This document shows, piece by piece, positions 1-64,000 of a DNA stretch of 64,000 bases. The notes below the pieces were generated by a model, which saw only the letters and a program-made list of their open reading frames with translations, searched no databases and was not told the origin of the DNA. Source of the stretch: Streptomyces sp. Tue6028 (GTDB lineage: Bacteria > Actinomycetota > Actinomycetes > Streptomycetales > Streptomycetaceae); contig NZ_MLCE01000015.1 of NCBI RefSeq assembly GCF_002300165.1, positions 186,001 through 250,000 of the forward strand, written 5' to 3'. Each line of letters opens with the position of its first letter. Position 1 is the first letter of the stretch. Position numbers and translations under genes: made by a program.

Positions 1-92
1 TTGTCGCAGTAACCCACAGTTGGCCCATCTTTGCGAGCGGTCATGTCGTTCGTGCCGAATGATGGCGGTCACGACAGAGCGACCGGTCATCA

Positions 93-108
93 ACTGGTCT
101 ACACCAGT
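93..108. promoter_or_regulatory. DasR operator (dre) upstream of nagE1
   Basis: The 16-mer ACTGGTCTACACCAGT differs from the dre consensus A(C/G)TGGTCTAGACCA(C/G)T at one position. It lies 42 bases before the chosen ATG of the first PTS permease. DasR is the GlcNAc-responsive GntR-family repressor of aminosugar genes in Streptomyces, and GlcN-6-P releases it. The site also argues against starting the gene further upstream, because it would then lie inside the coding sequence. Confidence 0.88.
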
Positions 109-150
109 GGGCGGGCGGGCGCCAAACCCGGCCCCGTCCGGAGGACGCCC

Positions 151-1440
151 ATGACTGCCGACAGCACCGCTCCCACCGCGCGCGACCGCTGGAACGGTCT
201 GTTCCAGGGGATGCAGAAGATGGGGCGGAGCCTTCAGCTCCCCATCGCGGTGCTGCCGGCGGCGGGCATCCTGACCCGGCTGGGACAGCCGGACGTGTTC
301 GGGGCGGACGGGCTCGGCTGGGACGGCGTCTCGAAGGTGATGAAGGGTGCGGGCGGCGCCCTGCTGGACGGTGAGCTGGGGCTGCCGCTGCTGTTCTGCG
401 TCGGGGTGGCCATCGGCATGGCGAAGAAGGCGGACGGCTCCACCGCGCTCGCCGCGGTCGCGGGGTTCCTCGTGTATCTGGGCGTGCTGCACCAGTTCCC
501 GGAGAAGTGCGCTCAGCAGGCGAAGGTCATCCAGGACATCGGCTGCCAGGCGCCCGACTTCTCCGTGACGGCGTTCACCTACCAGAATCCCGGGGTCTTC
601 GGCGGGATCATCATGGGCCTGATGACCGCGTACTTCTGGCAGCGGTATCACCGCACCAAGCTGGTGGACTGGCTCGGCTTCTTCAACGGGCGTCGGCTGG
701 TGCCGATCGTCATGTCGTTCGTGGCCATCGTGTTCGCCGGGCTGTGCCTGTGGATCTGGCCGCCGATCGGCGACGGTCTGGAGAGCTTCAGCGACTGGCT
801 GGTGAGTCTGGGTGCGTGGGGCGCGGGTGTGTTCGGCGTGGCGAACCGGGCGCTGCTCGTCATCGGTCTGCACCAGTTCCTGAACGTGCCCATCTGGTTC
901 CAGTTCGGCAGCTTCACCACGCCGAGCGGGGAGGTGGTGCACGGGGACATCAACATGTTCCTGCACGGTGACCCGGACGCGGGCCAGTTCACCTCGGGGT
1001 TCTTCCCGATCATGATGTTCGCGCTGCCGGCCGCCGCGCTGGCCATGACTCACTGCGCGAAGCCGCATCGCCGCAAGGAGATCGGCGGGATGATGCTCTC
1101 GGTCGCGCTGACGTCGTTCGTCACGGGCATCACCGAGCCGATCGAGTACTCCTTCTTGTTCATCGCCCCGCTGCTCTACGTGATCCACGCGATCCTGACG
1201 GGTGTGTCGATGGCGGTGACGTGGGGGCTCGGGGTGCACGACGGATTCAGTTTCTCGGCGGGTCTGATCGACTACGCCCTCAACTGGCATCTGGCGACCA
1301 AGCCGTGGCTGATCATCCCGATCGGGCTGTGCTTCGCGGTCGTGTATTACGCGATCTTCCGCTTCGCGATCACCAAGTTCGACCTCAGGACTCCGGGGCG
1401 GGAGCCGGAGGACGAGGTGGTGGACACGACCAAGCCATAA
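151..1440 (+). CDS. nagE1: PTS EIIC permease, N-acetylglucosamine type (NagE1-like)
   Basis: This is the membrane EIIC component of a glucose/GlcNAc-family phosphotransferase system, importing GlcNAc as GlcNAc-6-P. The 429-residue protein consists of EIIC only; no EIIB or EIIA domain is attached, so it needs a separate EIIB such as NagF, which is not in the window. Typical EIIC features are the ITEPIEYSFLFIAPLLY segment (about residues 330-350) and repeated hydrophobic helices. The ATG at 151 is chosen because GGAGGA lies 6 bases upstream and a dre lies just before it; the longer open frame from 31 would absorb that operator. The next gene is a paralogue with its own dre. In S. coelicolor the equivalent pair is nagE1/nagE2; the symbol rests on remembered synteny. 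Confidence 0.85.
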   Translation: MTADSTAPTARDRWNGLFQGMQKMGRSLQLPIAVLPAAGILTRLGQPDVFGADGLGWDGVSKVMKGAGGALLDGELGLPLLFCVGVAIGMAKKADGSTALAAVAGFLVYLGVLHQFPEKCAQQAKVIQDIGCQAPDFSVTAFTYQNPGVFGGIIMGLMTAYFWQRYHRTKLVDWLGFFNGRRLVPIVMSFVAIVFAGLCLWIWPPIGDGLESFSDWLVSLGAWGAGVFGVANRALLVIGLHQFLNVPIWFQFGSFTTPSGEVVHGDINMFLHGDPDAGQFTSGFFPIMMFALPAAALAMTHCAKPHRRKEIGGMMLSVALTSFVTGITEPIEYSFLFIAPLLYVIHAILTGVSMAVTWGLGVHDGFSFSAGLIDYALNWHLATKPWLIIPIGLCFAVVYYAIFRFAITKFDLRTPGREPEDEVVDTTKP

Positions 1441-1464
1441 GTAGGGTCTTTCCCGTACCCGTCA

Positions 1465-1495
1465 GGGGCCTTCGGACCGTGTGGTCCGGGGGCCC
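1465..1495 (+). terminator. Hairpin terminator after nagE1
   Basis: An inverted repeat (GGGGCC TTCGGACC / GGTCCGGG GGCCC around a GTGT loop) lies 25 bases after the nagE1 stop. It separates nagE1 from the independently controlled nagE2. There is no strong T-run, as is usual in Streptomyces. Confidence 0.65.
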
Positions 1496-1590
1496 TTCGT
1501 CACGTCTGCAACCTCGTGCGGCCACTTCTTCCGACTATGGCCCAGCCCACAAAATCCGCGGGTTCCTTATCCAGCCTTCACCGTGCTACA

Positions 1591-1623
1591 ACAGGTCTAC
1601 ACCACTGAGTGGTGTAGACCACG
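1591..1623. promoter_or_regulatory. Double DasR operator, 27-bp perfect palindrome
   Basis: Arms GGTCTACACCACT and its exact reverse complement are separated by one base (1594-1620). Each half forms a dre-like 16-mer: ACAGGTCTACACCACT at 1591-1606 and, on the other strand, CGTGGTCTACACCACT at 1608-1623. It sits about 50 bases before the nagE2 start, so DasR could bind as adjacent dimers. Confidence 0.88.
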
Positions 1624-1674
1624 CCGTCCCCACCCCCTTGTTCCCGGGCGGCGCCATGTTCACTGGAGGAACCT

Positions 1675-2940
<1,266 letters not shown>

Positions 2941-2962
2941 CGGCACCGCCCACGCACGAGGA

Positions 2963-2992
2963 GGCCCCCGGAACCGTTCGGTTCCGGGGGCC
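2963..2992. terminator. Strong bidirectional-type terminator after nagE2
   Basis: A perfect 12-bp stem (GGCCCCCGGAAC / GTTCCGGGGGCC) encloses a 6-base loop and lies 22 bases after the nagE2 stop. It sits between convergent nagE2 and the MBL-fold gene, so it can serve both strands. Confidence 0.82.
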
Positions 2993-3031
2993 TTGTGGTG
3001 CGTGGGGGCCGCGGGCGGCCGCGTCCGGGCG

Positions 3032-3784
3032 CTAGATCTCGTACGACACCCGGGGCGCCGCCAGGTCCACCGGGCCCGCGTAGGCGGCGCGGGCGTCCGC
3101 GAGGTTGGTCCGCGGGTCCGTCCACGGCGGGATGTGCGTGAGGACCAGGCGGCGGACGCCGGCGCGGGTCGCGGTCTCGCCCGCCTCGCGGCCATTGAGG
3201 TGGAGGTCGGGGATGTCCTCCTTGCCATGGGTGAACGCGGCCTCGCACAGGAACAGGTCCGTGTCGCGGGCCAGTTCGTCCAGTGCCTCGGTCACCCCGG
3301 TGTCCCCGGAGTACGTCAGTGACTTTCCGCCGTGCTCCACGCGGATGCCGTAGGCCTCCACGGGGTGGCGGACCCGTTCGGTGTGCACGGTGAACGGGCC
3401 GACGTCGAACGTGCCCGGCTTGACCGTGTGGAAGTCGAAGACCTCGCTCATCGAGGAGGCGGACGGCGTGTCGGCGTAGGCCGTGGTGAGCCGCTGCTCC
3501 GTGCCCTCGGGGCCGTAGACCGGGATGGGGTCGCAGCGACCGCCGTCGTGGCGGTAGTAGCGTGCGACGAAGTACGCGCACATGTCGATGCAGTGGTCGG
3601 CGTGCAGATGGCTGAGGAAGATCGCGTCGAGGTCGTAGAGACCGCAGTGGCGCTGCAGCTCGCCGAGGGCACCATTGCCCATGTCGAGAAGCAGCCTGAA
3701 GCCGTCGGCCTCGACGAGGTAGCTCGAACAGGCCGATTCCGCGGACGGGAACGACCCCGAGCAGCCGACGACGGTGAGCTTCAT
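3032..3784 (-). CDS. MBL-fold metallo-hydrolase (RNase Z-like)
   Basis: This 250-residue metallo-beta-lactamase-fold hydrolase has the metal motif SHLHADHCID (about residues 62-71), a later GDTG aspartate and a C-terminal HIPPW histidine. Its length and N-terminus (MKLTVVGCSGSFP) match the RNase Z/arylsulfatase-like group of actinobacterial MBL proteins. The substrate cannot be read from the sequence; a phosphodiesterase is plausible. The ATG at 3784 has GGAGG 11 bases upstream. It converges with nagE2 and is divergent from the PemK-like gene, with no operon partner. Confidence 0.78.
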   Translation of the reverse strand: MKLTVVGCSGSFPSAESACSSYLVEADGFRLLLDMGNGALGELQRHCGLYDLDAIFLSHLHADHCIDMCAYFVARYYRHDGGRCDPIPVYGPEGTEQRLTTAYADTPSASSMSEVFDFHTVKPGTFDVGPFTVHTERVRHPVEAYGIRVEHGGKSLTYSGDTGVTEALDELARDTDLFLCEAAFTHGKEDIPDLHLNGREAGETATRAGVRRLVLTHIPPWTDPRTNLADARAAYAGPVDLAAPRVSYEI

Positions 3785-4041
3785 AAGAGCTGGAACCTCC
3801 GCGCTGGCAGGAAGTGCAGAGAGTAGATGCGATATGCAGATACTCGGAGCGGGTACGGGAACGGGGGTCGTGCGGTCCGTCGAGCGTAAGGCGCAAAAGG
3901 GCCGGTCGCTCCTCCGCCAGGGGCCGTTGTGGGCGAACTCACCTGTGGTGTCACCGTTTCGGTGGACGTCGGGACGAGCGTGCGACGTCAAGTGTTCGCG
4001 GCGAGGAGCGCGCTGGGATGCGCGCCGGTACCTTCGTTGCT

Positions 4042-4500
4042 ATGGACACGTCCTGGTGGCTCGCGCTCGCGGCCGTGGTGCTGCTCGCGCTGGTCGCGAC
4101 GCTGGTGGACGGCTGGGGGCGCCGCGGGCGCCGGCCGGCCGGGCGTACGCGCCCGCCCGGGCGCCCCTCGGGCCGCAGGCGCGGAGCGCCGCGGCCCCGG
4201 CCGGCGGAGATCTGGTGGGCGAACGTCCCCTACGAGGACACCCGGGGGGCGAAGGACCGGCCCTGCCTGGTGCTCGTGGTGCGCGGGGACCGGGCCGTCG
4301 TCGCGAAGATCACCAGCAAGTACCACGACGAGCGGGCCGGAGTGATCCCGCTGCCGCCGGGAGCCGTGGGCGACGCCCATGGACGGCCGAGCTTCCTGGA
4401 GACGGACGAGCTGCGGGACGTGCCGGTGTGGGACTTCCGCCGGAAGGTGGGCGTCATGGATCCCGTGCTGTGGGACCAGGTGCGGTACCTGGCGGGCTGA
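4042..4500 (+). CDS. Membrane-anchored PemK/MazF-fold protein
   Basis: The protein has 152 residues. A single N-terminal hydrophobic helix (about residues 5-23, WWLALAAVVLLALVATLV) is followed by an Arg/Pro/Gly-rich linker (24-53) and a PemK/MazF-like domain starting AEIWWANVPYEDT and including RPCLVLVV. MazF/PemK proteins are mRNA endonuclease toxins, but no antitoxin gene is adjacent and the family is not normally membrane-anchored. Activity as a toxin is therefore unproven, and it may have a housekeeping or repurposed role. The ATG at 4042 is chosen because it gives a complete anchor; longer in-frame starts add unrelated low-complexity residues. Confidence 0.65.
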   Translation: MDTSWWLALAAVVLLALVATLVDGWGRRGRRPAGRTRPPGRPSGRRRGAPRPRPAEIWWANVPYEDTRGAKDRPCLVLVVRGDRAVVAKITSKYHDERAGVIPLPPGAVGDAHGRPSFLETDELRDVPVWDFRRKVGVMDPVLWDQVRYLAG

Positions 4501-4579
4501 CCCGACGGCCGCCCGCACGCGGCGGGACCCGGCACGGGGTATCCGGCACGCGGGCGCTGCCCGCGCACGGCGCCCCGAG

Positions 4580-5090
4580 GCGGTGGTCGCCCACGCGCGG
4601 CGAACCGAGGCGGTGACGGCCCGCGCGCCGCGGGCCGGGGCAATGGTCGCCCGGGCACCGCGGGCCGGGGCTGTGGTCACCCGCACTGCGGGCCGAGGCT
4701 GTGGTCGCTCGCACTGCGGGCCAAGGCTGTGGTCACCCGCGCACCGCGGGCCGAGGCAATGGCCGCCCGCACACCGCGGGCCAAGGCTGTGGTCACCCGC
4801 ACACCACGGGCCGGGGCAATGGTCGCCCGCACACCGCGGGCCAAGGCAATGGCCGCCCGCACACCACGGGCCAAGGCTGTGGTCACCCGCACACCACGGG
4901 CCGAGGCTGTGGTCACCCGCGCACTGCGGGCCGAGGCAATGGCCGCCCGCACACCGCGGGCCGAGGCAATGGCCGCCCGCACACCGCGGGCCGAGGCAAT
5001 GGCCGCCCGCACACCGCGGGCCGAGGCAATGGCCGCCCGCACTGCGGGTCGAGGCAATGGCTCCCGCACGCAGCGGGCCGAGATGCGAGG
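4580..5090. repeat. Tandem array of ~17 hairpin-forming 27-30-bp units
   Basis: The unit is GCAATGGCCGCCCGCACACC followed by GCGGGCCGAG, with an exact 30-base period through most of the array; the units around 4685-4735 are 27 bases. Each unit has a GCCCGC / GCGGGC stem around a 5-base loop. Two flavours alternate (CAATGGCCG and CTGTGGTCA). The first two units are degenerate. The array fills the 766-base gap between the PemK-like gene and convergent cysM. All three forward frames stay open because 30 is a multiple of 3, so long frames here are artefacts. Confidence 0.9.
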
Positions 5091-5266
5091 TGCCCGGCGC
5101 GTCAGGGCCGGGGCCGGCCGTCCCGACGTGGCTGTCGTGGGACGGGGGCGGGCGCTCCTCGCCCGTGTCGGCGGACCGGAGGGGCCGCCGCTCGCCCGCG
5201 TGGGCGGGCCGACGGTCGCGCGTGAGGGCGGACCGGACGGGTCCGTGGACCCGTCCGCTGGGCGCG

Positions 5267-6223
<957 letters not shown>

Positions 6224-6234
6224 TCAGCGGCCTA

Positions 6235-6513
6235 TCAGGCCATGCCGCCGGCGACGGCCGGCAGGATCGTCACGGTGTCGCCGTCGGACAGCTTGGTGTT
6301 GATGCTGTCGAGGAAGCGGACGTCCTCGTCGTTCAGGTAGACGTTGACGAAGCGGCGCAGCTTGCCCTCGTCGACGATGCGGGCCTGGATGCCCGTGTGC
6401 CGGGTCTCGAGGTCGGCGAACAGCTCGGCGAGGGTGTCCCCGCTCCCCTCGACGGCCTTCTGGCCGTCGGTGTAGGTGCGGAGGATGGTGGGGATGCGGA
6501 CCTCGATGGCCAT
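6235..6513 (-). CDS. cysO: Sulfur carrier protein CysO (ThiS/MoaD family)
   Basis: This is a 92-residue beta-grasp sulfur carrier. In the CysM pathway its C-terminal glycine is thiocarboxylated and donates sulfur to O-phosphoserine. The C-terminus reads VTILPAVAGGMA: the diglycine is followed by Met-Ala, so the translated form is inactive until two residues are removed. Mycobacterial CysO ends at GG (recalled). The JAMM protease encoded just upstream is the natural candidate for trimming. The ATG at 6513 follows an AGGAGC-type ribosome site. Confidence 0.92.
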   Translation of the reverse strand: MAIEVRIPTILRTYTDGQKAVEGSGDTLAELFADLETRHTGIQARIVDEGKLRRFVNVYLNDEDVRFLDSINTKLSDGDTVTILPAVAGGMA

Positions 6514-6658
6514 GGTTGCGGGCTCCTGTCGGAAGTAGTCAGGGTCGGTGCGCCCCCTGCTCCGGCGAGGCCGGGAGCTCGGGGGAAGGCGCGCTACGGG
6601 GGCGAAGCAAGGGGCACGTGGCGTGCGGAGCCGCGGCTCACGGCCGTACGGCGGCAGG

Positions 6659-6760
6659 TCAGCGCGTACAGATGGCGCTCTGCAGCCTGCACAGGTCGAC
6701 GTGCAGCCGCGCCACGAGCAGCATGCCCGGCGTCTTGTCGCTCACGTCAGGGGAAACCAT
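6659..6760 (-). CDS. Cysteine leader peptide (sulfur-gene attenuator type)
   Basis: This 33-residue ORF, too short for routine calling, reads MVSPDVSDKTPGMLLVARLH and ends VDLCRLQSAICTR. Its C-terminal half fits the actinobacterial leader-peptide pattern (H-V-D-L-x-R-x-x-S-A-I-C-x-R) found before sulfur assimilation and cysteine genes. It contains two Cys codons (TGC, TGT) near its end, suited to sensing charged tRNA-Cys. It lies 145 bases upstream of cysO on the same strand. An internal ATG (6724) gives a 21-residue form that matches usual leader length better. Confidence 0.72.
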   Translation of the reverse strand: MVSPDVSDKTPGMLLVARLHVDLCRLQSAICTR

Positions 6761-6839
6761 GGGCTCATCGTATCGATTCCCGGTCCGGGTCCCGGAATGT
6801 GATCTCATACTCCGGACGCTTTTCGGCCGCCAGGTGAGA

Positions 6840-7262
6840 TCAGTAGGACTCCACGACGGTGACCTCCTCCTCCGTCACCTCGCCCTCCACGATCCGGTAG
6901 GAGCGGAACTGGAAGGGTCCGGCGTCGTCCGCGTCGGCGGTCGAGACGAGCACGTAGTGGGCTCCGGGCTCGTTCGCGTACGAGATGTCCGTGCGGGACG
7001 GGTAGGCCTCGGTGGCCGTGTGCGAGTGGTAGATGACGACCGGCTCCTCGTCGCGGTCGTCCATCTCGCGGTAGAGCTTCAGCAGGTCGCCGGAGTCGAA
7101 CTCGTAGAAGGTGGGCGAGCGGGCGGCGTTGAGCATCGGGATGAACCGCTCGGGGCGGCCGGTGCCCGCCGGGCCGGCGACGACGCCGCACGCCTCGTCC
7201 GGGTGGTCCTGCCGCGCGTGCGCGACGATCTGGTCGACGAGGGCCTGGGTGATGGTCAGCAT
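6840..7262 (-). CDS. mec: JAMM-family CysO-cysteine peptidase (Mec)
   Basis: This 140-residue MPN/JAB zinc peptidase carries a complete JAMM motif, HSHTATEAYPSRTD (H-x-H-x7-S-x2-D). Mec in M. tuberculosis releases cysteine from CysO-Cys. Here it may also trim the two residues after the CysO diglycine, as QbsD does for QbsE in Pseudomonas. The ATG at 7262 begins MLTITQALVDQI; further upstream in frame lies only terminator sequence. The leader peptide ORF and cysO follow on the same strand, with 79 bases to the leader. Confidence 0.9.
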   Translation of the reverse strand: MLTITQALVDQIVAHARQDHPDEACGVVAGPAGTGRPERFIPMLNAARSPTFYEFDSGDLLKLYREMDDRDEEPVVIYHSHTATEAYPSRTDISYANEPGAHYVLVSTADADDAGPFQFRSYRIVEGEVTEEEVTVVESY

Positions 7263-7282
7263 GCTGGTCAGGATAAGCAGAA

Positions 7283-7319
7283 GGGCCGCCCCGTACCGAA
7301 GGGTGGTACGGGACGGCCC
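7283..7319 (-). terminator. Terminator of the amino-acid permease gene
   Basis: A near-perfect stem (GGGCCG.CCCGTACC / GGTACGGG.CGGCCC) lies between the permease stop at 7407 and the mec start at 7262 on the minus strand. It insulates the cysteine genes from the permease transcript. Confidence 0.75.
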
Positions 7320-7406
7320 ACATGGTGAGCGCTCAGGCCTGGAGGGCCTGGCCACGCGGCCCTGCCGGGTCCGCCTGTGCGGCCCTCAGGGCCCGGGGAA
7401 CGCGGC

Positions 7407-8858
7407 TCAGCCGACCTTCTCGAGCTCCGGCTCGCGGCGCTCGGCGACCTGCGGGTTGCGCGCCTTGAGGACCGCCCAGCCGATGCCGAGGGCGACGGCC
7501 CAGCCGGCCATCACGTAGAGGCAGACGCGGGAGTCGGCGTCGTACGCGATCAGTCCGGTGACGAAGAGCAGGAACGCGACCGCGACCCAGCTGCACTTCG
7601 CACCGCCCGGGGCGGGGAAGGAGGACGCGGGCAGGCGTCCGGCGTCGACCGCGCGGCGGTACAGGATGTGGCTGATCAAGATCATCAGCCAGGTCCAGAT
7701 GCCGGCCGCGGTGGCGACGGAGGTGACGTAGCCGAAGGCCTTCTCCGGGACGACGTAGTTCAGGACGACGCCGATGCCCATGAAGAGCACCGAGACGGTG
7801 ATGCCGATCGCCGGGGTCTTCGTCGAGGAGAGCTTGTTGAAGACCTTCGGGGCCTCGCCGTTGTCCGCGAGGGTGCGCAGCATGCGGCCCGTGGAGTACA
7901 TGCCCGAGTTGCAGGAGGACAGGGCCGCGGTGAGCACCACGAAGTTGACGATGCCGGCGCCGGCCGGGATGCCGATCATCGCGAACGCCTTCACGAAGGG
8001 GCTGACGCCCTCCGCGAACTCGGTCCACTTCACGACGCAGAGGATGACGGTGAGGGCGCCGACGTAGAAGAGGGCGATGCGCCAGGGCAGGGTGTTGATG
8101 GCCTTCGGGAGCGTCTTCTCGGGGTTCTCGGACTCGCCCGCGGTGACGCCGACGAGCTCGACGGCGAGGTAGGCGAACATGACGCCCTGGAGGGTCATCA
8201 GGGAGGAGCCGATGCCCTTGGGGAAGAAGCCGTCGAACTGCCAGAGGTTGGTGACGGAAGCGGTGTCACCGGCGGAGCTGAAGCCGAAGGTGAGCACGCC
8301 GAGGCCGATCACGATCATGCCGATGAGCGCGGTGACCTTGATCATCGAGGCCCAGAACTCGATCTCGCCGAAGACCTTCACCGAGATCAGGTTGGCCACG
8401 AAGAGGACGACCAGGAAGACCAGCGCCGAGACCCACTGGTGGATCGAGGGGAACCAGTAGTGGATGTAGATCGCGGCGGCGGTCAGCTCCGCCATGCCGG
8501 TGACCACCCACATCAGCCAGTAGGTCCAGGCCGTGAAATAGCCGAAGAACGGGCCGAGGAACTCGCGGGAGTACTCCGCGAAGGAGCCCGACACCGGGCG
8601 GTAGAGCAGGAGCTCGCCGAGCGCCCGCATGATGAAGAAGATGATGACGCCGGCGAGGGCGTACATCAGGATGAGGCTGGGTCCCGCCTTGGCGATGTTC
8701 GCCCCGGCGTTCAGGAACAGGCCGACGCCGATGGCGCCGCCGATCGCGATCATCTGGACCTGACGGCTGCCGAGCCCGCGCTCGTACCCCTCTTCGGGGG
8801 TGTCGCCGCCCACGGCCTCACTGCCGTCGTACTGCTTGTCGACCTGCGATGAGGTCAT
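7407..8858 (-). CDS. Amino-acid permease, APC superfamily (AAT type)
   Basis: This 483-residue, roughly 12-helix transporter has the AAT-family hallmark IAIGGAIGVGLFLNAG near the first helix and PVSGSFAEYSREFLGP near helix 3. The family includes CycA, GabP and AnsP, which move neutral amino acids, GABA or asparagine with protons. The substrate is not decidable here. The ATG at 8858 (MTSSQVDKQYDGSEA) is the first good start; the longer frame upstream has no hydrophobic character. It is a monocistronic gene with its own terminator. Confidence 0.85.
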   Translation of the reverse strand: MTSSQVDKQYDGSEAVGGDTPEEGYERGLGSRQVQMIAIGGAIGVGLFLNAGANIAKAGPSLILMYALAGVIIFFIMRALGELLLYRPVSGSFAEYSREFLGPFFGYFTAWTYWLMWVVTGMAELTAAAIYIHYWFPSIHQWVSALVFLVVLFVANLISVKVFGEIEFWASMIKVTALIGMIVIGLGVLTFGFSSAGDTASVTNLWQFDGFFPKGIGSSLMTLQGVMFAYLAVELVGVTAGESENPEKTLPKAINTLPWRIALFYVGALTVILCVVKWTEFAEGVSPFVKAFAMIGIPAGAGIVNFVVLTAALSSCNSGMYSTGRMLRTLADNGEAPKVFNKLSSTKTPAIGITVSVLFMGIGVVLNYVVPEKAFGYVTSVATAAGIWTWLMILISHILYRRAVDAGRLPASSFPAPGGAKCSWVAVAFLLFVTGLIAYDADSRVCLYVMAGWAVALGIGWAVLKARNPQVAERREPELEKVG

Positions 8859-9092
8859 GTTGGTGCGCCTTTCTCCATGCCGACCCGAGCCAGTCCCTTG
8901 GCTTCGGATCGGGTCCCGATCCCCCCGGATGGTGGAGCTTTGTGCCTGGCCGGCGATCCGCCGGCTCGGTGGCGCACCCGGCGGGACATGGGTGGTGTCC
9001 GCCGGGCGGTCGTGAAGATTTATCACGGCGGCAACAGTGATCGGCGGCGGTCGGTGTGCGGCACGCCACAGGAAGAACCGGACAAATGACAA
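8859..9092. other. Upstream region of the permease, no gene seen
   Basis: This is the first part of the 330-base gap between DUF2017 and the permease (8859-9188). It presumably holds the permease promoter, but no convincing -35/-10 pair or operator stands out. It is moderately AT-richer at 9010-9035 (AGATTTATCACG). Confidence 0.4.
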
Positions 9093-9117
9093 CTCCGGCC
9101 CGCATTGCGGGCCGGAG
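9093..9117 (-). terminator. Terminator after DUF2017
   Basis: A perfect 11-bp stem CTCCGGCCCGC / GCGGGCCGGAG with a 3-base loop lies 72 bases beyond the DUF2017 stop on the minus strand. It closes the clpS-DUF2017 transcript. Confidence 0.85.
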
Positions 9118-9188
9118 CGGTGACGCGATCGTTATTCGGATTTGAGCGTCCGTTGAGCGAACATCAGAGGGTAATTTGTCCTGACAGT

Positions 9189-9794
9189 TCAGGGCATAAG
9201 GGTGGTCACCAGGGTCTCCTGGAGGCCACCCAGCCAGAGGTAGGCCATCACCATCGGCTTGCGCGGGTCCTCGTCCGGGAGCCGGTAGAGGTGGTCGGTG
9301 TCCTCCTCGTCGGTGACATCGAGCCGGGAGCCGATCGCGAGGCGCAGGTCGTTCAGGGCGCGCAGCCACGACTGGGACTCGTCGGAGGACAGCTCCAGGA
9401 CGGCGGCGCCGTCGCCGCCGGGGGTGAGCCCGTCCAGGGAACGGATCACCGTGAGGGCGTTCTCCCGCTTGGCCGCGCGCAGGTCGTTCTCGGTGAAGCG
9501 GCGGAACTCCGCGGAGTGGGCGCGCTGCTCCTCGGCCTCCTCGGGCGTGGCCGCCTCGACGCCGGGGCCGCTGTAGGCGTCGGGGAACAGGCGCTGCAGC
9601 ACGGGGTCGCTGGGCGGCTCGCTGGGGCCCTCCGCGAACAGCTCGGCGAGCGGGTCGTCGGGGGCGTTCTCCGCGGGGCCCGGACCGATGAGCTCCAGGA
9701 GCTGCACGGCGAGGGAGCGGATGATGGAGATCTCGACCTCGTCGAGCGCGACGGCCGCGCCGCCGCCGGGGAGCGGTTCGAAGTGTCCAGGCAT
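9189..9794 (-). CDS. DUF2017 family protein
   Basis: This 201-residue cytosolic protein of unknown function belongs to the actinobacterial DUF2017 family, which almost always follows clpS. It is acidic, with a Pro/Glu-rich middle (about 50-75) and no membrane segment. It starts 12 bases after the clpS stop, so the two are presumably co-transcribed. The conserved pairing suggests a link with N-end-rule proteolysis, but no function can be read from the sequence. Confidence 0.82.
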   Translation of the reverse strand: MPGHFEPLPGGGAAVALDEVEISIIRSLAVQLLELIGPGPAENAPDDPLAELFAEGPSEPPSDPVLQRLFPDAYSGPGVEAATPEEAEEQRAHSAEFRRFTENDLRAAKRENALTVIRSLDGLTPGGDGAAVLELSSDESQSWLRALNDLRLAIGSRLDVTDEEDTDHLYRLPDEDPRKPMVMAYLWLGGLQETLVTTLMP

Positions 9795-9806
9795 GGAGTG
9801 AGTTCG

Positions 9807-10124
9807 CTACTTCCGGTCCTGCTGAAGGGTGGCCCACAGACCGTAGCCGTGCATGGCCTGAACGTCGCGTTCCATCTCCTCGCGCGTGCCGCTGGAGACG
9901 ACGGCGCGACCCTTGTGATGGACGTCGAGCATGAGCTTGGTGGCCTTGTCCTTGGTGTAGCCGAAGTACGTCTGGAAGACATACGTCACATAGCTCATCA
10001 GGTTGACGGGGTCGTTGTGGACGATCGTGACCCAGGGGACGTCCGGCTCGGGTACGGCGAAGACCTCCTCGGCCGATTCGGTCTTTTCGATCTCTAGGGG
10101 TGCGGGAGCCGTCACATCGCCCAT
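9807..10124 (-). CDS. clpS: ClpS adaptor of ClpAP/ClpCP protease
   Basis: This 105-residue protein has the ClpS core [16 protein letters not shown] (about 29-44) and the helix with [12 protein letters not shown]. ClpS binds N-end-rule substrates and hands them to the Clp ATPase. The N-terminal 25 residues are a flexible acidic tail, as usual. The ATG at 10124 (MGDVTAPAP) is preferred over an in-frame GTG at 10151, because the latter sits inside a 5' hairpin. Confidence 0.93.
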
Positions 10125-10134
10125 GCTGCCACCA

Positions 10135-10166
10135 GAGAGGGGGGCCCGCACAAACGGGCCCCTCTA
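10135..10166 (-). other. Hairpin in the clpS 5' leader
   Basis: GAGGGG-GGCCCG and CGGGCC-CCTC pair around a CACAAA loop. It lies 11-42 bases upstream of the clpS start, between divergent clpS and pncB, so it should form in the clpS leader RNA. It may be a leftover terminator or may modulate expression. Confidence 0.5.
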
Positions 10167-10217
10167 AACGGGGGCCCTAAATCGTCAGAGTGACGAAATG
10201 GGGGTACGATCCCGTTC

Positions 10218-11546
10218 ATGAACACAGCGGACCTCGGGCTGCCGGTGGAAGTCCCCTCGACGGCGCTCTTCACGGACCAGTACGAGCTGACGATGCTGCA
10301 GGCCGCGCTCGCCGCGGGGACCGCCGAGCGCCGCTCGGTCTTCGAGGTCTTCACGCGCCGGCTGCCCGAAGGGCGCCGGTACGGAGTGGTGGCGGGCACC
10401 GGACGCGTCCTCGACGCCGTCGAGAACTTCCGCTTCGACGTGGACGTCCTCGGCTTCCTGCGCGAGCGAGGGATCGTCGACGAGCCGACCCTGGAGTGGC
10501 TCGCCTCCTACCGCTTCAGCGGCGACATCTGGGGCTACCCCGAGGGCGAGGTGTATTTCCCGGGCTCGCCGATCCTGCGCGTCGAGGGCTCCTTCGCGGA
10601 GTGCGTGCTCCTGGAGACGGTGATCCTCTCGATCCTCAACCACGACTCGGCGATCGCAGCGGCCGCCTCCCGGATGGCCTCCGCCGCCGGCGACCGGCCG
10701 CTGATCGAGATGGGCGCCCGGCGCACCCACGAGCTCGCCGCCGTGGCCGCCTCGCGGGCCGCGTACATCGGCGGCTTCGCGACCACCTCCGACCTGGCCG
10801 CCGGGTTCCGCTACGGGATCCCCACGGTGGGCACGTCCGCGCACGCCTTCACCCTGCTGCACGACCGGGAGCGCGACGCCTTCCAGGCACAGGTGGACTC
10901 GCTCGGCCGGGGCACCACCCTGCTCGTGGACACCTACGACGTCGCCGAGGCGGTCCGCACGGCCGTCGAGGTCGCCGGGACCGACCTCGGTGCCGTGCGC
11001 ATCGACTCCGGCGACCTGCTGCTCGTCGCGCACCGGGTGCGGCAGCAGCTGGACGAGCTGGGTGCGACCAGGACGAAGATCGTCGTGACCTCGGACCTGG
11101 ACGAGTACGCGATCGCCTCGCTGGCGGCGGCGCCGGTGGACGCGTACGGCGTCGGCACCCAGCTGGTCACGGGGTCCGGCCACCCCACCTGCTCGATGGT
11201 CTACAAGCTGGTCGCCCGCGCCGCGTCGACGGACGCGAGGGCCCCGCTGGAGCCGGTCGCCAAGCGGTCGAGGGGCGGGAAGACGTCCATCGGCGGCCGC
11301 AAGTGGGCCGCGCGGCGCCTCGACGACCGTGGGGCCGCGGAGGCCGAGGTGATCGGCACCGGGCCGGTGCCCGACGGGCTGGCCGACCGGCTGCTCCTGG
11401 TCGAGCTGGTCAAGGGCGGTCAGGTCCTCGCCCGCGAACCCCTGGACGTCGTACGCGACCGGCACTCCGCCGCCCGCGCCGACCTCCCGCTGTCGGCGAC
11501 CCAGCTCTCGCGCGGCGAGCCGGTCCTCCCCACGGAGTACCTCTGA
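10218..11546 (+). CDS. pncB: Nicotinate phosphoribosyltransferase
   Basis: This 442-residue cytosolic enzyme converts nicotinate plus PRPP to nicotinate mononucleotide (Preiss-Handler NAD salvage). Family features are FTDQYELTML at residues 20-29, the RVEGSFAECVLLETVIL region and VRIDSGDLLLVAHRVR. Its length is typical. The ATG at 10218 is close to a GGGGTACG stretch. pncA, encoding nicotinamidase, follows on the same strand after about 200 bases and supplies its substrate. Confidence 0.94.
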   Translation: MNTADLGLPVEVPSTALFTDQYELTMLQAALAAGTAERRSVFEVFTRRLPEGRRYGVVAGTGRVLDAVENFRFDVDVLGFLRERGIVDEPTLEWLASYRFSGDIWGYPEGEVYFPGSPILRVEGSFAECVLLETVILSILNHDSAIAAAASRMASAAGDRPLIEMGARRTHELAAVAASRAAYIGGFATTSDLAAGFRYGIPTVGTSAHAFTLLHDRERDAFQAQVDSLGRGTTLLVDTYDVAEAVRTAVEVAGTDLGAVRIDSGDLLLVAHRVRQQLDELGATRTKIVVTSDLDEYAIASLAAAPVDAYGVGTQLVTGSGHPTCSMVYKLVARAASTDARAPLEPVAKRSRGGKTSIGGRKWAARRLDDRGAAEAEVIGTGPVPDGLADRLLLVELVKGGQVLAREPLDVVRDRHSAARADLPLSATQLSRGEPVLPTEYL

Positions 11547-11743
11547 GACACCGGGAGCCGGGTGCGGCGGGAGGGGCCCGGCGCATGAACCTCCGGTGAG
11601 CGGGAATGCAACGGCAGCGTGCCTGCGCACCTCGCGGAAACCGTTTGCCCCCTCCCGCACCGCACCCGAAGTCTCTAGGCTCGGTAGTTCAACGGCCGGG
11701 CCCGCACCCTCCCGTCGCATCCCACCGTCGAAGGACACCGCCC

Positions 11744-12328
11744 ATGCGCCGCGCCTTGATCGTCGTAGACGTGCAGAACGACTTCTGCGAGGGAGGCAGC
11801 CTCGCGGTGGCCGGGGGCGCCGACGTGGCCGCCGCCATCACGGAGCTGATCGGGCAGGCGCCCGCCGGCTACCGGCATGTCGTCGCCACCCGTGACCTCC
11901 ATGTCGCCCCCGGCGGCCACTTCGCCGACAACCCCGACTACGTGCACTCCTGGCCCGCGCACTGCGTGGCCGGCACGGAGGGCGTGGGATTCCACCCGAA
12001 CTTCGCCCCCGCCGTCGCCTCCGGCGCGATCGACGCCGTCTTCGACAAGGGCGCGTACGCGGCGGCCTACAGCGGCTTCGAGGGCGCCGACGAGAACGGC
12101 GTCCCGCTGGCCGACTGGCTGCGGGCCCGCGAGATCGACGAGGTCGACGTGGTGGGCATCGCGACCGACCACTGCGTACGGGCGACCGCACTGGACGCCG
12201 CCCGTGCGGGCTTCCGCACACAGGTACTGCTCGATCTCACGGCCGGGGTGGCCGAGGAGACCACCGAGCGGGCGCTGGAGGAGCTGCGTGCGGCCGGCGT
12301 GGAGCTCACCGGCAAGCCCGTCGTCTAG
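11744..12328 (+). CDS. pncA: Nicotinamidase
   Basis: This 194-residue isochorismatase-fold amidohydrolase makes nicotinate from nicotinamide, feeding pncB just upstream. The catalytic Asp is in VVDVQNDF (Asp9), the Lys in FDKGAY and the nucleophilic Cys in ATDHCVRAT. The metal-binding D-x-H..H set is in RDLHVAPGGHF. The ATG at 11744 follows GAAGGA at about 9 bases. The same family activates pyrazinamide in mycobacteria. Confidence 0.93.
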   Translation: MRRALIVVDVQNDFCEGGSLAVAGGADVAAAITELIGQAPAGYRHVVATRDLHVAPGGHFADNPDYVHSWPAHCVAGTEGVGFHPNFAPAVASGAIDAVFDKGAYAAAYSGFEGADENGVPLADWLRAREIDEVDVVGIATDHCVRATALDAARAGFRTQVLLDLTAGVAEETTERALEELRAAGVELTGKPVV

Positions 12329-12436
12329 GCGCGTGGCCGCGTCGTCCGGCCACGTCGTCCGGGCGTGCCGCTCGCGTGCCCGCGGCGCCGGCTCGCGGCC
12401 GGTCGCTCACGGACGGTCACACGCGATCACGAATGG

Positions 12437-12769
12437 TCACAACTGGGGCGTCGGACGTCTGAGCAGGGCCTTGATGGGATGCCACAGCTCCTGGGAGAGC
12501 TCGACGCCGTTGTCGGGGGCGGTCCGCCATATGAGGCCGTCCGGATGGTGCAGGACCGCGGTGACCTCGTCCGGAGTGGGCGGGGCCGCGTTGCCGCGGA
12601 GGTAGACCGCCCGCAGCCCCAGGTTCCGCAGCCGGGTCAGGGCGCGGGCCCGGTTCTGGGCGAGCACCAGGAAGCGCACGCAGCCACCCGCCGAGCCCGC
12701 CGGACTGGGCAGGTTCAGCGCCACCACCACGCTGCCGTTCGGCAGCTTGCAGAAACCTCCTGCGGCCAT
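12437..12769 (-). CDS. Conserved hypothetical protein, 110 aa
   Basis: I do not recognise the family. The protein is mixed alpha/beta in character with a basic middle (NRARALTRLRNLGLRAVYLRG) and no signal peptide or membrane helix. It is transcribed alone, convergent with pncA, and just after the strong terminator of the upstream M6 protease. Codon use has the expected GC3 bias, so it is probably a real gene. Confidence 0.6.
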   Translation of the reverse strand: MAAGGFCKLPNGSVVVALNLPSPAGSAGGCVRFLVLAQNRARALTRLRNLGLRAVYLRGNAAPPTPDEVTAVLHHPDGLIWRTAPDNGVELSQELWHPIKALLRRPTPQL

Positions 12770-12828
12770 GCAGTCACACCCCCGTGCGCACCGGTGTCAA
12801 TAAGAAAACCACAGCACGCACCTAAACA

Positions 12829-12866
12829 CGATCGGCGGCAACCCGCCAGGGGGTTGCCGCCGATCG
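12829..12866 (-). terminator. Strong terminator of the M6 protease gene
   Basis: A perfect 16-bp stem CGATCGGCGGCAACCC / GGGTTGCCGCCGATCG with a 6-base loop lies 25 bases past the protease stop codon. Confidence 0.9.
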
Positions 12867-12890
12867 CCTTCTGACCTGCGTAAACGCGGT

Positions 12891-15242
12891 TTACTTCACC
12901 GCGGGGTCCACCCGGAGCGAGATCGTCGAGCCGTCCTTGGCCTCCTTGACGATCGTGATCTTGGTGTTGGTGTCAGTGATCTTGACACCGCCGGTGGGGT
13001 TCCGGTTGTCGTAGTAGTCGCTGGTGTGGTCGTTGAAGACCGACACACCCTTCGACGACGGGATCTTCGTCGCGACGTCCGCGCTGTGCAGCGTGATGCC
13101 GTCCGTGCGGTACAGGCTGAACGTCGAGTCGTAGGCCTGGATGCGGTTGCGCATCAGGGTCCCGTTGTCCCACCACAGGGCCTTCGGGTGCGAGTCGACG
13201 GGCAGCGCGAGGCCGACACCCGGGTGCTGGCTGGTGTTGTTGTCCGCCTGCGAGGTGTCCCACTTCCAGATCAACAGGCCGTTCTGGTACGGGTAGTGCT
13301 CCACCCAGTCCGGACGGGTCGTCGAGAAGCCGAAGTTGTACGGGCCGACCTTGAGGGTCTTGTCGTACGAGACGTACTGGCGGTTCTCCGCGAGGTAGTA
13401 CTGCGCGTAGTCCTTGGTGAACGAGGCGCCGATGCGGGAGAAGCCCGCCGCGGTCCAGGCGGCGTCCGCCGACTCGGCGTTGTCCGAGAAGAGCGGCGAA
13501 CCGTCCGCGGTCACGGAGATCTCGTCGGCCGCGAAGCCCTTCTGCGCCACGCCGCCGTCGGTCTGGTAGCGGAAGCGGAGGTCGATCTTCTTGCCGGCGT
13601 AGGCGTCGAGCGAGTACGACAGCTTCTTGTAGCTGTCGACCGTGCCGGTCAGGGCGGGCTTGTCACTGCCGTCGCGCGGGATGGCGGCGCCGTCCACCGT
13701 GCCGTCGAGGGCGGTCCAGTTGGCGCCGCCGTCGGTCGAGACCTCGGTGTAGAGGTAGTCGTAGTTCGCCTCGATGTCGTACCAGCCGTCGAGGGTCAGC
13801 TTCGCCGCCGACTTGCCCGTGAGGTCCACGGAACGGGTCAGCGTGTTCTTGAGGTTGTCGCCGCTGCCGCTCCACCACTGGGCCGAGCCCTGCGCGGGGT
13901 TCACGACCGTGGTCGTGACCGCCTTGTCGGGCAGCGAGACGACGAGCGCCTGCTTGTTCCAGGTGTTGTACTCGGCGACGCCCAGCTTGTGCGTGGACTG
14001 CTTGCCGGCCTTGGCCGTGTCGTAGTTCAGCCAGCCCAGCTGGAGCTTGTCCCAGGCGTTGAAGTCGCCCGGCAGGTCGCCGATGGACTCCTTGCCGGTG
14101 CCGAGCCACGAACCGGAGGACATCAGGGTCCAGAAACCGGTGGAGTTGTCGCCGCCGGCGGTGTCGTAGTGGTCCGGCAGACCGAGGTCGTGGCCGTACT
14201 CGTGGGCGAAGACGCCGAGTCCGCCGTTCTCCGGCTGAATGGTGTAGTCGCCGACCCAGATGCCGGTGGAGCCGATCTGCGCGCCGCCCAGCTTGTTGTC
14301 CGTGGGGCCGGTGGCGCCGGCGTCGGTGCCGAAGGCGTACCAGCGGTGGGCCCAGATCGCGTCGGTGCCCTCGACGCCGCCGCCCGCGGACTCGTCCTCA
14401 CCGGCGTGCACGATCTGGAAGTGGTCGATGTAGCCGTCGGGCTCGTTGAAGTTGCCGTCGCCGTCGTAGTCGTAGCGGTCCCACTGGTCGAACCGCGCGA
14501 GGTCCGCCTTGACGGCAGCGTCGGACTTGCCGGCCGCCTTCTGCTGGGCGACCCAGGCGGTGACGCCGTCGCTGACGACGTTCCACACGCTCGGGCAGTT
14601 GGTGGAGCCGCAGGCGTTGTTGCCGTAACGGGCCTCGTTGTAGGGGACCTTGACCCAGTCCGCCACCTCGCCGTCGACCGAGTAGCGGCCCGAGGACTGC
14701 TTCTCGTAGAACTTCTTCATCGACTCGGTCTTCTTGCCGGTGCCGAAGTAGAGGTCCTGGAAGTGCTTCTGGTTGTAGTCCGCCTGCCAGGCCGTGCTGT
14801 TGTCCTTCTTGCGGTCCGGCGCGGCGATCTTGTTGTGCAGCGGTCCGGCGCTGCCTCCGTACTTCGGGTCCGTCTTGTCGCCGAACTCGACCAGGATCGT
14901 GAAGATCTTGTCGGTCTTCTCGCGACCCAGCTCGACGTACTTGCTGTCGCCCTTCTTGCTCTTCAGCTGGACGACCTGCGAACCGTTGCGGTTCTGCACC
15001 TTCGCGTCGCCGGATATGACCTGGTTCAAGGCCTCCTGGCGCTGCGCGTCCTGCGTCTTGCTGAGCGGCCCGTCGAGGTCGTGGTCGACCGTGTTCTTGG
15101 CCGGCATCGGGTCGTGGCGGTCCGCACGCGCCGACGGCGCGTCGTCGGCCTGGGCCACGGCGAACGTCGAGAACGTGGCGGTGGCCGCCGCGAGGGCGAC
15201 GCCCACCGCGGTCGCTCTGAACGTCCATGGTCTGCTGGTCAC
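12891..15242 (-). CDS. Secreted M6-family metalloprotease (immune inhibitor A-like)
   Basis: This 783-residue exported protease has a signal peptide at residues 1-32 (basic MTSRPWTFR start, hydrophobic core, AxA-type cleavage near Ala30), then a propeptide to about residue 110. The M6 catalytic domain has the zinc motif HEYGHDLGLPDHYD at 347-360. C-terminal beta-rich domains follow (about 430-760), with the M6 pattern of a bound-Ca/MAM-like fold. InhA proteases degrade host or environmental proteins; in Streptomyces they are probably nutritional or developmental. The gene is monocistronic, with a long AT-richer upstream region and a strong terminator. Confidence 0.9.
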   Translation of the reverse strand: MTSRPWTFRATAVGVALAAATATFSTFAVAQADDAPSARADRHDPMPAKNTVDHDLDGPLSKTQDAQRQEALNQVISGDAKVQNRNGSQVVQLKSKKGDSKYVELGREKTDKIFTILVEFGDKTDPKYGGSAGPLHNKIAAPDRKKDNSTAWQADYNQKHFQDLYFGTGKKTESMKKFYEKQSSGRYSVDGEVADWVKVPYNEARYGNNACGSTNCPSVWNVVSDGVTAWVAQQKAAGKSDAAVKADLARFDQWDRYDYDGDGNFNEPDGYIDHFQIVHAGEDESAGGGVEGTDAIWAHRWYAFGTDAGATGPTDNKLGGAQIGSTGIWVGDYTIQPENGGLGVFAHEYGHDLGLPDHYDTAGGDNSTGFWTLMSSGSWLGTGKESIGDLPGDFNAWDKLQLGWLNYDTAKAGKQSTHKLGVAEYNTWNKQALVVSLPDKAVTTTVVNPAQGSAQWWSGSGDNLKNTLTRSVDLTGKSAAKLTLDGWYDIEANYDYLYTEVSTDGGANWTALDGTVDGAAIPRDGSDKPALTGTVDSYKKLSYSLDAYAGKKIDLRFRYQTDGGVAQKGFAADEISVTADGSPLFSDNAESADAAWTAAGFSRIGASFTKDYAQYYLAENRQYVSYDKTLKVGPYNFGFSTTRPDWVEHYPYQNGLLIWKWDTSQADNNTSQHPGVGLALPVDSHPKALWWDNGTLMRNRIQAYDSTFSLYRTDGITLHSADVATKIPSSKGVSVFNDHTSDYYDNRNPTGGVKITDTNTKITIVKEAKDGSTISLRVDPAVK

Positions 15243-15683
15243 TTGATGTCCTCCCCCGCGTCCGCTCGCGCGGAGGGGGGTCCCGGTCTCAGGAGTGTCC
15301 GCGCGCGTATACGCGATTCAAGTGACGACATTCGACCGGAGTTGACACAGAAAAAACAGACCTTGACTTGAACCTGGCAAGTACACTATACGGAGCTGGC
15401 GTTCGGTATCCGAACGCCCGTAAAGCACCCCAACAGGCGCGTCCTCATGTCCACTTGATGGACGTAATGACTCCGTGCGCCCCCTGTGCACCGGCACCGT
15501 GGGTAAGGTCACGCTTACCGGTCGTTCCACTCGGGCATGCAGGCGAATAGAGTCGATTGGCGGAGCGTCGGGCGTCGGCGGAAAGCCAAGTCGACACCGT
15601 TGTCTCACCCCCGATTCTTATCCGCACCCTCCCCCATCGCGAGAGGCACGGGGGGAGTACCCCCATCCGAGGACACGATTGCC
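15243..15683. other. Divergent intergenic region with candidate promoter
   Basis: This gap of about 440 bases between the M6 protease (minus) and a small membrane-protein gene (plus) holds a 12-bp palindrome, CGCGTATACGCG (15304-15315), and an AT-rich patch at 15340-15390. On the plus strand TTGACT (15363-15368) and CTATAC (15385-15390) are 16 bases apart, a fair sigma-70-type pair, but they are 294 bases from the next gene. No ORF with proper codon bias was found inside. Confidence 0.45.
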
Positions 15684-15968
15684 ATGCCTCGTCCGACCGC
15701 CGCACAGCTCGCCTACGGTTCCTGCACCGTGATCTTCTCCACCCTCGCCATGCTGTTGCTGTCTCAGACGAGTTCGGGCCTGGGGATCGCACTGATCACC
15801 GTCTCGGCACTCGCTCTCGGTCTGCTCGTCGCCATGACGGTGCCGTTGCCGAGGACCGCGCCACCGGCCGCGGCTCCGGCCGCCCGGCCCGAGCCCCGGC
15901 GCGTGCCCGTGCAGCGGGAGCCCGTCTCCGCCGGGGTCGACCCGGTGCGGGAGCCGACGGCCTCCTGA
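15684..15968 (+). CDS. Small two-helix membrane protein
   Basis: The protein has 94 residues. Two hydrophobic segments at about 8-27 and 32-52 are followed by an Ala/Pro-rich, Arg-containing cytosolic or external tail. No family is recognised; similar short proteins are widespread in Streptomyces. The ATG at 15684 has GAGGACA about 10 bases upstream. The next gene is convergent. Confidence 0.62.
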   Translation: MPRPTAAQLAYGSCTVIFSTLAMLLLSQTSSGLGIALITVSALALGLLVAMTVPLPRTAPPAAAPAARPEPRRVPVQREPVSAGVDPVREPTAS

Positions 15969-16026
15969 CGACACGACTGCGGGCCCGTGGATCACGGGCC
16001 CGCCGATCCATCGTCCCTCCCCCGCC

Positions 16027-16812
16027 TCAGCCGGCGCTGACCACCACCGTCTTGGCCGCCTTGTCGTGCAGGCCCTGCTTGTAGGGCTTGTCGAAGAAGC
16101 TCCAGCCGCCGGCGACCGCCGTCCAGATGCACGCGCAGCAGAACGCGAACGGCAGCCACAGGACCAGCGATCGGATCAGCATGGTCTGCACGGAGGGCGT
16201 GGCGCCGTTGTCGAGGTCGGCCACCCGCAGCTTGAACAGCTTCTTGCCGAGGGTCTGGCCCGTCCTGCTCATCATGATCGTGTCGTAGGCGACGTAGAGG
16301 ACGGCGGCGATCACCTCCTTCCCGAAGGAATCGGCGAACTGCATCTTGTCCGTGTCCACGGTGTACTGGCGGAAGCCGAAGGCCAGCGACACCAGCCACA
16401 CCACGATGCCCACCAGGATCATGTCGATGATCCTCGCCAGCACCCGCTTGCCGCTGTCGGCGAGCGGGGGCATGCCGGCCAGCGGGTCGCCGCCGTAGGG
16501 GCCTCCGGGGCCGTAGGGATCGCCGCCGCCCCCGCCGCCGTACGGAGGCGGCTCTCCGCCGCCGTAGGGGGGCGGCTGGCTGCCGTAGGGGGTGTCGTAC
16601 GGTGAGCCGCCGCCGGGAGGCGGGGTGCCGCCCGGGGGCGGAGTGCCGTCGCCCGGGGGCGGGGTGCCCCAGCCGGGAGGCTGCGAGCCGCCGCTCGGGG
16701 ACGCCGGGCTGTCGTACGGCGAACCGCCGCCCTCGGCGGGCGGGGGCTGCTTCTTGAACGGGTCGTCGTCCGGTGGCTGGCCGGACCCGGGGGGCGGCGG
16801 TTCGCTGCTCAT
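16027..16812 (-). CDS. RDD-family membrane protein with Pro/Gly-rich N-terminus
   Basis: The first 115 or so of 261 residues are a low-complexity Pro/Gly/Tyr tract with repeated PPPGGGSPYD- and PPPYGGGEP-like units, probably cytosolic. The RDD domain follows (residues about 120-255), including GKRVLARIIDMILVG and three membrane helices, with TGQTLGKKLFKLRV between. The function of RDD proteins is unsettled; some have been linked to ion transport. The next gene upstream encodes a second RDD protein. Confidence 0.82.
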   Translation of the reverse strand: MSSEPPPPGSGQPPDDDPFKKQPPPAEGGGSPYDSPASPSGGSQPPGWGTPPPGDGTPPPGGTPPPGGGSPYDTPYGSQPPPYGGGEPPPYGGGGGGDPYGPGGPYGGDPLAGMPPLADSGKRVLARIIDMILVGIVVWLVSLAFGFRQYTVDTDKMQFADSFGKEVIAAVLYVAYDTIMMSRTGQTLGKKLFKLRVADLDNGATPSVQTMLIRSLVLWLPFAFCCACIWTAVAGGWSFFDKPYKQGLHDKAAKTVVVSAG

Positions 16813-16905
16813 GGCCCGAGTCGACCGCGAACCCTCCCCCGCCGCATCCGGCGAGCGGCCGTCCGGGGGACCACCGGCCCCGGCGCCCCGGCTGGGGACC
16901 GGGGC

Positions 16906-18570
16906 CTAGGAGGACGCCACGAAGGTGTGGGCCGCCTTGTCGTGCCAGCACTGGCGCCACGGCTTGTCGAACACGCACCACAGCACCCCGACCACACCGA
17001 CGACCAGGATCCCCGGGACGCTGTAGACGAGCCAGCGGCGCAACGCCGGCCCGAAGCCCGGCGGTTCGTGGCCCTCGATGTCGCGCACCTCCAGGCCGAA
17101 CAGCTTCTTGCCCAGGGTGCGGCCCCACTTGGCGGTGGGCAGCGCGTCGTACAGGACGCCGAAGACGAGCAGGACGGCGAGGACGATGCCGAGACAGCTG
17201 CCGGTCGTGCCGTCGAGCAGCCAGACCGTCACCTTCTCACCGGACAGCTTGGCCGCGTCGATCTTCTCGTTCACGTGGTCGATCGCCCTGGTACCCAGCG
17301 GTACGGCGGCCACGGCGGTCACACCGGCGAGGACGACGGTGTCCACGAGCCGTGCGGCGAGCCGCTTGCCGAGGCCCGCGGGCCGCGCCGCCGCCTGCCG
17401 TCGCGCCGCGGCCTGGAACACGTCGTCGACCGGCGGCTTCCACGGCGTGACCGGCTGGCCCTCCTCGGCCGGGGCACCCGCGAGGCGGTGCACCTGCTGT
17501 GCCCAGGAGGGCTGTCCGCCACCGGGCCCGGAGGTCACGGGAGTGGAGCCGCCGGACTGCTGGGGGACGGCCGGAGCCGGGGCCGGAGCCGACGGTGCGG
17601 CGGCGTTCCGTGCCGCGGCGGCGGCCTGCGCGGCCTGCCCGGCGCCGAAGCCGCCCGCCGGCGGGGCACCCGCGCCGGACGGTCCGGACGCGGCGGGACT
17701 GCCCGGCGCGCCGGACGTGGCGGGAGCACCGGACGCGGCGGGACTGCCGGACGCGCCCGGGGCCGGGGCCGTGCTTCCCGTCTGCGCCCCGCCCTGCCGG
17801 TCCGTGCGCGGGGAGAGCGCGCGGAAGGCCATGGTGCCCTCGGCGGGAGGGGAGTCCTGGGCGCCCTGGGAGCCGGGTGCGGCGGGGCCGGTGTTCCCGG
17901 CTTCCTCCGCGCCGCCGGGACCCTGGCCGCCCTCCTGGCCCGCGGGCCGCACCGGCCCCGTGGGCCGGCGGAAGACGACGGTGCCGCCGGACGCGGGAGG
18001 CTGGGCGCCGCCGGCGGAGTCCGCGGGCGGGATCGTCGCCGTGCCGTCCGTGCGGGCGGACACGCCGTCGGGCTGCACGGCCGGTTCGGCGGGCTGCGCG
18101 GCGCGCGGCACGCGGGGGTCGACACCGTGCGGCGCGCCCCAGGAGACCCGGCGGTCCTGCTCACCGCCGAAGCCGGTCTGCCGGGACCGGTCGGCGCCCC
18201 ACGCGCTGGCGGGTTCGGGCCGGCTGCCGTGCTGCGCGTCGGCCGGGGACACCCGCGGGGACGGATCGGCGGGCTGCGGGTCCTCGTCGAAGAAGTGCGG
18301 CCCCGTCTCCTCCGTCGTGGGAGTGCCCGCCGGTTCGCGCGACGTCCCGTGCGGGGCCGAGTACTCGGGGGAAGGTGCCGGGGCGGGCACATGGGCCGGG
18401 CCCGCACCCGGCGGAGGCGCGAGCCGTTCACCCTCGGACGGCGCCGGACGGCTCGTGCCCGGCACCCAGGCAGCGCCGTTCCAGTACCGGACGTATCCGG
18501 GGATGGAGGGGTCCGGGTAATACCCTTCGCGGGGCCTGTCGTCGCCGGGGGCCGGGGTTGGGGCGCTCAT
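16906..18570 (-). CDS. RDD-family protein with N-terminal DUF2510
   Basis: The protein has 554 residues. An N-terminal DUF2510 motif (GYYPDPSIPGYVRYWNGAAW, residues 16-35) is followed by about 350 residues of disordered Ala/Gly/Pro/Ser sequence, then a C-terminal RDD domain with LGKRLAARLVDTVVLAGV and three helices. DUF2510 is a short Trp-containing motif common at the N-termini of actinobacterial membrane proteins. It precedes the shorter RDD gene by 93 bases on the same strand, so they are probably co-expressed. It is divergent from ssgG. Confidence 0.83.
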   Translation of the reverse strand: MSAPTPAPGDDRPREGYYPDPSIPGYVRYWNGAAWVPGTSRPAPSEGERLAPPPGAGPAHVPAPAPSPEYSAPHGTSREPAGTPTTEETGPHFFDEDPQPADPSPRVSPADAQHGSRPEPASAWGADRSRQTGFGGEQDRRVSWGAPHGVDPRVPRAAQPAEPAVQPDGVSARTDGTATIPPADSAGGAQPPASGGTVVFRRPTGPVRPAGQEGGQGPGGAEEAGNTGPAAPGSQGAQDSPPAEGTMAFRALSPRTDRQGGAQTGSTAPAPGASGSPAASGAPATSGAPGSPAASGPSGAGAPPAGGFGAGQAAQAAAAARNAAAPSAPAPAPAVPQQSGGSTPVTSGPGGGQPSWAQQVHRLAGAPAEEGQPVTPWKPPVDDVFQAAARRQAAARPAGLGKRLAARLVDTVVLAGVTAVAAVPLGTRAIDHVNEKIDAAKLSGEKVTVWLLDGTTGSCLGIVLAVLLVFGVLYDALPTAKWGRTLGKKLFGLEVRDIEGHEPPGFGPALRRWLVYSVPGILVVGVVGVLWCVFDKPWRQCWHDKAAHTFVASS

Positions 18571-18720
18571 GTCCGTCGTCCCGTATCTGCTCGGTGGTCA
18601 GTTGGGGGCTCCACATCTATCAGACCGGCGCTCCCGCCACGGCCGCTCCCGCCGTACCCACTCCTTTCGGGCGCGGATCCGCCACGTACGGCCGTGATCC
18701 GGAACCGGTCCGGAAAAAAT

Positions 18721-18748
18721 CCGCGGAACCCGCGTAATGGTTCCGCGG
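18721..18748. promoter_or_regulatory. Inverted repeat in the ssgG / RDD divergent region
   Basis: Perfect 10-bp arms CCGCGGAACC / GGTTCCGCGG are separated by 8 bases, 65 bases upstream of ssgG. It could be an operator or an RNA hairpin. A second, imperfect CCGGAACCGGTCCGG palindrome lies just upstream. Confidence 0.5.
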
Positions 18749-18813
18749 CGACGCGCTCTCCACTCGTACGGGACCGCCCGACGGCCCCGTACGACGAAAG
18801 GAAGCGCACCGGC

Positions 18814-19287
18814 ATGAACACCGTCGTGGAACGCGAACTCGAGCTGAGGCTCGTCCTGTCGCCCGAACGCAGCATCCCCGTCCCGGCACGGCTCACCTAC
18901 CGCGCCGACGACCCGTACGCCGTCCACATCACCTTCCACATCGGCTCCGACCACCCGGTCCACTGGACCTTCGCCCGCGAGCTGCTCGTCGAGGGGGTGT
19001 TCCGGCCCTGCGGTCACGGCGACGTGCGGGTGTGGCCGACGAAGGTCGCCGGGCGCATCGTCGTCCTGATGGCGCTCAGCTCGCCGGACGGGGACGCCCT
19101 GCTCGAAGCGCCCGCCGCGCAGGTGTCGGCCTGGCTGGAGCGCACCCTGCGGGCGGTCCCGCCGGGCACCGAGGCCAAGGAGCTCGACATCGACGACGGT
19201 CTCGCCGAGTTGCTGGCGCCGACCCCGGCCGACGACCTGTGGATGGGCGACCCATGGCCCTCGGACGAGTCCAGGGACGGGGAGTGA
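18814..19287 (+). CDS. ssgG: SsgA-like sporulation protein (SsgG)
   Basis: This 157-residue SsgA-family protein has the core ELELRLVLSPERSIPVPARLTYRADDPYAVHITFH. SALPs occur only in morphologically complex actinomycetes and control septum placement and cell-wall events during sporulation; SsgG in S. coelicolor affects septum localisation. The G assignment rests on the neighbouring GlcD-like oxidase, as in S. coelicolor, not on a residue signature. The ATG at 18814 follows AAAGGAAG by 7-8 bases. Confidence 0.85.
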   Translation: MNTVVERELELRLVLSPERSIPVPARLTYRADDPYAVHITFHIGSDHPVHWTFARELLVEGVFRPCGHGDVRVWPTKVAGRIVVLMALSSPDGDALLEAPAAQVSAWLERTLRAVPPGTEAKELDIDDGLAELLAPTPADDLWMGDPWPSDESRDGE

Positions 19288-19306
19288 CGCGCGGCGCGCG
19301 GGCGGA

Positions 19307-20716
19307 TCAGAACAGCTTGCCCGGGTTCAGGATGCCCAGCGGGTCGAAGACCTCCTTGACCGCCCGCTGCATCTCCACCCCCACCGGGCCGATCTCGCGT
19401 GCCAGCCACTCCTTCTTCAGGACGCCCACGCCGTGCTCGCCGGTGATCGTGCCGCCGAGCTCCAGACCGAGGGCCATGATCTCGTCGAAGGACTCGCGGG
19501 CGCGCCGGGACTCGTCGGGGTCGGCGGCGTCGAAGCAGACCGTGGGATGGGTGTTGCCGTCACCCGCGTGCGCGCACACCCCGATGGTCAGGGCGTACTT
19601 CTCCGCGACGCGTTCGATGCCTTCGAGCATGTCGCCGAGCCGGGAGCGCGGCACGCACACGTCGTCGATCATCGTGGTGCCCTTGACCGCTTCGAGCGCG
19701 GTGAGGGACAACCGCCTGGCCTGGAGCAGGAGTTCGGACTCGGCCGCGTCCTCCGCCGGCACCACCTGGGTGGCGCCCGCGGCCTCGCACAGCGCGCCCA
19801 CGGCGGCGAGGTCGGCCGCCGGGTCGTGGGTGTCGAAGGCCGCGAGGAGCAGTGCTTCGGTGGTCTCCGGGAGGCCCATGTGCGCGAGGTCGTTGACGGC
19901 CTTCACCGTCGTACGGTCCATGAGCTCGAGCAGGGACGGGACGTGCCCGCCCTCCATGATCCGGCACACGGCGTCGCAGGCGGCGCGCGCCGACCCGAAC
20001 TCGGCGGCCAGCACCAGCTGCGCGGGCGGCTGCGGCCGGAGCGCGAGGACGGCCCGGACGACGATGCCGAGGGAGCCCTCGGAGCCGACGAACAGGCGCG
20101 TGAGGTCGTATCCGGCGACGCCCTTCGCCGTGCGGCGGCCGGTGCTCATCAGCCGTCCGTCGGCGAGGACGACGTCCAGGCCGAGGACGTACTCGGCCGT
20201 CACCCCGTACTTGACGCAGCACAGGCCGCCGGAGGCCGTGCCGATGTTGCCGCCGATCGTGCACATCTCCCAGCTGGAGGGGTCCGGCGGGTAGTAGAGC
20301 CCGTGTTCGTTGACCGCGCGGGAGAGCGTGGCGTTGACGACGCCGGGTTCGACGACGGCGATCCGGTCGACCGGGTTGATCTCCAGGATGCGGTCCATCT
20401 TGGTGAGGGACAGCACGATGCAGCCCTCGGAGGCGTTGGCGGCGCCGGACAGGCCGGTGCGGGCGCCCTGCGGGACGACGGGGACGCGCAGGTCGCTGGC
20501 GGTCCGCATGACGTGCTGGACCTGCTCGACGGTGCGCGGGAGGACGACGACGGCGGGCGTGCCCGCCTCGCAGAAACTCGCCATGTCGTTGGCGTACGAG
20601 GCGGTGACGTCCGGGTCGACGAGGACGGATTCGGCCGGCAGGCCGCCGCGCAGGCGGTCCACGAGGTCGCCGGTCGCCGCCGTGGCTTCGTCGTACGGGG
20701 CTTCGATACGGCTCAT
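19307..20716 (-). CDS. FAD-linked oxidase, GlcD/D-lactate dehydrogenase type
   Basis: This 469-residue VAO/PCMH-fold flavoenzyme has the N-terminal FAD-binding domain with VVPQGARTGLSGAAN and GGNIGTASGGLCCVKYG, and the C-terminal FAD-oxidase domain with CAHAGDGNTHPTVCFD and the GTITGEHGVG signature. It probably oxidises a 2-hydroxy acid such as glycolate or D-lactate. No GlcE/GlcF partner is adjacent. The ATG at 20716 is preferred; a GTG two codons upstream is also possible. It converges with ssgG. Confidence 0.85.
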   Translation of the reverse strand: MSRIEAPYDEATAATGDLVDRLRGGLPAESVLVDPDVTASYANDMASFCEAGTPAVVVLPRTVEQVQHVMRTASDLRVPVVPQGARTGLSGAANASEGCIVLSLTKMDRILEINPVDRIAVVEPGVVNATLSRAVNEHGLYYPPDPSSWEMCTIGGNIGTASGGLCCVKYGVTAEYVLGLDVVLADGRLMSTGRRTAKGVAGYDLTRLFVGSEGSLGIVVRAVLALRPQPPAQLVLAAEFGSARAACDAVCRIMEGGHVPSLLELMDRTTVKAVNDLAHMGLPETTEALLLAAFDTHDPAADLAAVGALCEAAGATQVVPAEDAAESELLLQARRLSLTALEAVKGTTMIDDVCVPRSRLGDMLEGIERVAEKYALTIGVCAHAGDGNTHPTVCFDAADPDESRRARESFDEIMALGLELGGTITGEHGVGVLKKEWLAREIGPVGVEMQRAVKEVFDPLGILNPGKLF

Positions 20717-20814
20717 GATCACAGGTTCGCACCCGCGGCCATCGGTGTGAACCCCATCCGCGCGAGGCTTGCCGTACCGCGATGTGGTCTTCGTATTGAC
20801 GCACAGTGAGCCGC

Positions 20815-22482
20815 ATGGAGAACGAAGAGCGACAGCCGGTCCTCACCGGGCTTCAGCCGCACGGGCCGGCCGCTCCGCGGCGGCGCCCCCGCACGGTCAG
20901 GCGCGTGCTGATCGGCGTGACCGCCGGCGGCGGTGTCCTCGCCGGTGTGCTGGTGCTGCTGCCCGTGCTGCGGCCCGCCACGGCACCGCGGCCCGCGCCG
21001 GGGTCGGTGGCGCGGGCGATGACGGCGGTGGGGGCCGGGGTTCCGGTCGCGCTGCCCGACCTGAAGGCACTCATCGGGGATCGCGAGGCCCATGTGCGGA
21101 CCCATCCCCGGGACGGCCAGTCGTGGGCGGTGCTCGGCAGCGCCTACCTGGAGCAGGCCCGGCGGACCGCGCTGCCCGCGTACTACCCGAAGGCCGAGCA
21201 GGCGCTGCGCACCTCGCTGCGGGTCAGGACGCAGGGGAACGTGGAGGCGCTGGACGGTCTGGCCGCGCTCGCCAACGCCCGCGGCGACTTCCGCGAGGCG
21301 AAGAAGTGGGGCGAGGCCGCGGTGGAGCTGGCGCCGAAGCGGTGGACGACGTATCCGCTGCTCATCGACGCGTACCGGGGTCTCGGGGACTTCAAGGCCG
21401 GCCGCAAGGCGCTCGACAAGCTGACGGCGCTGCACACCGGGCCGACCGTGCAGGCGCAGGCCTCACGGGTGTACTGGGACCGCGGCTGGCGCGAGGACGC
21501 GGTGGCCGTGATCACGGACGCGGCGGCGGGCGCGGGGACCCCCGCCGAGCAGGCGGTCCTCATGGAGCAGGCCGGTGAGCTGGCGTGGGAACGCGGCGAA
21601 CCGGACGAGTCGCTGCGCTACTACCGGGCCGCGGTGCGCGCCGATCCCGACGACCACGGGGCGCTCGCCGGACAGGGGCGCGCGCTGGCGGCGCTGGGGC
21701 GCAGCTCGGAGGCCGTGCGCGCCTACCGGGCGGCGATCGCCAAGCGGCCCACGCCCCGGTACGCGCTGGAGCTGGGCGAGCTGTACGAGAAGCTCGGCAT
21801 GGACGCCGACGCGCGCACCCAGTACGACCTGCTGCGTCAGCGGGTGCGGCAGGAGAGCGCGGAGGGCGTGGACGACGAACTGGTCCTCGGGATCTTCGAG
21901 GCGGACCACGGCGACCCGCTGGAGGCGGTGTGGCGGCTGCGCGAGGCGTGGGAGCGGCACCCGAGCATGCCCGTCGCGGACGCGCTGGGCTGGGCGCTGC
22001 ACCGGGCCGGGGAGGACGAGGAGGCGATCAAGTTCGCCAACCGGATCACGGACAAGGAGCACGGCGGCGGGGTGCGCAGCGCGCTGTACATGTACCACCT
22101 GGGCCAGATCGAACTGTCCCTGGACCGCACCGGCTCGGCCCGCCGCCATCTCTCCGAGGCGCTGCTCCTCAATCCACACTTCTCCCCGCTGCTCGTGCCG
22201 CAGGCCCGGCAGGCCCTGGCGGACCTGGGCGAGCCCCCGGCGGTGGGGCCGGAGGAGCTGGAGGCGGAAGAGGAGGAGGCCCCGGCCGAGGGTGCGGCGG
22301 GCGCTCCGGCCCCGGCGCCGGCTCCGGCCCCGGGCACGGGCGCGGCGCCGACCGCCGGCACGGGCAGTACCCCCTCCGGGGGCGCCACCCCCACCCCGGC
22401 CGCCTCCTCCCCCGCCGCCCCGGCCCAGCCCTCGGCCGGGCCCACGGCGGGATCGACGGCCCGTCACCCGGCGACGCACTGA
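20815..22482 (+). CDS. TPR-repeat protein with single membrane anchor
   Basis: The protein has about 555 residues: an N-terminal basic stretch and one hydrophobic helix (residues about 30-52), then an extended array of tetratricopeptide-like helices (about 90-465) with repeated AxxxYxxALxxxP spacing, and a Pro/Ala/Thr-rich tail (about 470-555). TPRs mediate protein contacts; the partner is unknown. An in-frame GTG at 20806 is an equally plausible start. It is a single-gene unit that converges with the nitrile hydratase-like operon. Confidence 0.75.
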   Translation: MENEERQPVLTGLQPHGPAAPRRRPRTVRRVLIGVTAGGGVLAGVLVLLPVLRPATAPRPAPGSVARAMTAVGAGVPVALPDLKALIGDREAHVRTHPRDGQSWAVLGSAYLEQARRTALPAYYPKAEQALRTSLRVRTQGNVEALDGLAALANARGDFREAKKWGEAAVELAPKRWTTYPLLIDAYRGLGDFKAGRKALDKLTALHTGPTVQAQASRVYWDRGWREDAVAVITDAAAGAGTPAEQAVLMEQAGELAWERGEPDESLRYYRAAVRADPDDHGALAGQGRALAALGRSSEAVRAYRAAIAKRPTPRYALELGELYEKLGMDADARTQYDLLRQRVRQESAEGVDDELVLGIFEADHGDPLEAVWRLREAWERHPSMPVADALGWALHRAGEDEEAIKFANRITDKEHGGGVRSALYMYHLGQIELSLDRTGSARRHLSEALLLNPHFSPLLVPQARQALADLGEPPAVGPEELEAEEEEAPAEGAAGAPAPAPAPAPGTGAAPTAGTGSTPSGGATPTPAASSPAAPAQPSAGPTAGSTARHPATH

Positions 22483-22515
22483 GCGGCCCCCCGCCGCCGG
22501 ACGGGCCCGGGCGGT

Positions 22516-23100
22516 TCAGACGGCGGCGGTGCCGATCAGCGCGTTGCGGGTGACCAGGGCGGCCAGTTCCGTCTCGTCGAGGGACTCCGTGCCGGCCGGG
22601 CGGCGCGGCAGGACCATGTAGCGGGTCTCGGCACTGGAGTCCCAGACGGAGATCTCGGTGTCCGCCGGCAGGCCGAGCCCGAACTCGGCGAGCACCGCTC
22701 GGGGTTCGCGGACGACGCGGGAGCGGTAGGACTCGGACTTGTACCAGCTCGGGGAGGGGCCGAGGAGCCGGAGCGGGTAGCAGGAGCACAGCGTGCAGAC
22801 GATGACGTTGTGGAGGGTCTCGGTGTTCTCGACGACCCGCAGCCGCTGGTACGAACCGTCCATGAAGCCGAGTTCGCGGACGGCGGCGGTGCCGTCGGCC
22901 AGCAGACGGGACCTGAAGGCCGGGTCGGTCCAGGCCCGGGCCACCACCCGGGCCCCGTTGGCGGGGGACGCGCCCGACAGGAAGGCGTCGATCACCTCGT
23001 CCAGCGCGCCGCCCGAGAGCACCCCCTTCTCCTCCAGGAGGGTCTCCAGGCGCCGCACCCGCCGGGAGATCAGGGCGTCGTCGTGATGGTCACCGCTCAT
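22516..23100 (-). CDS. Nitrile hydratase alpha-type subunit (Co-type centre)
   Basis: The protein has 194 residues. The metal-binding claw VCTLCSCYP (about 98-106) is the cobalt-type version (Thr at the second position). Around it are the family blocks WYKSESYRSRVVREPRAVL and EISVWDSSAETRYMVLP. NHase hydrates nitriles to amides; thiocyanate hydrolase and toyocamycin nitrile hydratase share the subunit. It overlaps the upstream small beta-type gene by 11 bases, which indicates translational coupling. No activator or metallochaperone is adjacent. Confidence 0.88.
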   Translation of the reverse strand: MSGDHHDDALISRRVRRLETLLEEKGVLSGGALDEVIDAFLSGASPANGARVVARAWTDPAFRSRLLADGTAAVRELGFMDGSYQRLRVVENTETLHNVIVCTLCSCYPLRLLGPSPSWYKSESYRSRVVREPRAVLAEFGLGLPADTEISVWDSSAETRYMVLPRRPAGTESLDETELAALVTRNALIGTAAV

Positions 23101-23377
23101 CTTCGGGGTCCTCTTCCAGATAGCTTTCCCACAGGTCCAGTACGACGTGGTGGTCGCCCTCGCCCCACAGGTCGCGGGCCGCGAACCGGACCGCGTAGAC
23201 CTGCTCGACGGGGGCGTCGTCGCGCCCCTGGGCGCTGACGTCGGCGAGCTGCGCGCCGCCCTCCGCCTCGACGACCACGCCGCGCTTGCCGCGCGCGTAG
23301 CGAGGCAGGCGGGTGTGGTGCGGCGGGTCGTGGAGGTAGGTGCGCACGAGGTCGCCGGGCGCGAAGCGGTCAGGCAT
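23090..23377 (-). CDS. Nitrile hydratase beta subunit, C-terminal part as a separate protein
   Basis: This 95-residue SH3-like domain equals the C-terminal half of a standard NHase beta subunit: FAPGDLVRTYLHDPPHHTRLPRYARGKRGVV, and VYAVRFAARDLWG further on. In most NHases this is fused to the N-terminal helical half. Here the ORFs are separate, as in thiocyanate hydrolase and in ToyJKL of the toyocamycin pathway. It overlaps both neighbours (8 and 11 bases). The ATG at 23377 is followed immediately by family sequence. Confidence 0.86.
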   Translation of the reverse strand: MPDRFAPGDLVRTYLHDPPHHTRLPRYARGKRGVVVEAEGGAQLADVSAQGRDDAPVEQVYAVRFAARDLWGEGDHHVVLDLWESYLEEDPEDER

Positions 23378-23732
23378 CGGGTCCGCCCGGCTGCCCGAGG
23401 CCGGCGGACCCGCCGGGCCGCGCCAGGCCGTCCGGCCCGACCGCGCCGACCGCGCCGTCCAGTTCACCCGGTGCGAGGACGCCCTTGCGTTCCAACAGGG
23501 CGCAGATCGCGATGAACCACCGCTCGTAGTACGACGTCGTGAGGTACCGCGCGGGCGGGATGGACTCGATGGCGTCCCGGAACTCGTTCGTGTTGAACAG
23601 CCCCTGCGCGCGCAGGGCGTTGAAGAGGCCGACGACCCGGGCCTCCCAGTCGGCGTGGAAGGGTTCGGTGTCGTCGGTGGTGTCGACGGCGCCGAACCCC
23701 TGCATGCCGCCCACGTCGTTGATCCTGGCCAT
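23370..23732 (-). CDS. Nitrile hydratase beta subunit, N-terminal part as a separate protein
   Basis: The 120-residue protein opens MARINDVGGMQGFGAV and continues EPFHADWEARV, the N-terminal signature of NHase beta / thiocyanate hydrolase alpha. Residues 60-90 keep the YYERW-type helix. The tail (about 97-120) is Gly/Ala/Pro-rich and ends where the C-terminal-half gene begins, overlapping by 8 bases. The overlap in a different frame shows a true gene split rather than a simple sequencing stop. It starts 9 bases after the stop of the propeller-like gene. Confidence 0.86.
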   Translation of the reverse strand: MARINDVGGMQGFGAVDTTDDTEPFHADWEARVVGLFNALRAQGLFNTNEFRDAIESIPPARYLTTSYYERWFIAICALLERKGVLAPGELDGAVGAVGPDGLARPGGSAGLGQPGGPDA

Positions 23733-23741
23733 GCGGTCAGA

Positions 23742-24653
23742 CTACGTCCGGGGACTACGGCTCAGGGGCGTGAACGGCTTGCAGTAGACGGAGAACCTGC
23801 GGGCCCCGCGCTCGCCCGAGGCGAGCCCGATGCACAGCCGCAGGCCGCCGGCGCGGCGGACGGCGAGGCCCTCGGGTTCACGGTGGTCGAGCGAGTACCC
23901 GGCCTCCGTGCGGGCCCGCTGCACCAGCGCACCGGTGCGGACGTCGAGGCGGGAGACGTACGTGTTGCCGTGCCCGGAGGGCGGGTTGGCGGCCTCGTCG
24001 TACGCCGCGCCCGCGAGCTGGTAGAGGTGGTCGCCGTGCAGCGCGTACCCCTGGAACGGGACCGCGGGGTCCGGGTGGGCGCCGGTCTGCGGGAAGTCGG
24101 CGAGGTGCGTGGTGTAGTCGCCGGCGACGAACGCGTCGAGGCCCCAGACGCGGTAGCGCGGCACGCCGTCGACGCGGTGGCGTACGGCGATGCGGCGCGT
24201 GGCCATGCAGACGGCGGGCTGATTGTTGGTCGAACCCGGTACCGGTCGGCGGACGTGCACCTGGGCGCGGGTGCGGGTGGCTCCGTCGACGAAGCGGAAG
24301 CGGGTCACGCCCTGCCCGTAGCCGCCCACCGCGTCGGCCTCGGTCCAGATCCACACGGTGCCGTCGGAGGCGTTCTGGACGCCCATGGACACGCCGTGGC
24401 CGAAGCCCGGCAGGTACATGTGGCCGAGCCGGTCGCCGTCCTGGTCGAGGCGGCTCAGGCACAGGTCGCCGGCCTCGCCGCCGCCCTCGGTGACCTGGAG
24501 CGCGTAGAGATGGCCGTTCACCTCGTCGAAGGCGAACGACTGGAGGATCGTCGGCTCCCGGAGCGTGTCCTTCTTCCACAGCCAGCGCTCGGACGGTGTG
24601 GTCAGGTCGACCGGTTCGTCGACGGTGGTCCTGTCGGCCCGCGGATCACCCAT
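23742..24653 (-). CDS. Beta-propeller-like protein (P68 RBP/TagC-like)
   Basis: The 303-residue protein has repeated Trp/Gly-rich blades (ILQSFAFDEVNGHLYALQV, GVQNASDGTVWIWTEAD, VPFQGYALHGDHLYQLAG). This is the pattern of proteins annotated as phage baseplate/TagC-like, which are thought to form a propeller. There is no signal peptide. It is the first gene of the nitrile hydratase-like operon (9 bases to the next start), which is unusual; it may deliver, bind or sense the substrate, but this is inference. Confidence 0.6.
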   Translation of the reverse strand: MGDPRADRTTVDEPVDLTTPSERWLWKKDTLREPTILQSFAFDEVNGHLYALQVTEGGGEAGDLCLSRLDQDGDRLGHMYLPGFGHGVSMGVQNASDGTVWIWTEADAVGGYGQGVTRFRFVDGATRTRAQVHVRRPVPGSTNNQPAVCMATRRIAVRHRVDGVPRYRVWGLDAFVAGDYTTHLADFPQTGAHPDPAVPFQGYALHGDHLYQLAGAAYDEAANPPSGHGNTYVSRLDVRTGALVQRARTEAGYSLDHREPEGLAVRRAGGLRLCIGLASGERGARRFSVYCKPFTPLSRSPRT

Positions 24654-24673
24654 GCGGCCTCGTCCCTCCCGCG

Positions 24674-24704
24674 TCCTGTGGGCGCCCCCGTGGCGCCCAC
24701 AGGA
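24674..24704 (-). terminator. Hairpin between hppD and the nitrile hydratase operon
   Basis: A perfect 13-bp stem TCCTGTGGGCGCC / GGCGCCCACAGGA with a 5-base loop lies 38 bases past the hppD stop codon and just before the next operon's first gene. Confidence 0.88.
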
Positions 24705-24741
24705 CTTGAGAGTCCCCTCCCGGCCCCGCCGGTTGCGGGTT

Positions 24742-25960
<1,219 letters not shown>

Positions 25961-26009
25961 GGCGGCCCCGTCGGGCTTTCTGTACATGATGACCATCTCG
26001 GAGGTCCGC

Positions 26010-26480
26010 ATGGCGATCGATCATCTGGACGGCCGGCTCATCGTGCTGCTGGCCGAGGAACCGCGCATCGGGGTGCTGGAGATGTCCCGGCGGCTCGGGG
26101 CCGCGCGCGGCACCGTGCAGGCGCGGCTCGACCGGCTTCAGTCGAATGGCGTCATCCGGGGCTTCGGGCCACAGGTCGATCCGGCCGCCCTCGGCTATCC
26201 CGTGACGGCGTTCGCGACGCTCCAGATCCGGCAGGGGCAAGGCCCCGACGTGCGAGCGCACTTGGCGACCGTCCCGGAGATGCTCGAACTGCACACGACG
26301 ACCGGCAGCGGGGACATGCTGTGCCGTCTCGTGGCCCGCTCGAACGCGGATCTCCAACGTGTGATCGACCGGGTTGTCGGTTTTGATGGCATCGTCCGGG
26401 CCTCCACGGCGATCGTCATGGAGAACCCCGTTCCGCTGCGGATCATCCCGCTCGTGGAACAGGCGTCGGGAGACACCTGA
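26010..26480 (+). CDS. Lrp/AsnC-family transcriptional regulator
   Basis: The 156-residue protein has an N-terminal winged helix-turn-helix (IDHLDGRLIVLLAEEPRIGV, then RLGAARGTVQARLDRL) and a C-terminal RAM ligand domain containing the Gly-rich TTGSGDMLCRLVA. Such regulators sense amino acids. Its divergence from hppD points to tyrosine or phenylalanine catabolism. The ATG at 26010 is fixed by GGAGG 5 bases upstream; the frame is open back to 25947. It ends 41 bases before the osmoprotectant importer on the same strand, so it may also control or be co-transcribed with it. Confidence 0.85.
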   Translation: MAIDHLDGRLIVLLAEEPRIGVLEMSRRLGAARGTVQARLDRLQSNGVIRGFGPQVDPAALGYPVTAFATLQIRQGQGPDVRAHLATVPEMLELHTTTGSGDMLCRLVARSNADLQRVIDRVVGFDGIVRASTAIVMENPVPLRIIPLVEQASGDT

Positions 26481-26521
26481 CGCCCGTGGCCCCGGGCGCC
26501 GTCGAGGTGAGGGCCGGTGCC

Positions 26522-27169
26522 GTGAACTTCTGGGAGTACCTGAGCAGCCGCCACCAGCAGTTGTTCACGGACGCCTACCAGCACGCGAGCGCCGTCTTCC
26601 AGTGCATGGTCGTGGCGACGGCCATCGGCGTGCTGATCGGCGTCGCCACCTACCGCAGCCAGTGGGCGGGCAACGTCGCGACGACCACCACGGCCACCTT
26701 CCTGACCATTCCGTCGCTCGCCATGATCGGTCTGCTGATCCCCGTCGTGGGGCTCGGCGTGCCGCCCACGGTGATCGCGCTGACGCTGTACGGACTGCTG
26801 CCGGTCGTGCGCAACTCGATCGTCGGCCTGCGCGGCGTCGACGCGTCGCTGGTGGACGCGGCGAACGGCATCGGCATGTCGCGGCCGGCCCGGCTCGTCA
26901 GGGTCGAACTGCCGCTGGCCTGGCCGCCGATCCTCGTCGGCATCCGGGTCGCCACCCAGATGATGATGGGCATCGCGGCCATCGCCGCGTACGCCTCCGG
27001 ACCCGGCCTCGGCAATGAGATCTTCCGCGGCATCGGCTCCCTGGGCAGCAAGAACGCGCTCAACCAGGTGCTCGCGGGGACGCTCGGGATCATCATCCTG
27101 TCGCTGCTGTTCGACGCCGCGTACGTGCTGATCGGACGGCTGACCATTCCGAGGGGGATCCGTGCCTGA
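26522..27169 (+). CDS. Osmoprotectant ABC transporter permease (OpuCB-like)
   Basis: This 215-residue inner-membrane permease has five or six helices and the EAA-type loop VDAANGIGMSRPARLVRVELPLAW, typical of ProW/OpuC permeases importing glycine betaine, carnitine or choline. It is the first of four overlapping genes (permease, ATPase, permease, binding protein), the OpuC order. The GTG at 26522 is chosen because the residues upstream of it are non-hydrophobic and a GGTGAGGG-like site precedes it. It overlaps the ATPase gene by 8 bases. Confidence 0.87.
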   Translation: MNFWEYLSSRHQQLFTDAYQHASAVFQCMVVATAIGVLIGVATYRSQWAGNVATTTTATFLTIPSLAMIGLLIPVVGLGVPPTVIALTLYGLLPVVRNSIVGLRGVDASLVDAANGIGMSRPARLVRVELPLAWPPILVGIRVATQMMMGIAAIAAYASGPGLGNEIFRGIGSLGSKNALNQVLAGTLGIIILSLLFDAAYVLIGRLTIPRGIRA

Positions 27170-28475
27170 ACCCGCGTCCGACACGTCGGCCGAGTCGCCC
27201 GCCGGGAACGCCCCCGAGGAGCGGACGGCCGGGAGCGGGCACGCGTCCACGACCGGCGCCACCATCGAGCTGGAGCACCTCACCAAGCGGTACCCGGGCA
27301 GCCGCGACGCCGCCGTGGACAACGTCAACATGGAGATCAGGGCGGGCGAGATCGTCGTGTTCGTGGGCCCGTCCGGATGCGGGAAGTCCACCACCCTGAA
27401 GATGATCAACCGGCTGATCGAGCCGACCGGTGGCCGCATCCGCATCGGCGGCGAGGACGTCACCGACATGGACCCGGTGAAGCTGCGCCGCAAGATCGGC
27501 TACGCGATCCAGTCGTCCGGGCTCTTCCCGCACATGACGGTCGCCCAGAACATCGCGCTGGTACCGAGGATGACCGGCTGGCCGAAGGGGCGGATCAAGG
27601 CGCGGGTCGAGGAGATGCTCGACCTCGTCGGGCTCGACCCCGGCGAGTTCCACGGCCGCTATCCGCGCCAGCTCTCCGGCGGCCAGCAGCAGCGCGTCGG
27701 GGTCGCGCGGGCGCTGGCGGCCGATCCGCCGGTGCTGCTGATGGACGAGCCGTTCGGGGCCGTGGACCCGATCACCCGGGACCACCTCCAGGACGAGCTG
27801 ATCCGGCTCCAGCACGAGCTGCACAAGACGATCGTCTTCGTCACCCACGACTTCGACGAGGCGATCAAGCTCGGCGACCGGATCGCGGTGCTGCGGGAAC
27901 GCTCGCACATCGCGCAGTTCGACACCCCGGAGGCGATCCTCACCAACCCGGCCGACGACTTCGTGTCCGGGTTCGTGGGCGCGGGCGCGGCGCTGAAGCG
28001 GCTCAACCTCACCCGCGTACGGGACGTGGAGGTCACCGAGTATCCGACGGTCACCGTCGACGACCCGCTGCAGGAGATCTTCAACAGGCTGCGCTCCAGC
28101 GGGACGAACGAGATCCTGCTGCTCGACAAGCGGGGCCGCCCCTACAAGTGGCTGCGGCGCGGCGACCTGATGCGGGCCAGGGGCTCGCTGGCGCGGGCGG
28201 GCACGCTGGTGCACGACACGGTGACCCTGGACGCGACGCTGCGGGACGCCCTGGAGGCGGTCCTCACGGACAACGCGGGCCGGGTCGCGGTCACCGGGCG
28301 GCGCGGCGAGTACATCGGCGTCGTCGACATGGAGACGCTGATGAACTCCGTGCACGAGCTCCTGGAGGCCGACCGGCTGGACGCGATGGAGCACCAGCAC
28401 GAGCTGGAGGAGACCCGCGCGCAGCAGACCCACTTCGAACAGGAAGGTGTCGACACCGGGGAGGCGAAGGCGTGA
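27162..28475 (+). CDS. Osmoprotectant ABC transporter ATPase with CBS domains (OpuCA/ProV-like)
   Basis: The 437-residue ATPase has Walker A VGPSGCGKSTTLKMINRLIE, signature LSGGQQQRVGVARAL, Walker B VLLMDEPFGAVDP and an H-loop FVTHDFDEA. After about residue 270 there are two CBS motifs, including a segment near RDALEAVLTDNAGRVAVTG. In OpuC/OpuA-type importers CBS domains sense ionic strength and gate transport. A Ser/Gly-rich N-terminal extension of about 30 residues precedes the nucleotide-binding domain. GTGA overlap with the next gene. Confidence 0.92.
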   Translation: MPEPASDTSAESPAGNAPEERTAGSGHASTTGATIELEHLTKRYPGSRDAAVDNVNMEIRAGEIVVFVGPSGCGKSTTLKMINRLIEPTGGRIRIGGEDVTDMDPVKLRRKIGYAIQSSGLFPHMTVAQNIALVPRMTGWPKGRIKARVEEMLDLVGLDPGEFHGRYPRQLSGGQQQRVGVARALAADPPVLLMDEPFGAVDPITRDHLQDELIRLQHELHKTIVFVTHDFDEAIKLGDRIAVLRERSHIAQFDTPEAILTNPADDFVSGFVGAGAALKRLNLTRVRDVEVTEYPTVTVDDPLQEIFNRLRSSGTNEILLLDKRGRPYKWLRRGDLMRARGSLARAGTLVHDTVTLDATLRDALEAVLTDNAGRVAVTGRRGEYIGVVDMETLMNSVHELLEADRLDAMEHQHELEETRAQQTHFEQEGVDTGEAKA

Positions 28476-29341
28476 GCACACCGCCCACGGATCGGCGGCC
28501 GGAGGGCGAGCACGAGGTCAAGGGGCTCGCCTTCCGCGACGACAGCGACGGCTCCGGCGAGGGTGAGCGGGAGGCCCCGCCGCCGCCCCCCACCGCGCCG
28601 AAGCGGCGGATCACCTGGCAGAAACTCACCTTTCTGCCGGCCACGCTGGTGGCGCTGCTGCTCGCCACCTGGCTCTGGTTCCAGCAGGCGGACCTCGACG
28701 AGATCTCCCGGAACGCCCTGTCGAACGGCCAGGTGTCGAAGGCGCTGTGGCAGCACATCGAACTGAGCGTGATCTCGACCTTCTTCGTGCTGATCATCGC
28801 CATCCCGCTGGGCATCCTGCTCACCCGCAAGGCGTTCCGCAAGGCGACGCCGCTCGCGATGACCATCGCCAACATGGGGCAGGCCACCCCGGCGATCGGT
28901 CTGCTGGCGCTCCTGGTCATCTGGCTCGGAACGGGCACGAAGGCGGCCCTGATCGGCATCATCGTCTACGCCGTCCTGCCGGTGCTGTCCAACACGATCG
29001 CCGGGCTGAAGGCCAACGACCCGACGGTCCTGGAGGCCGCGCGCGGCATCGGCATGTCGCCGCTGGGCGTCCTGACCCGCATCGAACTCCCGCTGGCCGT
29101 GCCGCTGATCCTCGCCGGCGTGCGGACGGCGCTCGTCCTGAACGTGGGCACGGCGACCCTCGCCACCTTCGGCGGCGGAGGCGGCCTCGGCGTCCTCATC
29201 ACCACCGGGATCACCAACCAGCGCATGCCGGTCCTGGTGCTCGGCTCGGTCCTCACCGTGGCGCTCGCCCTGCTCGTCGACTGGCTCGCCTCGCTGGCCG
29301 AACTGTTCCTGCGGCCCCGCGGGCTGGAGGTGGGGAGATGA
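28472..29341 (+). CDS. Osmoprotectant ABC transporter permease (OpuCD-like)
   Basis: This 289-residue second permease has a charged, proline-rich cytosolic N-terminus (about residues 1-55, including PPPPPPTAPKRR), then six helices and the loop TVLEAARGIGMSPLGVLTRIELPLAVP. It pairs with the shorter permease to form the heterodimeric channel of an OpuC-like importer. The GTG start overlaps the ATPase stop (GTGA), and its own stop overlaps the binding-protein start (ATGA). Confidence 0.9.
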   Translation: MSTPPTDRRPEGEHEVKGLAFRDDSDGSGEGEREAPPPPPTAPKRRITWQKLTFLPATLVALLLATWLWFQQADLDEISRNALSNGQVSKALWQHIELSVISTFFVLIIAIPLGILLTRKAFRKATPLAMTIANMGQATPAIGLLALLVIWLGTGTKAALIGIIVYAVLPVLSNTIAGLKANDPTVLEAARGIGMSPLGVLTRIELPLAVPLILAGVRTALVLNVGTATLATFGGGGGLGVLITTGITNQRMPVLVLGSVLTVALALLVDWLASLAELFLRPRGLEVGR

Positions 29342-30306
29342 GGCGTGCGCGTGCCTGCCCGGCGCTGGCCGGCGTCCTCGCGCTGGCCGCCGGGTGCGGG
29401 CTGACCAGCGGCTCCCCCATGACCGACGACGTCGGGCCCGGCTCCATCGGACAGGGTGAACCGCTCAAGGGGGCGCATCTGACGGTGACGTCCAAGGAGT
29501 TCACCGAGCAGCTGATCCTGGGAGCGATCATGGGCATCGCCTTCCAGGCGGCCGGCGCGGACGTCCTCGACCGCACCGGCATCCAGGGGTCGATCGGCGC
29601 CCGCGAGGCCCTCAAGAACGGCGACGCGGACGCGATGTACGAGTACACGGGCACGGCCTGGATCACCTACCTCGGCAACAGCAAGCCGATCCCCGACCCG
29701 CAGGAGCAGTGGCAGGCGGTGCACGAGGCCGACCTGAAGAACGGGGTGACCTGGCTGCCGCCGTCCGCCCTCAACAACACGTACGCGCTCGCCATGAACC
29801 AGGCCAACTTCAAGAAGTACCGGACCAGGACGCTCTCCGAGGTGGCCGCGCTCTCGAAGTCGGACCCGGGCGCGGTGACACTGTGCGTGGAGAGCGAGTT
29901 CGCCAACCGGGCCGACGGGCTGCCGGGCATGGAGAAGGCCTACGGGATGAGCGTGCCCGCGAAGAACATCACGCAGATGGACACCGGGATCATCTACACC
30001 CAGGTCGCGAAGGGCAGTTGCACCTACGGGGAGGTGTTCACCACCGACGGGCGCATCAAGTCGATGAACCTGGTGGTGATGCAGGACGACAAGAAGTTCT
30101 TCCCCAACTACAACGCCGCACCTGTGATCAACACCAAGGCCCTGCAGAAGTACCCGGCGATCGCCCAGGTCATCGAGCCCGTGACGAAGAAGCTCAACAA
30201 CACGGTGGCCCAGGACCTGAACGCGAAGGTCGACGTCGACGGCGAGGACCCGCACCAGGTGGCCCTGGACTGGATGAAGTCGGAGGGGCTGGTGAAGGGC
30301 GGGTGA
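29338..30306 (+). CDS. Osmoprotectant-binding lipoprotein (OpuCC-like)
   Basis: This 322-residue solute-binding lipoprotein has signal peptide MRRARACPALAGVLALAAGC with lipobox LAAGC (Cys20), then an OpuAC-type fold starting LTVTSKEFTEQLILG. Conserved parts include EYTGTAWITYLG and the hinge TDGRIKSMNLVVMQDDKKF. It captures betaine-like compatible solutes outside the membrane and delivers them to the two permeases. It is the last gene of the overlapping operon. Confidence 0.92.
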   Translation: MRRARACPALAGVLALAAGCGLTSGSPMTDDVGPGSIGQGEPLKGAHLTVTSKEFTEQLILGAIMGIAFQAAGADVLDRTGIQGSIGAREALKNGDADAMYEYTGTAWITYLGNSKPIPDPQEQWQAVHEADLKNGVTWLPPSALNNTYALAMNQANFKKYRTRTLSEVAALSKSDPGAVTLCVESEFANRADGLPGMEKAYGMSVPAKNITQMDTGIIYTQVAKGSCTYGEVFTTDGRIKSMNLVVMQDDKKFFPNYNAAPVINTKALQKYPAIAQVIEPVTKKLNNTVAQDLNAKVDVDGEDPHQVALDWMKSEGLVKGG

Positions 30307-30339
30307 CCGGCCCGATCAGGCCGCGGAAAGGTCGTCCCG

Positions 30340-30525
30340 ATGCACCCGGACAACGCTCTCCGACTGCACCACGCCCGCGCCGCCGACCTGCGCGCCCGGG
30401 CGGACGCCCACCGGCTCGCGGCCTCGGCCCGGCACCCGCGCGAGCTGCGCACCCGGCTCGGCTGGACCCTCGTGGAGGTGGGTCTGCGGCTCGCCGCCAC
30501 GCCCGGGACGGCCGTGGCGCACTGA
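30340..30525 (+). CDS. Small basic protein, 61 aa, unknown
   Basis: Small His/Arg/Ala-rich protein (MHPDNALRLHHARAADLRAR) with a predicted helical N-terminal half. No family recognised, though short proteins of this style are common in Streptomyces. It starts 33 bases after the osmoprotectant operon and may be its last member. An AAAGGTCG-like ribosome site precedes the ATG. Confidence 0.45.
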   Translation: MHPDNALRLHHARAADLRARADAHRLAASARHPRELRTRLGWTLVEVGLRLAATPGTAVAH

Positions 30526-30553
30526 CCCGGCCGTCTCTCGGGGCGGGCGGGCC

Positions 30554-30588
30554 CTAGGGGGTGCCCCCTGGCGGGCGACGCCCCCTAG
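30554..30588. terminator. Weak hairpin between convergent genes
   Basis: CTAGGGGG and CCCCCTAG pair across about 19 bases, with an additional inner AGGGGG / CCCCCT. It overlaps the stop codon of the Lon-like protease gene. Confidence 0.45.
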
Positions 30589-31373
30589 CAGCTGGGGACC
30601 CCGCCCTTGCCCGCGTCCAGGGCCACCAGGGCGTCCACCGCGCCCGCCAGGCTGGTCACCGGGATCAGGCGGAGTCCGTCCGGGAGTTCCGCCTTCGCCT
30701 CCGTGCACTCCGCCTTCGGCACCAGGAAGACCGTCGCGCCGTCCCGCCGGGCCGCCTGGGTCTTCAGCGACACACCCCCGACCGCGCCGACCTTCCCGTC
30801 GGCGTCGATCGTCCCCGTACCGGCGATGTTCCGGCCGCCCGTGAGGTCGCCGCCGCTGCCGTCGCCGTCCAGCTTGTCGACGATGCCGAGCGAGAAGAGC
30901 AGTCCGGCGCTGGGCCCGCCGACGTCGGCGAGCTTCAGCGTCACCTTCACGTCGTCCTTCTCGTGGAGGTACGACAGCGCCGCCTCGGTGGCCGTGTCCT
31001 GGGACTTCTTCATCTCGTCCGCGTTGTGCCGCTCGATCTCCTCCACGCTGTTCCCGCTCGGGTAGACCGAGTCGCGCGGCATCACGGCGCGGTCCGTGGC
31101 GAACCATCCGCCGAGCACGTCGCCGAGCGAGACGCTCGCGTCGGGCCCCGTCGCCTCGATCGTGGTCATCCGCAGCTGACCGCTGGTGTCACGGACGGGC
31201 GCGCCGCTGATCGTGATCACGGGGACGCCCTTTTTCTCGCCGAGGACGTTCGCCGTCAGGCCGGGCTGCGCCACGGAGAACGGCAGCGGAGCGAACACCG
31301 CCGTGGCGAGCAGTGCCACGACGGGAACGGCGCAGACGGCGACGGCCTTGGGACGTGTGAGGCGTGAGAGCAC
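30585..31373 (-). CDS. Membrane-anchored Lon-like (S16) serine protease, YlbL type without PDZ
   Basis: The protein has 262 residues: an N-terminal anchor or signal helix (about 10-34), then a Lon-type catalytic domain with Ser in DVGGPSAGLLFSLG (Ser155) and Lys in GAVGGVSLKTQAA (Lys204), the S16 Ser-Lys dyad. Most YlbL-family proteases carry a PDZ domain between anchor and protease and are about 340-360 residues. Here that region is too short and shows no PDZ pattern. The protein faces outward; substrates are unknown. Confidence 0.82.
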   Translation of the reverse strand: MLSRLTRPKAVAVCAVPVVALLATAVFAPLPFSVAQPGLTANVLGEKKGVPVITISGAPVRDTSGQLRMTTIEATGPDASVSLGDVLGGWFATDRAVMPRDSVYPSGNSVEEIERHNADEMKKSQDTATEAALSYLHEKDDVKVTLKLADVGGPSAGLLFSLGIVDKLDGDGSGGDLTGGRNIAGTGTIDADGKVGAVGGVSLKTQAARRDGATVFLVPKAECTEAKAELPDGLRLIPVTSLAGAVDALVALDAGKGGVPSC

Positions 31374-31388
31374 GGGATCAATCTAACG

Positions 31389-32510
31389 TCACCGCCCGGC
31401 GTACCCCCCGTACAGGTCCCGCCGCGCGGTCGTGAAGCGGCGCAGCGCCTCAGGGAGCGGTTCGGTCCCGATCCCCGGGGTGCGCGGCACCGGCAGATGC
31501 CCGTCCTGCAGGACGAAGGGCTCGGTGATGTCCTCGGCGAAGTAGCGGCTCGACGCGGACGTGTCGCCGGGGAGGGTGAAGCCGGGCAGGGCGGCGAGCG
31601 CCAGGTTGGGGGCGCGGCCGATGCCCGTCTCCAGCATGCCGCCGCACCAGGCGGGGACGCCGTGCGCGTGCGCGACGTCGTGGATGCGGCGGGCCTCCAG
31701 ATAGCCGCCGACGCGGGCGGGCTTGACGTTGACGACCCGGCACGCGTCCATGGCGATCGCGGACGCGGTGTCGCGGGCGCCGTGCAGCGACTCGTCCAGG
31801 CAGACGGGGGTGGCGATTCGGCTCTGGAGCACCGCGTGCTGGCGGAGGTTGTTCTCCTCCAGGGGCTCCTCGATCAGCAGCAGCCCGTACGTGTCGAGGC
31901 CGCGCAGATGCTCGGCGTCGGCGAGGGTGTACGCCGTGTTGGCGTCCACCTGGAGGGGCAGCTCGTCCCCGAAGCGTTCGCGCACGGCGCGCACGGGGTG
32001 CAGGTCCCAGCCGGGTTCGATCTTCAGCTTGATGCGGACGTACCCCTCGGAGAGGTAGCGCTCGACGTCGTCGAGGAGGGCCGGGACGGAGTCCTTGATG
32101 CCGACCGAGACGCCCGCGGGCACCCGGTCGCGCACCGCGCCGAGGTAGGTGGCGAGCGACATGCCGTGCGCACGCAGTTCGGCGTCGAGCACGGCGGTCT
32201 CCAGCGCCGCCTTGGCCAGCTCGTGTCCCTTGACCTTCGCCAGGGCGGGCGCGACGGCGGCGGCCGTGAGGTCCGGGAGGGCCGCCACGCGCGGCAGCAG
32301 GAAGTCCCGCAGCACGATCTCCGCGCCCGCCACGAACTCCGAGCAGTACAGCGGCTCGGGGTCGGCGGCGAACTCCGACCAGCCCTCGGCCATGTCCGTG
32401 ACGACGTGCAGCAGGAAGGTGTCCTTCGTCGTCATGGTGCCGAAGGACGTCCGGAAGGGGGTGACCAGCGGGAGGGCGATGTGGACGACCTCGACGCGTT
32501 CGAGCTTCAT
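31389..32510 (-). CDS. N-acylamino-acid racemase / OSBS-like enolase-superfamily enzyme
   Basis: This 373-residue muconate-lactonising-subgroup enolase-superfamily enzyme has all catalytic and metal residues: Lys161-x-Lys163 (RIKLKIEPG), Asp189 (QVDANTAY), Glu214 (LIEEPLEE), Asp239 (CLDES) and Lys263 (VNVKPARVGG). The numbering matches Amycolatopsis N-acylamino-acid racemase, also known to catalyse o-succinylbenzoate synthesis. Streptomyces make menaquinone by the futalosine route, so a MenC role is unlikely. The neighbouring GNAT gene (ATGA overlap) and a nearby M20 deacylase suggest an N-acyl racemisation pathway. Confidence 0.9.
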   Translation of the reverse strand: MKLERVEVVHIALPLVTPFRTSFGTMTTKDTFLLHVVTDMAEGWSEFAADPEPLYCSEFVAGAEIVLRDFLLPRVAALPDLTAAAVAPALAKVKGHELAKAALETAVLDAELRAHGMSLATYLGAVRDRVPAGVSVGIKDSVPALLDDVERYLSEGYVRIKLKIEPGWDLHPVRAVRERFGDELPLQVDANTAYTLADAEHLRGLDTYGLLLIEEPLEENNLRQHAVLQSRIATPVCLDESLHGARDTASAIAMDACRVVNVKPARVGGYLEARRIHDVAHAHGVPAWCGGMLETGIGRAPNLALAALPGFTLPGDTSASSRYFAEDITEPFVLQDGHLPVPRTPGIGTEPLPEALRRFTTARRDLYGGYAGR

Positions 32511-33415
32511 GCGGTGCCCTCCTCGAGGCTGCGGGTGAGGGTGTACCAGCCGTCGCGGGACATCCCCGTCGCGGTGAACCCCTCGGCGAAGGCCTCCGTG
32601 AAGACCTCCCGGACTGCGTGCCGCCAGCGCAGTGCCCGGACCGGGTCCGCGGCCCGCAGCGCGACGGTGTCGTGCGGCACACGGCACCACACGTGGCGAT
32701 CGCCCGGGTCCCGACGGGCGAGCGGACCGCCGTCGGGGGCGCGACGCGTGGCGGGCGCGGCCTCGCGGTCCGCGGCGTCCGGCGCCGGGCGCGACGGGGA
32801 GGGACGGACCAGGTCCCAGGTCACCGTGAGCCGGTCGCTCTCGTCCCCGTCGTTGACCCCGTCCGCCATGGGTCCGTAGAAGTCGACGAGGTACTCCGTG
32901 GCGGACGCGCCCAGCTTGACCAGGTTGAAGCGGGCGTTGCGGCCGACCAGCGGGTCGAAGGTCCAGCGCATCGACCGGGCGCCGCGCTCCAGGGCCCAGA
33001 TGCGCTGGGCCTGCTTCACGGCGTACCCGACGCCCCGGTCGGAGGCACGGGCCGCGGCCACGAAGGAGTACACGTCCGCTCCGGCGGGCGGGCCGAAGAC
33101 GGCGACCGAGGCGCCGGCCGGCCGGCCGCCGTCGAAGGCGGCGTGCACCGCGCCGCCCGCGTGGACGAGGCTGTGCAGCACCTCGGCCGGGTACGGCGGA
33201 GTGCTGCGCGGGGTCTGCCAGACGTCGCTGAAGAAGTCGGTCACGGCGGCGATGCCGGCGACGTCGTGCACCGTGCGGACCTCGACACCGGCGGCGCGGG
33301 CCGCGGCCCGCGCGACCTCCCGCGCCTCCGCCTGTGCCGCGCTCTCCGCCACCCCGGGAACCCCTGCCGTGGCACCCGCCGCCCTGAGGGCGACTGCCGT
33401 GGAATCTCCTGTCAT
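32507..33415 (-). CDS. GNAT-family acyltransferase, COG3375-like
   Basis: This 302-residue acyltransferase has a GNAT core with the diagnostic series TFDPLVGRNARFNLVKLG, then YLVDFYGPMADGVNDGDESDR. The same unusual GNAT group sits beside N-succinylamino-acid racemase in Geobacillus, where it N-succinylates D-amino acids. The stop overlaps the racemase start (ATGA), so they are translationally coupled. The middle (about 215-245) is an Ala/Pro/Arg-rich insert. The ATG at 33415 is the start before the family N-terminus; an ATG 15 codons upstream is possible. It is divergent from the PucR gene. Confidence 0.78.
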   Translation of the reverse strand: MTGDSTAVALRAAGATAGVPGVAESAAQAEAREVARAAARAAGVEVRTVHDVAGIAAVTDFFSDVWQTPRSTPPYPAEVLHSLVHAGGAVHAAFDGGRPAGASVAVFGPPAGADVYSFVAAARASDRGVGYAVKQAQRIWALERGARSMRWTFDPLVGRNARFNLVKLGASATEYLVDFYGPMADGVNDGDESDRLTVTWDLVRPSPSRPAPDAADREAAPATRRAPDGGPLARRDPGDRHVWCRVPHDTVALRAADPVRALRWRHAVREVFTEAFAEGFTATGMSRDGWYTLTRSLEEGTA

Positions 33416-33520
33416 GGGTCGAGTCTCCGAGCTCACCGCCGCCCTCGCGTTGTGCATCAGGACAACGAGCGCGTACGTTCCTGATGAGATCGGCCAAGCC
33501 ACTGCCTGGAAGGGGGTCCC

Positions 33521-35122
33521 GTGGACGCCTGCACCCTCGGCGACCTGCTGGACGTCGTGGGCGGCCCGGTCCGGCTGCACACCGCGCCCCACGGGCTCAC
33601 CGTGCCCGTGACGGAGGCCCTGCTCCACGACGCCCACACGCCACTGCCGAACGCGCCGGGGGCGCTGCTGCTCGCCGTCGGCGTCCGCGCGTCCGCGGCG
33701 GCACCGCTCGCGCGGGCGGCGGCACAGGCCGGGATGAGCGGGCTCGTCGTACGTGGCCCGGACGGACCGCTCGCGGAGGCCGAGGCGGCGGGCGTGGCCC
33801 TGCTGTCCGTCGACGAGGACGCCGCCTGGCACCACGTGCACCTGCTGCTCGCATCGGCGATCGGGGCCGTCCCCTCGGGCCTCGGGAGCGGCGCGGCCCT
33901 CGGCGACCTGTTCGCGCTCGCCGACGCCGTCGCGGCGGCCGTCGGCGGCGCCACCGCCGTCGAGGACCCGCGCCAGCGGATCCTCGCGTACTCGACCGTG
34001 CCGGGCCAGTCGGTCGACGAGGACCGCAGGCAGGGCATCCTCGGTCTCCAGGTGCCGACGAGCCCGGAGAACTCCGAGCAGTACCGGGTGCTGTTCGCGG
34101 CCGGCGGGCCGGTACGGCTGCCCGCGCTCGGCACCGGCACCGGCACCGACCTGCTGCCCCGACTCGCCGTCGCGGTGCGCGCCGGCGGCGAGACCCTCGG
34201 CTCGCTCTGGGTGGTCGACGACGGGAATCTCGCGCCGGACGCCGAGGCCGCCCTCGCGCAGGGCGCGTCCACCGCGGCGATGCTGCTGCTGCGGGCCCGG
34301 GCCGCACAGGAGCTGGCCCGCCACCAGAACGGCGACCTGCTGCGCCGCCTCCTCGACGGCACCGCCGACCCGGCCGCCGCGGCCCACCGGCTCGGCCTGG
34401 GCATCGGCCCGGACGGCGGCCCGGCACCCGTCCGGGTGGCCGCCTTCGTGCTCGGACCGGCCGTCTCGGCGGCCGACGTCGAACAGACCGCGCTGCGCCT
34501 CCTGGACCTCGTACGCCTCCAGTGCGAGGCGCGCTACGGGCGGCACGCCTGCGTCCTCGCCGACGGGGTCGTGTACGCGCTGCTGCCCGCGGTCGGCGAG
34601 CGCGGCGGGGCGCGGCACAGACAACTCGTGGAGGACGTCGTGCGGCGGGCCGGGCAGGCGCTGCGGGTGCCCGTGCGGGCGGGGCTCGGCGAGGTCGTGC
34701 CGGGCCTCGCCGAGGTGACGGCCTCCCGCGACGACGCGGACCTGGTGCTGCGCATCCTCGGACCGGAGCTGCCCGTGGCGTCCGTCGAGGAGGTAAGGCC
34801 CCGGGTCACCCTGCTCCGGCTCACCGAAGTGCTGGGCGAGAGCCGGGAGCTGAGCGCCGGGGCATGGCGCACGGTCCTCGCGTACGACGCCGAGCACGGC
34901 ACCGACTACGCCCGCACCCTCGTCTGCTGGCTGGACGCGGGCTGCGACATGGCGGGCGCGGCGCGCCTGCTCGCCGTGCACCCCAACACCTGCCGCTACC
35001 GCCTGCGACAGGCCCGGCAGCAGCTCGGCATCGACCTCGACGATCCCGACGAACGGCTGGTGCTGTGGCTCCAGTTGAGGGCACTCGCGGGGCTCAGGGG
35101 GACGCCGACAGCCAGCTCCTGA
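33521..35122 (+). CDS. PucR-family transcriptional regulator
   Basis: The 533-residue protein has an N-terminal PucR ligand domain (about 1-130), a central GGDEF-related region (about 290-410) and a C-terminal PucR helix-turn-helix (VHPNTCRYRLRQARQQLGID, near 485-510). PucR regulators control purine and amino-acid catabolic genes in response to a small ligand. It is 105 bases from the divergent GNAT-racemase operon and overlaps the convergent deacylase gene by 29 bases, so it is placed to govern both arms. The GTG start at 33521 follows AAGGGGG. Confidence 0.88.
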   Translation: MDACTLGDLLDVVGGPVRLHTAPHGLTVPVTEALLHDAHTPLPNAPGALLLAVGVRASAAAPLARAAAQAGMSGLVVRGPDGPLAEAEAAGVALLSVDEDAAWHHVHLLLASAIGAVPSGLGSGAALGDLFALADAVAAAVGGATAVEDPRQRILAYSTVPGQSVDEDRRQGILGLQVPTSPENSEQYRVLFAAGGPVRLPALGTGTGTDLLPRLAVAVRAGGETLGSLWVVDDGNLAPDAEAALAQGASTAAMLLLRARAAQELARHQNGDLLRRLLDGTADPAAAAHRLGLGIGPDGGPAPVRVAAFVLGPAVSAADVEQTALRLLDLVRLQCEARYGRHACVLADGVVYALLPAVGERGGARHRQLVEDVVRRAGQALRVPVRAGLGEVVPGLAEVTASRDDADLVLRILGPELPVASVEEVRPRVTLLRLTEVLGESRELSAGAWRTVLAYDAEHGTDYARTLVCWLDAGCDMAGAARLLAVHPNTCRYRLRQARQQLGIDLDDPDERLVLWLQLRALAGLRGTPTASS

Positions 35123-36164
35123 GCCGCTCCTCGCACGCGTGCAGCTGCGCGACCGGCACGTACTCCCCCGCCGTGTGCGCCAGCACCGGGTCGCCGGGGC
35201 CGTAGTTGAGCGCGGGGACGCCGAGCGCGGCGAACCGGGCGACGTCGGTCCAGCCCAGCTTCGGGCGCGGTGCCACGCCGAGGACGGCGACCAGCGAGGC
35301 CACCGCCTCCTGGCCGAGTCCGGGCAGCGCGCCGGGGACGACCTCGGTGACCTCGACGTCGTGACCGGGGAACAGGTCCCGTACGTACGCCTCGGCCTCC
35401 TGAGCCGAACGGCTGGGCGCGAACCGGGAGTTGACGGTGATCACACACTCGTCGGGGACGACGTTCCCGGCGACCCCGGCGCGTACGGCGACGGCGTTCA
35501 GGCCCTCCCGGTACTCCAGCCCGTCGATCACGACCCGCTGCGGCGTGTGGTCGGCGAGCCGCTGGAGGACGGCGGCGGCCCGATGGGCGGCGTTCACGCC
35601 CATCCAGGACCGCGCGGTGTGCGCCCGCTCGCCGCGCACCGTGATGTCGGCGCTCAGCACGCCCTGACAGCCGGCCTCGACCCCGGCGTCGGACGGCTCC
35701 ATGAGGATCGCGAGGTCCGCGGCGAGCAACTCCGGGCGCGCGGCGGCGATCACCCCGAGTCCGTTGCGGTCGCCCTCCACCTCCTCACACTCGTAGAAGA
35801 CGTACGTGACGTCACGGGCGGCCGGCGCGGGGACGGTGGCCGCGAGGCGCAGGGCGACGGCGACACCGCCCTTCATGTCGCAGGCGCCCAGGCCGTGCAG
35901 GAGGCCGCCTTCGAGTCGGGAGGGGAGGTTGTCCGCGGCGGGCACGGTGTCCAAGTGGCCCGCGATCAGGACCCGTTCGGGGTGACCGAGGTCGGTGCGG
36001 GCGACCACCGAGTGGCCGATCCGCTCGACGGTGAGGTGCGGCAGCCCGGCGAGCGCCGCCTCGACGGCGTCGGCGAGCGGGGCCTCGTGGCCGCTCTCGG
36101 AGGGGATGTCGACGAGCGCGCGGGTGAGGGCGACGACGTCGGCGAAGAGATCGAGCCGGGTCAT
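35094..36164 (-). CDS. dapE: M20-family deacylase, DapE-like
   Basis: This 356-residue zinc amidohydrolase has metal and catalytic residues His70-x-Asp72 (GHLDTVP), Asp96 (GACDMKGG), Glu127-Glu128 (ECEEVEG), Glu156 (MEPSDAG) and the C-terminal His in LAHTAGEY. It is close to actinobacterial succinyl-diaminopimelate desuccinylase, which acts in lysine/peptidoglycan synthesis. Beside an N-acylamino-acid racemase it could instead deacylate N-succinyl-L-amino acids; the two roles cannot be separated from sequence. The gene follows the permease with an ATGA overlap. Confidence 0.88.
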   Translation of the reverse strand: MTRLDLFADVVALTRALVDIPSESGHEAPLADAVEAALAGLPHLTVERIGHSVVARTDLGHPERVLIAGHLDTVPAADNLPSRLEGGLLHGLGACDMKGGVAVALRLAATVPAPAARDVTYVFYECEEVEGDRNGLGVIAAARPELLAADLAILMEPSDAGVEAGCQGVLSADITVRGERAHTARSWMGVNAAHRAAAVLQRLADHTPQRVVIDGLEYREGLNAVAVRAGVAGNVVPDECVITVNSRFAPSRSAQEAEAYVRDLFPGHDVEVTEVVPGALPGLGQEAVASLVAVLGVAPRPKLGWTDVARFAALGVPALNYGPGDPVLAHTAGEYVPVAQLHACEERLRSWLSASP

Positions 36165-37621
36165 GCCGCTTCCTCACGTTCCGGAGCCTGGTCGAGCTTG
36201 GAGTGCCTGATCCCGTACAGCCGGTAGATCACCAGCCCGGCCGCCATCCACGCGCCGAACGCGACCCAGGTGTCGGTGCCCAGGCTGAACAGCATGTACG
36301 CGCAGAAGCCGACGCCCAGGATCGGCGTGACCGGCGAGAAGGGCACCCGGAACGACCGTGGCGCCTCGGGGCTGCGCCGCCGCAGCAGCACCACCGCCAG
36401 GTTCACCAGCATGAAGGCGAACAGCGTGCCGATGCTGGTGGCGTCGGCGAGGGCGCCCAGCGGGACGAGCGCGGCGAGCACGGCGATGAACAGCGACACG
36501 ATGACGGTGTTGGCCCGCGGCACCCCGGTCCTCGGGTGCACCTTGGAGAACAGCGGCGGCACCAGGCCGTCCCGCGACATCGCGAACAGGATGCGGATCT
36601 GCCCGTACTGCACGGTCAGCACGACGCTGGTGGTCGCGACGACCGCGCCCACCGACAGCAGCACCGGCCACAGGTTCCCGCCGCCCACCGACTGCACGAG
36701 CACCTGGCTGAGCGTGGCCTCCGTGCCCTCGAACCGCTGCCACGGCATCGCCCCGAGCGCGGCGACCGCGACGAGCACGTACAGCGCGGTGACCAGGACG
36801 AGGGAGAGGATGATCGCGCGCGGCAGGTCGCGCTGTGGGTTCCGCGCCTCCTCGCCCGCCGTGGAGGCGGCGTCGAAGCCGATGTAGGAGAAGAACAGCG
36901 ACGCGGCGCCCGCGCTCATCCCGGCCGTGCCGAGCGGGAACAGCGGGGTGAAGTTCCCGGCGTGGAAGGCCGTGAAGGCCACCGCGCAGAACATGACCAG
37001 CGCGGCGATCTTCACACCGACCATCACGGTGTTCGCGACGGCGCTCTCCCGGGCCCCGCGCAGCAGCACGACCATGGACAGGACGACGATCGCGGCAGCC
37101 GGGACGTTCAGGACGCCGCCGTCGCCCGGTGGCGCGCTGAGCCACTCGGGCAGGGTGACCCCGACGGTCAGGTCCAGCAGTTCGTTGACGTACTGGCCCC
37201 AGCCCACGGCCACGGCGGCCACCGACACCCCGTACTCCAGGATCAGGCACCAGCCGCAGACCCAGGCGACGAGTTCGCCGAGGGTGGCGTAGGCGTAGCT
37301 GTAGGAGGAGCCGGAGCCGGGGATCATGCCGGCCAGCTCGGCGTACGACAGCGCCGAGAACAGCGCGGTCACCCCGGCCAGCACGAACGACACGACGATG
37401 GCGGGGCCCGCCTCGGGGACGGCCTCCCCCAGCACCACGAAGATGCCCGTGCCGAGGGTCGCTCCCACGCTGAGCAGCGTGAGCTGCCCGACCCCCATGG
37501 TCCGCTTCAGCGGGCTCCCGGCGGCGTCGGCGACCAGCGCCCCGACGTCCTGCCGCCGCGTCAGCCGGCCGACCCGCCCGCTCCCCGGACCGCCCTTCGG
37601 CCGTGTACGCACTGTCTCCAC
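36161..37621 (-). CDS. Amino-acid permease, cationic amino-acid transporter type
   Basis: This 486-residue transporter of 12-14 helices from the APC superfamily CAT group has KRTMGVGQLTLLSVGATLGTGIFV and later FFSYIGFDAASTAGEEARNP, the CAT hallmark. The family carries Arg, Lys or ornithine, but neutral-amino-acid members exist. Its stop overlaps the deacylase start, so the two are one operon. The GTG at 37621 is the chosen start. The cytosolic N-terminus is rich in Arg and Gly. Confidence 0.87.
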   Translation of the reverse strand: METVRTRPKGGPGSGRVGRLTRRQDVGALVADAAGSPLKRTMGVGQLTLLSVGATLGTGIFVVLGEAVPEAGPAIVVSFVLAGVTALFSALSYAELAGMIPGSGSSYSYAYATLGELVAWVCGWCLILEYGVSVAAVAVGWGQYVNELLDLTVGVTLPEWLSAPPGDGGVLNVPAAAIVVLSMVVLLRGARESAVANTVMVGVKIAALVMFCAVAFTAFHAGNFTPLFPLGTAGMSAGAASLFFSYIGFDAASTAGEEARNPQRDLPRAIILSLVLVTALYVLVAVAALGAMPWQRFEGTEATLSQVLVQSVGGGNLWPVLLSVGAVVATTSVVLTVQYGQIRILFAMSRDGLVPPLFSKVHPRTGVPRANTVIVSLFIAVLAALVPLGALADATSIGTLFAFMLVNLAVVLLRRRSPEAPRSFRVPFSPVTPILGVGFCAYMLFSLGTDTWVAFGAWMAAGLVIYRLYGIRHSKLDQAPEREEAA

Positions 37622-37885
37622 CGTGCTGCTCCCTCCACCGCACCGTCCGCTTCAGTGCCCTGATGATGCGGACGCCACAGCTCCGGCCGGTGGGAGCATC
37701 GGCCAGAGATACGCGAAAGGGTTTGTCGTCCCGGCCAAAGCGGAGGGAGGGCGGCGGGCCTGCGCGGCCGGGGGCCGGGGACTCCGGTTTCCGTGCGGGG
37801 CGCGGGGTGCGCGGCGGGGTACGGACGCGACGAGGGCCGCGCGCGGCGCGGGGACGCACGCACCCGGCGTCGCCCGGGAGCCTCC

Positions 37886-38038
37886 GGGCTCGGCGCGGGA
37901 ACGGGGTCGCCCGGGAGCATCCGGACTCGGCGCGGCGACGTACGCGCTCGGGCTCGGCGCGGGAACGGGGTCGCCCGGGAGCGTCCAGGCTCGGCGCGGC
38001 GACGTACGCACCCTGCGTCGTCCGGGCTCGGCGCGGCG
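37886..38038. repeat. 60-bp direct repeat, two copies plus a partial third
   Basis: Copies at 37886-37945 and 37950-38009 start GGGCTCGGCGCGGGAACGGG and end GACGTACGC. They differ at only a few positions and have a 64-base period. A third copy of about 15 bases starts near 38023. It fills the gap between the permease and the IclR gene, and there is no gene inside. A more degenerate version continues upstream to about 37780. Confidence 0.85.
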
Positions 38039-38064
38039 CTGAGCCCGCCCCGTGGCGCCCGGGT

Positions 38065-38706
38065 TCAGCGGAGTGCGTCGGCGACCTCGCGCGCGGCGTC
38101 GACCACCCGGGGCCCGACCCTCTCGGGCACGGAGTCGGCGAGCATGACGACGCCCACGCTCCCCTCGACCCCGGTCACACCGAGGAGCGGTGCCGCGGCA
38201 CCGCTGGCCCCGGCCTCCAGCTCGCCGTGCGTGAGGGTGTACCCGGGCTCCTCCGCCGACGCCTGCCGGGCGGAGAGGATCGCCCGCCCCGCGGCCCCCC
38301 GGTCGAGCGGATGCCGGAACCCGGCGCGGTAGGCGACGTGGTAGTCCGTCCACGTCGGTTCGACGACGGCGACGGCCAGCGCCTCCGTCCCGTCGACGAG
38401 CGTGAGATGAGCGGTCGCCCCTATGTCCTCCGCCAGCGCGCGCAGCGCCGGCAGCGCGGCCTCCCGCACCAGCGGGTGCACCTGACGGCCCAGCCGCAGC
38501 ACCCCGAGTCCGACCCGGGCGCGACCGCCCAGGTCGCGGCGGACGAGAGCGTGCTGCTCCAACGTGGCCAGCAAGCGGTACACAACGGTCCGGTTGACGC
38601 CCAGTTTGTTCGAGAGCTCGGTGACGGTCAGCCCGTGATCCGTGTCGGCGAGCAGCTTGAGGACGCGCAGTCCCCTGTCGAGCGTCTGAGAGGTCTCCGC
38701 GGTCAC
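38065..38706 (-). CDS. IclR-family transcriptional regulator
   Basis: The 213-residue regulator has an N-terminal winged HTH (TQTLDRGL-like start, then GVNRTVVYRLLATLEQH) and a C-terminal effector domain with YRAGFRHPLDRGAAGRAILSA. IclR proteins control catabolic or transport genes. It lies upstream of the permease-deacylase operon on the same strand, with a repeat-filled gap between. The GTG at 38706 is chosen because AAGGAG sits 8 bases upstream; the GTG at 38715 would touch the ribosome site. Confidence 0.88.
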   Translation of the reverse strand: MTAETSQTLDRGLRVLKLLADTDHGLTVTELSNKLGVNRTVVYRLLATLEQHALVRRDLGGRARVGLGVLRLGRQVHPLVREAALPALRALAEDIGATAHLTLVDGTEALAVAVVEPTWTDYHVAYRAGFRHPLDRGAAGRAILSARQASAEEPGYTLTHGELEAGASGAAAPLLGVTGVEGSVGVVMLADSVPERVGPRVVDAAREVADALR

Positions 38707-39104
38707 GACGCCCACTCCTTAGTGGTGAGGTCGACGGCCCCCTCGCGGCTGTGCGTCACCGAGTCCCGTCGGCGACGCGCTTCAGAGGCCGCCGGTCGGC
38801 TGGCGACCCGGGGTGATCCCGGGCGGAGTCGCTTCACGGCTGCGCTCCGCGGCGGCGCTGCCACGGGGCGTGTGCGTAGCGGGACAGTAGCGAGCCGGTC
38901 CGCTCAGCGGAAGTCTCCGTCCAGAATCCGGGCATCGGCTGGTACGGACTGATTCCGTTTGCCCCGAATCATGGGGGGTGCGGCGCCCGAAGCGGAGCGC
39001 GCACACGCCCGGCGCACATGCCCCGCCGCACACCGGCGGGAACCCGTACCCGTCACCCGCCGGCAGCGGTACCCCGCCCGCTGACCGGCGCCCCGCATCC
39101 GGGG
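38707..39104. other. Intergenic region, no gene seen
   Basis: This gap of nearly 400 bases lies between the IclR gene and the helicase stop. A weak CCCC / GGGG hairpin (39091-39104) adjoins the helicase stop and may act as its terminator. An AT-richer patch (GGACTGATTCCGTTTGCC, near 38945) could belong to a promoter for the IclR gene, but it is too far upstream to be certain. No frame shows coding bias. Confidence 0.4.
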
Positions 39105-40904
39105 TCACCGCATGCGGGTGGCCCACTCCTGCACCTTGGCGATCCGCTGTCGCAGCTGACCCGCCGTCGCTTCCGCGCTCGGCGGGCCGCCGCACACGCG
39201 GCGCAGCTCGGTGTGGATCACTCCGTGCGGCTTGCCGCTCTGGTGGACGTACGCTCCGACCATCGTGTTGAGCTGCTTGCGCAGCTCCAGGAGTTCCTTG
39301 TGGGTGACCACGGGCCGCCGCTCGGCGGGGAGCTCCAAGAGGTCGGCCTCCTCGTCGGGCTTCTTGCGGCTGTGCGCGATCTGCCGCGCCTGCCGCTTCT
39401 GGAGGAGGAGTTGCACCTGCTCGGGTTCGAGGAGCCCCGGGATCCCCAGATAGTCCTGCTCCTCCTCGCTCCCCGGGTGGGCCTGCATCCCGAACTCGGC
39501 GCCGTCGTACAGCACCCGGTCGAAGACGGCCTCGGACTCCAGCGCCTCGAAGGAGAACTGCTCCTGCTCGCCGGTGTCCTCGTCCTGCTCCCGGTTCGCC
39601 TCCTCCATCTCCTTCTCGGACTCGGCGTACGGGTCCTCCTCGCCCTCCTTCTTGGGCTTGTCGAGCGCGTGGTCCCGCTCGACCTCCATCTCGTTGGCGA
39701 AGGTCAGCAGGTCGGGGACGGTCGGGAGGAAGACCGACGCGGTCTCGCCGCGCCTGCGGGACCGCACGAAACGTCCCACGGCCTGGGCGAAGAAGAGGGG
39801 CGTGGAGATCGTGGTCGCGTACACCCCGACCGCGAGCCGGGGCACGTCGACGCCCTCGGACACCATGCGGACGGCGACCATCCACCGGTCCTGGTTGTGG
39901 CTGAACTCGTCGATGCGGTCCGAGGCGCCGGCGTCGTCGGACAGCACGAGCGTCGCCTTCGTCCCGGTGATCTCACGGATCAGCTTGGCGTAGGCGCGGG
40001 CCGAGTCCTGGTCGGAGGCGATGACGAGCGCACCCGCGTCCGGAATGGCCTTGCGGACCTCGGTCAGCCGCTGGTCGGCGGCGCGCAGCACACTGGGCAT
40101 CCACTCACCCCGCGGGTCGAGCGCGGTGCGCCAGGCCTGCGAGACGGCGTCCTTCGTCATCGGCTCCCCGAGCCGCGCCGCGATCTCGTCGCCCGCCTTC
40201 GTACGCCACCGCATGTTGCCGCTGTAGGAGAGGAAGATGACGGGCCGCACGACCCCGTCGCCGAGGGCCGAGCCGTATCCGTACGTGTAGTCGGCGGCGG
40301 ACCGGCGGATCCCGTCGTTGCCCTCCTCGTAGGCGACGAAGGGGATGGGGTTGGTGTCGGACCGGAAGGGCGTGCCGGTGAGCGCGAGCCTGCGGGTGGC
40401 CGGCTCGAACGCCTCCAGGCACGCCTCGCCCCAGGACTTGCTGTCACCGGCGTGGTGGATCTCGTCGAGGATGACGAGGGTCTTGCGCTGCTCGCTGCGG
40501 TTGCGGTGCAGCATCGGCCGCACGCCGACACCGGCGTACGTCACGGCGACGCCGTGGTACTCCTTGCCGAGCGGGCCCGCGCTGTACTCGGGGTCCAGTT
40601 TGATCCCTATGCGCGCGGCGGCCTCGGCCCACTGCTTCTTCAGGTGCTCGGTCGGCGCGACCACGGTGACCTGTTGCACGACGTGGTGGTGCAGCAGCCA
40701 GGACGCGAGCGTCAGCGCGAAGGTCGTCTTGCCGGCGCCGGGCGTGGCGACGGCGAGGAAGTCGCGCGGCTGCTCCTGGATGTACTTCTCCATCGCCCCC
40801 TGCTGCCAGGCACGCAGCTTGTTGGCGGTGCCCCAGGGGGCGCGGCCGGGGAAGGCGGGCGAGAGGTGGTGCGACGAGGAGGCACTGGCGGCGGTGGTAG
40901 TCAC
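39105..40904 (-). CDS. SF2 DEAD/DEAH-box helicase (restriction-subunit-like)
   Basis: This 599-residue helicase has Walker A VATPGAGKTTFA, motif II ILDEIHHAGD, motif III TGTPFRSDTNP and C-terminal motif VI QAVGRFVRSRRRGE. The C-terminus is a long charged region (about 400-600, Glu/Lys-rich) ending in a basic helix. Such ResIII/XPB-like helicases occur as stand-alone housekeeping genes in Streptomyces; there is no methylase or specificity gene beside it. The GTG at 40904 (VTTTAASASSSHHL) follows ACGGAGACC; an upstream frame to 41006 is mostly Pro/Arg filler. Confidence 0.85.
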   Translation of the reverse strand: MTTTAASASSSHHLSPAFPGRAPWGTANKLRAWQQGAMEKYIQEQPRDFLAVATPGAGKTTFALTLASWLLHHHVVQQVTVVAPTEHLKKQWAEAAARIGIKLDPEYSAGPLGKEYHGVAVTYAGVGVRPMLHRNRSEQRKTLVILDEIHHAGDSKSWGEACLEAFEPATRRLALTGTPFRSDTNPIPFVAYEEGNDGIRRSAADYTYGYGSALGDGVVRPVIFLSYSGNMRWRTKAGDEIAARLGEPMTKDAVSQAWRTALDPRGEWMPSVLRAADQRLTEVRKAIPDAGALVIASDQDSARAYAKLIREITGTKATLVLSDDAGASDRIDEFSHNQDRWMVAVRMVSEGVDVPRLAVGVYATTISTPLFFAQAVGRFVRSRRRGETASVFLPTVPDLLTFANEMEVERDHALDKPKKEGEEDPYAESEKEMEEANREQDEDTGEQEQFSFEALESEAVFDRVLYDGAEFGMQAHPGSEEEQDYLGIPGLLEPEQVQLLLQKRQARQIAHSRKKPDEEADLLELPAERRPVVTHKELLELRKQLNTMVGAYVHQSGKPHGVIHTELRRVCGGPPSAEATAGQLRQRIAKVQEWATRMR

Positions 40905-41198
40905 GGTCTCCGTGGGTGGTCGAATCAAAGGCCGCGCGCCGGACGTCGGACGGATCGGCGGGGGGAGACGGGCGGGCGGCTCGGCTACGTATGACAACCG
41001 GGCCACCCTACCGGCGCGCCCCTCGTGTCAACGCGCGGACGGTGCCGGGTCACCCGTGGATGGGACTGAGGTCACAGCGCGCGCCGACGGTGCCGGGGAA
41101 ACCTTCGTGCGGGCACCGCGGAGAGGGCCGAGGTCACACGGCCGCGACCGACGCGGGACCGCTCTCCCCGGCCGGCGACCGGCGATCACCGCTTCCGG

Positions 41199-42632
41199 TC
41201 ACCGCTCCCGCAGGCGTGTCGTCACCCAGGCCCCCAGCAGCGCGAGGGCCGCCATCGGCAGGAACACGGCGGCGAAGGCGGCCGGGTGGGAGCCGTCCGC
41301 CGAGGCCGTGACGTCCGTGATCGAGCCGCCGCCCAGCGCCGCGAAGGCCGCGCCGCCCGCGGCCAGCAGCAGGGCGTTCGACAGGGCGTCGGAGATCTGG
41401 AGGGAGGCCGAGTTGGTGCCGGCCTCCGCGGGCGGCGACAACCGGAGCATCAGCACACTGGTCGAGGCGACCACGAGCCCCATCCCGAAGCAGCCGAACC
41501 CCCAGGCGACGGCGACGACCCACACGGGCACGGCGTGGATCAGCACCGTGGGCGCGGTGCCGATGGCCGCGACGACCAGCACCATGCCGACGAACATCAG
41601 CCGCTCCCGGTACGGCTCCGTCCGCGGCCGGGACTGCACATAGGACCCCAGCGCCCAGGAGCCGCCGCCCGCGGCGAGCGAGAGCCCGGCGAGCGTCGGG
41701 GACAGGCCCCGCTGGGTGACGAGCATGAGCGGCACGAAGGACTCGGCGGCGATGAACGTGCCGTCCGCGACCCCGCGCAGCAGCACCACCGACGGCAGGC
41801 CGCGGGCCGCCCGGCAGGTGCCGCGGGGCAGCAGCGCGAGCACGGCCGGGACGAGCAGCGCGGCGCCGGCGAGGGCGGGGACGAGGGACAACGGGCGCAG
41901 GTCCTGGGCGGCGTACTGGAGGAGCCCCGCGCCCAGGGAGATGCCGAGCGCGAGCCGGACGCGGCGCCGGTCGAGGCGGGCGCGGCCGGCCCGTCCCGGG
42001 GGCGGCTCCCCTCCCGAGGCTCGCCGCCGCATCTCCGGCAGGGCGAGCGCCAGCGGAAGGGCGACCAGGGCCGGGATGCCGACGAACACCCAGCGCCAGC
42101 CGAGATGTTCGGTGACCGCGCCGGCGGCGAGCGGGCCGACCACCGACGGGACCACCCAGGCCGCGGCGAACGCCGCCATGATCGACGGCCGCAGCCGTTC
42201 CGGATAGGCCCGCCCGACGACCACGTACAGGGCGACGCCGACCAGGCCGCCGCCGAAGCCCTGCACGGCCCGGCCCAGGACGAAGACCCACATGCTCCCG
42301 GCGGTCCCGGACACGAGCAGCCCCGCCGCGAAGGACGCGATCCCGGCGGTGAGGGATGCCAGCGGGCCGTCCCGGTCGGACAGCTGGCCGGCGAGGACCA
42401 TCCCGAACAGGCTCGTCGTGAAGTACCCCGAGAACCCGAACGCGTACAGCGACACTCCGTCCAGGTCCCGCGCCGCCACGGGCATCGCCGTGCCGACGGC
42501 CGTCGCCTCGAAGGCGATCACCAGCACCACGGACACGATGCCGATGCTGAGCGCCCGGTGGGGCCGGCTCAGCACGCCGCCCTCGTCCGGTGACGGGGCG
42601 GTCGTGTCATCGCGGGCTTCCAGGGCGGTCAT
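41199..42632 (-). CDS. MFS transporter, drug-export type
   Basis: The 477-residue protein has about 12-14 helices, with the MFS motif A region GQLSDRDGPL and an antiporter-like loop GGGLVGVALYVVVGRAYPERLR. It resembles the drug:H+ antiporter families. No resistance gene or regulator is adjacent, so the substrate is open. The ATG at 42632 (MTALEARDD) is chosen; the longer open frame reads Arg/Gly filler from the repeat-containing upstream region. Confidence 0.82.
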   Translation of the reverse strand: MTALEARDDTTAPSPDEGGVLSRPHRALSIGIVSVVLVIAFEATAVGTAMPVAARDLDGVSLYAFGFSGYFTTSLFGMVLAGQLSDRDGPLASLTAGIASFAAGLLVSGTAGSMWVFVLGRAVQGFGGGLVGVALYVVVGRAYPERLRPSIMAAFAAAWVVPSVVGPLAAGAVTEHLGWRWVFVGIPALVALPLALALPEMRRRASGGEPPPGRAGRARLDRRRVRLALGISLGAGLLQYAAQDLRPLSLVPALAGAALLVPAVLALLPRGTCRAARGLPSVVLLRGVADGTFIAAESFVPLMLVTQRGLSPTLAGLSLAAGGGSWALGSYVQSRPRTEPYRERLMFVGMVLVVAAIGTAPTVLIHAVPVWVVAVAWGFGCFGMGLVVASTSVLMLRLSPPAEAGTNSASLQISDALSNALLLAAGGAAFAALGGGSITDVTASADGSHPAAFAAVFLPMAALALLGAWVTTRLRER

Positions 42633-42731
42633 GGCCGTCAGCGTAGGAGCCCGGGGGCCGCCCCGGCCCCTGTCGGAAGACGGTGATCCACTGGGCCTTT
42701 GGTCGTACGACCAGCACGTTCCACGCGCCCA

Positions 42732-42806
42732 CCGGCCCGCACCGCGGCTCCGTCCACCGGGCCCGCACCGCGGCTCCGTCCACCGGGCTCGCACCGGGGC
42801 ACCGCC
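42732..42806. repeat. 25-26-bp tandem repeat near the MFS promoter
   Basis: Two full units (42732-42756 and 42757-42782; core CCCGCACCGCGGCTCCGTCC) are followed by a partial third. The core GCCCGCACC resembles part of the 30-bp array at 4.6-5.1 kb. It lies in the 379-base gap (42633-43011) between the MFS gene and tRNA-Cys. Confidence 0.75.
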
Positions 42807-43011
42807 CGCCGCGCCACCCGTCGCACCGCGCGCCGCTCGGTGCGCCGCGAGGCGCCCGCCGGGACGTCTCCCCGCGTGCCGCCCGCCCGTTCATGAACGG
42901 CGTATGGCAGTCGCGTTGCAGCGCCCCCGCAGCCCTTGAGCCCCGTCGCCACCCGCCCCTACGGTCGACTCATCGGGTTCGGAACGAGTGAGCCGTGCCG
43001 CACCTGATTTT

Positions 43012-43083
43012 GGCCGTGTGCCCGAGTGGTTCAGGGACTCGCCTGCAAAGCGAGTTACGCGGGTTCAATTCCCGCCACGGCCT
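43012..43083 (+). tRNA. tRNA-Cys (anticodon GCA)
   Basis: 72 bases form a full cloverleaf. The acceptor GGCCGTG pairs with CACGGCC, a 3-bp D stem CCC/GGG follows, and the anticodon stem CTCGC/GCGAG holds loop CTGCAAA (anticodon GCA). The variable loop is TTAC and the T stem GCGGG/CCCGC has loop TTCAATT. The discriminator is U73, as expected for tRNA-Cys. CCA is not encoded. A hairpin terminator follows at 43111. Confidence 0.95.
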
Positions 43084-43139
43084 CTATTGCCTTGATCAGG
43101 AAGAACGGAAGGGCGGCACTCCGGAAGGGCTGCCGCCCC
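43045..43139 (+). repeat. Direct repeat copy 1: tRNA-Cys 3' half plus terminator
   Basis: From the anticodon loop (GCAAAG) to the terminator hairpin, this segment is repeated at 44033-44127. The first 41 bases match except at two positions; the remainder matches with small gaps. This is the usual form of an att site for tRNA-targeting integrases. Confidence 0.85.
43111..43138 (+). terminator. tRNA-Cys terminator
   Basis: GGGCGGC and GCCGCCC pair around a 14-base loop containing CTCCGGAAGG. The same hairpin is present in the second repeat copy. Confidence 0.75.
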
Positions 43140-43225
43140 TCAGTCGTCCGTGGCCCGCTCGGGGACGCCCAGGATCAGCCTCCCGTACCGACGCTCCGGG
43201 CGCAGTGCCTCATGGCGTCCCGGCA

Positions 43226-43885
43226 TCATGCTTCGGCCCGTTGGGTGATGGCTGCCTCGGTGCGGTCTCCCAGGAATTCGTACCACCGGCGTTCCAGGCA
43301 GACGTAGCGCACGTCCGCCTCGACGAGGCTGAGGAAACCCGACACGGTCTCTGTGAGGCGTTGCTGCAGCCCCTGGTCGGCCAGCGTTCCGTCCTCGGCG
43401 AAGGCCTGGTAGCTGTTGGCCACGCTGAACATGTCCGGGTAGACACGGGTGCCCAGGTGCTCCAGGGGAATCCTCAGGGCCCACAGCCCGCGGTTGCCTC
43501 CGACCAGGGACGGCGACGCGGAAACGAGCATCGCGTGCTTGGTCTTGAACGGCTGCGGCCGGACACGGGAGACCCAGTCGATCGCGTTCTTCAGTACTCC
43601 CGGCACGGAGGCGTTGTACTCCGGCGAGGAGATGACGAAGGCGTCGCTCCGCTCGAGTCGGTCGCGCAGGGCGAGGGCGCCGTGCGGCAGCCCTTCGGTT
43701 GCCTCCATGTCACCGTCGTACAAGGGCATGTCGAAGTCGCGCATTGCGGCGAGGTCGACAGCGGCACCGGTGTCGGAGAGGAGTCGGGCCACGAGGGAGG
43801 CGAGGCGGGCGTTGGCCGAATCGGCCCGCAGTGCGGCCCCGAAGACCAGGAATCGGAGCGGGCCGGGATGCGTGTCCGTGGACAT
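43226..43885 (-). CDS. NAD(P)H-dependent FMN reductase family protein
   Basis: The 219-residue flavodoxin-like reductase has an N-terminal phosphate-binding region (VFGAALRADSANARLA) and the family segment FVISSPEYNASVPGVLKNAIDWVSR. The family includes azo/chromate/quinone reductases. It lies between the two copies of the tRNA-Cys 3' half, with no integrase or transposase near. The ATG at 43885 is preceded by a GGACGGAC region. It is probably cargo of an integrated element. Confidence 0.87.
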   Translation of the reverse strand: MSTDTHPGPLRFLVFGAALRADSANARLASLVARLLSDTGAAVDLAAMRDFDMPLYDGDMEATEGLPHGALALRDRLERSDAFVISSPEYNASVPGVLKNAIDWVSRVRPQPFKTKHAMLVSASPSLVGGNRGLWALRIPLEHLGTRVYPDMFSVANSYQAFAEDGTLADQGLQQRLTETVSGFLSLVEADVRYVCLERRWYEFLGDRTEAAITQRAEA

Positions 43886-44032
43886 GGGTCCGTCCTTCCG
43901 TCGTGGGCACGCTTCTCCAGCGGCAGCCTCAATGACCAGTGTGGTTCCGCGAGGCACAACGCGCGACCGGCAGCCCGGAGCCGGCCGGGCCGACGGCGGC
44001 GCAGGCTCAGGAAGGCATGCGCGGACAAACCC

Positions 44033-44127
44033 GCAAAGCGAGTTGCGCGGGTTCAATTCCCACCACGGCCTCTCTTTCCTGACCAGGCAGAACGAAAGGG
44101 CGGCACTCCGGAAGGGGTACCGCCCTC
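44033..44127 (+). repeat. Direct repeat copy 2: partial tRNA-Cys 3' half plus terminator
   Basis: It begins at GCAAAGCGAGTT, includes the T arm (GCGGGTTCAATTCCCACC, with one changed stem base) and the 3' acceptor CACGGCC, then a GGGCGG / CCGCCC hairpin (44098-44125). The 5' half of the tRNA is missing, so it is not a functional gene. It lies 988 bases from copy 1. Confidence 0.85.
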
Positions 44128-44214
44128 GTGATGTGGAGTGCGCCCCTGAGCCGATCGAGGGAGCGACAGCGCGCCGCCTGGTGATCAGGGCGCGGCAGAA
44201 GAAGAGTGGCCTTC

Positions 44215-44727
44215 ATGAAAAGGGCTGCGTTGGACAACGTCGAGAGACTCACAGACAGCGGAAAAGCTGTCATGTCGGCGGACGACTGCACCGTCGCAAG
44301 CATCGTCCGGGAAACAATCACCAGCGGTAAGTCGGCGTCGTTCTACCTGTCTCCGTCGCAGGCGGCGGCTGTCAGGGCCTGGTACTGGACGCCCGACCGG
44401 GTCAAGAAGACCGGCATCAGGACGGTATCGAGCGCGGAGAGGGACAAGATTGCTTCGGACCTCGGCGTCAAGGACATCGGCACGTTTCGGTGCAACCGCA
44501 TCCAGTGCGAGTGCGGTCAGGTCTACGGCGCTTTCGAGTTCCTGCAGCAGGGCATCAAAGAACACGGCAAGGACGCGGTGCTATCGGTTTTCGCGCTGAA
44601 GAACGCCGCAATTCTGCGTGTCAATCCTCCCGACCTCCCTGTCTGCCCGAAGTGCGACGAACTCCTGACGGAACGAATGACCTACGACAACGGCACGTAC
44701 GGATGTTCCTTCGGTACCGAGGACTGA
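44215..44727 (+). CDS. Orphan Cys-rich protein, possible zinc ribbon
   Basis: I do not recognise this roughly 170-residue protein. Cysteines CNRIQCEC and, 45 residues later, CPKCDE could form a zinc site. The N-terminal half has ACTVASIVRET-like helices and YLSPSQAAAVRAWYW. Base composition is clearly less GC-rich than its surroundings and codon choice is atypical (many AAG/AAA and GTT), indicating acquired DNA. The ATG at 44215 has GAAGAG 8 bases upstream; GTG 44206 is in frame. It lies just beyond the second tRNA-Cys repeat. Confidence 0.65.
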   Translation: MKRAALDNVERLTDSGKAVMSADDCTVASIVRETITSGKSASFYLSPSQAAAVRAWYWTPDRVKKTGIRTVSSAERDKIASDLGVKDIGTFRCNRIQCECGQVYGAFEFLQQGIKEHGKDAVLSVFALKNAAILRVNPPDLPVCPKCDELLTERMTYDNGTYGCSFGTED

Positions 44728-44761
44728 CGAGGACTGTAGTCAAGGTCCACGTCCTCGGACC

Positions 44762-46123
44762 TCACGCGTACAGCACGCCCCCGGCCTGGTCGTCGAAGGC
44801 CTCCGGCCAGTAGCGGCGGCCGTCGTCGCCGGGCAGGGTCGGGGTCGGGTCGCAGGCGACGGGGTCGACCGTGGCGAGGGTCTGGGACATCGTGGCGGCG
44901 AGCTGCTCGTAGGTGTCGCTGAGGTCGTGGGCCGCGTCGAGGGCCTTCTCGCGGTGCAGCAGCCAGAGCGTGAAGGCGAGGGTGGAGATGTCGGCGTTGA
45001 GCGGGCGGAGGGTGAGGTCCGGCTCGCTCCAGGCGAGGACCGCGCCCGTGCCGCCGTCCACCACGAGGCTGATGTCCTCCACCAGGTGGCCGAGGCGTAT
45101 CAGACGGTCGGCGGTGGCGGGGAGTTCGTCGGCGGAGAACTCGCCGGGGCGCTCGTCGGCGTAGTACTCGGTGAGGGCCGGCAGCGGCACCTCCGTGTCG
45201 AGCTGGAAGAGGAAGCCGTCCTCGGGCAGCCCGGTCTCGCGCAGGAAGCGGCGGGTCGGCTCGTGGGTGAGCGCGGACGGGAAGTCGACGTCCTCGAAGC
45301 GCATGATCCCACCGGTGCCGAACTCCTCGTCCAGCAGCCGCTTCGGCAGGTCGAGGACGAGTCCGTCGCCGGGGCCCGCGATCCTGGTGAGCGGGCGGAT
45401 CAGCGCGGCCATCCGCCAGAACGGCGGCACCCGGTCCCCCGCGGCCTCGGCGAAGACGGCGCTGAGCCGCTCCGAGGCCTCCGTGACCGCCTTGGGGCCG
45501 AACCGCCAGCGGGACGAGGCGAGTTCGGTCGCTGCTGCTCCGAAGTCGAACTGGCCGCGGGACGACGTGAGTTCAGCCGTGACTGCTCCGGATCCGCCAC
45601 GCGGCGGCGCGAGTTCGGTCGCGGCGGTTCCCTTGCCGAACCGCCCACGGGACGGGGCACGTGCCGCCGGGCTCGTCTCGAGGTCGAAGGCGGTCCTGGG
45701 GACGGACCGGCCGCGGGGCGAGGACAGTTCCTCCGTGACCGCGGCGAAGCGCAGCAGGGCCTCCAGGGAGGGTGCCAGCGGGGTCAGGTCCATGGGGGCG
45801 GGGCGGCGGCCGAGGTACGTCGTGGAGATCTCCCCGGTCGTGCCGTCGAGCACGATGGACTCAAGGTCCCGGTCCAGGCTGCGCAGGGCTCCCACGACGA
45901 CCTGGTCCCGGAGCTCCCCGGCGAGTCTGTCGGCGTCGCCCGCGAGATCCGTCAGCCGCCGCAGGCCGTGCTCGCGCAGTGCGCCGAACGCCAGCAGCGC
46001 GCCGTCGTGGGGCAGTCCGGGGCCGGTCAGCAGGTGCCGCGTCCCCGTGTGCGTGACGTACGGGTCCAGCTCGTCGTCCGTCAATGTGATCGCACCGCCG
46101 ACGCCGGTGTCAGTCGTGCTCAT
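44762..46123 (-). CDS. SUKH-type immunity-like protein with tandem domains
   Basis: The 453-residue protein contains two similar halves: residues about 15-128 and about 215-450 each hold a segment like THTGTRHLLTGPGLPHDG / THEPTRRFLRETGLPEDG and a later LV(E/D)-type acidic strand, the pattern of SUKH-4 proteins. SUKH proteins neutralise polymorphic toxins. No toxin gene is next to it. The two halves are joined by an unusual linker (129-214) of ELxSSRGxF-like repeats. The family call is from memory of the pattern. Confidence 0.6.
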   Translation of the reverse strand: MSTTDTGVGGAITLTDDELDPYVTHTGTRHLLTGPGLPHDGALLAFGALREHGLRRLTDLAGDADRLAGELRDQVVVGALRSLDRDLESIVLDGTTGEISTTYLGRRPAPMDLTPLAPSLEALLRFAAVTEELSSPRGRSVPRTAFDLETSPAARAPSRGRFGKGTAATELAPPRGGSGAVTAELTSSRGQFDFGAAATELASSRWRFGPKAVTEASERLSAVFAEAAGDRVPPFWRMAALIRPLTRIAGPGDGLVLDLPKRLLDEEFGTGGIMRFEDVDFPSALTHEPTRRFLRETGLPEDGFLFQLDTEVPLPALTEYYADERPGEFSADELPATADRLIRLGHLVEDISLVVDGGTGAVLAWSEPDLTLRPLNADISTLAFTLWLLHREKALDAAHDLSDTYEQLAATMSQTLATVDPVACDPTPTLPGDDGRRYWPEAFDDQAGGVLYA

Positions 46124-46287
46124 GGCTCCCCCGCGCATGTGAACGCATCGTGCTTCCCCCTGTGGGGAACAGCTCCGCGTCCCGCGGCGGTTCCCCATGT
46201 CCGAGAACCATACGCCGCGGCACTGACAACGCCGGAAACTCCCGGGAACGAGCCGCCCACGGCCCAAGCGGACCGGCGGTCCGCCGC

Positions 46288-46449
46288 TCAGCCGAAGTAC
46301 ACGCCGCCCGCGACGACGACCACGGCGGCCAGGACGAACACCAGCACCCAGAGGGCCAGTTTCCCGACGCCGGGCGCGGGTTCGTAGCGCGGCTCCCCGT
46401 TCCCGGGGGCCTGCGCGGGCTCGCCCGCCGTCGGCCCGGGCGCGCTCAC
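46288..46449 (-). CDS. Small single-pass membrane protein, 53 aa
   Basis: Short ORF, GTG start: a Pro/Ala/Gly-rich N-terminus, then one membrane helix near the C-terminus (KLALWVLVFVLAAVVVVAGG). It overlaps the stop of the molybdenum hydroxylase large subunit (GTGA), the same coupling as the other genes of this operon, so it is probably the fourth member. It could tether or stabilise the complex at the membrane; this is inference. Confidence 0.65.
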   Translation of the reverse strand: MSAPGPTAGEPAQAPGNGEPRYEPAPGVGKLALWVLVFVLAAVVVVAGGVYFG

Positions 46450-48752
46450 GCGCCCGTCACCACGGCCGCCTGCGGGCGGATCGGCAGGCGGTTGACGGGA
46501 CGGCCCGTCGCCGCCCGTACGGCGGAGGCGACCGCCGCCGGGGACGTCACGACCGGCACCGCGCTGACCGCCTTGGCGCCGAAGGGGGCGACGACGTCGC
46601 GCTCCTCGACGAGCTTGACGATGTGGATGTCGGGGGCGTCCAGGGCGGTGGGAAGGGAGTAGCCGGTCAGGTCGGGATGGCGGACGAGGCCGCGGGCCGT
46701 GCGCAGGTTCTCCGTCAGCGCGGCGCCGACACCCTGGGTGACGCCCGCCTCGATGCGGGCGGCGAGCTGCGCCGGGTTGAGCACCCGGCCGACGTCCTGG
46801 GCGAGCGCCAGTTCCACGACCCGTACGGAGCCGAGCTCGATGTCGACGTCCACGACCGCGCGGATCGCGCAGAAGGCCAGGCCCACGAAGGCGTCGCCCT
46901 GACCGGCCTCGTCGAGCGGCTCGGTGGGGTGCGGGCGGCACTGCGCGGTCGCCCACAGCTCCTTGCCGTCCATCGCCTCGGTGACCGTGGTGGACAGCAC
47001 CCCGTCGTACGAGGTGATCTTGCCGTCGGTGATCTGGAGCAGTTCGGTCGACATCCCGAACTTGTGCGCCAGGGGCTGGAGCAGCTGGGTGCGGACCATC
47101 TTGGCCGCGCGCTCCACGGCTCCGCCGGACACCCAGGTGTGGCGGCCTCGGCAGCTCGCGCCGGCCGGCGGCTGGTCGGTGTCGACGGGCGCGACGTGCA
47201 CCTCGTCGATGCCGAGCGTCTCCTGGACGATCTGCCGGGCCAGCGTGGTGAAGCCCTGGCCGGTCTCCACGGCCGCGCACAGCACCGTGGCGACGCCGTC
47301 GTGGACCTTCACGGTGGCCGTCGAGACCTCGTCGGCGCCCTCGGCGCCGAGCATGTGGACCATGCCGAGGCCGTATCCGACGCCGCGGCGCACGGCGCCG
47401 GGCTCGCCCGCGCCCTCGGGCCCGCCGGGCAGCAGCCACTCGTCCTCGGGTGTGTCCTTGGGGAGCGCGGGGAGCGGGTGGTCCCGTACGGCCTGGAGCA
47501 GTTCGGCGACCGGGGCCGGGCACGTCACCGTCTGTCCGGTCGGGAGCACGTCGCCCGTGGCCATGGCGTTGCGCAGGCGCAGTTCGGCCGGGTCGACGCC
47601 GAGCTTCTTGGCCAGCTTGTCCATCTGCGCCTCGTAGGCGGCGCACACCTGCATGGCGCCCTCGCCGCGCACATGGCCGGAGGGCGGGTTGTTGGTGCGT
47701 ACCGCCCAGCCCTCGATGAAGGCGTTCGGGACGACGTAGGGGCCGCAGGCGAAGGCTACGGCGGCGGCCAGCGACTCGGCGGAGCTGTCGGAGTAGGCGC
47801 CGGCGTCGAGCAGGATCTGCGCCTCGACCTTCACCAGCTTGCCCTCGGCGTCGGCGTGGTGCCGGTAGCGCAGCAGCGTGGGGTGCCGGTGGGCATGGCC
47901 GAGGAAGGACTCCTCGCGCGTAGCGGTGAGTTTGACCGGGCAGCCGGTCTTCAGCGCGAGCAGGCCGAGGGGCAGCTGGAAGCCCTGGTCCTCCCGGTCG
48001 GCGGTGGCGCCGGGGACGCCCGTGACGACGACCTTCACGCGTTCGGGTTCCAGGCCGTAGCAGGCGGCGGCGGTGTCGCGGTCGGTGTGCGGGTCGGTGG
48101 AGGCGAGGTAGAGCTCGACGCCGCCGTCGGGGCGGGGCACGGCGAGGCCGGCTTCCGCGCCGATGGGTGCCGGGTCCTGGCGGCCGATGCGGTACTGGCC
48201 CTCGACGACGATCTCGCCGACCGCGTCCGGGTCGCCGTGGCGCAGCGGGATGTGGCGGATCAGGTTGCCGTCGGGGTGCAGGGGTTCGGCCTCGAAGGCG
48301 AGCTCCGGGTCGGTCACCGCGTCGAGCACCTCGTACTCGACGATGACGGCGGCGGCGGCCATGCGGGCGGTGTCGGGGTGGTCGGCGGCGACGGCCGCGA
48401 TGGGCTCGCCGTGGTGGCGGACGACCTCGGAGGCGAACACCGGGCGGTCGGCTCTGCCGCGGCCGTGCAGCGGGTTGCCGGGCACGTCCTCGTGGGTGAC
48501 GACCGCGCGTACGCCGGGCATCTCGCGCGCGTGGCTGGTGTCGATGGACACGATGCGCGCGTGGGGGTGCGGCGACCTGAGCACGGCGGCCCACAGCAGG
48601 CCCTCGGCCCACAGGTCCGCGGCGTACGGGAAGGTGCCTTCGGTCTTGGCGCGGGCGTCCGCGGCGGGCAGCGAGACGCCGATCCCGTGCGGCAGGGGCT
48701 CGGGGCCCGTGTCGGGCACCGCCGGTGTCTCGGTGGCGGTTTCGTTGCTCAC
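46446..48752 (-). CDS. Xanthine-dehydrogenase-family molybdopterin subunit, catalytic Glu absent
   Basis: This 768-residue large subunit of a molybdenum hydroxylase starts with the a/b hammerhead (GIGVSLPAADARAKTEGTFP, VVTHEDVPG) and continues with Mo-cofactor domains (SGHVRGEGAMQVCAAYEAQ, AGASCRGRHTWVSGG). In the normal GxKGxGE motif the Glu abstracts a proton from Mo-OH. Here the corresponding stretch near the C-terminus reads GAKAVSAVP (about residues 725-733), with Gly to Ser and Glu to Ala. The protein may have lost, or carries out differently, the hydroxylation step. It is coupled to both neighbours by GTGA overlaps. Confidence 0.88.
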   Translation of the reverse strand: MSNETATETPAVPDTGPEPLPHGIGVSLPAADARAKTEGTFPYAADLWAEGLLWAAVLRSPHPHARIVSIDTSHAREMPGVRAVVTHEDVPGNPLHGRGRADRPVFASEVVRHHGEPIAAVAADHPDTARMAAAAVIVEYEVLDAVTDPELAFEAEPLHPDGNLIRHIPLRHGDPDAVGEIVVEGQYRIGRQDPAPIGAEAGLAVPRPDGGVELYLASTDPHTDRDTAAACYGLEPERVKVVVTGVPGATADREDQGFQLPLGLLALKTGCPVKLTATREESFLGHAHRHPTLLRYRHHADAEGKLVKVEAQILLDAGAYSDSSAESLAAAVAFACGPYVVPNAFIEGWAVRTNNPPSGHVRGEGAMQVCAAYEAQMDKLAKKLGVDPAELRLRNAMATGDVLPTGQTVTCPAPVAELLQAVRDHPLPALPKDTPEDEWLLPGGPEGAGEPGAVRRGVGYGLGMVHMLGAEGADEVSTATVKVHDGVATVLCAAVETGQGFTTLARQIVQETLGIDEVHVAPVDTDQPPAGASCRGRHTWVSGGAVERAAKMVRTQLLQPLAHKFGMSTELLQITDGKITSYDGVLSTTVTEAMDGKELWATAQCRPHPTEPLDEAGQGDAFVGLAFCAIRAVVDVDIELGSVRVVELALAQDVGRVLNPAQLAARIEAGVTQGVGAALTENLRTARGLVRHPDLTGYSLPTALDAPDIHIVKLVEERDVVAPFGAKAVSAVPVVTSPAAVASAVRAATGRPVNRLPIRPQAAVVTGA

Positions 48753-50248
48753 GCCTGGCCTCCGTCCTGGCCGTACGGCTGCTCATGCGGCGCCTGGGGG
48801 TCGTACGGAGAAGTGTCCTCGAAGGAGCCCGCTTCGTAGGCCGCCGGGTTGACACCGCCCGCTCCGGGGCCCGCCTGGTGCGGGATGCGCGCCTCGTCGA
48901 CGTCCGGCGTGGCATCGGTGGCGGAGTGCGTCTCGCGTTCGGCGACGACCTCGCGGACGGCGTCCAGGACACCGCGGTAGCCGGAACAGCGGCAGAGGTT
49001 GCCGCACAGTGCCTGACGGGTCTCCAGCTCGGTCGGCGCGGGGTTGCCCTCCAGCAGGTCGTGCAGGGTCATCGCCATGCCCGGCACGCAGAAGCCGCAC
49101 TGCACGGCACCGCACCTGGCCAGCGCGCGCTGCACGTCGGAGGGCTGTCCGTCGGCGGCCAGGCCCTCGACGGTGCGCACCTCGCTGCCCGCCGCGGTGA
49201 CGGCGGGCACCAGGCAGGAGGCGACGAGCCGGCCGTCGACCTGGACGTTGCAGGCGCCGCACTCGCCCTGCGAGCAGCCGTCCTTGGCGCCGGCGAGGCC
49301 GAGGCGTTCGCGCAGGACGTAGAGCAGCGACTCGCCGATCCAGGCGTCGGTGACGGGGCGGTCCGCGCCGTTGACGCTCAGGACGTACGAGGCGAGGGGG
49401 TGTTCGTCGTTCGAGGGTGCGGCGGCGGCCTCCGCGTCGTGGGCCGAACCGGTCTCGGTGTCCGCCTCGGGGGCGGGTGTACCGGTCCGGGTGGCGTCGG
49501 GGGCCGCGGCGGCCTCGTGCGCCCGGTCCGGCGCGTGCTCGACCGGCCCGGCGGGGTCGGCCGTGCCGGTCTCCTCAGGGGCCTCGTGCGCGGGCCCGGC
49601 GGGCTCCTGGGCGTCCGGGGCGGGCGCGTGCGGGTGCGGGTGCGTCGAGGTGCCCCCGGGGCCCCCAGCGGGCCCCTGCGGCGGCTCGGCGGTCCACGCC
49701 TGGCCGATGGCTTCGGACGCCCAGGGTGCGGCGGCGCCGCCGGGGAGGGTGGCGGGCGGGTTCCCGCCCCACTGCTCGACGAGCGCCGACGTGGTGAACT
49801 CGCCCGATTCGTCCGGGAGGTCGCCTCCGGCGACGGGGATGGACCACTGACCGGTCACGTCGTGGCCGGGGGCGGCGCCCTCCTGGGCGGCCTCGCTGAA
49901 GTCCCACTGTCCGGTGGCGGGCGGCTGGTACGAGAACCGGTCGTCCGGGGCCTCCTGGGCCCCGGTGCCCGGCTCCGGCCAGTCCGTGGACCCGGGCGGC
50001 ACGTTCCAGGTCCCGGTGGCGGCCGGGTCGGTGGCGTCCGGGGTCGCGGGCTGCACGCTGATCTGCGGGGGCACGTAGCCGTGGCCGGGGGCCGCGAGCG
50101 GGCTCTCCCGTTCGGCGAGGAGGGCTTCGATGCCCCCTTCGGGGAGCTTGACGAAGGCGGTGGCCCCGTCGTCGTAGTCGCCCTGGGGCAGCGGGTCCCA
50201 GCGGCCCCCGCTCTGCGGGGTGCCCTCTCCGTGCTGGTCGTCGGTCAC
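48749..50248 (-). CDS. Molybdenum hydroxylase 2Fe-2S subunit with long disordered N-terminus
   Basis: The 499-residue protein has a [2Fe-2S] ferredoxin domain and a second [2Fe-2S] helical domain only in the C-terminal part (residues about 288-440): cysteine sets CSQGECGAC and, later, CGAVQCGFC and CGNLCRCSG. Such subunits are usually about 160 residues. The first 285 residues are Ala/Pro/Gly/Glu-rich, with three TG(Q/T)W motifs (TGTWNV, TGQWDF, TGQWSI). A tail of about 60 residues follows the iron-sulfur domain. The GTG at 50248 overlaps the FAD-subunit stop. Confidence 0.85.
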   Translation of the reverse strand: MTDDQHGEGTPQSGGRWDPLPQGDYDDGATAFVKLPEGGIEALLAERESPLAAPGHGYVPPQISVQPATPDATDPAATGTWNVPPGSTDWPEPGTGAQEAPDDRFSYQPPATGQWDFSEAAQEGAAPGHDVTGQWSIPVAGGDLPDESGEFTTSALVEQWGGNPPATLPGGAAAPWASEAIGQAWTAEPPQGPAGGPGGTSTHPHPHAPAPDAQEPAGPAHEAPEETGTADPAGPVEHAPDRAHEAAAAPDATRTGTPAPEADTETGSAHDAEAAAAPSNDEHPLASYVLSVNGADRPVTDAWIGESLLYVLRERLGLAGAKDGCSQGECGACNVQVDGRLVASCLVPAVTAAGSEVRTVEGLAADGQPSDVQRALARCGAVQCGFCVPGMAMTLHDLLEGNPAPTELETRQALCGNLCRCSGYRGVLDAVREVVAERETHSATDATPDVDEARIPHQAGPGAGGVNPAAYEAGSFEDTSPYDPQAPHEQPYGQDGGQA

Positions 50249-51138
50249 GACAGCGCCCTCCCCAGTGCTCGTCGGGCCAGCGCGGCGACGGTGCGCCGCA
50301 GGTGCAGTACGGCGGGCGGAAGCTGCCCCGGGGAGCCGTCCTCGGCGGGCCCCGGATCCGGGATGCAGGCCGCGGCGACGTACTCGCCGAACGCGTGAAG
50401 CGCCTCGGGCACGATCGAGCGGCTGTTGTCCCAGTCGATCAGCTGAGCGACCCACGCCTCGGCGTCCAGGGGGCGCAGCGGCATCGGCGCTATGGCCCCG
50501 ACCGCGCACCGCACGCCGCGTCGCGCCGGGTCGAGGACGAGTGCCACCGAGGCGACGGCACGGCCGGGCCCGGTGCGTCCGGTGGCCTTGAGGAAGACCT
50601 GCGGGGCGTGCAGCAGCGGCACGCGCACGTAGCCGATGAGCTCGCCGCCGCGGAGCATCTCCATGCCGGCCAGCAGGTGCGAGACGGGGATCTCGCGGCG
50701 GGCTCCGCCCTGGCCCGCGACGATCAGCGTGGCCTCCAGGGCGGCCAGCACGGGCAGCGCGTCGCCGGTCGGGGCGGCGCTCGCGATGTTGCCGCCGAGG
50801 GTGCCGGCGTTGCGGATCTGCGGCGGTCCGGCCGCGCGCGCGGCGGCGGCCAGCGCCGGGATGAGCGCCGCGAAGTCGGGGCGCCCCATGCGGGCGTGGG
50901 TGAGGCCGGCGCCGAGCAGCGCGTGGCCGTCCTGGTACTGCCAGCCGCGGATCTCGCTGATCCGGCCGAGACCGACGAGCGCGGCGGGCCGCAGCTGTCC
51001 GGAGTTGACGGCGGCCATGAGGTCGGTGCCGCCGGCGACGGGGACGGCGGCGGGCATGGCGGCCAGAGCCGCGACCGCCTCGTCCAGCGAGGCGGGCAGC
51101 GTCACGGCCTGCGCCGCCTGCGGTGCGTGCGTGGTCAA
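50245..51138 (-). CDS. Molybdenum hydroxylase FAD-binding subunit
   Basis: The 297-residue CoxM/XDH medium subunit has FAD loops VPVAGGTDLMAAVNSG (about 30-45) and IRNAGTLGGNIASAAPTGD (about 103-121). It passes electrons from the 2Fe-2S clusters to an acceptor. The TTG at 51138 (LTTHAPQAAQ) is chosen because GGGAAGGGGC precedes it and the frame further upstream lacks family sequence. It is the first gene of a four-gene coupled operon. Confidence 0.85.
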   Translation of the reverse strand: MTTHAPQAAQAVTLPASLDEAVAALAAMPAAVPVAGGTDLMAAVNSGQLRPAALVGLGRISEIRGWQYQDGHALLGAGLTHARMGRPDFAALIPALAAAARAAGPPQIRNAGTLGGNIASAAPTGDALPVLAALEATLIVAGQGGARREIPVSHLLAGMEMLRGGELIGYVRVPLLHAPQVFLKATGRTGPGRAVASVALVLDPARRGVRCAVGAIAPMPLRPLDAEAWVAQLIDWDNSRSIVPEALHAFGEYVAAACIPDPGPAEDGSPGQLPPAVLHLRRTVAALARRALGRALS

Positions 51139-51418
51139 ACCGGCTGCCCCTTCCCGCTGCCCCACCTGGTCCCACCTGTGCTGCCGTACGGTACGTGCTG
51201 ACAGGGCGGACGTGGCAACTCTGGCACATCTTCCCCGGACCTCGACGCGGGGGTCCGCTAGGAGGCATTCGCCCCCCTCACCAGCGAGATGGTCCGTTTT
51301 CGTACGGCATCGCGAATGAGCGCGAATTGCCACTCTTCGGTGATCCTTGGGGGCCTTTTTCCTCGTGAGACGGCGGTGCCGGGGTGAACGTCGTGTGACA
51401 CACCGGTGGGGAGTCACC

Positions 51419-53068
51419 TCACACGTTTGGGGGCGCCCCCTCGATCGGACGTCCGAGCACACCCGGTCGCTTCTGCCACGGCAGCGGTCCGGTGGGCGGG
51501 CGGTAGGCCACTCCCAGGGCGTCGAGCCGCCCGTAGTGGGCGGCCATCCGCCGCTCGAAGGCGGCGAAGTCCCGTGCGGCGGGGGCGGGCAGGGCGCTCC
51601 AGGCGACCTCGGCGAAGGCCGCGAGCCGCGGGAACGTCTGGTAGTCGACGCGTGCCCGGTCCTCCATCACCTCGGTCCACACGTTCGCCTGAGTGCCCAG
51701 CACATGGCGTTCCTGCTCGGGCGTGAGCCCCGCCGGCACCGGTTCGAAGCGGTAGACGTCCTCCAGGGTGCGGACGTAGGCGATGGGCACCGGCTCGTCC
51801 TCGCCGCCGTCCTGACGGTAGTCCAGGTACACGTGCTGCTCGGGGCACATGACGACGTCGTGGCCGGCGCGGGCGGCCGTGACGCCGCCCTCGTAGCCGC
51901 GCCACGAGGAGACGGCGGCGCCGTCGGCGAGGCCGCCCTCCAGGATCTCGTCCCAGCCGATGAGCCGACGCCCGCGCGCGGAGAGCCAGTTGTCGAAGTG
52001 CCGGACGAACCAGGACTGCAACGCGTCCTCGTCCGCGAGCCCGAGTTCCTTGATGCGGGCCTGGACCGCCGGGGATTGCCGCCACTGGTCCTTGGGGCAC
52101 TCGTCCCCGCCGATGTGGAAGAACTCGGAGAACCGCGGGAAGCGCGCGGGGTCCGCCGGGAACAGGTCGAGGAGTTCCTCGAACACCCCCTCGTAGAAGC
52201 GCAGGGTGTTGTCGGTGGGGGCGAGTACGTTTTCGGAGACACCCCAGTTGTCCCAGACGCTCAGGGAGGCCGTGTCGACGACGTCGGTGTTGCCGAGTTC
52301 CGGATACGCGGCGATGGCCGCCTGCGAGTGGCCCGGGACGTCGATTTCGGGGACGACGGCGATATGCCGCTCGGCCGCGTACGCCACGATCTCGCGGATG
52401 TCGTCCTGCGTGTAGAAGCCTCCGTGCGGCTTCTCGTCCCACAGCGGTGAGGCGCGGTGACCGAATTTCGTGCGCGCCCGCCAGGACCCGACCTCGGTCA
52501 GCCTCGGGTACTTCTTGATCTGAACACGCCACCCCTGGTCGTCGGTGAGGTGGAAGTGGAAGACGTTGAGTTTGTGGGCGGCCATCAGATCGAGATGGCG
52601 CAGCACCGCGTCCTTGGGCAGGAAGTGGCGGGAGACGTCGAGCATGACGCCGCGCCAGGGGAATCGGGGCGCGTCCTCGATCACCTGCTGAGCGAGGGCG
52701 TACGTCGTGCCCGGCCGGACGGGGGCGCGGCGGAAGGCGTCGGGGCCGAGGAGCTGACGCAGCGTCTGGGCCCCCCAGAAGACGCCGGCCGCGTCGCCGC
52801 CACGGATCTCCACGCCCTCCCCGGCGACGGCGCGGAGCCGGTAGGCCTCCGGCTCCAGGGCGTCGTCGAGGACCAGCCGTACGGCGTTGCGGGCGTCCTG
52901 CGGCCCTGGTGGCAGGCCCAGGCCGAGTGCCGCGCCGAGCGTGGAGCGCAGCCAGCGTTCGGCGGTGCCCGTGCCGGGCGCGGCCCACAGCGTGGTGTCG
53001 GCGTCGAGGCGGACCTCGCCGGGCACGGATTCGTCGACGGCGCGGGGCGCCGGGATCACATCACTCAC
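51419..53068 (-). CDS. Intracellular beta-N-acetylhexosaminidase, GH20
   Basis: The 549-residue enzyme has the GH20b N-terminal domain (1-130) and catalytic barrel (RGVMLDVSRHFL at 139-150). The acid/base pair Asp322-Glu323 is in FHIGGDECPKDQW, and Trp and Tyr subsite residues follow. No signal peptide is present, so it works inside the cell, consistent with cleaving imported chitobiose to GlcNAc. It follows the two permeases of a sugar ABC importer with a 5-base gap to the stop of the last one. The GTG at 53068 is chosen. Confidence 0.92.
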   Translation of the reverse strand: MSDVIPAPRAVDESVPGEVRLDADTTLWAAPGTGTAERWLRSTLGAALGLGLPPGPQDARNAVRLVLDDALEPEAYRLRAVAGEGVEIRGGDAAGVFWGAQTLRQLLGPDAFRRAPVRPGTTYALAQQVIEDAPRFPWRGVMLDVSRHFLPKDAVLRHLDLMAAHKLNVFHFHLTDDQGWRVQIKKYPRLTEVGSWRARTKFGHRASPLWDEKPHGGFYTQDDIREIVAYAAERHIAVVPEIDVPGHSQAAIAAYPELGNTDVVDTASLSVWDNWGVSENVLAPTDNTLRFYEGVFEELLDLFPADPARFPRFSEFFHIGGDECPKDQWRQSPAVQARIKELGLADEDALQSWFVRHFDNWLSARGRRLIGWDEILEGGLADGAAVSSWRGYEGGVTAARAGHDVVMCPEQHVYLDYRQDGGEDEPVPIAYVRTLEDVYRFEPVPAGLTPEQERHVLGTQANVWTEVMEDRARVDYQTFPRLAAFAEVAWSALPAPAARDFAAFERRMAAHYGRLDALGVAYRPPTGPLPWQKRPGVLGRPIEGAPPNV

Positions 53069-53073
53069 GTCAG

Positions 53074-53928
53074 TCAGTCCTTCACCGCTCCGCCGAGTCC
53101 GGAGACGAGTCGTCGTTGTACGAGTACGAAGAAGATCAGTACCGGAATCGTCATCACCGTGGAAGCGGCCATGACGCCGCCCCAGTCCGGCTCGTCCGGC
53201 TTGTAGAACACGAGAAGCGCCATCGGCAGAGTCGACTGCGAGGTGTCGCTGATGATGAAGGACTTGGCGAACAGGAAGTCGTTCCAGGCCGAGATGAAGG
53301 AAAAGACGCTCGTGGCCACCAGGCCCGGGAAGACCAGGGGGAACAGAATCCGCCAGAGGAATCGCGCGCGGCTCGCCCCGTCGATGTAGGCGGCCTCCTC
53401 CAGCGCCTCGGGCACGGCCTTTACGAAACCGCGCAGCATCCAGATGGCGAAGGGCAGCGAGAAGGCGATGTGCGGCAGGATCAGCGAGCCCAGCGTGTTC
53501 AGCTGGCCGAGGTCCCGCATGAGGAAGAAGAGGGGGATCGTCAGGGCCTCGACGGGCACCATCTGCGCGACCAGGAACATGATCAACAGGGTGGTCCGGA
53601 ACCGGAAGCGGAATCGCGTCACGGCCGTCGCCGCGAGAAACGCCACGAGCGCCGAGACGATGACGACGGTTCCCGCCACGACAAGACTGTTGAGGAAGTA
53701 GCGGCCGAATTCCTGCTGTCCGAGGACGCGCCGGAAGGAATCCAGCGAAGGCGAAAGCGTCCAGGGCCGCGGCTCGGTGGACTCGATCTCCCCGGCCGGT
53801 TTGAAGGCGCTGAGCACCATCCAGTAGAGGGGGAAGGCGACCACGACGGCGATCAGCAGTGCGGACGCCTCGGCGGCGAGCCTCCACGGTCGGCGGGGAC
53901 GGCGGACGACTCCGCGCAGAATGCTCAC
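53074..53928 (-). CDS. Sugar ABC transporter permease (MalG type)
   Basis: The 284-residue permease has six helices and the EAA loop EALEEAAYIDGASRARFLWRI. This is the family of carbohydrate uptake permeases such as DasC and NgcG. It forms a heterodimer with the permease encoded upstream (GTGA overlap). It lies directly before the GH20 hexosaminidase. The absence of an ATPase gene in the operon points to the shared ATPase MsiK, as for other Streptomyces sugar importers. Confidence 0.9.
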   Translation of the reverse strand: MSILRGVVRRPRRPWRLAAEASALLIAVVVAFPLYWMVLSAFKPAGEIESTEPRPWTLSPSLDSFRRVLGQQEFGRYFLNSLVVAGTVVIVSALVAFLAATAVTRFRFRFRTTLLIMFLVAQMVPVEALTIPLFFLMRDLGQLNTLGSLILPHIAFSLPFAIWMLRGFVKAVPEALEEAAYIDGASRARFLWRILFPLVFPGLVATSVFSFISAWNDFLFAKSFIISDTSQSTLPMALLVFYKPDEPDWGGVMAASTVMTIPVLIFFVLVQRRLVSGLGGAVKD

Positions 53929-54905
53929 AGTTCCTCCCCCTGCCTGCGCAGCAGCCGCAGGTACACCAGCGTGACCGCCAGCAGCAGCACCAGCATGACC
54001 ACGCCGATCGCGGAGCCGAGGCTGTACTGCGAGGCGGCGAACGCCTTCTGGTAGGCGTACACGTTCAGGACCAGGTTCTGGCCCGCGATGCCGCCGCCGT
54101 TCGTCATCACGTAGATCTGCGTGAAGACCTTGAAGTCCCAGATGACCGACTGGATGGTGACGACGACGAGGATCGGCCGGAGCATCGGCGCCAGCACCGA
54201 GCGCCAGATCCGCCACTGCGAGGCGCCGTCCAGGGCGGCGGCCTCCAGCACCTCGCCCGGCACCGCGCGGATGCCCGCGTACACGGTGACCATCACGAAC
54301 GGGAAGGAGCACCAGACCACTTCGAGCAGTACGAGCGCGAAGGCGCTGAGCCGTCCGTACGTCCACGAGTGGTCGCCGAACCCGAGGACCCGGTTGACGG
54401 GGCCGAAGTCGGGGTCGAAGAGGAACAGCCAGACCGTGGAGCCCGTGACGGCCGGCGTCGCCCAGGCGCCGAGCGCGGCCAGCATCAGCGCCAGCCGCGG
54501 CACCGCCCGCACCCGGGTCAGCAGCACCGCGAGCGCGCAGCCGGCGGCCAGCGTCGCCAGCACGCAGGCCGCCGCGAACAGCACGGTCGCGAGGAGCACC
54601 TGCCAGAACTGGTCGTCGGCGAAGAGCGTCGCGTAGTTGCCGAACCCCTGGAACGTGGTCGGCTCACCGCCGCTGACCTGCGCCTGGGTGTACTCCAGGA
54701 ACGAGATCAGGCCGAGCTGGTAGATCGGGTAGACCAGCAGGCCGCCGAGGACGGCGAGGGCGGGGACGAGGTAGAGCCAGGGGGTCCAACGGCTGCCCGT
54801 GCGCCGGGACCGGGCGGGCGGGCCGCCCCGGCGCCCGGGACGGCGCGGGGCCGCCTTGGTGACCGGGGCGCGCGCGGCCCGCTCGGCGAGTGCGTCGTGC
54901 GTCAT
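53925..54905 (-). CDS. Sugar ABC transporter permease (MalF type)
   Basis: The 326-residue permease has a basic N-terminus (RRPGRRGGPPARSRRTG) and six helices, with loop LEAAALDGASQWRIWRSVLAPMLRP. It pairs with the MalG-type permease. It starts 4 bases after the binding-protein stop, so the gene order is binding protein, two permeases, hexosaminidase. The likely cargo is GlcNAc or chito-oligosaccharides, from the hexosaminidase and the dre-like site. Confidence 0.9.
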   Translation of the reverse strand: MTHDALAERAARAPVTKAAPRRPGRRGGPPARSRRTGSRWTPWLYLVPALAVLGGLLVYPIYQLGLISFLEYTQAQVSGGEPTTFQGFGNYATLFADDQFWQVLLATVLFAAACVLATLAAGCALAVLLTRVRAVPRLALMLAALGAWATPAVTGSTVWLFLFDPDFGPVNRVLGFGDHSWTYGRLSAFALVLLEVVWCSFPFVMVTVYAGIRAVPGEVLEAAALDGASQWRIWRSVLAPMLRPILVVVTIQSVIWDFKVFTQIYVMTNGGGIAGQNLVLNVYAYQKAFAASQYSLGSAIGVVMLVLLLAVTLVYLRLLRRQGEEL

Positions 54906-54909
54906 CGGA

Positions 54910-56205
54910 TCAGCCCACGGAGCTGAAGGCGTCGTTCATCTTCTCGGCCGCGTCCTTCGAGGCGGCGGCCACGTCCTTCTTGCCGCTGATGACCTCCTGG
55001 AACATCGTCGGCAGGACGAGCGAGGCATCGATCTGCGCCCAGGCGGGCGAGGCCGGCACGAACTTGGCGCCCGAGGCGAGCGTCTTGACGAAGGGCTCGA
55101 CGAAGGGTTCCTCGGTCGCGACCTGCTGCCGCACGTCGGTGTAGGTGGGCAGGAAGCCCATCGCCTCGAAGAGTGCGCCCTGGGTCTTCTTGGACGCCAG
55201 CTGCTTCATCAGGTCCACCGCCAGCGTGCGGTGCGAGGTGCTCTTCAGTACGCCGATGTTGTTGCCGCCGGCGAAGGCGGGCGCCACCGAGCCGGGCTTC
55301 ACTCCGGGCAGCGGCACGACCGCGTACTTGCCCTTGACCTTCCCGGCCTCGATCGCCGCATGGCTGAAGTCGCCGCCGATGGCCATGCCCGCCTTGCCCG
55401 AGGCGAAGGCGGTCACCGTGTCGTTGCCGCCCATGCCCGCGCACTTGGCGGCGGGACAGTTCGCGGAGCCGAACAGCGAGGTGTAGGCCTTGATGCCCTT
55501 CTGGGCCTGTGCGCTGTCGATGGTGGAGGAGTACGAGCCGCCCTTGCCCTCGGCGAGTTCACCGCCGCGGGACCAGATGAACGGCATGGCGCCGTAGGTG
55601 TAGGCGCCGCCGACCGCGAGACCGTACAGGTCGGGCCTGGCCGCATGGATCTTCCGGGCGGTCTCGGCCAACTCGTCCTGCGTCTTCGGGACTTCGAGGT
55701 CGAGGTCCTTGAGGACGTCGGTGCGGTAGTAGAGGGCGCGGACGCCGACGAAGTACGGGGCGCCGTAGATCTTCCCGTCGACCGTCACGGACTGCCGGGC
55801 GGTCGGGTCGGTGTCCTTGGCCTCGCTCCAGCCGTTGAACTCCTTCGTGATGTCGGCGAGTCCGCCGTCCTTCACGTATCCGGCCGTGTCCGTGTTGCCG
55901 TACTCGATGACGTCGGGGGCGCTCTTCGGGTCGTTGAAGGCGGCCTTGACGCGCTGGGCGCGGGTCTCCACGGGGATGTACTCGACGGTGACCTCGGTGC
56001 CCTTGTGAGTCTTCTTGAAGGCGGCGACAGCCGCGTCGACGACCTTCTGCTTCGGCGCGTTGTCGACCTCCTGGAAGAGCCAGACGCGCAGGGTGCCCGT
56101 CTTCTCGTCCTTGCCGGAGGAGGAGCCGCCCGAGGTCTGGGGGGCGCAGGCGGTGGCGACGGCAAGGGCCGCGACAGCGGCGGCCGTTCGGACAGAGAGC
56201 TTCAC
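54910..56205 (-). CDS. Sugar-binding lipoprotein of ABC importer
   Basis: This 431-residue extracytoplasmic solute-binding protein (family 1) has an N-terminal lipoprotein signal with Cys in AVATACAPQ, followed by a Gly/Ser linker. The body has LRVWLFQEVDN, FAGGNNIGVLKSTSHR and AWAQIDASLVLP. The GTG at 56205 is chosen because GGAGG lies 6 bases upstream; the in-frame ATG two codons earlier touches that site. The dre-like 16-mer about 96 bases upstream suggests DasR control. Confidence 0.9.
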   Translation of the reverse strand: MKLSVRTAAAVAALAVATACAPQTSGGSSSGKDEKTGTLRVWLFQEVDNAPKQKVVDAAVAAFKKTHKGTEVTVEYIPVETRAQRVKAAFNDPKSAPDVIEYGNTDTAGYVKDGGLADITKEFNGWSEAKDTDPTARQSVTVDGKIYGAPYFVGVRALYYRTDVLKDLDLEVPKTQDELAETARKIHAARPDLYGLAVGGAYTYGAMPFIWSRGGELAEGKGGSYSSTIDSAQAQKGIKAYTSLFGSANCPAAKCAGMGGNDTVTAFASGKAGMAIGGDFSHAAIEAGKVKGKYAVVPLPGVKPGSVAPAFAGGNNIGVLKSTSHRTLAVDLMKQLASKKTQGALFEAMGFLPTYTDVRQQVATEEPFVEPFVKTLASGAKFVPASPAWAQIDASLVLPTMFQEVISGKKDVAAASKDAAEKMNDAFSSVG

Positions 56206-56300
56206 GAGCATCCTCCGATGGGGGTGCGTTGCAACATGCGCAATGACGGTTTCGCTCTGCACAACACACGGAGGCTATGGAGTACATGAACATGCCCACA

Positions 56301-56316
56301 AGAGGTCTCAACCACT
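56301..56316. promoter_or_regulatory. dre-like DasR site upstream of the sugar ABC operon
   Basis: AGAGGTCTCAACCACT matches the dre consensus at about 13 of 16 positions, counting allowed C/G. It is 96 bases upstream of the binding-protein start. The nearby GTTGCAACATGCGCAA (56227-56243) is a second partial palindrome nearer the gene and might bind another sugar regulator. Confidence 0.65.
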
Positions 56317-56339
56317 CTGTGACCACGGGACGCACTCCG

Positions 56340-56684
56340 TGCAACGCCGGCCCGCCACCGGGGCGCGCGGACACCGCGCGCCGGGCCCCTCCCCGCTGTC
56401 GCGCGCCGGGCCGGCGCATGCCGGGCTCCTCCCTCGCGCCACGCGCCACGACCTCGCCCCGCCGCGACGCGCCGGGGCCCTTCCCCGCGGCCGTCGCGCG
56501 CGCAGGGGGCTCGCCCTCCCCAGTCGTCGCGCGCAGGGGCTCGTCTTCCCGGCCGTCGCCCGCGGGGTCTCCCCTTCTCCGGCCGTCGCACACCGGACTC
56601 CTCGGCTCCACCGGACCGTGGACGCCTCCCGGCCCCGGGGCGGGCGTCACCGCGCCGCGGCGCCCCGATCCCGGGCACGACAAA
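56340..56684. other. Low-complexity GC-rich intergenic stretch
   Basis: Between the dre-like site and the DUF3039 terminator there are degenerate repeats of CGCGCCGGGxCC-like units. Frames are open on both strands, but the encoded residues are Arg/Pro/Gly/Ala filler with no ribosome site. No gene is called. Confidence 0.5.
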
Positions 56685-56715
56685 GCCGCGACACCCCGTC
56701 TCGGGGCGCCGCGGC
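56685..56715 (-). terminator. Terminator of the DUF3039 gene
   Basis: GCCGCG.C.CCCCG and CGGGG.G.CGCGGC pair with two small mismatches around a TCT loop. It lies 44 bases past the DUF3039 stop. Confidence 0.72.
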
Positions 56716-56758
56716 CTTGCTCAGCCCGCGACCTGCCGCGCCCGGGGGCGCGGCGGTG

Positions 56759-57055
56759 CTACTTCTTGTCGCCGTCCTTGCCCTTGTCGCCGCCGGCGCC
56801 CATGGACTCGTAGATCTCCTTGCACATGGGGCACACGGGGTACTTCTTCGGGTCACGGCCCGGGACCCACACCTTGCCGCAGAGGGCCACGACGGGCGTG
56901 CCGTCGAGGGCGCTCGCCATGATCTTGTCCTTCTGGACGTAGTGGGCGAAGCGCTCGTGGTCCCCGTCGCCGTGCGACACCTGCGGCGTCGGCTCCACGA
57001 GGGTCCCCGTCCCCGTGCCTCGCTGGGGCTGGGTCTCAGGCTCAAGAGTGCTCAT
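56759..57055 (-). CDS. DUF3039 protein, small zinc-binding-like
   Basis: The 98-residue protein has HERFAHYVQKDKIMASALDG, a CGKVWVPGRDPKKYPVCPMC core with C-x(16)-C-x2-C spacing, and the short tail GGDKGKDGDKK. DUF3039 is an actinobacterial family of unknown function, probably a zinc ribbon. The ATG at 57055 follows directly after an AAGG..CA ribosome region. The YqgE gene lies 29 bases upstream on the same strand. Confidence 0.85.
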   Translation of the reverse strand: MSTLEPETQPQRGTGTGTLVEPTPQVSHGDGDHERFAHYVQKDKIMASALDGTPVVALCGKVWVPGRDPKKYPVCPMCKEIYESMGAGGDKGKDGDKK

Positions 57056-57084
57056 GAGTGCAAGGGTACTGAAGCGCACGGGCA

Positions 57085-57657
57085 TCAGTTGAGCGAAGGG
57101 TCGTCCGGGTACGTCGCGACCATCGCGAGCTCGTTGCGCTGGCGCCGCAGGACCTCGCGCCACAGGCGCTCCGGCGACGGGGAGGAGACGTCGCCCGGCT
57201 CCGACTCGACCACGTACCAGGCGCCCTCGACGAGTTCGTCCTCCAACTGGCCGGGACCCCAGCCCGCGTATCCCGCGAAGATGCGCAGCGAGCCGAGGGC
57301 CGAGGCGAGCAGCTCGGGCGGGGCCTCCAGGTCCACCAGACCGATCGCGCCGTGCACGCGCCGCCAGCCCAGGGGGGCACGCTCGCCGGCCGCGCCGCCC
57401 GGGATCACCGCCACGCCGAGGGCCGAGTCCAGCGACACCGGTCCGCCCTGGAAGACGACACCGGGCTCGCCGGCCAGGTCGGCCCACGCCTCCAGGATGT
57501 CGCCGACGTCCACGGGGGTGGGCCGGTTGAGGACGACACCGAGCGAGCCCTCCTCGTCGTGGTCGAGGAGCAGCACCACCGCGCGGTCGAAGTTCGGGTC
57601 CGCCAGGGCGGGCGTGGCCACGAGCAGCCGCCCTGTGAGCGAGGACACCTCGGTCAT
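57085..57657 (-). CDS. YqgE/AlgH-family protein
   Basis: The 190-residue UPF0301 protein has LTGRLLVATPALADPNFDRAVV, GVVLNRPTP and a GGPV segment, the family's three conserved blocks; WGPGQLEDEL lies in the C-terminal part. The function is unknown; AlgH affects alginate regulation in Pseudomonas. A start at 57666 (ATG, three codons earlier) is also possible. It is followed by DUF3039 on the same strand. Confidence 0.88.
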   Translation of the reverse strand: MTEVSSLTGRLLVATPALADPNFDRAVVLLLDHDEEGSLGVVLNRPTPVDVGDILEAWADLAGEPGVVFQGGPVSLDSALGVAVIPGGAAGERAPLGWRRVHGAIGLVDLEAPPELLASALGSLRIFAGYAGWGPGQLEDELVEGAWYVVESEPGDVSSPSPERLWREVLRRQRNELAMVATYPDDPSLN

Positions 57658-57938
57658 GCCAGACATGATCCCGCATCTTCCCTCCACATGGGGAGCCAAT
57701 GCCCGTAAGGGAGTGAATGCAGCTCAGGGCGCAGAGGAGCGCCCCCCGCGCACGCCGGTTCCGGTGACCCCGTGTGCCCGATTCGGAACGGTTCGTGTTG
57801 TGGCAAAGCTATGACGGATCTGAGTGGTCCTTGGGCTTTCTGAGGGGGGGTGGGCGGCGATTACCCTAGCCTCTCGGCTCCTGCACGACGGGCCTGCCGA
57901 CCGCTCACACCTGCCCAACTCATCGGAACGCGAGATAC

Positions 57939-59279
57939 ATGACCGTCAATGACGATGTCCTGCTTGTCCACGGCGGAACCCCGCTCGAGGGCGAGATCCG
58001 TGTCCGCGGTGCGAAGAACCTCGTACCCAAGGCCATGGTCGCCGCCCTCCTGGGCAGCGCGCCGAGCCGGCTGCGCAATGTTCCCGACATCCGCGACGTG
58101 CGAGTCGTACGCGGGCTGCTCCAGCTGCACGGTGTGACGGTCCGTCCGGGAGAGGAGCCGGGCGAGCTGGTGCTCGACCCGTCTCACGTCGAGAGCGCCA
58201 ACGTCGCCGACATCGATGCCCACGCCGGTTCCTCGCGCATCCCGATCCTGTTCTGCGGCCCGCTGCTGCACCGGCTGGGTCACGCCTTCATCCCGGGCCT
58301 CGGCGGCTGCGACATCGGCGGCCGTCCGATCGACTTCCACTTCGAGGTGCTGCGGCAGTTCGGCGCGCGGATCGAGAAGCGCGCGGACGGCCAGTACCTG
58401 GAGGCTCCGCAGCGGCTGCGCGGCACCAAGATCCAGCTGCCGTATCCGTCCGTGGGCGCGACCGAGCAGGTGCTGCTGACCGCGGTGCTCGCGGAGGGCG
58501 TCACCGAGCTGTCCAACGCGGCCGTGGAGCCGGAGATCGAGGACCTCATCTGCGTACTGCAGAAGATGGGCGCGATCATCGCGATGGACACCGACCGGAC
58601 CATCCGCATCACCGGTGTCGACAGCCTCGGCGGCTACACCCACGCGGCCCTCCCGGACCGCCTGGAGGCCGCCTCGTGGGCCTCCGCGGCACTGGCGACC
58701 GAGGGCAACATCTACGTCCGCGGCGCCCAGCAGCGCTCGATGATGACCTTCCTGAACACCTACCGCAAGGTGGGTGGCGCGTTCGAGATCGACGACGAGG
58801 GCATCCGCTTCTGGCACCCGGGCAGCCAGCTCAAGTCGATCGCGCTGGAGACGGACGTCCACCCGGGCTTCCAGACCGACTGGCAGCAGCCGCTGGTCGT
58901 CGCCCTGACGCAGGCGACCGGCCTGTCCATCATCCACGAGACGGTCTACGAGTCCCGTCTCGGATTCACGTCCGCGCTCAACCAGATGGGCGCGCACATC
59001 CAGCTCTACCGCGAGTGCCTCGGCGGCTCGAACTGCCGTTTCGGCCAGCGCAACTTCCTGCACTCGGCCGTCGTTTCGGGCCCGACCCGGCTCCAGGGCG
59101 CCGACCTGGTCATCCCCGACCTGCGCGGCGGCTTCTCGTACCTCATCGCGGCGCTGGCGGCGCAGGGCACCTCCCGGGTGCACGGCATCGACCTGATCAA
59201 CCGCGGCTACGAGAACTTCATGGAGAAGCTCGTCGAGCTCGGCGCGAAGGTGGAGCTGCCGGGCAAGGCGCTCGGCTAG
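57939..59279 (+). CDS. murA: UDP-GlcNAc 1-carboxyvinyltransferase
   Basis: The 446-residue enzyme carries out the first committed step of peptidoglycan synthesis: it transfers enolpyruvate from PEP to UDP-GlcNAc. It has Lys27-Asn28 (RGAKNLVP) and the active-loop Cys124 in LGGCDIGGRPIDFH, where fosfomycin binds in other MurA enzymes. Both halves of the inverse alpha-beta barrel are present. The C-terminus ends KVELPGKALG. The ATG at 57939 is the start. It converges with hup through a shared terminator. Confidence 0.95.
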   Translation: MTVNDDVLLVHGGTPLEGEIRVRGAKNLVPKAMVAALLGSAPSRLRNVPDIRDVRVVRGLLQLHGVTVRPGEEPGELVLDPSHVESANVADIDAHAGSSRIPILFCGPLLHRLGHAFIPGLGGCDIGGRPIDFHFEVLRQFGARIEKRADGQYLEAPQRLRGTKIQLPYPSVGATEQVLLTAVLAEGVTELSNAAVEPEIEDLICVLQKMGAIIAMDTDRTIRITGVDSLGGYTHAALPDRLEAASWASAALATEGNIYVRGAQQRSMMTFLNTYRKVGGAFEIDDEGIRFWHPGSQLKSIALETDVHPGFQTDWQQPLVVALTQATGLSIIHETVYESRLGFTSALNQMGAHIQLYRECLGGSNCRFGQRNFLHSAVVSGPTRLQGADLVIPDLRGGFSYLIAALAAQGTSRVHGIDLINRGYENFMEKLVELGAKVELPGKALG

Positions 59280-59294
59280 TCACCGTCGTACGTA

Positions 59295-59340
59295 CGCCAA
59301 TGGGGCGGCCCCCGGTGAAAGGGGGGCCGCCCCATTGGCG
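59295..59340. terminator. Shared terminator between murA and hup
   Basis: A long near-perfect stem CGCCAATGGGGCGGCCCCC / GGGGGCCGCCCCATTGGCG has an 8-base loop. It starts 16 bases after murA and serves the convergent hup from the other side. Confidence 0.93.
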
Positions 59341-59389
59341 TTGCTGCGCCTCGTACGCGTCCCGTGGCGTACAGGACGTACAAGCGGGC

Positions 59390-59671
59390 TTACTTGCCCT
59401 TGGCGGCTTCCTTGAGCTTGCTGCCCGCGGAGACCTTCACGCTGTAGCCGGCCGGGATCTGGATCGGGTCGCCGGTCTGCGGGTTGCGCGCGGTGCGAGC
59501 GGCACGGTGGGTGCGCTCGAAGGTCAGGAAGCCGGGGATGGTGACCTTCTCGTCGCCCTTGGCGACGATCTCGCCGACGGTCTCGGCGAACGCGGCCAGA
59601 ACGGCGTCGGCGTCCTTGCGAGTCACCTCGGCGCGGTCGGCCAGCGCGGCCACCAGCTCACTGCGGTTCAT
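59390..59671 (-). CDS. hup: HU-family DNA-binding protein
   Basis: The 93-residue nucleoid protein starts MNRSELVAALADRA. It has FLTFERTHRAARTARNPQTG (the flexible DNA-binding arm) and the PGF turn. This is the short HU without the Lys/Ala tail (HupA in Streptomyces, in vegetative cells). The ATG at 59671 has GGAG 7 bases upstream. Two 20-bp direct repeats lie about 180-220 bases upstream. It has its own promoter region of nearly 370 bases. Confidence 0.95.
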   Translation of the reverse strand: MNRSELVAALADRAEVTRKDADAVLAAFAETVGEIVAKGDEKVTIPGFLTFERTHRAARTARNPQTGDPIQIPAGYSVKVSAGSKLKEAAKGK

Positions 59672-59850
59672 GTTCTTACTCCCGTGTTCTTCTTGCCATT
59701 GAGGCGTGCCACGCGGCGGAGCCGCATGTCGGGCACGTCTAAGCCGATGCTGCCAGGGTCCTCGTTCGGTCCCCGCACCCGGGTCCGTGGCCAGACCCTC
59801 GCGCCCGAAGACGCATCCTGCCCCCACCTGCGGCGGGAAAGCCAATCCGG

Positions 59851-59891
59851 CACCCCTGGGAGTCACACGAACACCCTTGGGAGTCACACGA
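59851..59891. repeat. 20-bp direct repeats with 21-base spacing upstream of hup
   Basis: CACCCCTGGGAGTCACACGA and CACCCTTGGGAGTCACACGA are separated by one base, giving a period of 21 bases, two helical turns. They lie about 180-220 bases upstream of the hup start, in the 59672-60039 gap. They resemble tandem binding sites for one protein on the same DNA face. Confidence 0.8.
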
Positions 59892-60039
59892 AAAGGCCTG
59901 CGAGGCCTGAACCTGGCCGCCACCTTAGGGGGCGCCCACAAGCCCGGCGTCCCGCGACGCGCCGGTGTGAGGCGGGCCGTGGCTATCGTCACAGCCCCCG
60001 GAACACCGGGCGCGGACCCGGTCGCGGGGTGCCGGGCGT

Positions 60040-61464
60040 CTACTCGGCGACGGGCGCCGTGCCCGCCGCCTTCGCGGCGTTGCGCACCGCTCCGGCGACC
60101 GCTCCCGCGACCTTGTCGTTGAAGACGCTGGGGATGATGTAGTTCGGGTTGAGCTCGTCCTCGGTCACCACGTCCGCGAGGGCGGTCGCGGCGGCCAGCA
60201 TCATCTCCGTGTTGACGGTACGCGACTGGGCGTCGAGGAGTCCGCGGAAGACGCCCGGGAACACCAGGACGTTGTTGATCTGGTTGGGGAAGTCGGAGCG
60301 TCCCGTGGCGACAACTGCCGCCGTCTGGCGGGCGATTGCCGGGTCGACCTCGGGGTCGGGGTTCGCGAGCGCGAACACGATGGCGTTGTCCGCCATGGCG
60401 GCCACGTCGTCGCCGTCGAGCACGTTCGGGGCCGAGACGCCGATGAAGACGTCGGCGCCGCGGACGGCTTCCTTCAACGTGCCGGTGAGGCCTTCGGGGT
60501 TGGTGTTGTCGGCGATCCAGCGCAGCGGCGAGTCCGTGGCGGCGTCCACCAGGTCGGTGCGGTCCGCGTGCACGACGCCGTGGATGTCGGCGACGACGGC
60601 GTTCTTCACACCGGCGGCGAGCAGCAGTTTGAGGATGGCCGTACCGGCCGCGCCGGCGCCGGACATGACGACGCGGATGTCGCCGATCGCCTTGCCCGCC
60701 ACGCGAAGTGCGTTGGTCAGGGCGGCGAGGACGACGATGGCGGTGCCGTGCTGGTCGTCGTGGAAGACCGGGATGTCGAGGGCCTCGCGCAGCCGGGCCT
60801 CGATCTCGAAGCAGCGCGGCGCGGAGATGTCCTCCAGGTTGATGCCCGCGAAGCCGGGGGCGATCGCCTTCACGATCTCGACGATCGCGTCGGTGTCCTG
60901 GGTGTCGAGGCACAGCGGCCAGGCGTCGATGCCGGCGAACCGCTTGAAGAGGGCCGCCTTGCCCTCCATGACGGGCAGCGCGGCCTTGGGACCGATGTTG
61001 CCGAGACCGAGCACGGCGGAGCCGTCCGTCACGACCGCAACGGAATTGCGCTTGATGGTGAGGCGGCGGGCGTCCTCGGGGTTCTCGGCGATCGCCATGC
61101 AGACGCGGGCCACACCCGGCGTGTAGACCATGGAGAGGTCGTCACGGTTGCGGATGGGGTGCTTGGACTGCATCTCGATCTTGCCGCCGAGGTGCATGAG
61201 GAACGTACGGTCGGAGACCTTGCCGAGGGTGACGCCCTCGATGCCGCGGAGCTTCTCGACGATCTCGTCGGCGTGGCCGGTGGACGTCGCCGCGATGGTG
61301 ACGTCGATCCGGAGCTTCTCGTGCCCCGAGGCGGTGACGTCGAGGCCGGTCACCGAGCCTCCGGAGGACTCCACGGCCGTGGTGAGCTGGGAGACCGCGG
61401 TTCCGCTCGCGGGCACCTCCAGCCGGACCGTCATCGAGTAGGAGACGCTGGGCGCCGTTGCCAT
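60040..61464 (-). CDS. NAD(P)-dependent malic enzyme with ACT domain
   Basis: The 474-residue enzyme oxidatively decarboxylates malate to pyruvate. The N-terminal ACT-type domain (about 1-85) is followed by the malic-enzyme core with [37 protein letters not shown], the metal motif [16 protein letters not shown] and the nucleotide loop [15 protein letters not shown]. It is bacterial-type (about 470 residues). Cofactor preference is not set by what I can see. It is probably monocistronic. Confidence 0.93.
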
Positions 61465-61579
61465 GGCCGACTTCCTCTGCTTTCACCGTGTACTGCGTGT
61501 ACTGCGCGGCCTTGCCGGGTCGCGTCATGCCGTCCGATCGTCGCACCTACCGTCGAGTACGCGGTAGCCGCCCCGGATT

Positions 61580-61628
61580 GCGAACGTTTTGTTCGCGACC
61601 TGCCGCACGCTTTCGGAAACTTGTTTCC
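61580..61628. promoter_or_regulatory. Two inverted repeats upstream of the malic enzyme gene
   Basis: GCGAAC-GTTTT-GTTCGC (61580-61596) and GGAAAC-TT-GTTTCC (61615-61628) lie 116-164 bases upstream of the gene. Their centres are about 33 bases apart, roughly three helical turns. They are possible regulator sites. Confidence 0.45.
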
Positions 61629-61658
61629 ACCATACGAGAAGTTACGGGCACAGCAAAG

Positions 61659-61688
61659 AGACCCACGTCACTGGATGACGTGGGCCTC
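61659..61688 (-). terminator. Terminator of the HelD-like gene
   Basis: The 9-bp perfect stem CCCACGTCA / TGACGTGGG has a 5-base loop, extended by GAG/CTC across one mismatch. It lies 180 bases past the helicase stop. Confidence 0.72.
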
Positions 61689-61866
61689 TTCGGTCGTGCT
61701 CCGTTCAGTGACACCGACCCGCCATGCTCGCCTCGCGGCAAGTGGTCGCTCGTAGCGACGAAGGTTGGGCCCGGGGGCTTGGATCGGGCCGGTGCCACAC
61801 CAAGGCTAACAAACAGATCCCGTAAGGCCATTCCCGCGCCGGAAGTTCATACGGGGTCCCGTGGGC

Positions 61867-64000
61867 TCAGTCACGCAGCAGGTCCGGCACCCCGTCCGCG
61901 TCCGGCTCGTCCCGCTCGCCCGACACGAGCGTCAGCTGCTGGGTCGCACGGGTGAGCGCGACATACAGCACACGCAGGCCGGCCGGCGACTCGTCGGCGA
62001 TCTCCGCGGGCGAGACGACGACCGTCGCGTCGTACTCCAGTCCCTTCGCCTCCAGGCTGCCGAGAGCGACCACGCGGTCGCCTAGACCGGCGAGCCAGCG
62101 GGCCGCCTCCTCGCGCCGGTTCATCGCGACGACCACTCCCACGGTGCCGTCGACGCGGTCGAGCAGCCGTGCGGCCTCGGCACGCACCGTCCGGGCGAGT
62201 GATTCCTCCACGACCGCGAAGCGCGGCTCCACACCGGTGGAGCGGACCGCCGAGGGGGACTGCGAGCCGGGCATGGCCAGGGTGAGGACCTTGGCCGCGA
62301 GCTCGGCGATCTCGGCGGGGTTGCGGTAGTTCACGGTGAGGGTGAAACGACGCCTGGGGCGGGTTCCGAGGGCCTCGTCGCGCGCCTCGGCGGCCTCGTC
62401 GGGGTCGGACCAGGAGGACTGGGCCGGGTCGCCGACCACGGTCCAGGTGGCGTGCCGGCCCCGCCTGCCCACCATCCGCCACTGCATCGGCGTGAGGTCC
62501 TGCGCCTCGTCGACGATGACGTGCGCGTACTCGGTCCGCTCCTGGGCGAGCCGCTCGGCGCGCTCGCGCTGCGACTCCTCGCGCACCGGCATCAGCTCCT
62601 CCAGACCGGTGAGCTGGTCGAGCGGATCGAGCTCGCGCCGCTTCCTGGGCCGGGCCGGGGTGCCGAGGATCGCGTTCAGCTCGTCCAGCATCGCCACGTC
62701 GTGCACGGACAGCCCGTCCCGCTTCAGCGAGCGGGCCACCCGGCGCACCTCGCCGGGGTTCAGGATGCGCCGCGCCCAGCGCCCGAGCCGCCGCTCGTCG
62801 GCCATGGCGGCCAGCACGCCCCGGGGCGTCAGCTCCGGCCACCAGGCGTCCAGGAAGGAGACGAAGGAGTCCTCGGACATGATGTCCTCGTCGAACGACG
62901 ACCTCAGCTCGGCGGCCAGCTCCGGGTCCGTGTGCCGGGACCCGGCCCCCGAGTGCGCCCACAGCGCGTCGAGCAGCAGCTTGCGGGCGCGCGGGCGCAG
63001 CAGGTTGACGGGCGCGGTCCCGCCCAGCGCGTTGCGCCGGATGCGGTCCAGTTCCGCGGCCTCCAGCTCCAGCCGACGGCCGAAGGCGACGACCCGCAGG
63101 CGGGTGGGTGCCGTCGCCGCGTCGTCCCGCGTCCCGGGCTCCTCGCCGAAGGCGAGCTGCCCGGTGCCGCCCGCGTCCTCGGCGCCGCCTCGCGCGAAAC
63201 GGCCGGCCGGGCCGGACCGTCCGCCCTGGGCGGGCGCCGGCTCCAGCGCGCCCCGCGCCGCCTTCCGCAGCACCTTCAGCATCCGGTACGAGCCCTTGGC
63301 CCGGGCCACCGCCGGGGAGTCGTACAGGGTTGCCTCCGCGCCGTCGACCAGCGAGCCGATGGCGCGGATGGCGACCTGGCCCTCCTCGCCGAGGGAGGGC
63401 AGGACGCCCTCGGTGTAGGCGACCAGCAAAGGGGTCGGAGAGACGATCAGGATGCCGCCCGCGTAGCGGCGGCGGTCCTGGTAGAGGAGGTACGCGGCCC
63501 GGTGCAGGGCCACCGCCGTCTTGCCGGTGCCCGGACCGCCCTCGACGTACGTCACCGAGGCGGCGGGCGCCCTGATCACCAGGTCCTGCTCGGCCTGGAT
63601 CGACGCCACGATGTCCCGCATGGTGTGGCTGCGGGCCTGGCCGAGCGCGGCCATCAGCGCGCCGTCGCCGATCACCGGGAGCTCACGGCCGTCGAGAGAA
63701 GCCTTCAGCTCCGGGCGCATCAGGTCGTCCTCGACCCCGAGGACCTTGCGGCCCTTGGAGCGGATGACCCGGCGGCGCACGACACGGCCCGGGTCGACCG
63801 GGGTGGAGCGGTAGAAGGGGGCCGCGGCGGGCGCCCGCCAGTCGATGACCAGCGGCGCGTACTCCGCGTCGAGGACGCCGATCCGGCCGATGTGCAGCGT
63901 CTCCGCGATGTCGGCGTACTGCCCGGTCGCGTCCTCGCGGACCGCGCCCTCGGCAGGCTCGACCGCGGTGTACGCGCCGTCCGGGCCCTTCTTGCCGTCC
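61867..64000 (-). CDS. HelD/HelR-type RNA polymerase-associated ATPase, 5' end outside window
   Basis: At least 711 residues are visible; the coding frame runs off the right edge of the window. It is a UvrD/SF1-like ATPase: Walker A YVEGGPGTGKTAVALHRAAY, Walker B VIVDEAQDLTPMQW, WTVVGDPAQSSW, and a C-terminal VALTRATQQLTL motif VI. The large insertion between, including DIMSEDSFVSF, marks HelD. HelD/HelR removes stalled RNA polymerase and in Streptomyces can give rifampicin tolerance. The residues before the first Met (VLDAEYAPLVIDWRAP) fit the family, so that Met is not the true start. Confidence 0.9.
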   Translation of the reverse strand, partial: DGKKGPDGAYTAVEPAEGAVREDATGQYADIAETLHIGRIGVLDAEYAPLVIDWRAPAAAPFYRSTPVDPGRVVRRRVIRSKGRKVLGVEDDLMRPELKASLDGRELPVIGDGALMAALGQARSHTMRDIVASIQAEQDLVIRAPAASVTYVEGGPGTGKTAVALHRAAYLLYQDRRRYAGGILIVSPTPLLVAYTEGVLPSLGEEGQVAIRAIGSLVDGAEATLYDSPAVARAKGSYRMLKVLRKAARGALEPAPAQGGRSGPAGRFARGGAEDAGGTGQLAFGEEPGTRDDAATAPTRLRVVAFGRRLELEAAELDRIRRNALGGTAPVNLLRPRARKLLLDALWAHSGAGSRHTDPELAAELRSSFDEDIMSEDSFVSFLDAWWPELTPRGVLAAMADERRLGRWARRILNPGEVRRVARSLKRDGLSVHDVAMLDELNAILGTPARPRKRRELDPLDQLTGLEELMPVREESQRERAERLAQERTEYAHVIVDEAQDLTPMQWRMVGRRGRHATWTVVGDPAQSSWSDPDEAAEARDEALGTRPRRRFTLTVNYRNPAEIAELAAKVLTLAMPGSQSPSAVRSTGVEPRFAVVEESLARTVRAEAARLLDRVDGTVGVVVAMNRREEAARWLAGLGDRVVALGSLEAKGLEYDATVVVSPAEIADESPAGLRVLYVALTRATQQLTLVSGERDEPDADGVPDLLRD

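What the first reader, a model, noticed from the sequence alone, without database searches (positions are those of the whole stretch)
31389..38706. Candidate D- to L-amino-acid conversion locus: racemase, GNAT, M20 deacylase, permease, two regulators
The N-acylamino-acid racemase (all catalytic residues present), a COG3375-like GNAT with ATGA overlap, a DapE-like M20 deacylase, a cationic amino-acid permease (ATGA overlap with the deacylase), a PucR regulator and an IclR regulator sit together. In Geobacillus, racemase plus succinyltransferase plus desuccinylase convert D-amino acids to L through N-succinyl intermediates. Streptomyces use the futalosine route for menaquinone, so the racemase does not need to be MenC. 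The permease and divergent PucR would add uptake and ligand control. I have not seen this as a described Streptomyces system. The DapE-like enzyme may instead only make lysine.
Basis: partly seen in the sequence, partly recalled or inferred. Interest (0 to 1): 0.8.

Follow-up and report, generated by a model that had tools for sequence, protein, structure and literature searches.

The report
Streptomyces D- to L-amino-acid conversion cassette
Five neighbouring genes in a Streptomyces genome look like a transferable cassette that tags mirror-image (D) amino acids, flips them and releases the usable L form, with its own switch and an importer; the chemistry is known from another bacterium, but this assembly, with a remodelled lysine-pathway enzyme, looks like a new variant.

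Summary
The core is a GNAT acyltransferase and an enolase-superfamily N-acylamino-acid racemase sharing an ATGA overlap; the racemase is 64% identical to the crystallised Amycolatopsis enzyme with all catalytic residues kept. A divergent PucR regulator shares a conserved dyad with GNAT (33449-33466); a DapE-like M20 hydrolase and an APC permease follow. The genome has a futalosine gene pair, no menD over cut-off and a second, better-scoring dapE. Window-type M20 occurs in 15 of 150 Streptomyces genomes, all with racemase-GNAT; it keeps DapE's zinc ligands and alpha-carboxylate contacts but differs at positions aligned with those holding DAP's second carboxylate. The full set is in 15 of 26 close loci, at several chromosomal sites; 7 keep only racemase-GNAT. 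In 80 actinobacterial loci the GNAT lies near a racemase in 75, PucR in 50 and an M20 of three subfamilies in 35. A 97%-identical relative of the characterised Amycolatopsis racemase lies in such a cluster. Best reading: PucR-controlled D-to-L amino-acid salvage by the published N-succinyl route. Acyl group, stereospecificity and direction are not shown. New variant of a known kind.

The parts
31389..32510 (-). N-acylamino-acid (N-succinylamino-acid) racemase, enolase superfamily, TIGR01928 type
   Evidence: 289.8 bits, cut-off 200.65; 63.6% identical to 1sja over 363 residues, catalytic and metal residues kept
32507..33415 (-). GNAT N-acyltransferase with extra C-terminal region; proposed D-amino-acid N-succinyl (or N-acetyl) transferase
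   Evidence: AlphaFold2 model and fold match; 4-nt overlap with the racemase in 24 of 26 close loci (22 by script; 2 by reading)
33449..33466 (.). Dyad GTTGTGCATCAGGACAAC, proposed PucR operator between GNAT and PucR
   Evidence: TTGT-N8-ACAA exact in 10 and with one mismatch in 7 of 19 close loci; 12 exact and 4 one-mismatch of 17 in a second, partly overlapping set; only exact copy in the 64 kb window
33521..35122 (+). PucR-type regulator (HTH_30, GGDEF_2)
   Evidence: PucR at E 1e-100 in 22 of 150 Streptomyces genomes, all 22 also hold the GNAT
35094..36164 (-). DapE-like M20 metallohydrolase, proposed N-acyl-L-amino-acid deacylase
   Evidence: separate clade from housekeeping DapE; alpha-carboxylate contacts kept, positions aligned with distal contacts changed
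36161..37621 (-). APC-family amino-acid permease
   Evidence: 72-74% identical permease directly before GNAT-racemase in two Lentzea loci

Best explanation
An inducible D-amino-acid salvage cassette. The APC permease (or other uptake) brings in D-amino acids. The GNAT N-acylates the D-amino acid, most likely with succinyl-CoA. The racemase interconverts the N-acyl-D and N-acyl-L forms by 1,1-proton transfer between K163 and K263 on a metal-bound enolate. The DapE-derived M20 enzyme hydrolyses only the N-acyl-L form, so net flow is D to L. PucR senses a ligand and controls GNAT-racemase and itself through the dyad in the shared promoter. Shown here: the genes, the GNAT fold, catalytic residues, linkage, co-occurrence, a conserved dyad and changed residues in the M20 pocket. 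Inferred: acyl donor, stereospecificity of GNAT and M20, direction, PucR binding and ligand, and permease substrate.
For: Racemase: 63.6% identity to the Amycolatopsis enzyme; all 115 aligned racemases (1sja included) keep K163, D189, E214, D239, K263, R266. GNAT-racemase coupling: adjacent in 26 of 26 close loci and 19 of 20 second-group Streptomyces loci, the other ending at a contig end. Co-occurrence: window-type M20 in 15 of 150 genomes, all 15 with GNAT-racemase; PucR 22 of 22 with GNAT. The five genes are kept together at several unrelated chromosomal sites. The second group has a different M20 (carboxypeptidase-G2-like) directly before GNAT in 19 of 20 loci. M20: zinc ligands and three alpha-carboxylate contacts kept in 25 of 25, positions aligned with distal contacts changed. 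Dyad. Other clusters add dipeptide ABC, M19 dipeptidase and beta-lactamase-fold genes. Published: a GNAT that makes N-acetyl- and N-succinyl-D-aromatic amino acids, and the title of the D-to-L pathway paper (Sakai 2006, as cited in PMC8762209, passages seen).
Against: 7 of 26 close loci have racemase-GNAT without this M20, permease or PucR, and 4 have PucR but no M20 or permease. In 80 loci of named genomes, 45 show no M20 by three M20 queries and 30 show no PucR; a deacylase elsewhere would have to serve. In 3 loci (L164, L185, L196) no racemase of either type was found near the GNAT. M20: the Thr183 position of H. influenzae DapE is Thr in 13 of 25 window-type enzymes (Ser in the window itself), so losing the actinobacterial Arg there is weaker evidence than the change at the Ser181 position; the Ser290 position is not conserved in DapEs. 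The AHK to AHT change beside a zinc histidine, first taken as a specificity mark, is not diagnostic: many other actinobacterial DapEs have AHT. No dyad before the permease except one weak match in the window. The GNAT's homology to the Geobacillus enzyme was not tested. Stereospecificity cannot be read from sequence.
Confidence: 0.7

Rival explanations
1. The racemase is the cell's MenC (o-succinylbenzoate synthase) and the M20 is simply DapE for lysine, neighbours by chance.
For: NCBIfam names them so: TIGR01928 and TIGR01900 over their cut-offs.
Against: No menD over cut-off, two futalosine-type genes; the second dapE scores higher, and a gene like it is the only close match in 132 of the 150 genomes; changed distal positions; co-occurrence with GNAT-racemase.
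Confidence: 0.05
2. Same parts, opposite direction: an L-specific GNAT and a D-specific M20 make D-amino acids, for example for release or a natural product.
For: Stereospecificity is not visible in sequence; the racemase is reversible (general knowledge of the family; kinetics both ways for the Amycolatopsis enzyme in PMC8142540).
Against: Related clusters carry dipeptide and amino-acid importers and dipeptidases, a scavenging context; DapE, the nearest family of the M20, acts on an N-succinyl-L,L substrate (PMC4791643, passages); the published GNAT acts on D-amino acids.
Confidence: 0.08
3. Salvage of environmental N-acyl-D-amino acids, or detoxification of amino-acid-like antibiotics by the GNAT, with the racemase and M20 clearing N-acyl products; free D-amino acids are not the main substrate.
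For: GNAT fold neighbours include phosphinothricin acetyltransferases, though GNAT folds match widely; racemase-amidohydrolase tandems accept many N-acyl groups (PMC7431475, passages).
Against: A coupled acyltransferase is not needed to salvage N-acyl compounds; GNAT-racemase is the most conserved part.
Confidence: 0.13

Closest known systems
Geobacillus kaustophilus N-succinylamino-acid racemase / D-succinyltransferase / L-desuccinylase pathway (Sakai et al. 2006)
   Same: Enolase-superfamily racemase, GNAT and a hydrolase proposed to give net D to L conversion
   Different: Here the deacylase is a DapE-type M20 in a separate transcription unit, with a PucR regulator, a dyad and an APC permease; homology of the GNATs was not tested. 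Known to me from passages of citing reviews and recall; the paper itself was not read.
Amycolatopsis N-acylamino-acid racemase / NSAR-OSBS (PDB 1sja, 4a6g)
   Same: 63.6% identical, catalytic residues identical; a 97.2%-identical relative in A. orientalis (L202) also lies beside GNAT, an M20 and a PucR
   Different: There the adjacent M20 is the carboxypeptidase-G2-like type, not the DapE type, and the PucR is only 34% identical
Actinobacterial DapE (TIGR01900; C. glutamicum 3tx8)
   Same: Family, zinc ligands, alpha-carboxylate contacts
   Different: Distinct clade; positions aligned to H. influenzae S181 and T183 (T/S and R in actinobacterial DapE) mostly replaced

Membership tests
N-succinylamino-acid racemase (TIGR01928 / NSAR-OSBS group) | Two catalytic lysines and three metal ligands | tested here: met
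   K163, K263, D189, E214, D239; their roles are partly recalled, the lysine pair also in PMC8142540
N-succinylamino-acid racemase (TIGR01928 / NSAR-OSBS group) | Arg266 second-shell residue (recalled as a mark of NSAR activity) | tested here: met
   R266 in the window and in all 115 rows; its meaning is recalled, not from a call
N-succinylamino-acid racemase (TIGR01928 / NSAR-OSBS group) | Racemase activity on N-succinyl- or N-acetyl-amino acids | not testable with these tools
   needs assay
Sakai D-to-L pathway | Racemase, GNAT and hydrolase encoded together | tested here: met
   for the window; full set in 15 of 26 close loci
Sakai D-to-L pathway | GNAT homologous to the Geobacillus enzyme and D-specific | not tested
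   no Geobacillus sequence fetched; activity not testable
Sakai D-to-L pathway | Hydrolase specific for N-succinyl-L-amino acids | not testable with these tools
   pocket changes are compatible
DapE (TIGR01900) | Score over curated cut-off and zinc ligands | tested here: met
   479.9 vs 304.2 bits; H70, D96, E128, E156, H330
DapE (TIGR01900) | Residues contacting the second DAP carboxylate | tested here: inconclusive
   S181 position T/S in 48 of 48 DapEs but V/I/F/Y in 23 of 25 window-type (not met); T183 position R in 47 of 48 but 0 of 25, yet Thr, the H. influenzae residue, in 13 of 25; S290 position variable. Contact list from docking in H. influenzae DapE (PMC5919655, one passage)
MenC of a menaquinone pathway | Other men genes present | tested here: not met
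   menD best 65 bits, cut-off 244; other men genes not searched
GNAT superfamily | GNAT fold | tested here: met
   no Pfam model hit
PucR-type regulators | PucR C-terminal helix-turn-helix | tested here: met
   HTH_30 70.3 bits, GGDEF_2 26.3 bits; no N-terminal PucR domain match listed

The most novel reading that the evidence does not exclude
The GNAT here is the constant part of a general actinobacterial D-amino-acid (or D-residue peptide) salvage system that has been assembled repeatedly from interchangeable pieces: three M20 subfamilies, two enolase-superfamily racemase subfamilies and APC, dipeptide-ABC or polar-amino-acid-ABC importers, often under a PucR regulator. In Streptomyces an old DapE paralog was turned into the L-deacylase by remodelling the pocket for DAP's second carboxylate.
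Probability: 0.45. Interest if true: 0.68.

Novelty: new variant of a known kind. Interest (0 to 1): 0.55.

Why it matters
D-amino acids from peptidoglycan and non-ribosomal peptides are common in soil (general knowledge), and my searches of open-licence papers found no description of such a route in Streptomyces. The locus gives named enzymes, a candidate operator and a residue-level prediction for how a lysine-pathway enzyme changed its substrate, all testable with standard assays. If right, genes that NCBIfam models would name 'o-succinylbenzoate synthase' and 'succinyl-diaminopimelate desuccinylase' are misnamed at such loci.

Tried and rejected
IclR as a part: rejected. PucR control of the permease-M20 unit by the same dyad: no support, one weak match upstream of the permease in the window and none in the 13 other loci scanned. 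AHK to AHT as a specificity mark: rejected on the larger set. Recent duplication of Streptomyces dapE: not supported, the window-type M20 is one clade (support 100/96) outside the Streptomyces housekeeping clade; the root is midpoint and rests on one long branch, so its depth is unsure. Decay of the cassette in two species: rejected; on reading the DNA one GNAT is intact and starts further downstream, and one racemase only holds undetermined bases. ARAGORN tRNA-Trp inside the racemase (32167-32255): treated as false, Rfam does not report it. No sigma-70-type promoter match in the region. VIA and Foldseek lists name no characterised D-amino-acid transferase; this excludes nothing. Literature searches without a description of this assembly: (open-licence PMC only; mostly listings seen, six papers opened by passage).
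Full report
Observation. Both ATGA overlaps are present. PucR is divergent from GNAT and convergent with the M20, overlapping it by 29 nt.

Racemase. It aligns without gaps to the Amycolatopsis N-acylamino-acid racemase 1sja over 363 residues, 63.6% identical. K163, D189, E214, D239, K263 and R266 are identical, and all 115 racemases aligned (1sja included) keep them. The own genome has five PF13378 matches; I read the other four as sugar-acid dehydratases and enolase from the sequences printed, without a family search. Menaquinone: two VitK2_biosynth genes, menD best 65 bits against a cut-off of 244. Other men genes were not searched.

GNAT. No Pfam, NCBIfam or PDB sequence match. The AlphaFold2 model from a 26-row alignment matches GNAT structures over residues 40-205; the C-terminal third is barely tested.

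M20. The genome holds a second TIGR01900 gene, 528.2 bits against 479.6. In 150 Streptomyces genomes, 147 have a match to the window M20 at E 1e-70. Exactly 15 (the window's included) have two, and in those the better one is the window type at 74% identity or more; all 15 hold GNAT-racemase. Taken as independent draws this would be 2e-14, but the genomes are related and most share one site, so that is not a true probability. A tree of 74 proteins puts 25 window-type enzymes in one clade, support 100/96. Mapped on H. influenzae DapE by the alignment (distant, so positions carry some doubt), the zinc ligands and three alpha-carboxylate contacts (R258, T325, N245) are invariant in 25 of 25 window-type and 48 of 48 DapE sequences. 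Distal contacts: the S181 position is T or S in 48 of 48 DapEs but V, I, F or Y in 23 of 25 window-type. The T183 position is R in 47 of 48 DapEs and in 0 of 25 window-type; but Thr, the H. influenzae residue, is the commonest there (13 of 25; Ser in the window), so this change is weaker evidence. The S290 position is A (29) or S (19) in DapEs and V in 19 of 25 here. One long-branched row (C_L271) was dropped before these counts. The contact list comes from docking (PMC5919655, one passage read). I read this as remodelling of the pocket for DAP's second carboxylate; that is inference. An earlier idea, the AHK to AHT change, failed on the larger set.

Linkage in Streptomyces. GNAT matches are in 43 of 150 genomes. 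Of the 50 matches listed, I fetched the surroundings of 47 besides the window and left out 2 fragments. Among 26 close loci (GNAT 62% or more, 25 genomes, window included), the racemase is adjacent in 26; PucR, M20 and permease are all present in 15; PucR without M20 or permease in 4 (L053, L061, L062, L072); none of the three in 7. The 4-nt GNAT-racemase overlap holds in 24 of 26: 22 by script and two that the script missed, by reading. Most cassettes sit between the IclR gene and a PDZ-like secreted-protein gene (my reading of 30585-31373). Of 30 loci fetched around the IclR gene, 23 show IclR and that gene side by side without the cassette, 6 show cassette genes and 1 neither. L054, L057, L064, L073 and L074 carry the five genes without those flanks. 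Flank comparison separates at least three neighbourhoods (IclR site; L054 with L154 and L155; L074 with L159 and partly L064), while L057, L073 and L138 match none of the others above 400 bases. A second group (GNAT 39-48%, 20 loci) has the racemase beside GNAT in 19 of 20 (the other ends at a contig end) and a carboxypeptidase-G2-like M20 directly before GNAT in 19 of 20.

Regulator. PucR at E 1e-100 is in 22 of 150 genomes, all 22 with GNAT; in G036, G048 and G149 (52% identical there) it accompanies the second-group GNAT. In 19 close loci the stretch upstream of PucR holds TTGT-N8-ACAA exactly in 10, with one mismatch in 7, and not in 2 (L073, L074). The bases just outside pair (G-C, C-G or A-T) in 9 of those 10 exact copies (L062 does not) and in 11 of 12 of the second set. 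In 826,827 bases of loci there are 12 exact copies: 10 in this gap, 1 upstream of the relocated PucR in L091, 1 elsewhere; the 7 loci without PucR have none. The stricter TTGTSC-N4-GSACAA has 3 sites in the 8 Mb genome: this one, one between a PucR-like regulator and a branched-chain-type ABC ATPase (my reading) and one inside an ORF.

Beyond Streptomyces. The GNAT is in 85 of 296 genomes of the class, 35 of 114 genera. Within about 9 kb: the window-type racemase subfamily in 68 of 80, another enolase-superfamily enzyme in 7, neither in 5 (two of them at contig ends); PucR in 50; an M20 by three queries in 35. Architectures: permease-GNAT-racemase in two Lentzea; dipeptide ABC, often M19 and beta-lactamase-fold genes, then M20-GNAT-racemase-PucR, complete or in part, in Amycolatopsis, Saccharothrix, other Lentzea, Kribbella and others; PucR-GNAT-racemase-polar amino-acid ABC in 6 of 10 Cryobacterium loci; and PucR-GNAT-ABC-other enolase enzyme-amidohydrolase-type M20 in Paeniglutamicibacter (L179) and Pseudarthrobacter (L180), with the same order but no M20 found in four Arthrobacter loci (L173, L182, L193, L194). 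The A. orientalis racemase in L202 is 97.2% identical to 1sja.

Literature. Passages only: a GNAT making N-acetyl- and N-succinyl-D-aromatic amino acids and the D-to-L pathway title (PMC8762209); racemase/succinylase tandems of Geobacillus kaustophilus (PMC7431475); mechanism and kinetics of such racemases (PMC8142540); DapE contacts and specificity (PMC5919655, PMC4012986, PMC4791643). Sakai 2006 itself was not read. Searches found no description of this assembly, in open-licence papers only.

Verdict. A PucR-controlled D-to-L amino-acid salvage cassette is the best reading (0.70). It is a new variant of a known pathway; the new parts are the remodelled DapE-type deacylase, the dyad and the repeated reassembly around one GNAT family.

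Noticed in passing
L180 (Pseudarthrobacter) and L179 (Paeniglutamicibacter): GNAT cluster with a different enolase-superfamily enzyme and an amidohydrolase-type M20 behind a polar amino-acid ABC importer: apparently a separate assembly of the same logic.
   Followed up: partly
L271 8641-9696 (genome G186): A second, long-branched DapE-like M20 in another actinobacterial genome, about 47-48% identical, with no GNAT or racemase found nearby; the S181- and T183-equivalent positions also look changed by eye.
   Followed up: partly
window 31389-32510 (racemase residue 323): Racemase position 323 is Tyr here and in 109 of 115 rows; F323Y is one of two changes in an engineered Amycolatopsis racemase (PMC7431475, passage).
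   Followed up: no
L276 (G000:C26:181272-181287): A perfect TTGTGC-GCGC-GCACAA dyad lies between a PucR-like regulator and a branched-chain-type ABC ATPase (by reading), hinting that related regulators share this site type.
   Followed up: no
window 32167-32255 (+): ARAGORN calls a tRNA-Trp inside the racemase gene; Rfam does not, so probably false.
   Followed up: yes
L164, L185, L196: GNAT relatives with no racemase of either type found within about 9 kb, so some members of this GNAT family may do something else.
   Followed up: no

Follow-up and report, generated by a model that had tools for sequence, protein, structure and literature searches.

Predicted remodelling of the molybdenum site in a xanthine dehydrogenase-type complex of the Streptomycetaceae

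Genomic locus and operon organisation

The window analysed here is a stretch of 64,000 nucleotides from Streptomyces sp. Tue6028 (contig NZ_MLCE01000015.1). On its minus strand lies an operon encoding, in this order, an FAD subunit, an iron-sulphur (Fe-S) subunit and a large subunit of the molybdenum (Mo) type, the last being an open reading frame of 768 codons (Table 1). Both partner genes are intact and lie upstream of the large-subunit gene. At both junctions of the operon, start and stop codons overlap in the four bases GTGA, with the start codons inferred from the sequence. The gene order around the operon includes GH20, ABC transporter, MurA-like, HU and malic enzyme genes.

Table 1. Features of the operon, its upstream element, the altered positions of the large subunit and two downstream genes
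Feature	Position in window	Strand	Basis
Upstream element, nearly invariant, probable promoter/operator	51184..51226	(-)	
FAD subunit	50245..51138	(-)	predicted TTG start
Fe-S subunit, two [2Fe-2S] clusters, eight Cys kept, long low-complexity N-terminal extension	48749..50248	(-)	predicted GTG start
Mo-type large subunit, 768 aa, PucD-type by descent, remodelled Mo site	46446..48752	(-)	
Residues 218-222, STDPH vs canonical TQWLH; Gln to Thr219, Asp220 newly fixed	48087..48101	(-)	alignment
Residues 245-255, GVPGATADRED vs canonical GVGGAFGGRED cofactor loop	47988..48020	(-)	alignment
Residues 362-365, RGEG; active-site Arg kept, Glu364 newly fixed (canonical Phe/Leu)	47658..47669	(-)	alignment
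Residues 534-538, CRGRH vs canonical SASRQ	47139..47153	(-)	alignment
Arg666 instead of canonical pterin-site Gln	46755..46757	(-)	alignment
Ala731 codon GCG, catalytic-Glu column	46560..46562	(-)	DNA, HMMER alignments, 145-orthologue alignment
Small predicted single-TM protein	46288..46449	(-)	
SUKH-4 family gene	44762..46267	(-)	

The partner subunits match Fer2_2 and FAD_binding_5, as is expected of partners in the xanthine oxidase family, which carry two [2Fe-2S] clusters of the plant type and the FAD domain typical of molybdopterin dehydrogenases. The eight Fe-S Cys are invariant in the alignment of all 31 family members tested and four basal sequences, and the Gln ahead of the second cluster is also kept. 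Likewise, the FAD motifs AGGTDLM and TLGGNI are kept in nearly all family members tested. The N-terminal extension of the Fe-S subunit is of variable length and carries TGQW-type motifs. It is present in most inspected Streptomyces loci and in some other genera, where it was gained, and is missing in canonical members and in several other genera of the family. A relationship of the TGQW motif to other proteins was considered and set aside, as the matches were weak and unconvincing.

Upstream of the FAD gene, a 43-base element, TGCCAGAGTTGCCACGTCCG..GCACGTACCGTACGG, is conserved across the Streptomycetaceae, in 86 of 87 loci, and is likely a promoter or an operator. A genome-wide regulon using this element was rejected, since a second site is absent from the genome at up to three mismatches. 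A structured leader RNA was rejected as well, with no Rfam family on that strand and a fold z of +2.0.

The catalytic glutamate column

The large subunit shows the domain order of the xanthine oxidase family, namely Ald_Xan_dh_C, MoCoBD_1 and MoCoBD_2, with Pfam E-values of 1.4e-30, 1.8e-53 and 3.2e-46, respectively. The conserved catalytic Glu of this family is Glu869 in the D. gigas aldehyde oxidoreductase (AOR) and Glu1261 in the bovine enzyme (PMC4726530). In the aldehyde oxidase of the mouse, hydrogen bonds link the equivalent Gln and Glu to the ligands of Mo, and the Glu is supported by a serine (PMC3864932).

The C-terminal motif of the studied subunit is PFGAKAVSAVPVV, with GAKAVSAVP beginning at residue 725, and the DNA over it reads gcc aag gcg gtc agc gcg gtg, which gives Ser730 and Ala731. 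The HMMER alignments with the sequences of solved structures placed Ala731 opposite the motif Glu of AOR (GVGE) and of quinoline 2-oxidoreductase (GMGE), as well as opposite the Glu of the GAKEASEG motif (ASEG) in 4-hydroxybenzoyl-CoA reductase. The position held by the catalytic Glu in molybdenum hydroxylases (bovine 1261, AOR 869) is occupied here by Ala. Across 145 aligned Streptomycetaceae orthologues, no Glu was found in this column, which contains Ala in 142 sequences and Ser, Thr and a gap in one each, whereas all 20 canonical relatives have Glu and the other aligned paralogues of the window genome keep it too. As 145 orthologues have this state in common, it is no sequencing slip, and judging from the alignment the change is ancestral. 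The original prediction, made for the window alone, thus proved right about the reading frame, the motif with its Ser and Ala codons, the assignment of the Glu column and the intact, coupled partner subunits, and the change it described is common among the orthologues.

Changes in the rest of the molybdenum pocket

The same prediction had regarded the rest of the large subunit as intact and the Glu change as a single one, and in this it did not hold. The comparison of pocket columns in the 145 orthologues with those in the 20 canonical relatives points instead to a remodelling of the entire Mo pocket that is ancient, spans the family and includes the newly fixed acids Glu364 and Asp220. Among five classical Mo-site positions, the Gln (Thr219), the loop Phe (Thr250) and the Glu are lost, and Glu254 and Arg362 are kept. 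We take the columns of Thr219 and Thr250 to be those of bovine Gln767 and Phe798, and Glu254 and Arg362 to be the counterparts of bovine Glu802 and Arg880.

The Mo-proximal Gln expected of a hydroxylase is present in 20 of 20 canonical relatives and replaced by Thr219 in 145 of 145 orthologues. The GGxFG cofactor loop (GGAFG in canonical members) has become PGATA, with Pro247 at the Gly column in every one of the 145 sequences and Thr (121), Met (15) or other residues at the Phe column, where none of them has Phe. Both neighbours of the conserved Arg537 in the Ser-Arg-Gln motif have changed, the preceding residue to Gly (S536G) and the following one to His (Q538H), each in 138 of 145 orthologues. 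The pterin-site Gln is replaced by Arg666 in all 144 orthologues with a residue at that column. Columns 250, 534 and 728 are lost and now variable.

In total, 39 of the 177 columns invariant in canonical members are lost, 16 of 30 in the Moco-contact segments and 23 of 147 elsewhere (Fisher p = 3e-5); this value is indicative only, because the segments, taken from the AOR structure, were fixed when the lost columns were already known. The Moco-site residues still present are Glu254, Arg362 (in 143 of 145 orthologues), Gly498 and Gly500, Arg537, Lys727 and Gln673. The GQG motif is also kept, with its Gln499 in 136 of 145.

The newly fixed residues of the pocket are Thr219, Asp220, Pro221, Pro247, Glu364 and Arg666. 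Glu364, two residues past the active-site Arg, is found in 145 of 145 orthologues at a position that is Phe or Leu in canonical members, and Asp220, beside the lost Gln, replaces the Trp of canonical members in 144 of 145. Canonical members, the sister lineage G091 and the basal genera lack both, so that the two acids seem to have arisen together with the Glu to Ala change, on one branch. By HMMER, Glu364 aligns with AOR Tyr535, which gives its putative position relative to Mo, and in the loop alignment AOR Phe425 corresponds to Glu254; these two AOR residues sandwich the substrate ring (PMC4726530).

One orthologue (L122, genome G163) matches as two parts in one open frame, with an insertion between about residues 430 and 437, and has His as the equivalent of Arg880.

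Predicted structure

The AlphaFold model of the large subunit (pLDDT 86, pTM 0.87) has the fold of XDH/AOR large subunits, with a Z of 47.0 and an rmsd of 2.6 over 699 residues against 1dgj, and a Z of 43.3 and an rmsd of 2.8 over 716 residues against 1jro_B. Residues 249-252 of the cofactor loop have a pLDDT below 50. The matching loop of the canonical paralogue is likewise below 50, and low loop confidence was dropped as a sign of cofactor loss because this control behaves alike.

Phylogeny, distribution and selection

In the ML tree, obtained by a quick search with SH-aLRT support only, the studied sequences nest within the PucD-type enzymes as one clade with strong branch support. The successive sisters are L054, then L049 from another family of the order, and then the Streptomycetaceae. 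L054 (genome G137) is fully canonical, with Gln, Phe and Glu, and scores 826 bits to the pucD model, above the cut-off, while L049 (781 bits) has lost the Gln and kept the Glu. Four basal members of the family from two genera (L123-L126; g45 and g48) have Asp in the catalytic-Glu column, and the rest of the family has Ala. The Mo-proximal Gln survives in two of the four, and these basal members may represent an intermediate. As the Gln is missing in L049 but present in those two sequences, its loss was no single clean event.

At the threshold applied, the gene was found in 343 of the 346 family genomes, a few of the best matches having only about 50% identity. Among the three remaining genomes, two are fragmented assemblies, and the third gives a match that is split, at 66-68% identity. 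In a class-wide sample, a threshold of this kind was passed by only two genomes from outside the family, with identities of 46-48%.

Pairwise dN/dS was 0.05-0.12 in the lineage of the window and up to 0.15-0.22 in more divergent pairs, compared with 0.17-0.36 in two canonical control pairs; pN/pS in the segment of the C-terminal motif was 0.049. All these values are approximate, because the NG86 method was applied to high-GC DNA. As part of the explanation favoured below, and with the same fair degree of confidence, we place the remodelling of the Mo site at the root of the Streptomycetaceae or close to it, after which it would have been kept by purifying selection.

Relation to known enzymes

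The closest family by score, with the same three subunits, is the PucD-type xanthine dehydrogenase subunit D (NCBIfam TIGR03196). The large subunit reaches 654.4 bits, under the equivalog cut-off of 783.65 bits, and the canonical paralogue of the window genome also falls slightly short of it (766.7 bits). Unlike PucD-type enzymes, this clade has lost the Gln, the loop Phe and the catalytic Glu, and its pocket is remodelled. The canonical paralogue, a separate PucD-type xanthine dehydrogenase on contig C25, is about 44% identical and has both Gln and Glu; the ORF beside it presumably encodes a PucR-type regulator. 4-Hydroxybenzoyl-CoA reductase, D. gigas AOR and quinoline 2-oxidoreductase, which are among the best matches of solved sequences, are alike in large-subunit fold and domain order but have Glu where the studied subunit has Ala731.

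XdhABC of S. coelicolor is the same kind of three-subunit complex, regulated by XdhR and involved in purine salvage (PMC6627660). It is nevertheless encoded by a different gene from the one studied here, and the window genome has its own canonical xanthine dehydrogenase elsewhere. The probable S. coelicolor orthologue is SCO2940, since the gene order of the operon agrees with the published annotations, in which SCO2940 is 'xanthine dehydrogenase, putative' and SCO2951 is malate oxidoreductase (PMC3770449). The 886 proteins followed over time by iTRAQ in S. coelicolor M145 include SCO2940 (PMC3770449).

With pseudoenzymes in general, the complex shares the ancestral loss of catalytic residues and strong retention of the protein; it differs from them in retaining the redox partner subunits and the cofactor ligands. 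No described inactive or Glu-less protein of the xanthine oxidase family was found in the literature searched.

Functional interpretation

The explanation that we favour, and consider fairly probable, is that a former PucD-type xanthine dehydrogenase trimer persists as a redox complex of FAD and Fe-S clusters whose pocket is repurposed or free of Moco. In the aligned sequences, the catalytic Glu, the Mo-proximal Gln, the Phe and Gly of the cofactor loop and further pterin-site residues are lost, and the eight Cys ligands of the Fe-S clusters, the FAD motifs and, in the model, the subunit fold are retained. From this we infer that the standard base-assisted Mo-OH hydroxylation of purines and aldehydes has been lost. 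The complex would descend from a trimer with FAD, two [2Fe-2S] clusters and a Mo-type subunit, whose Mo active site was dismantled and remodelled. It would most likely work as an FAD/iron-sulphur redox module, in which NAD(P)H or another reduced carrier may deliver electrons to the FAD, from where they would pass through the two clusters to a putative partner; alternatively, it may be a redox or ligand sensor. The old Mo subunit would then be a scaffold with a repurposed ligand pocket, probably without functional Moco. As Glu254, Arg362, the GQG motif, Arg537, Lys727, Gln673 and the Gln of the Fe-S subunit persist, some pterin may still bind. Continued electron transfer into or out of the former Mo site would explain the two retained clusters no less well than a route towards a partner. 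With more reserve, we regard it as quite possible that the complex is an actively maintained derivative of a molybdoenzyme, found across the family, whose Mo site now serves as a novel pocket for binding or catalysis (Glu364, Asp220, Thr219, Pro247 and Arg666), either Moco-free or holding the cofactor differently, and wired by the Fe-S clusters to FAD. We know of no described counterpart of such a redox enzyme or sensor, which would be conserved in all Streptomyces under the annotation of a xanthine dehydrogenase.

The main alternative, a changed reaction with Moco still bound, in which the base has moved to a new acid (Glu364 or Asp220) and the enzyme accepts a new range of substrates or carries out a redox reaction without hydroxylation, appears rather unlikely. 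The two acids are fixed in the clade and do not occur in canonical members, in G091 or in the basal genera, and Glu364 aligns with AOR Tyr535, a residue that packs against the substrate (PMC4726530), although its place relative to Mo comes from the alignment. Moreover, Arg362, Glu254 and most of the GQG motif are kept, as are both Fe-S clusters, which form the electron route from Mo to FAD. The joint loss of the Mo-proximal Gln, the loop Phe and Gly, the Ser-Arg-Gln motif and the pterin-site Gln, however, points to disturbed cofactor binding. An ordinary molybdenum hydroxylase using a different base or solvent, with substitutions that tune only the substrate, is improbable: the whole fold, the subunits and some active-site residues are kept, but Glu, Gln and loop Phe are lost together throughout the family, and the canonical relatives and other aligned paralogues keep the Glu. 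Least credible is a non-functional relic in decay, which would account for the lost catalytic residues and for variable columns such as 250, 534 and 728 but is opposed by the open frame in nearly all genomes, the low dN/dS in the window's lineage, the fixed new residues, the conserved upstream element and the probable detection of the protein in S. coelicolor.

The original prediction had offered changed chemistry, a new substrate or inactivity. The loss of the Glu and a departure from ordinary hydroxylase chemistry are supported, while simple inactivity by decay is unlikely because the remodelling is ancient, family-wide and under strong purifying selection. Changed chemistry and a non-catalytic redox role remain the two candidate readings.

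By its sequence, this near-universal complex of the Streptomycetaceae, annotated as xanthine dehydrogenase, is very likely not one, and it probably does a different redox job. Genome-scale models and purine-salvage annotations that count the SCO2940-type protein as a xanthine dehydrogenase would then be wrong. Moreover, the canonical sister, the loss of Gln, the change of Glu to Asp and that of Glu to Ala form a natural series, which allows one to ask how a molybdoenzyme drops its metal chemistry yet keeps its electron-transfer chain, and what the complex is later used for.

Genes downstream of the operon

In a single subclade of Streptomyces, the operon is followed directly by the SUKH-4 family gene. 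Neither this gene nor the small predicted single-TM protein was accepted as a core part of the system, because each is confined to part of Streptomyces. The gene of the small protein overlaps the stop codon of the large subunit, and its motif PRYEPPPSVGKL.. is conserved in about ten examined Streptomyces loci.
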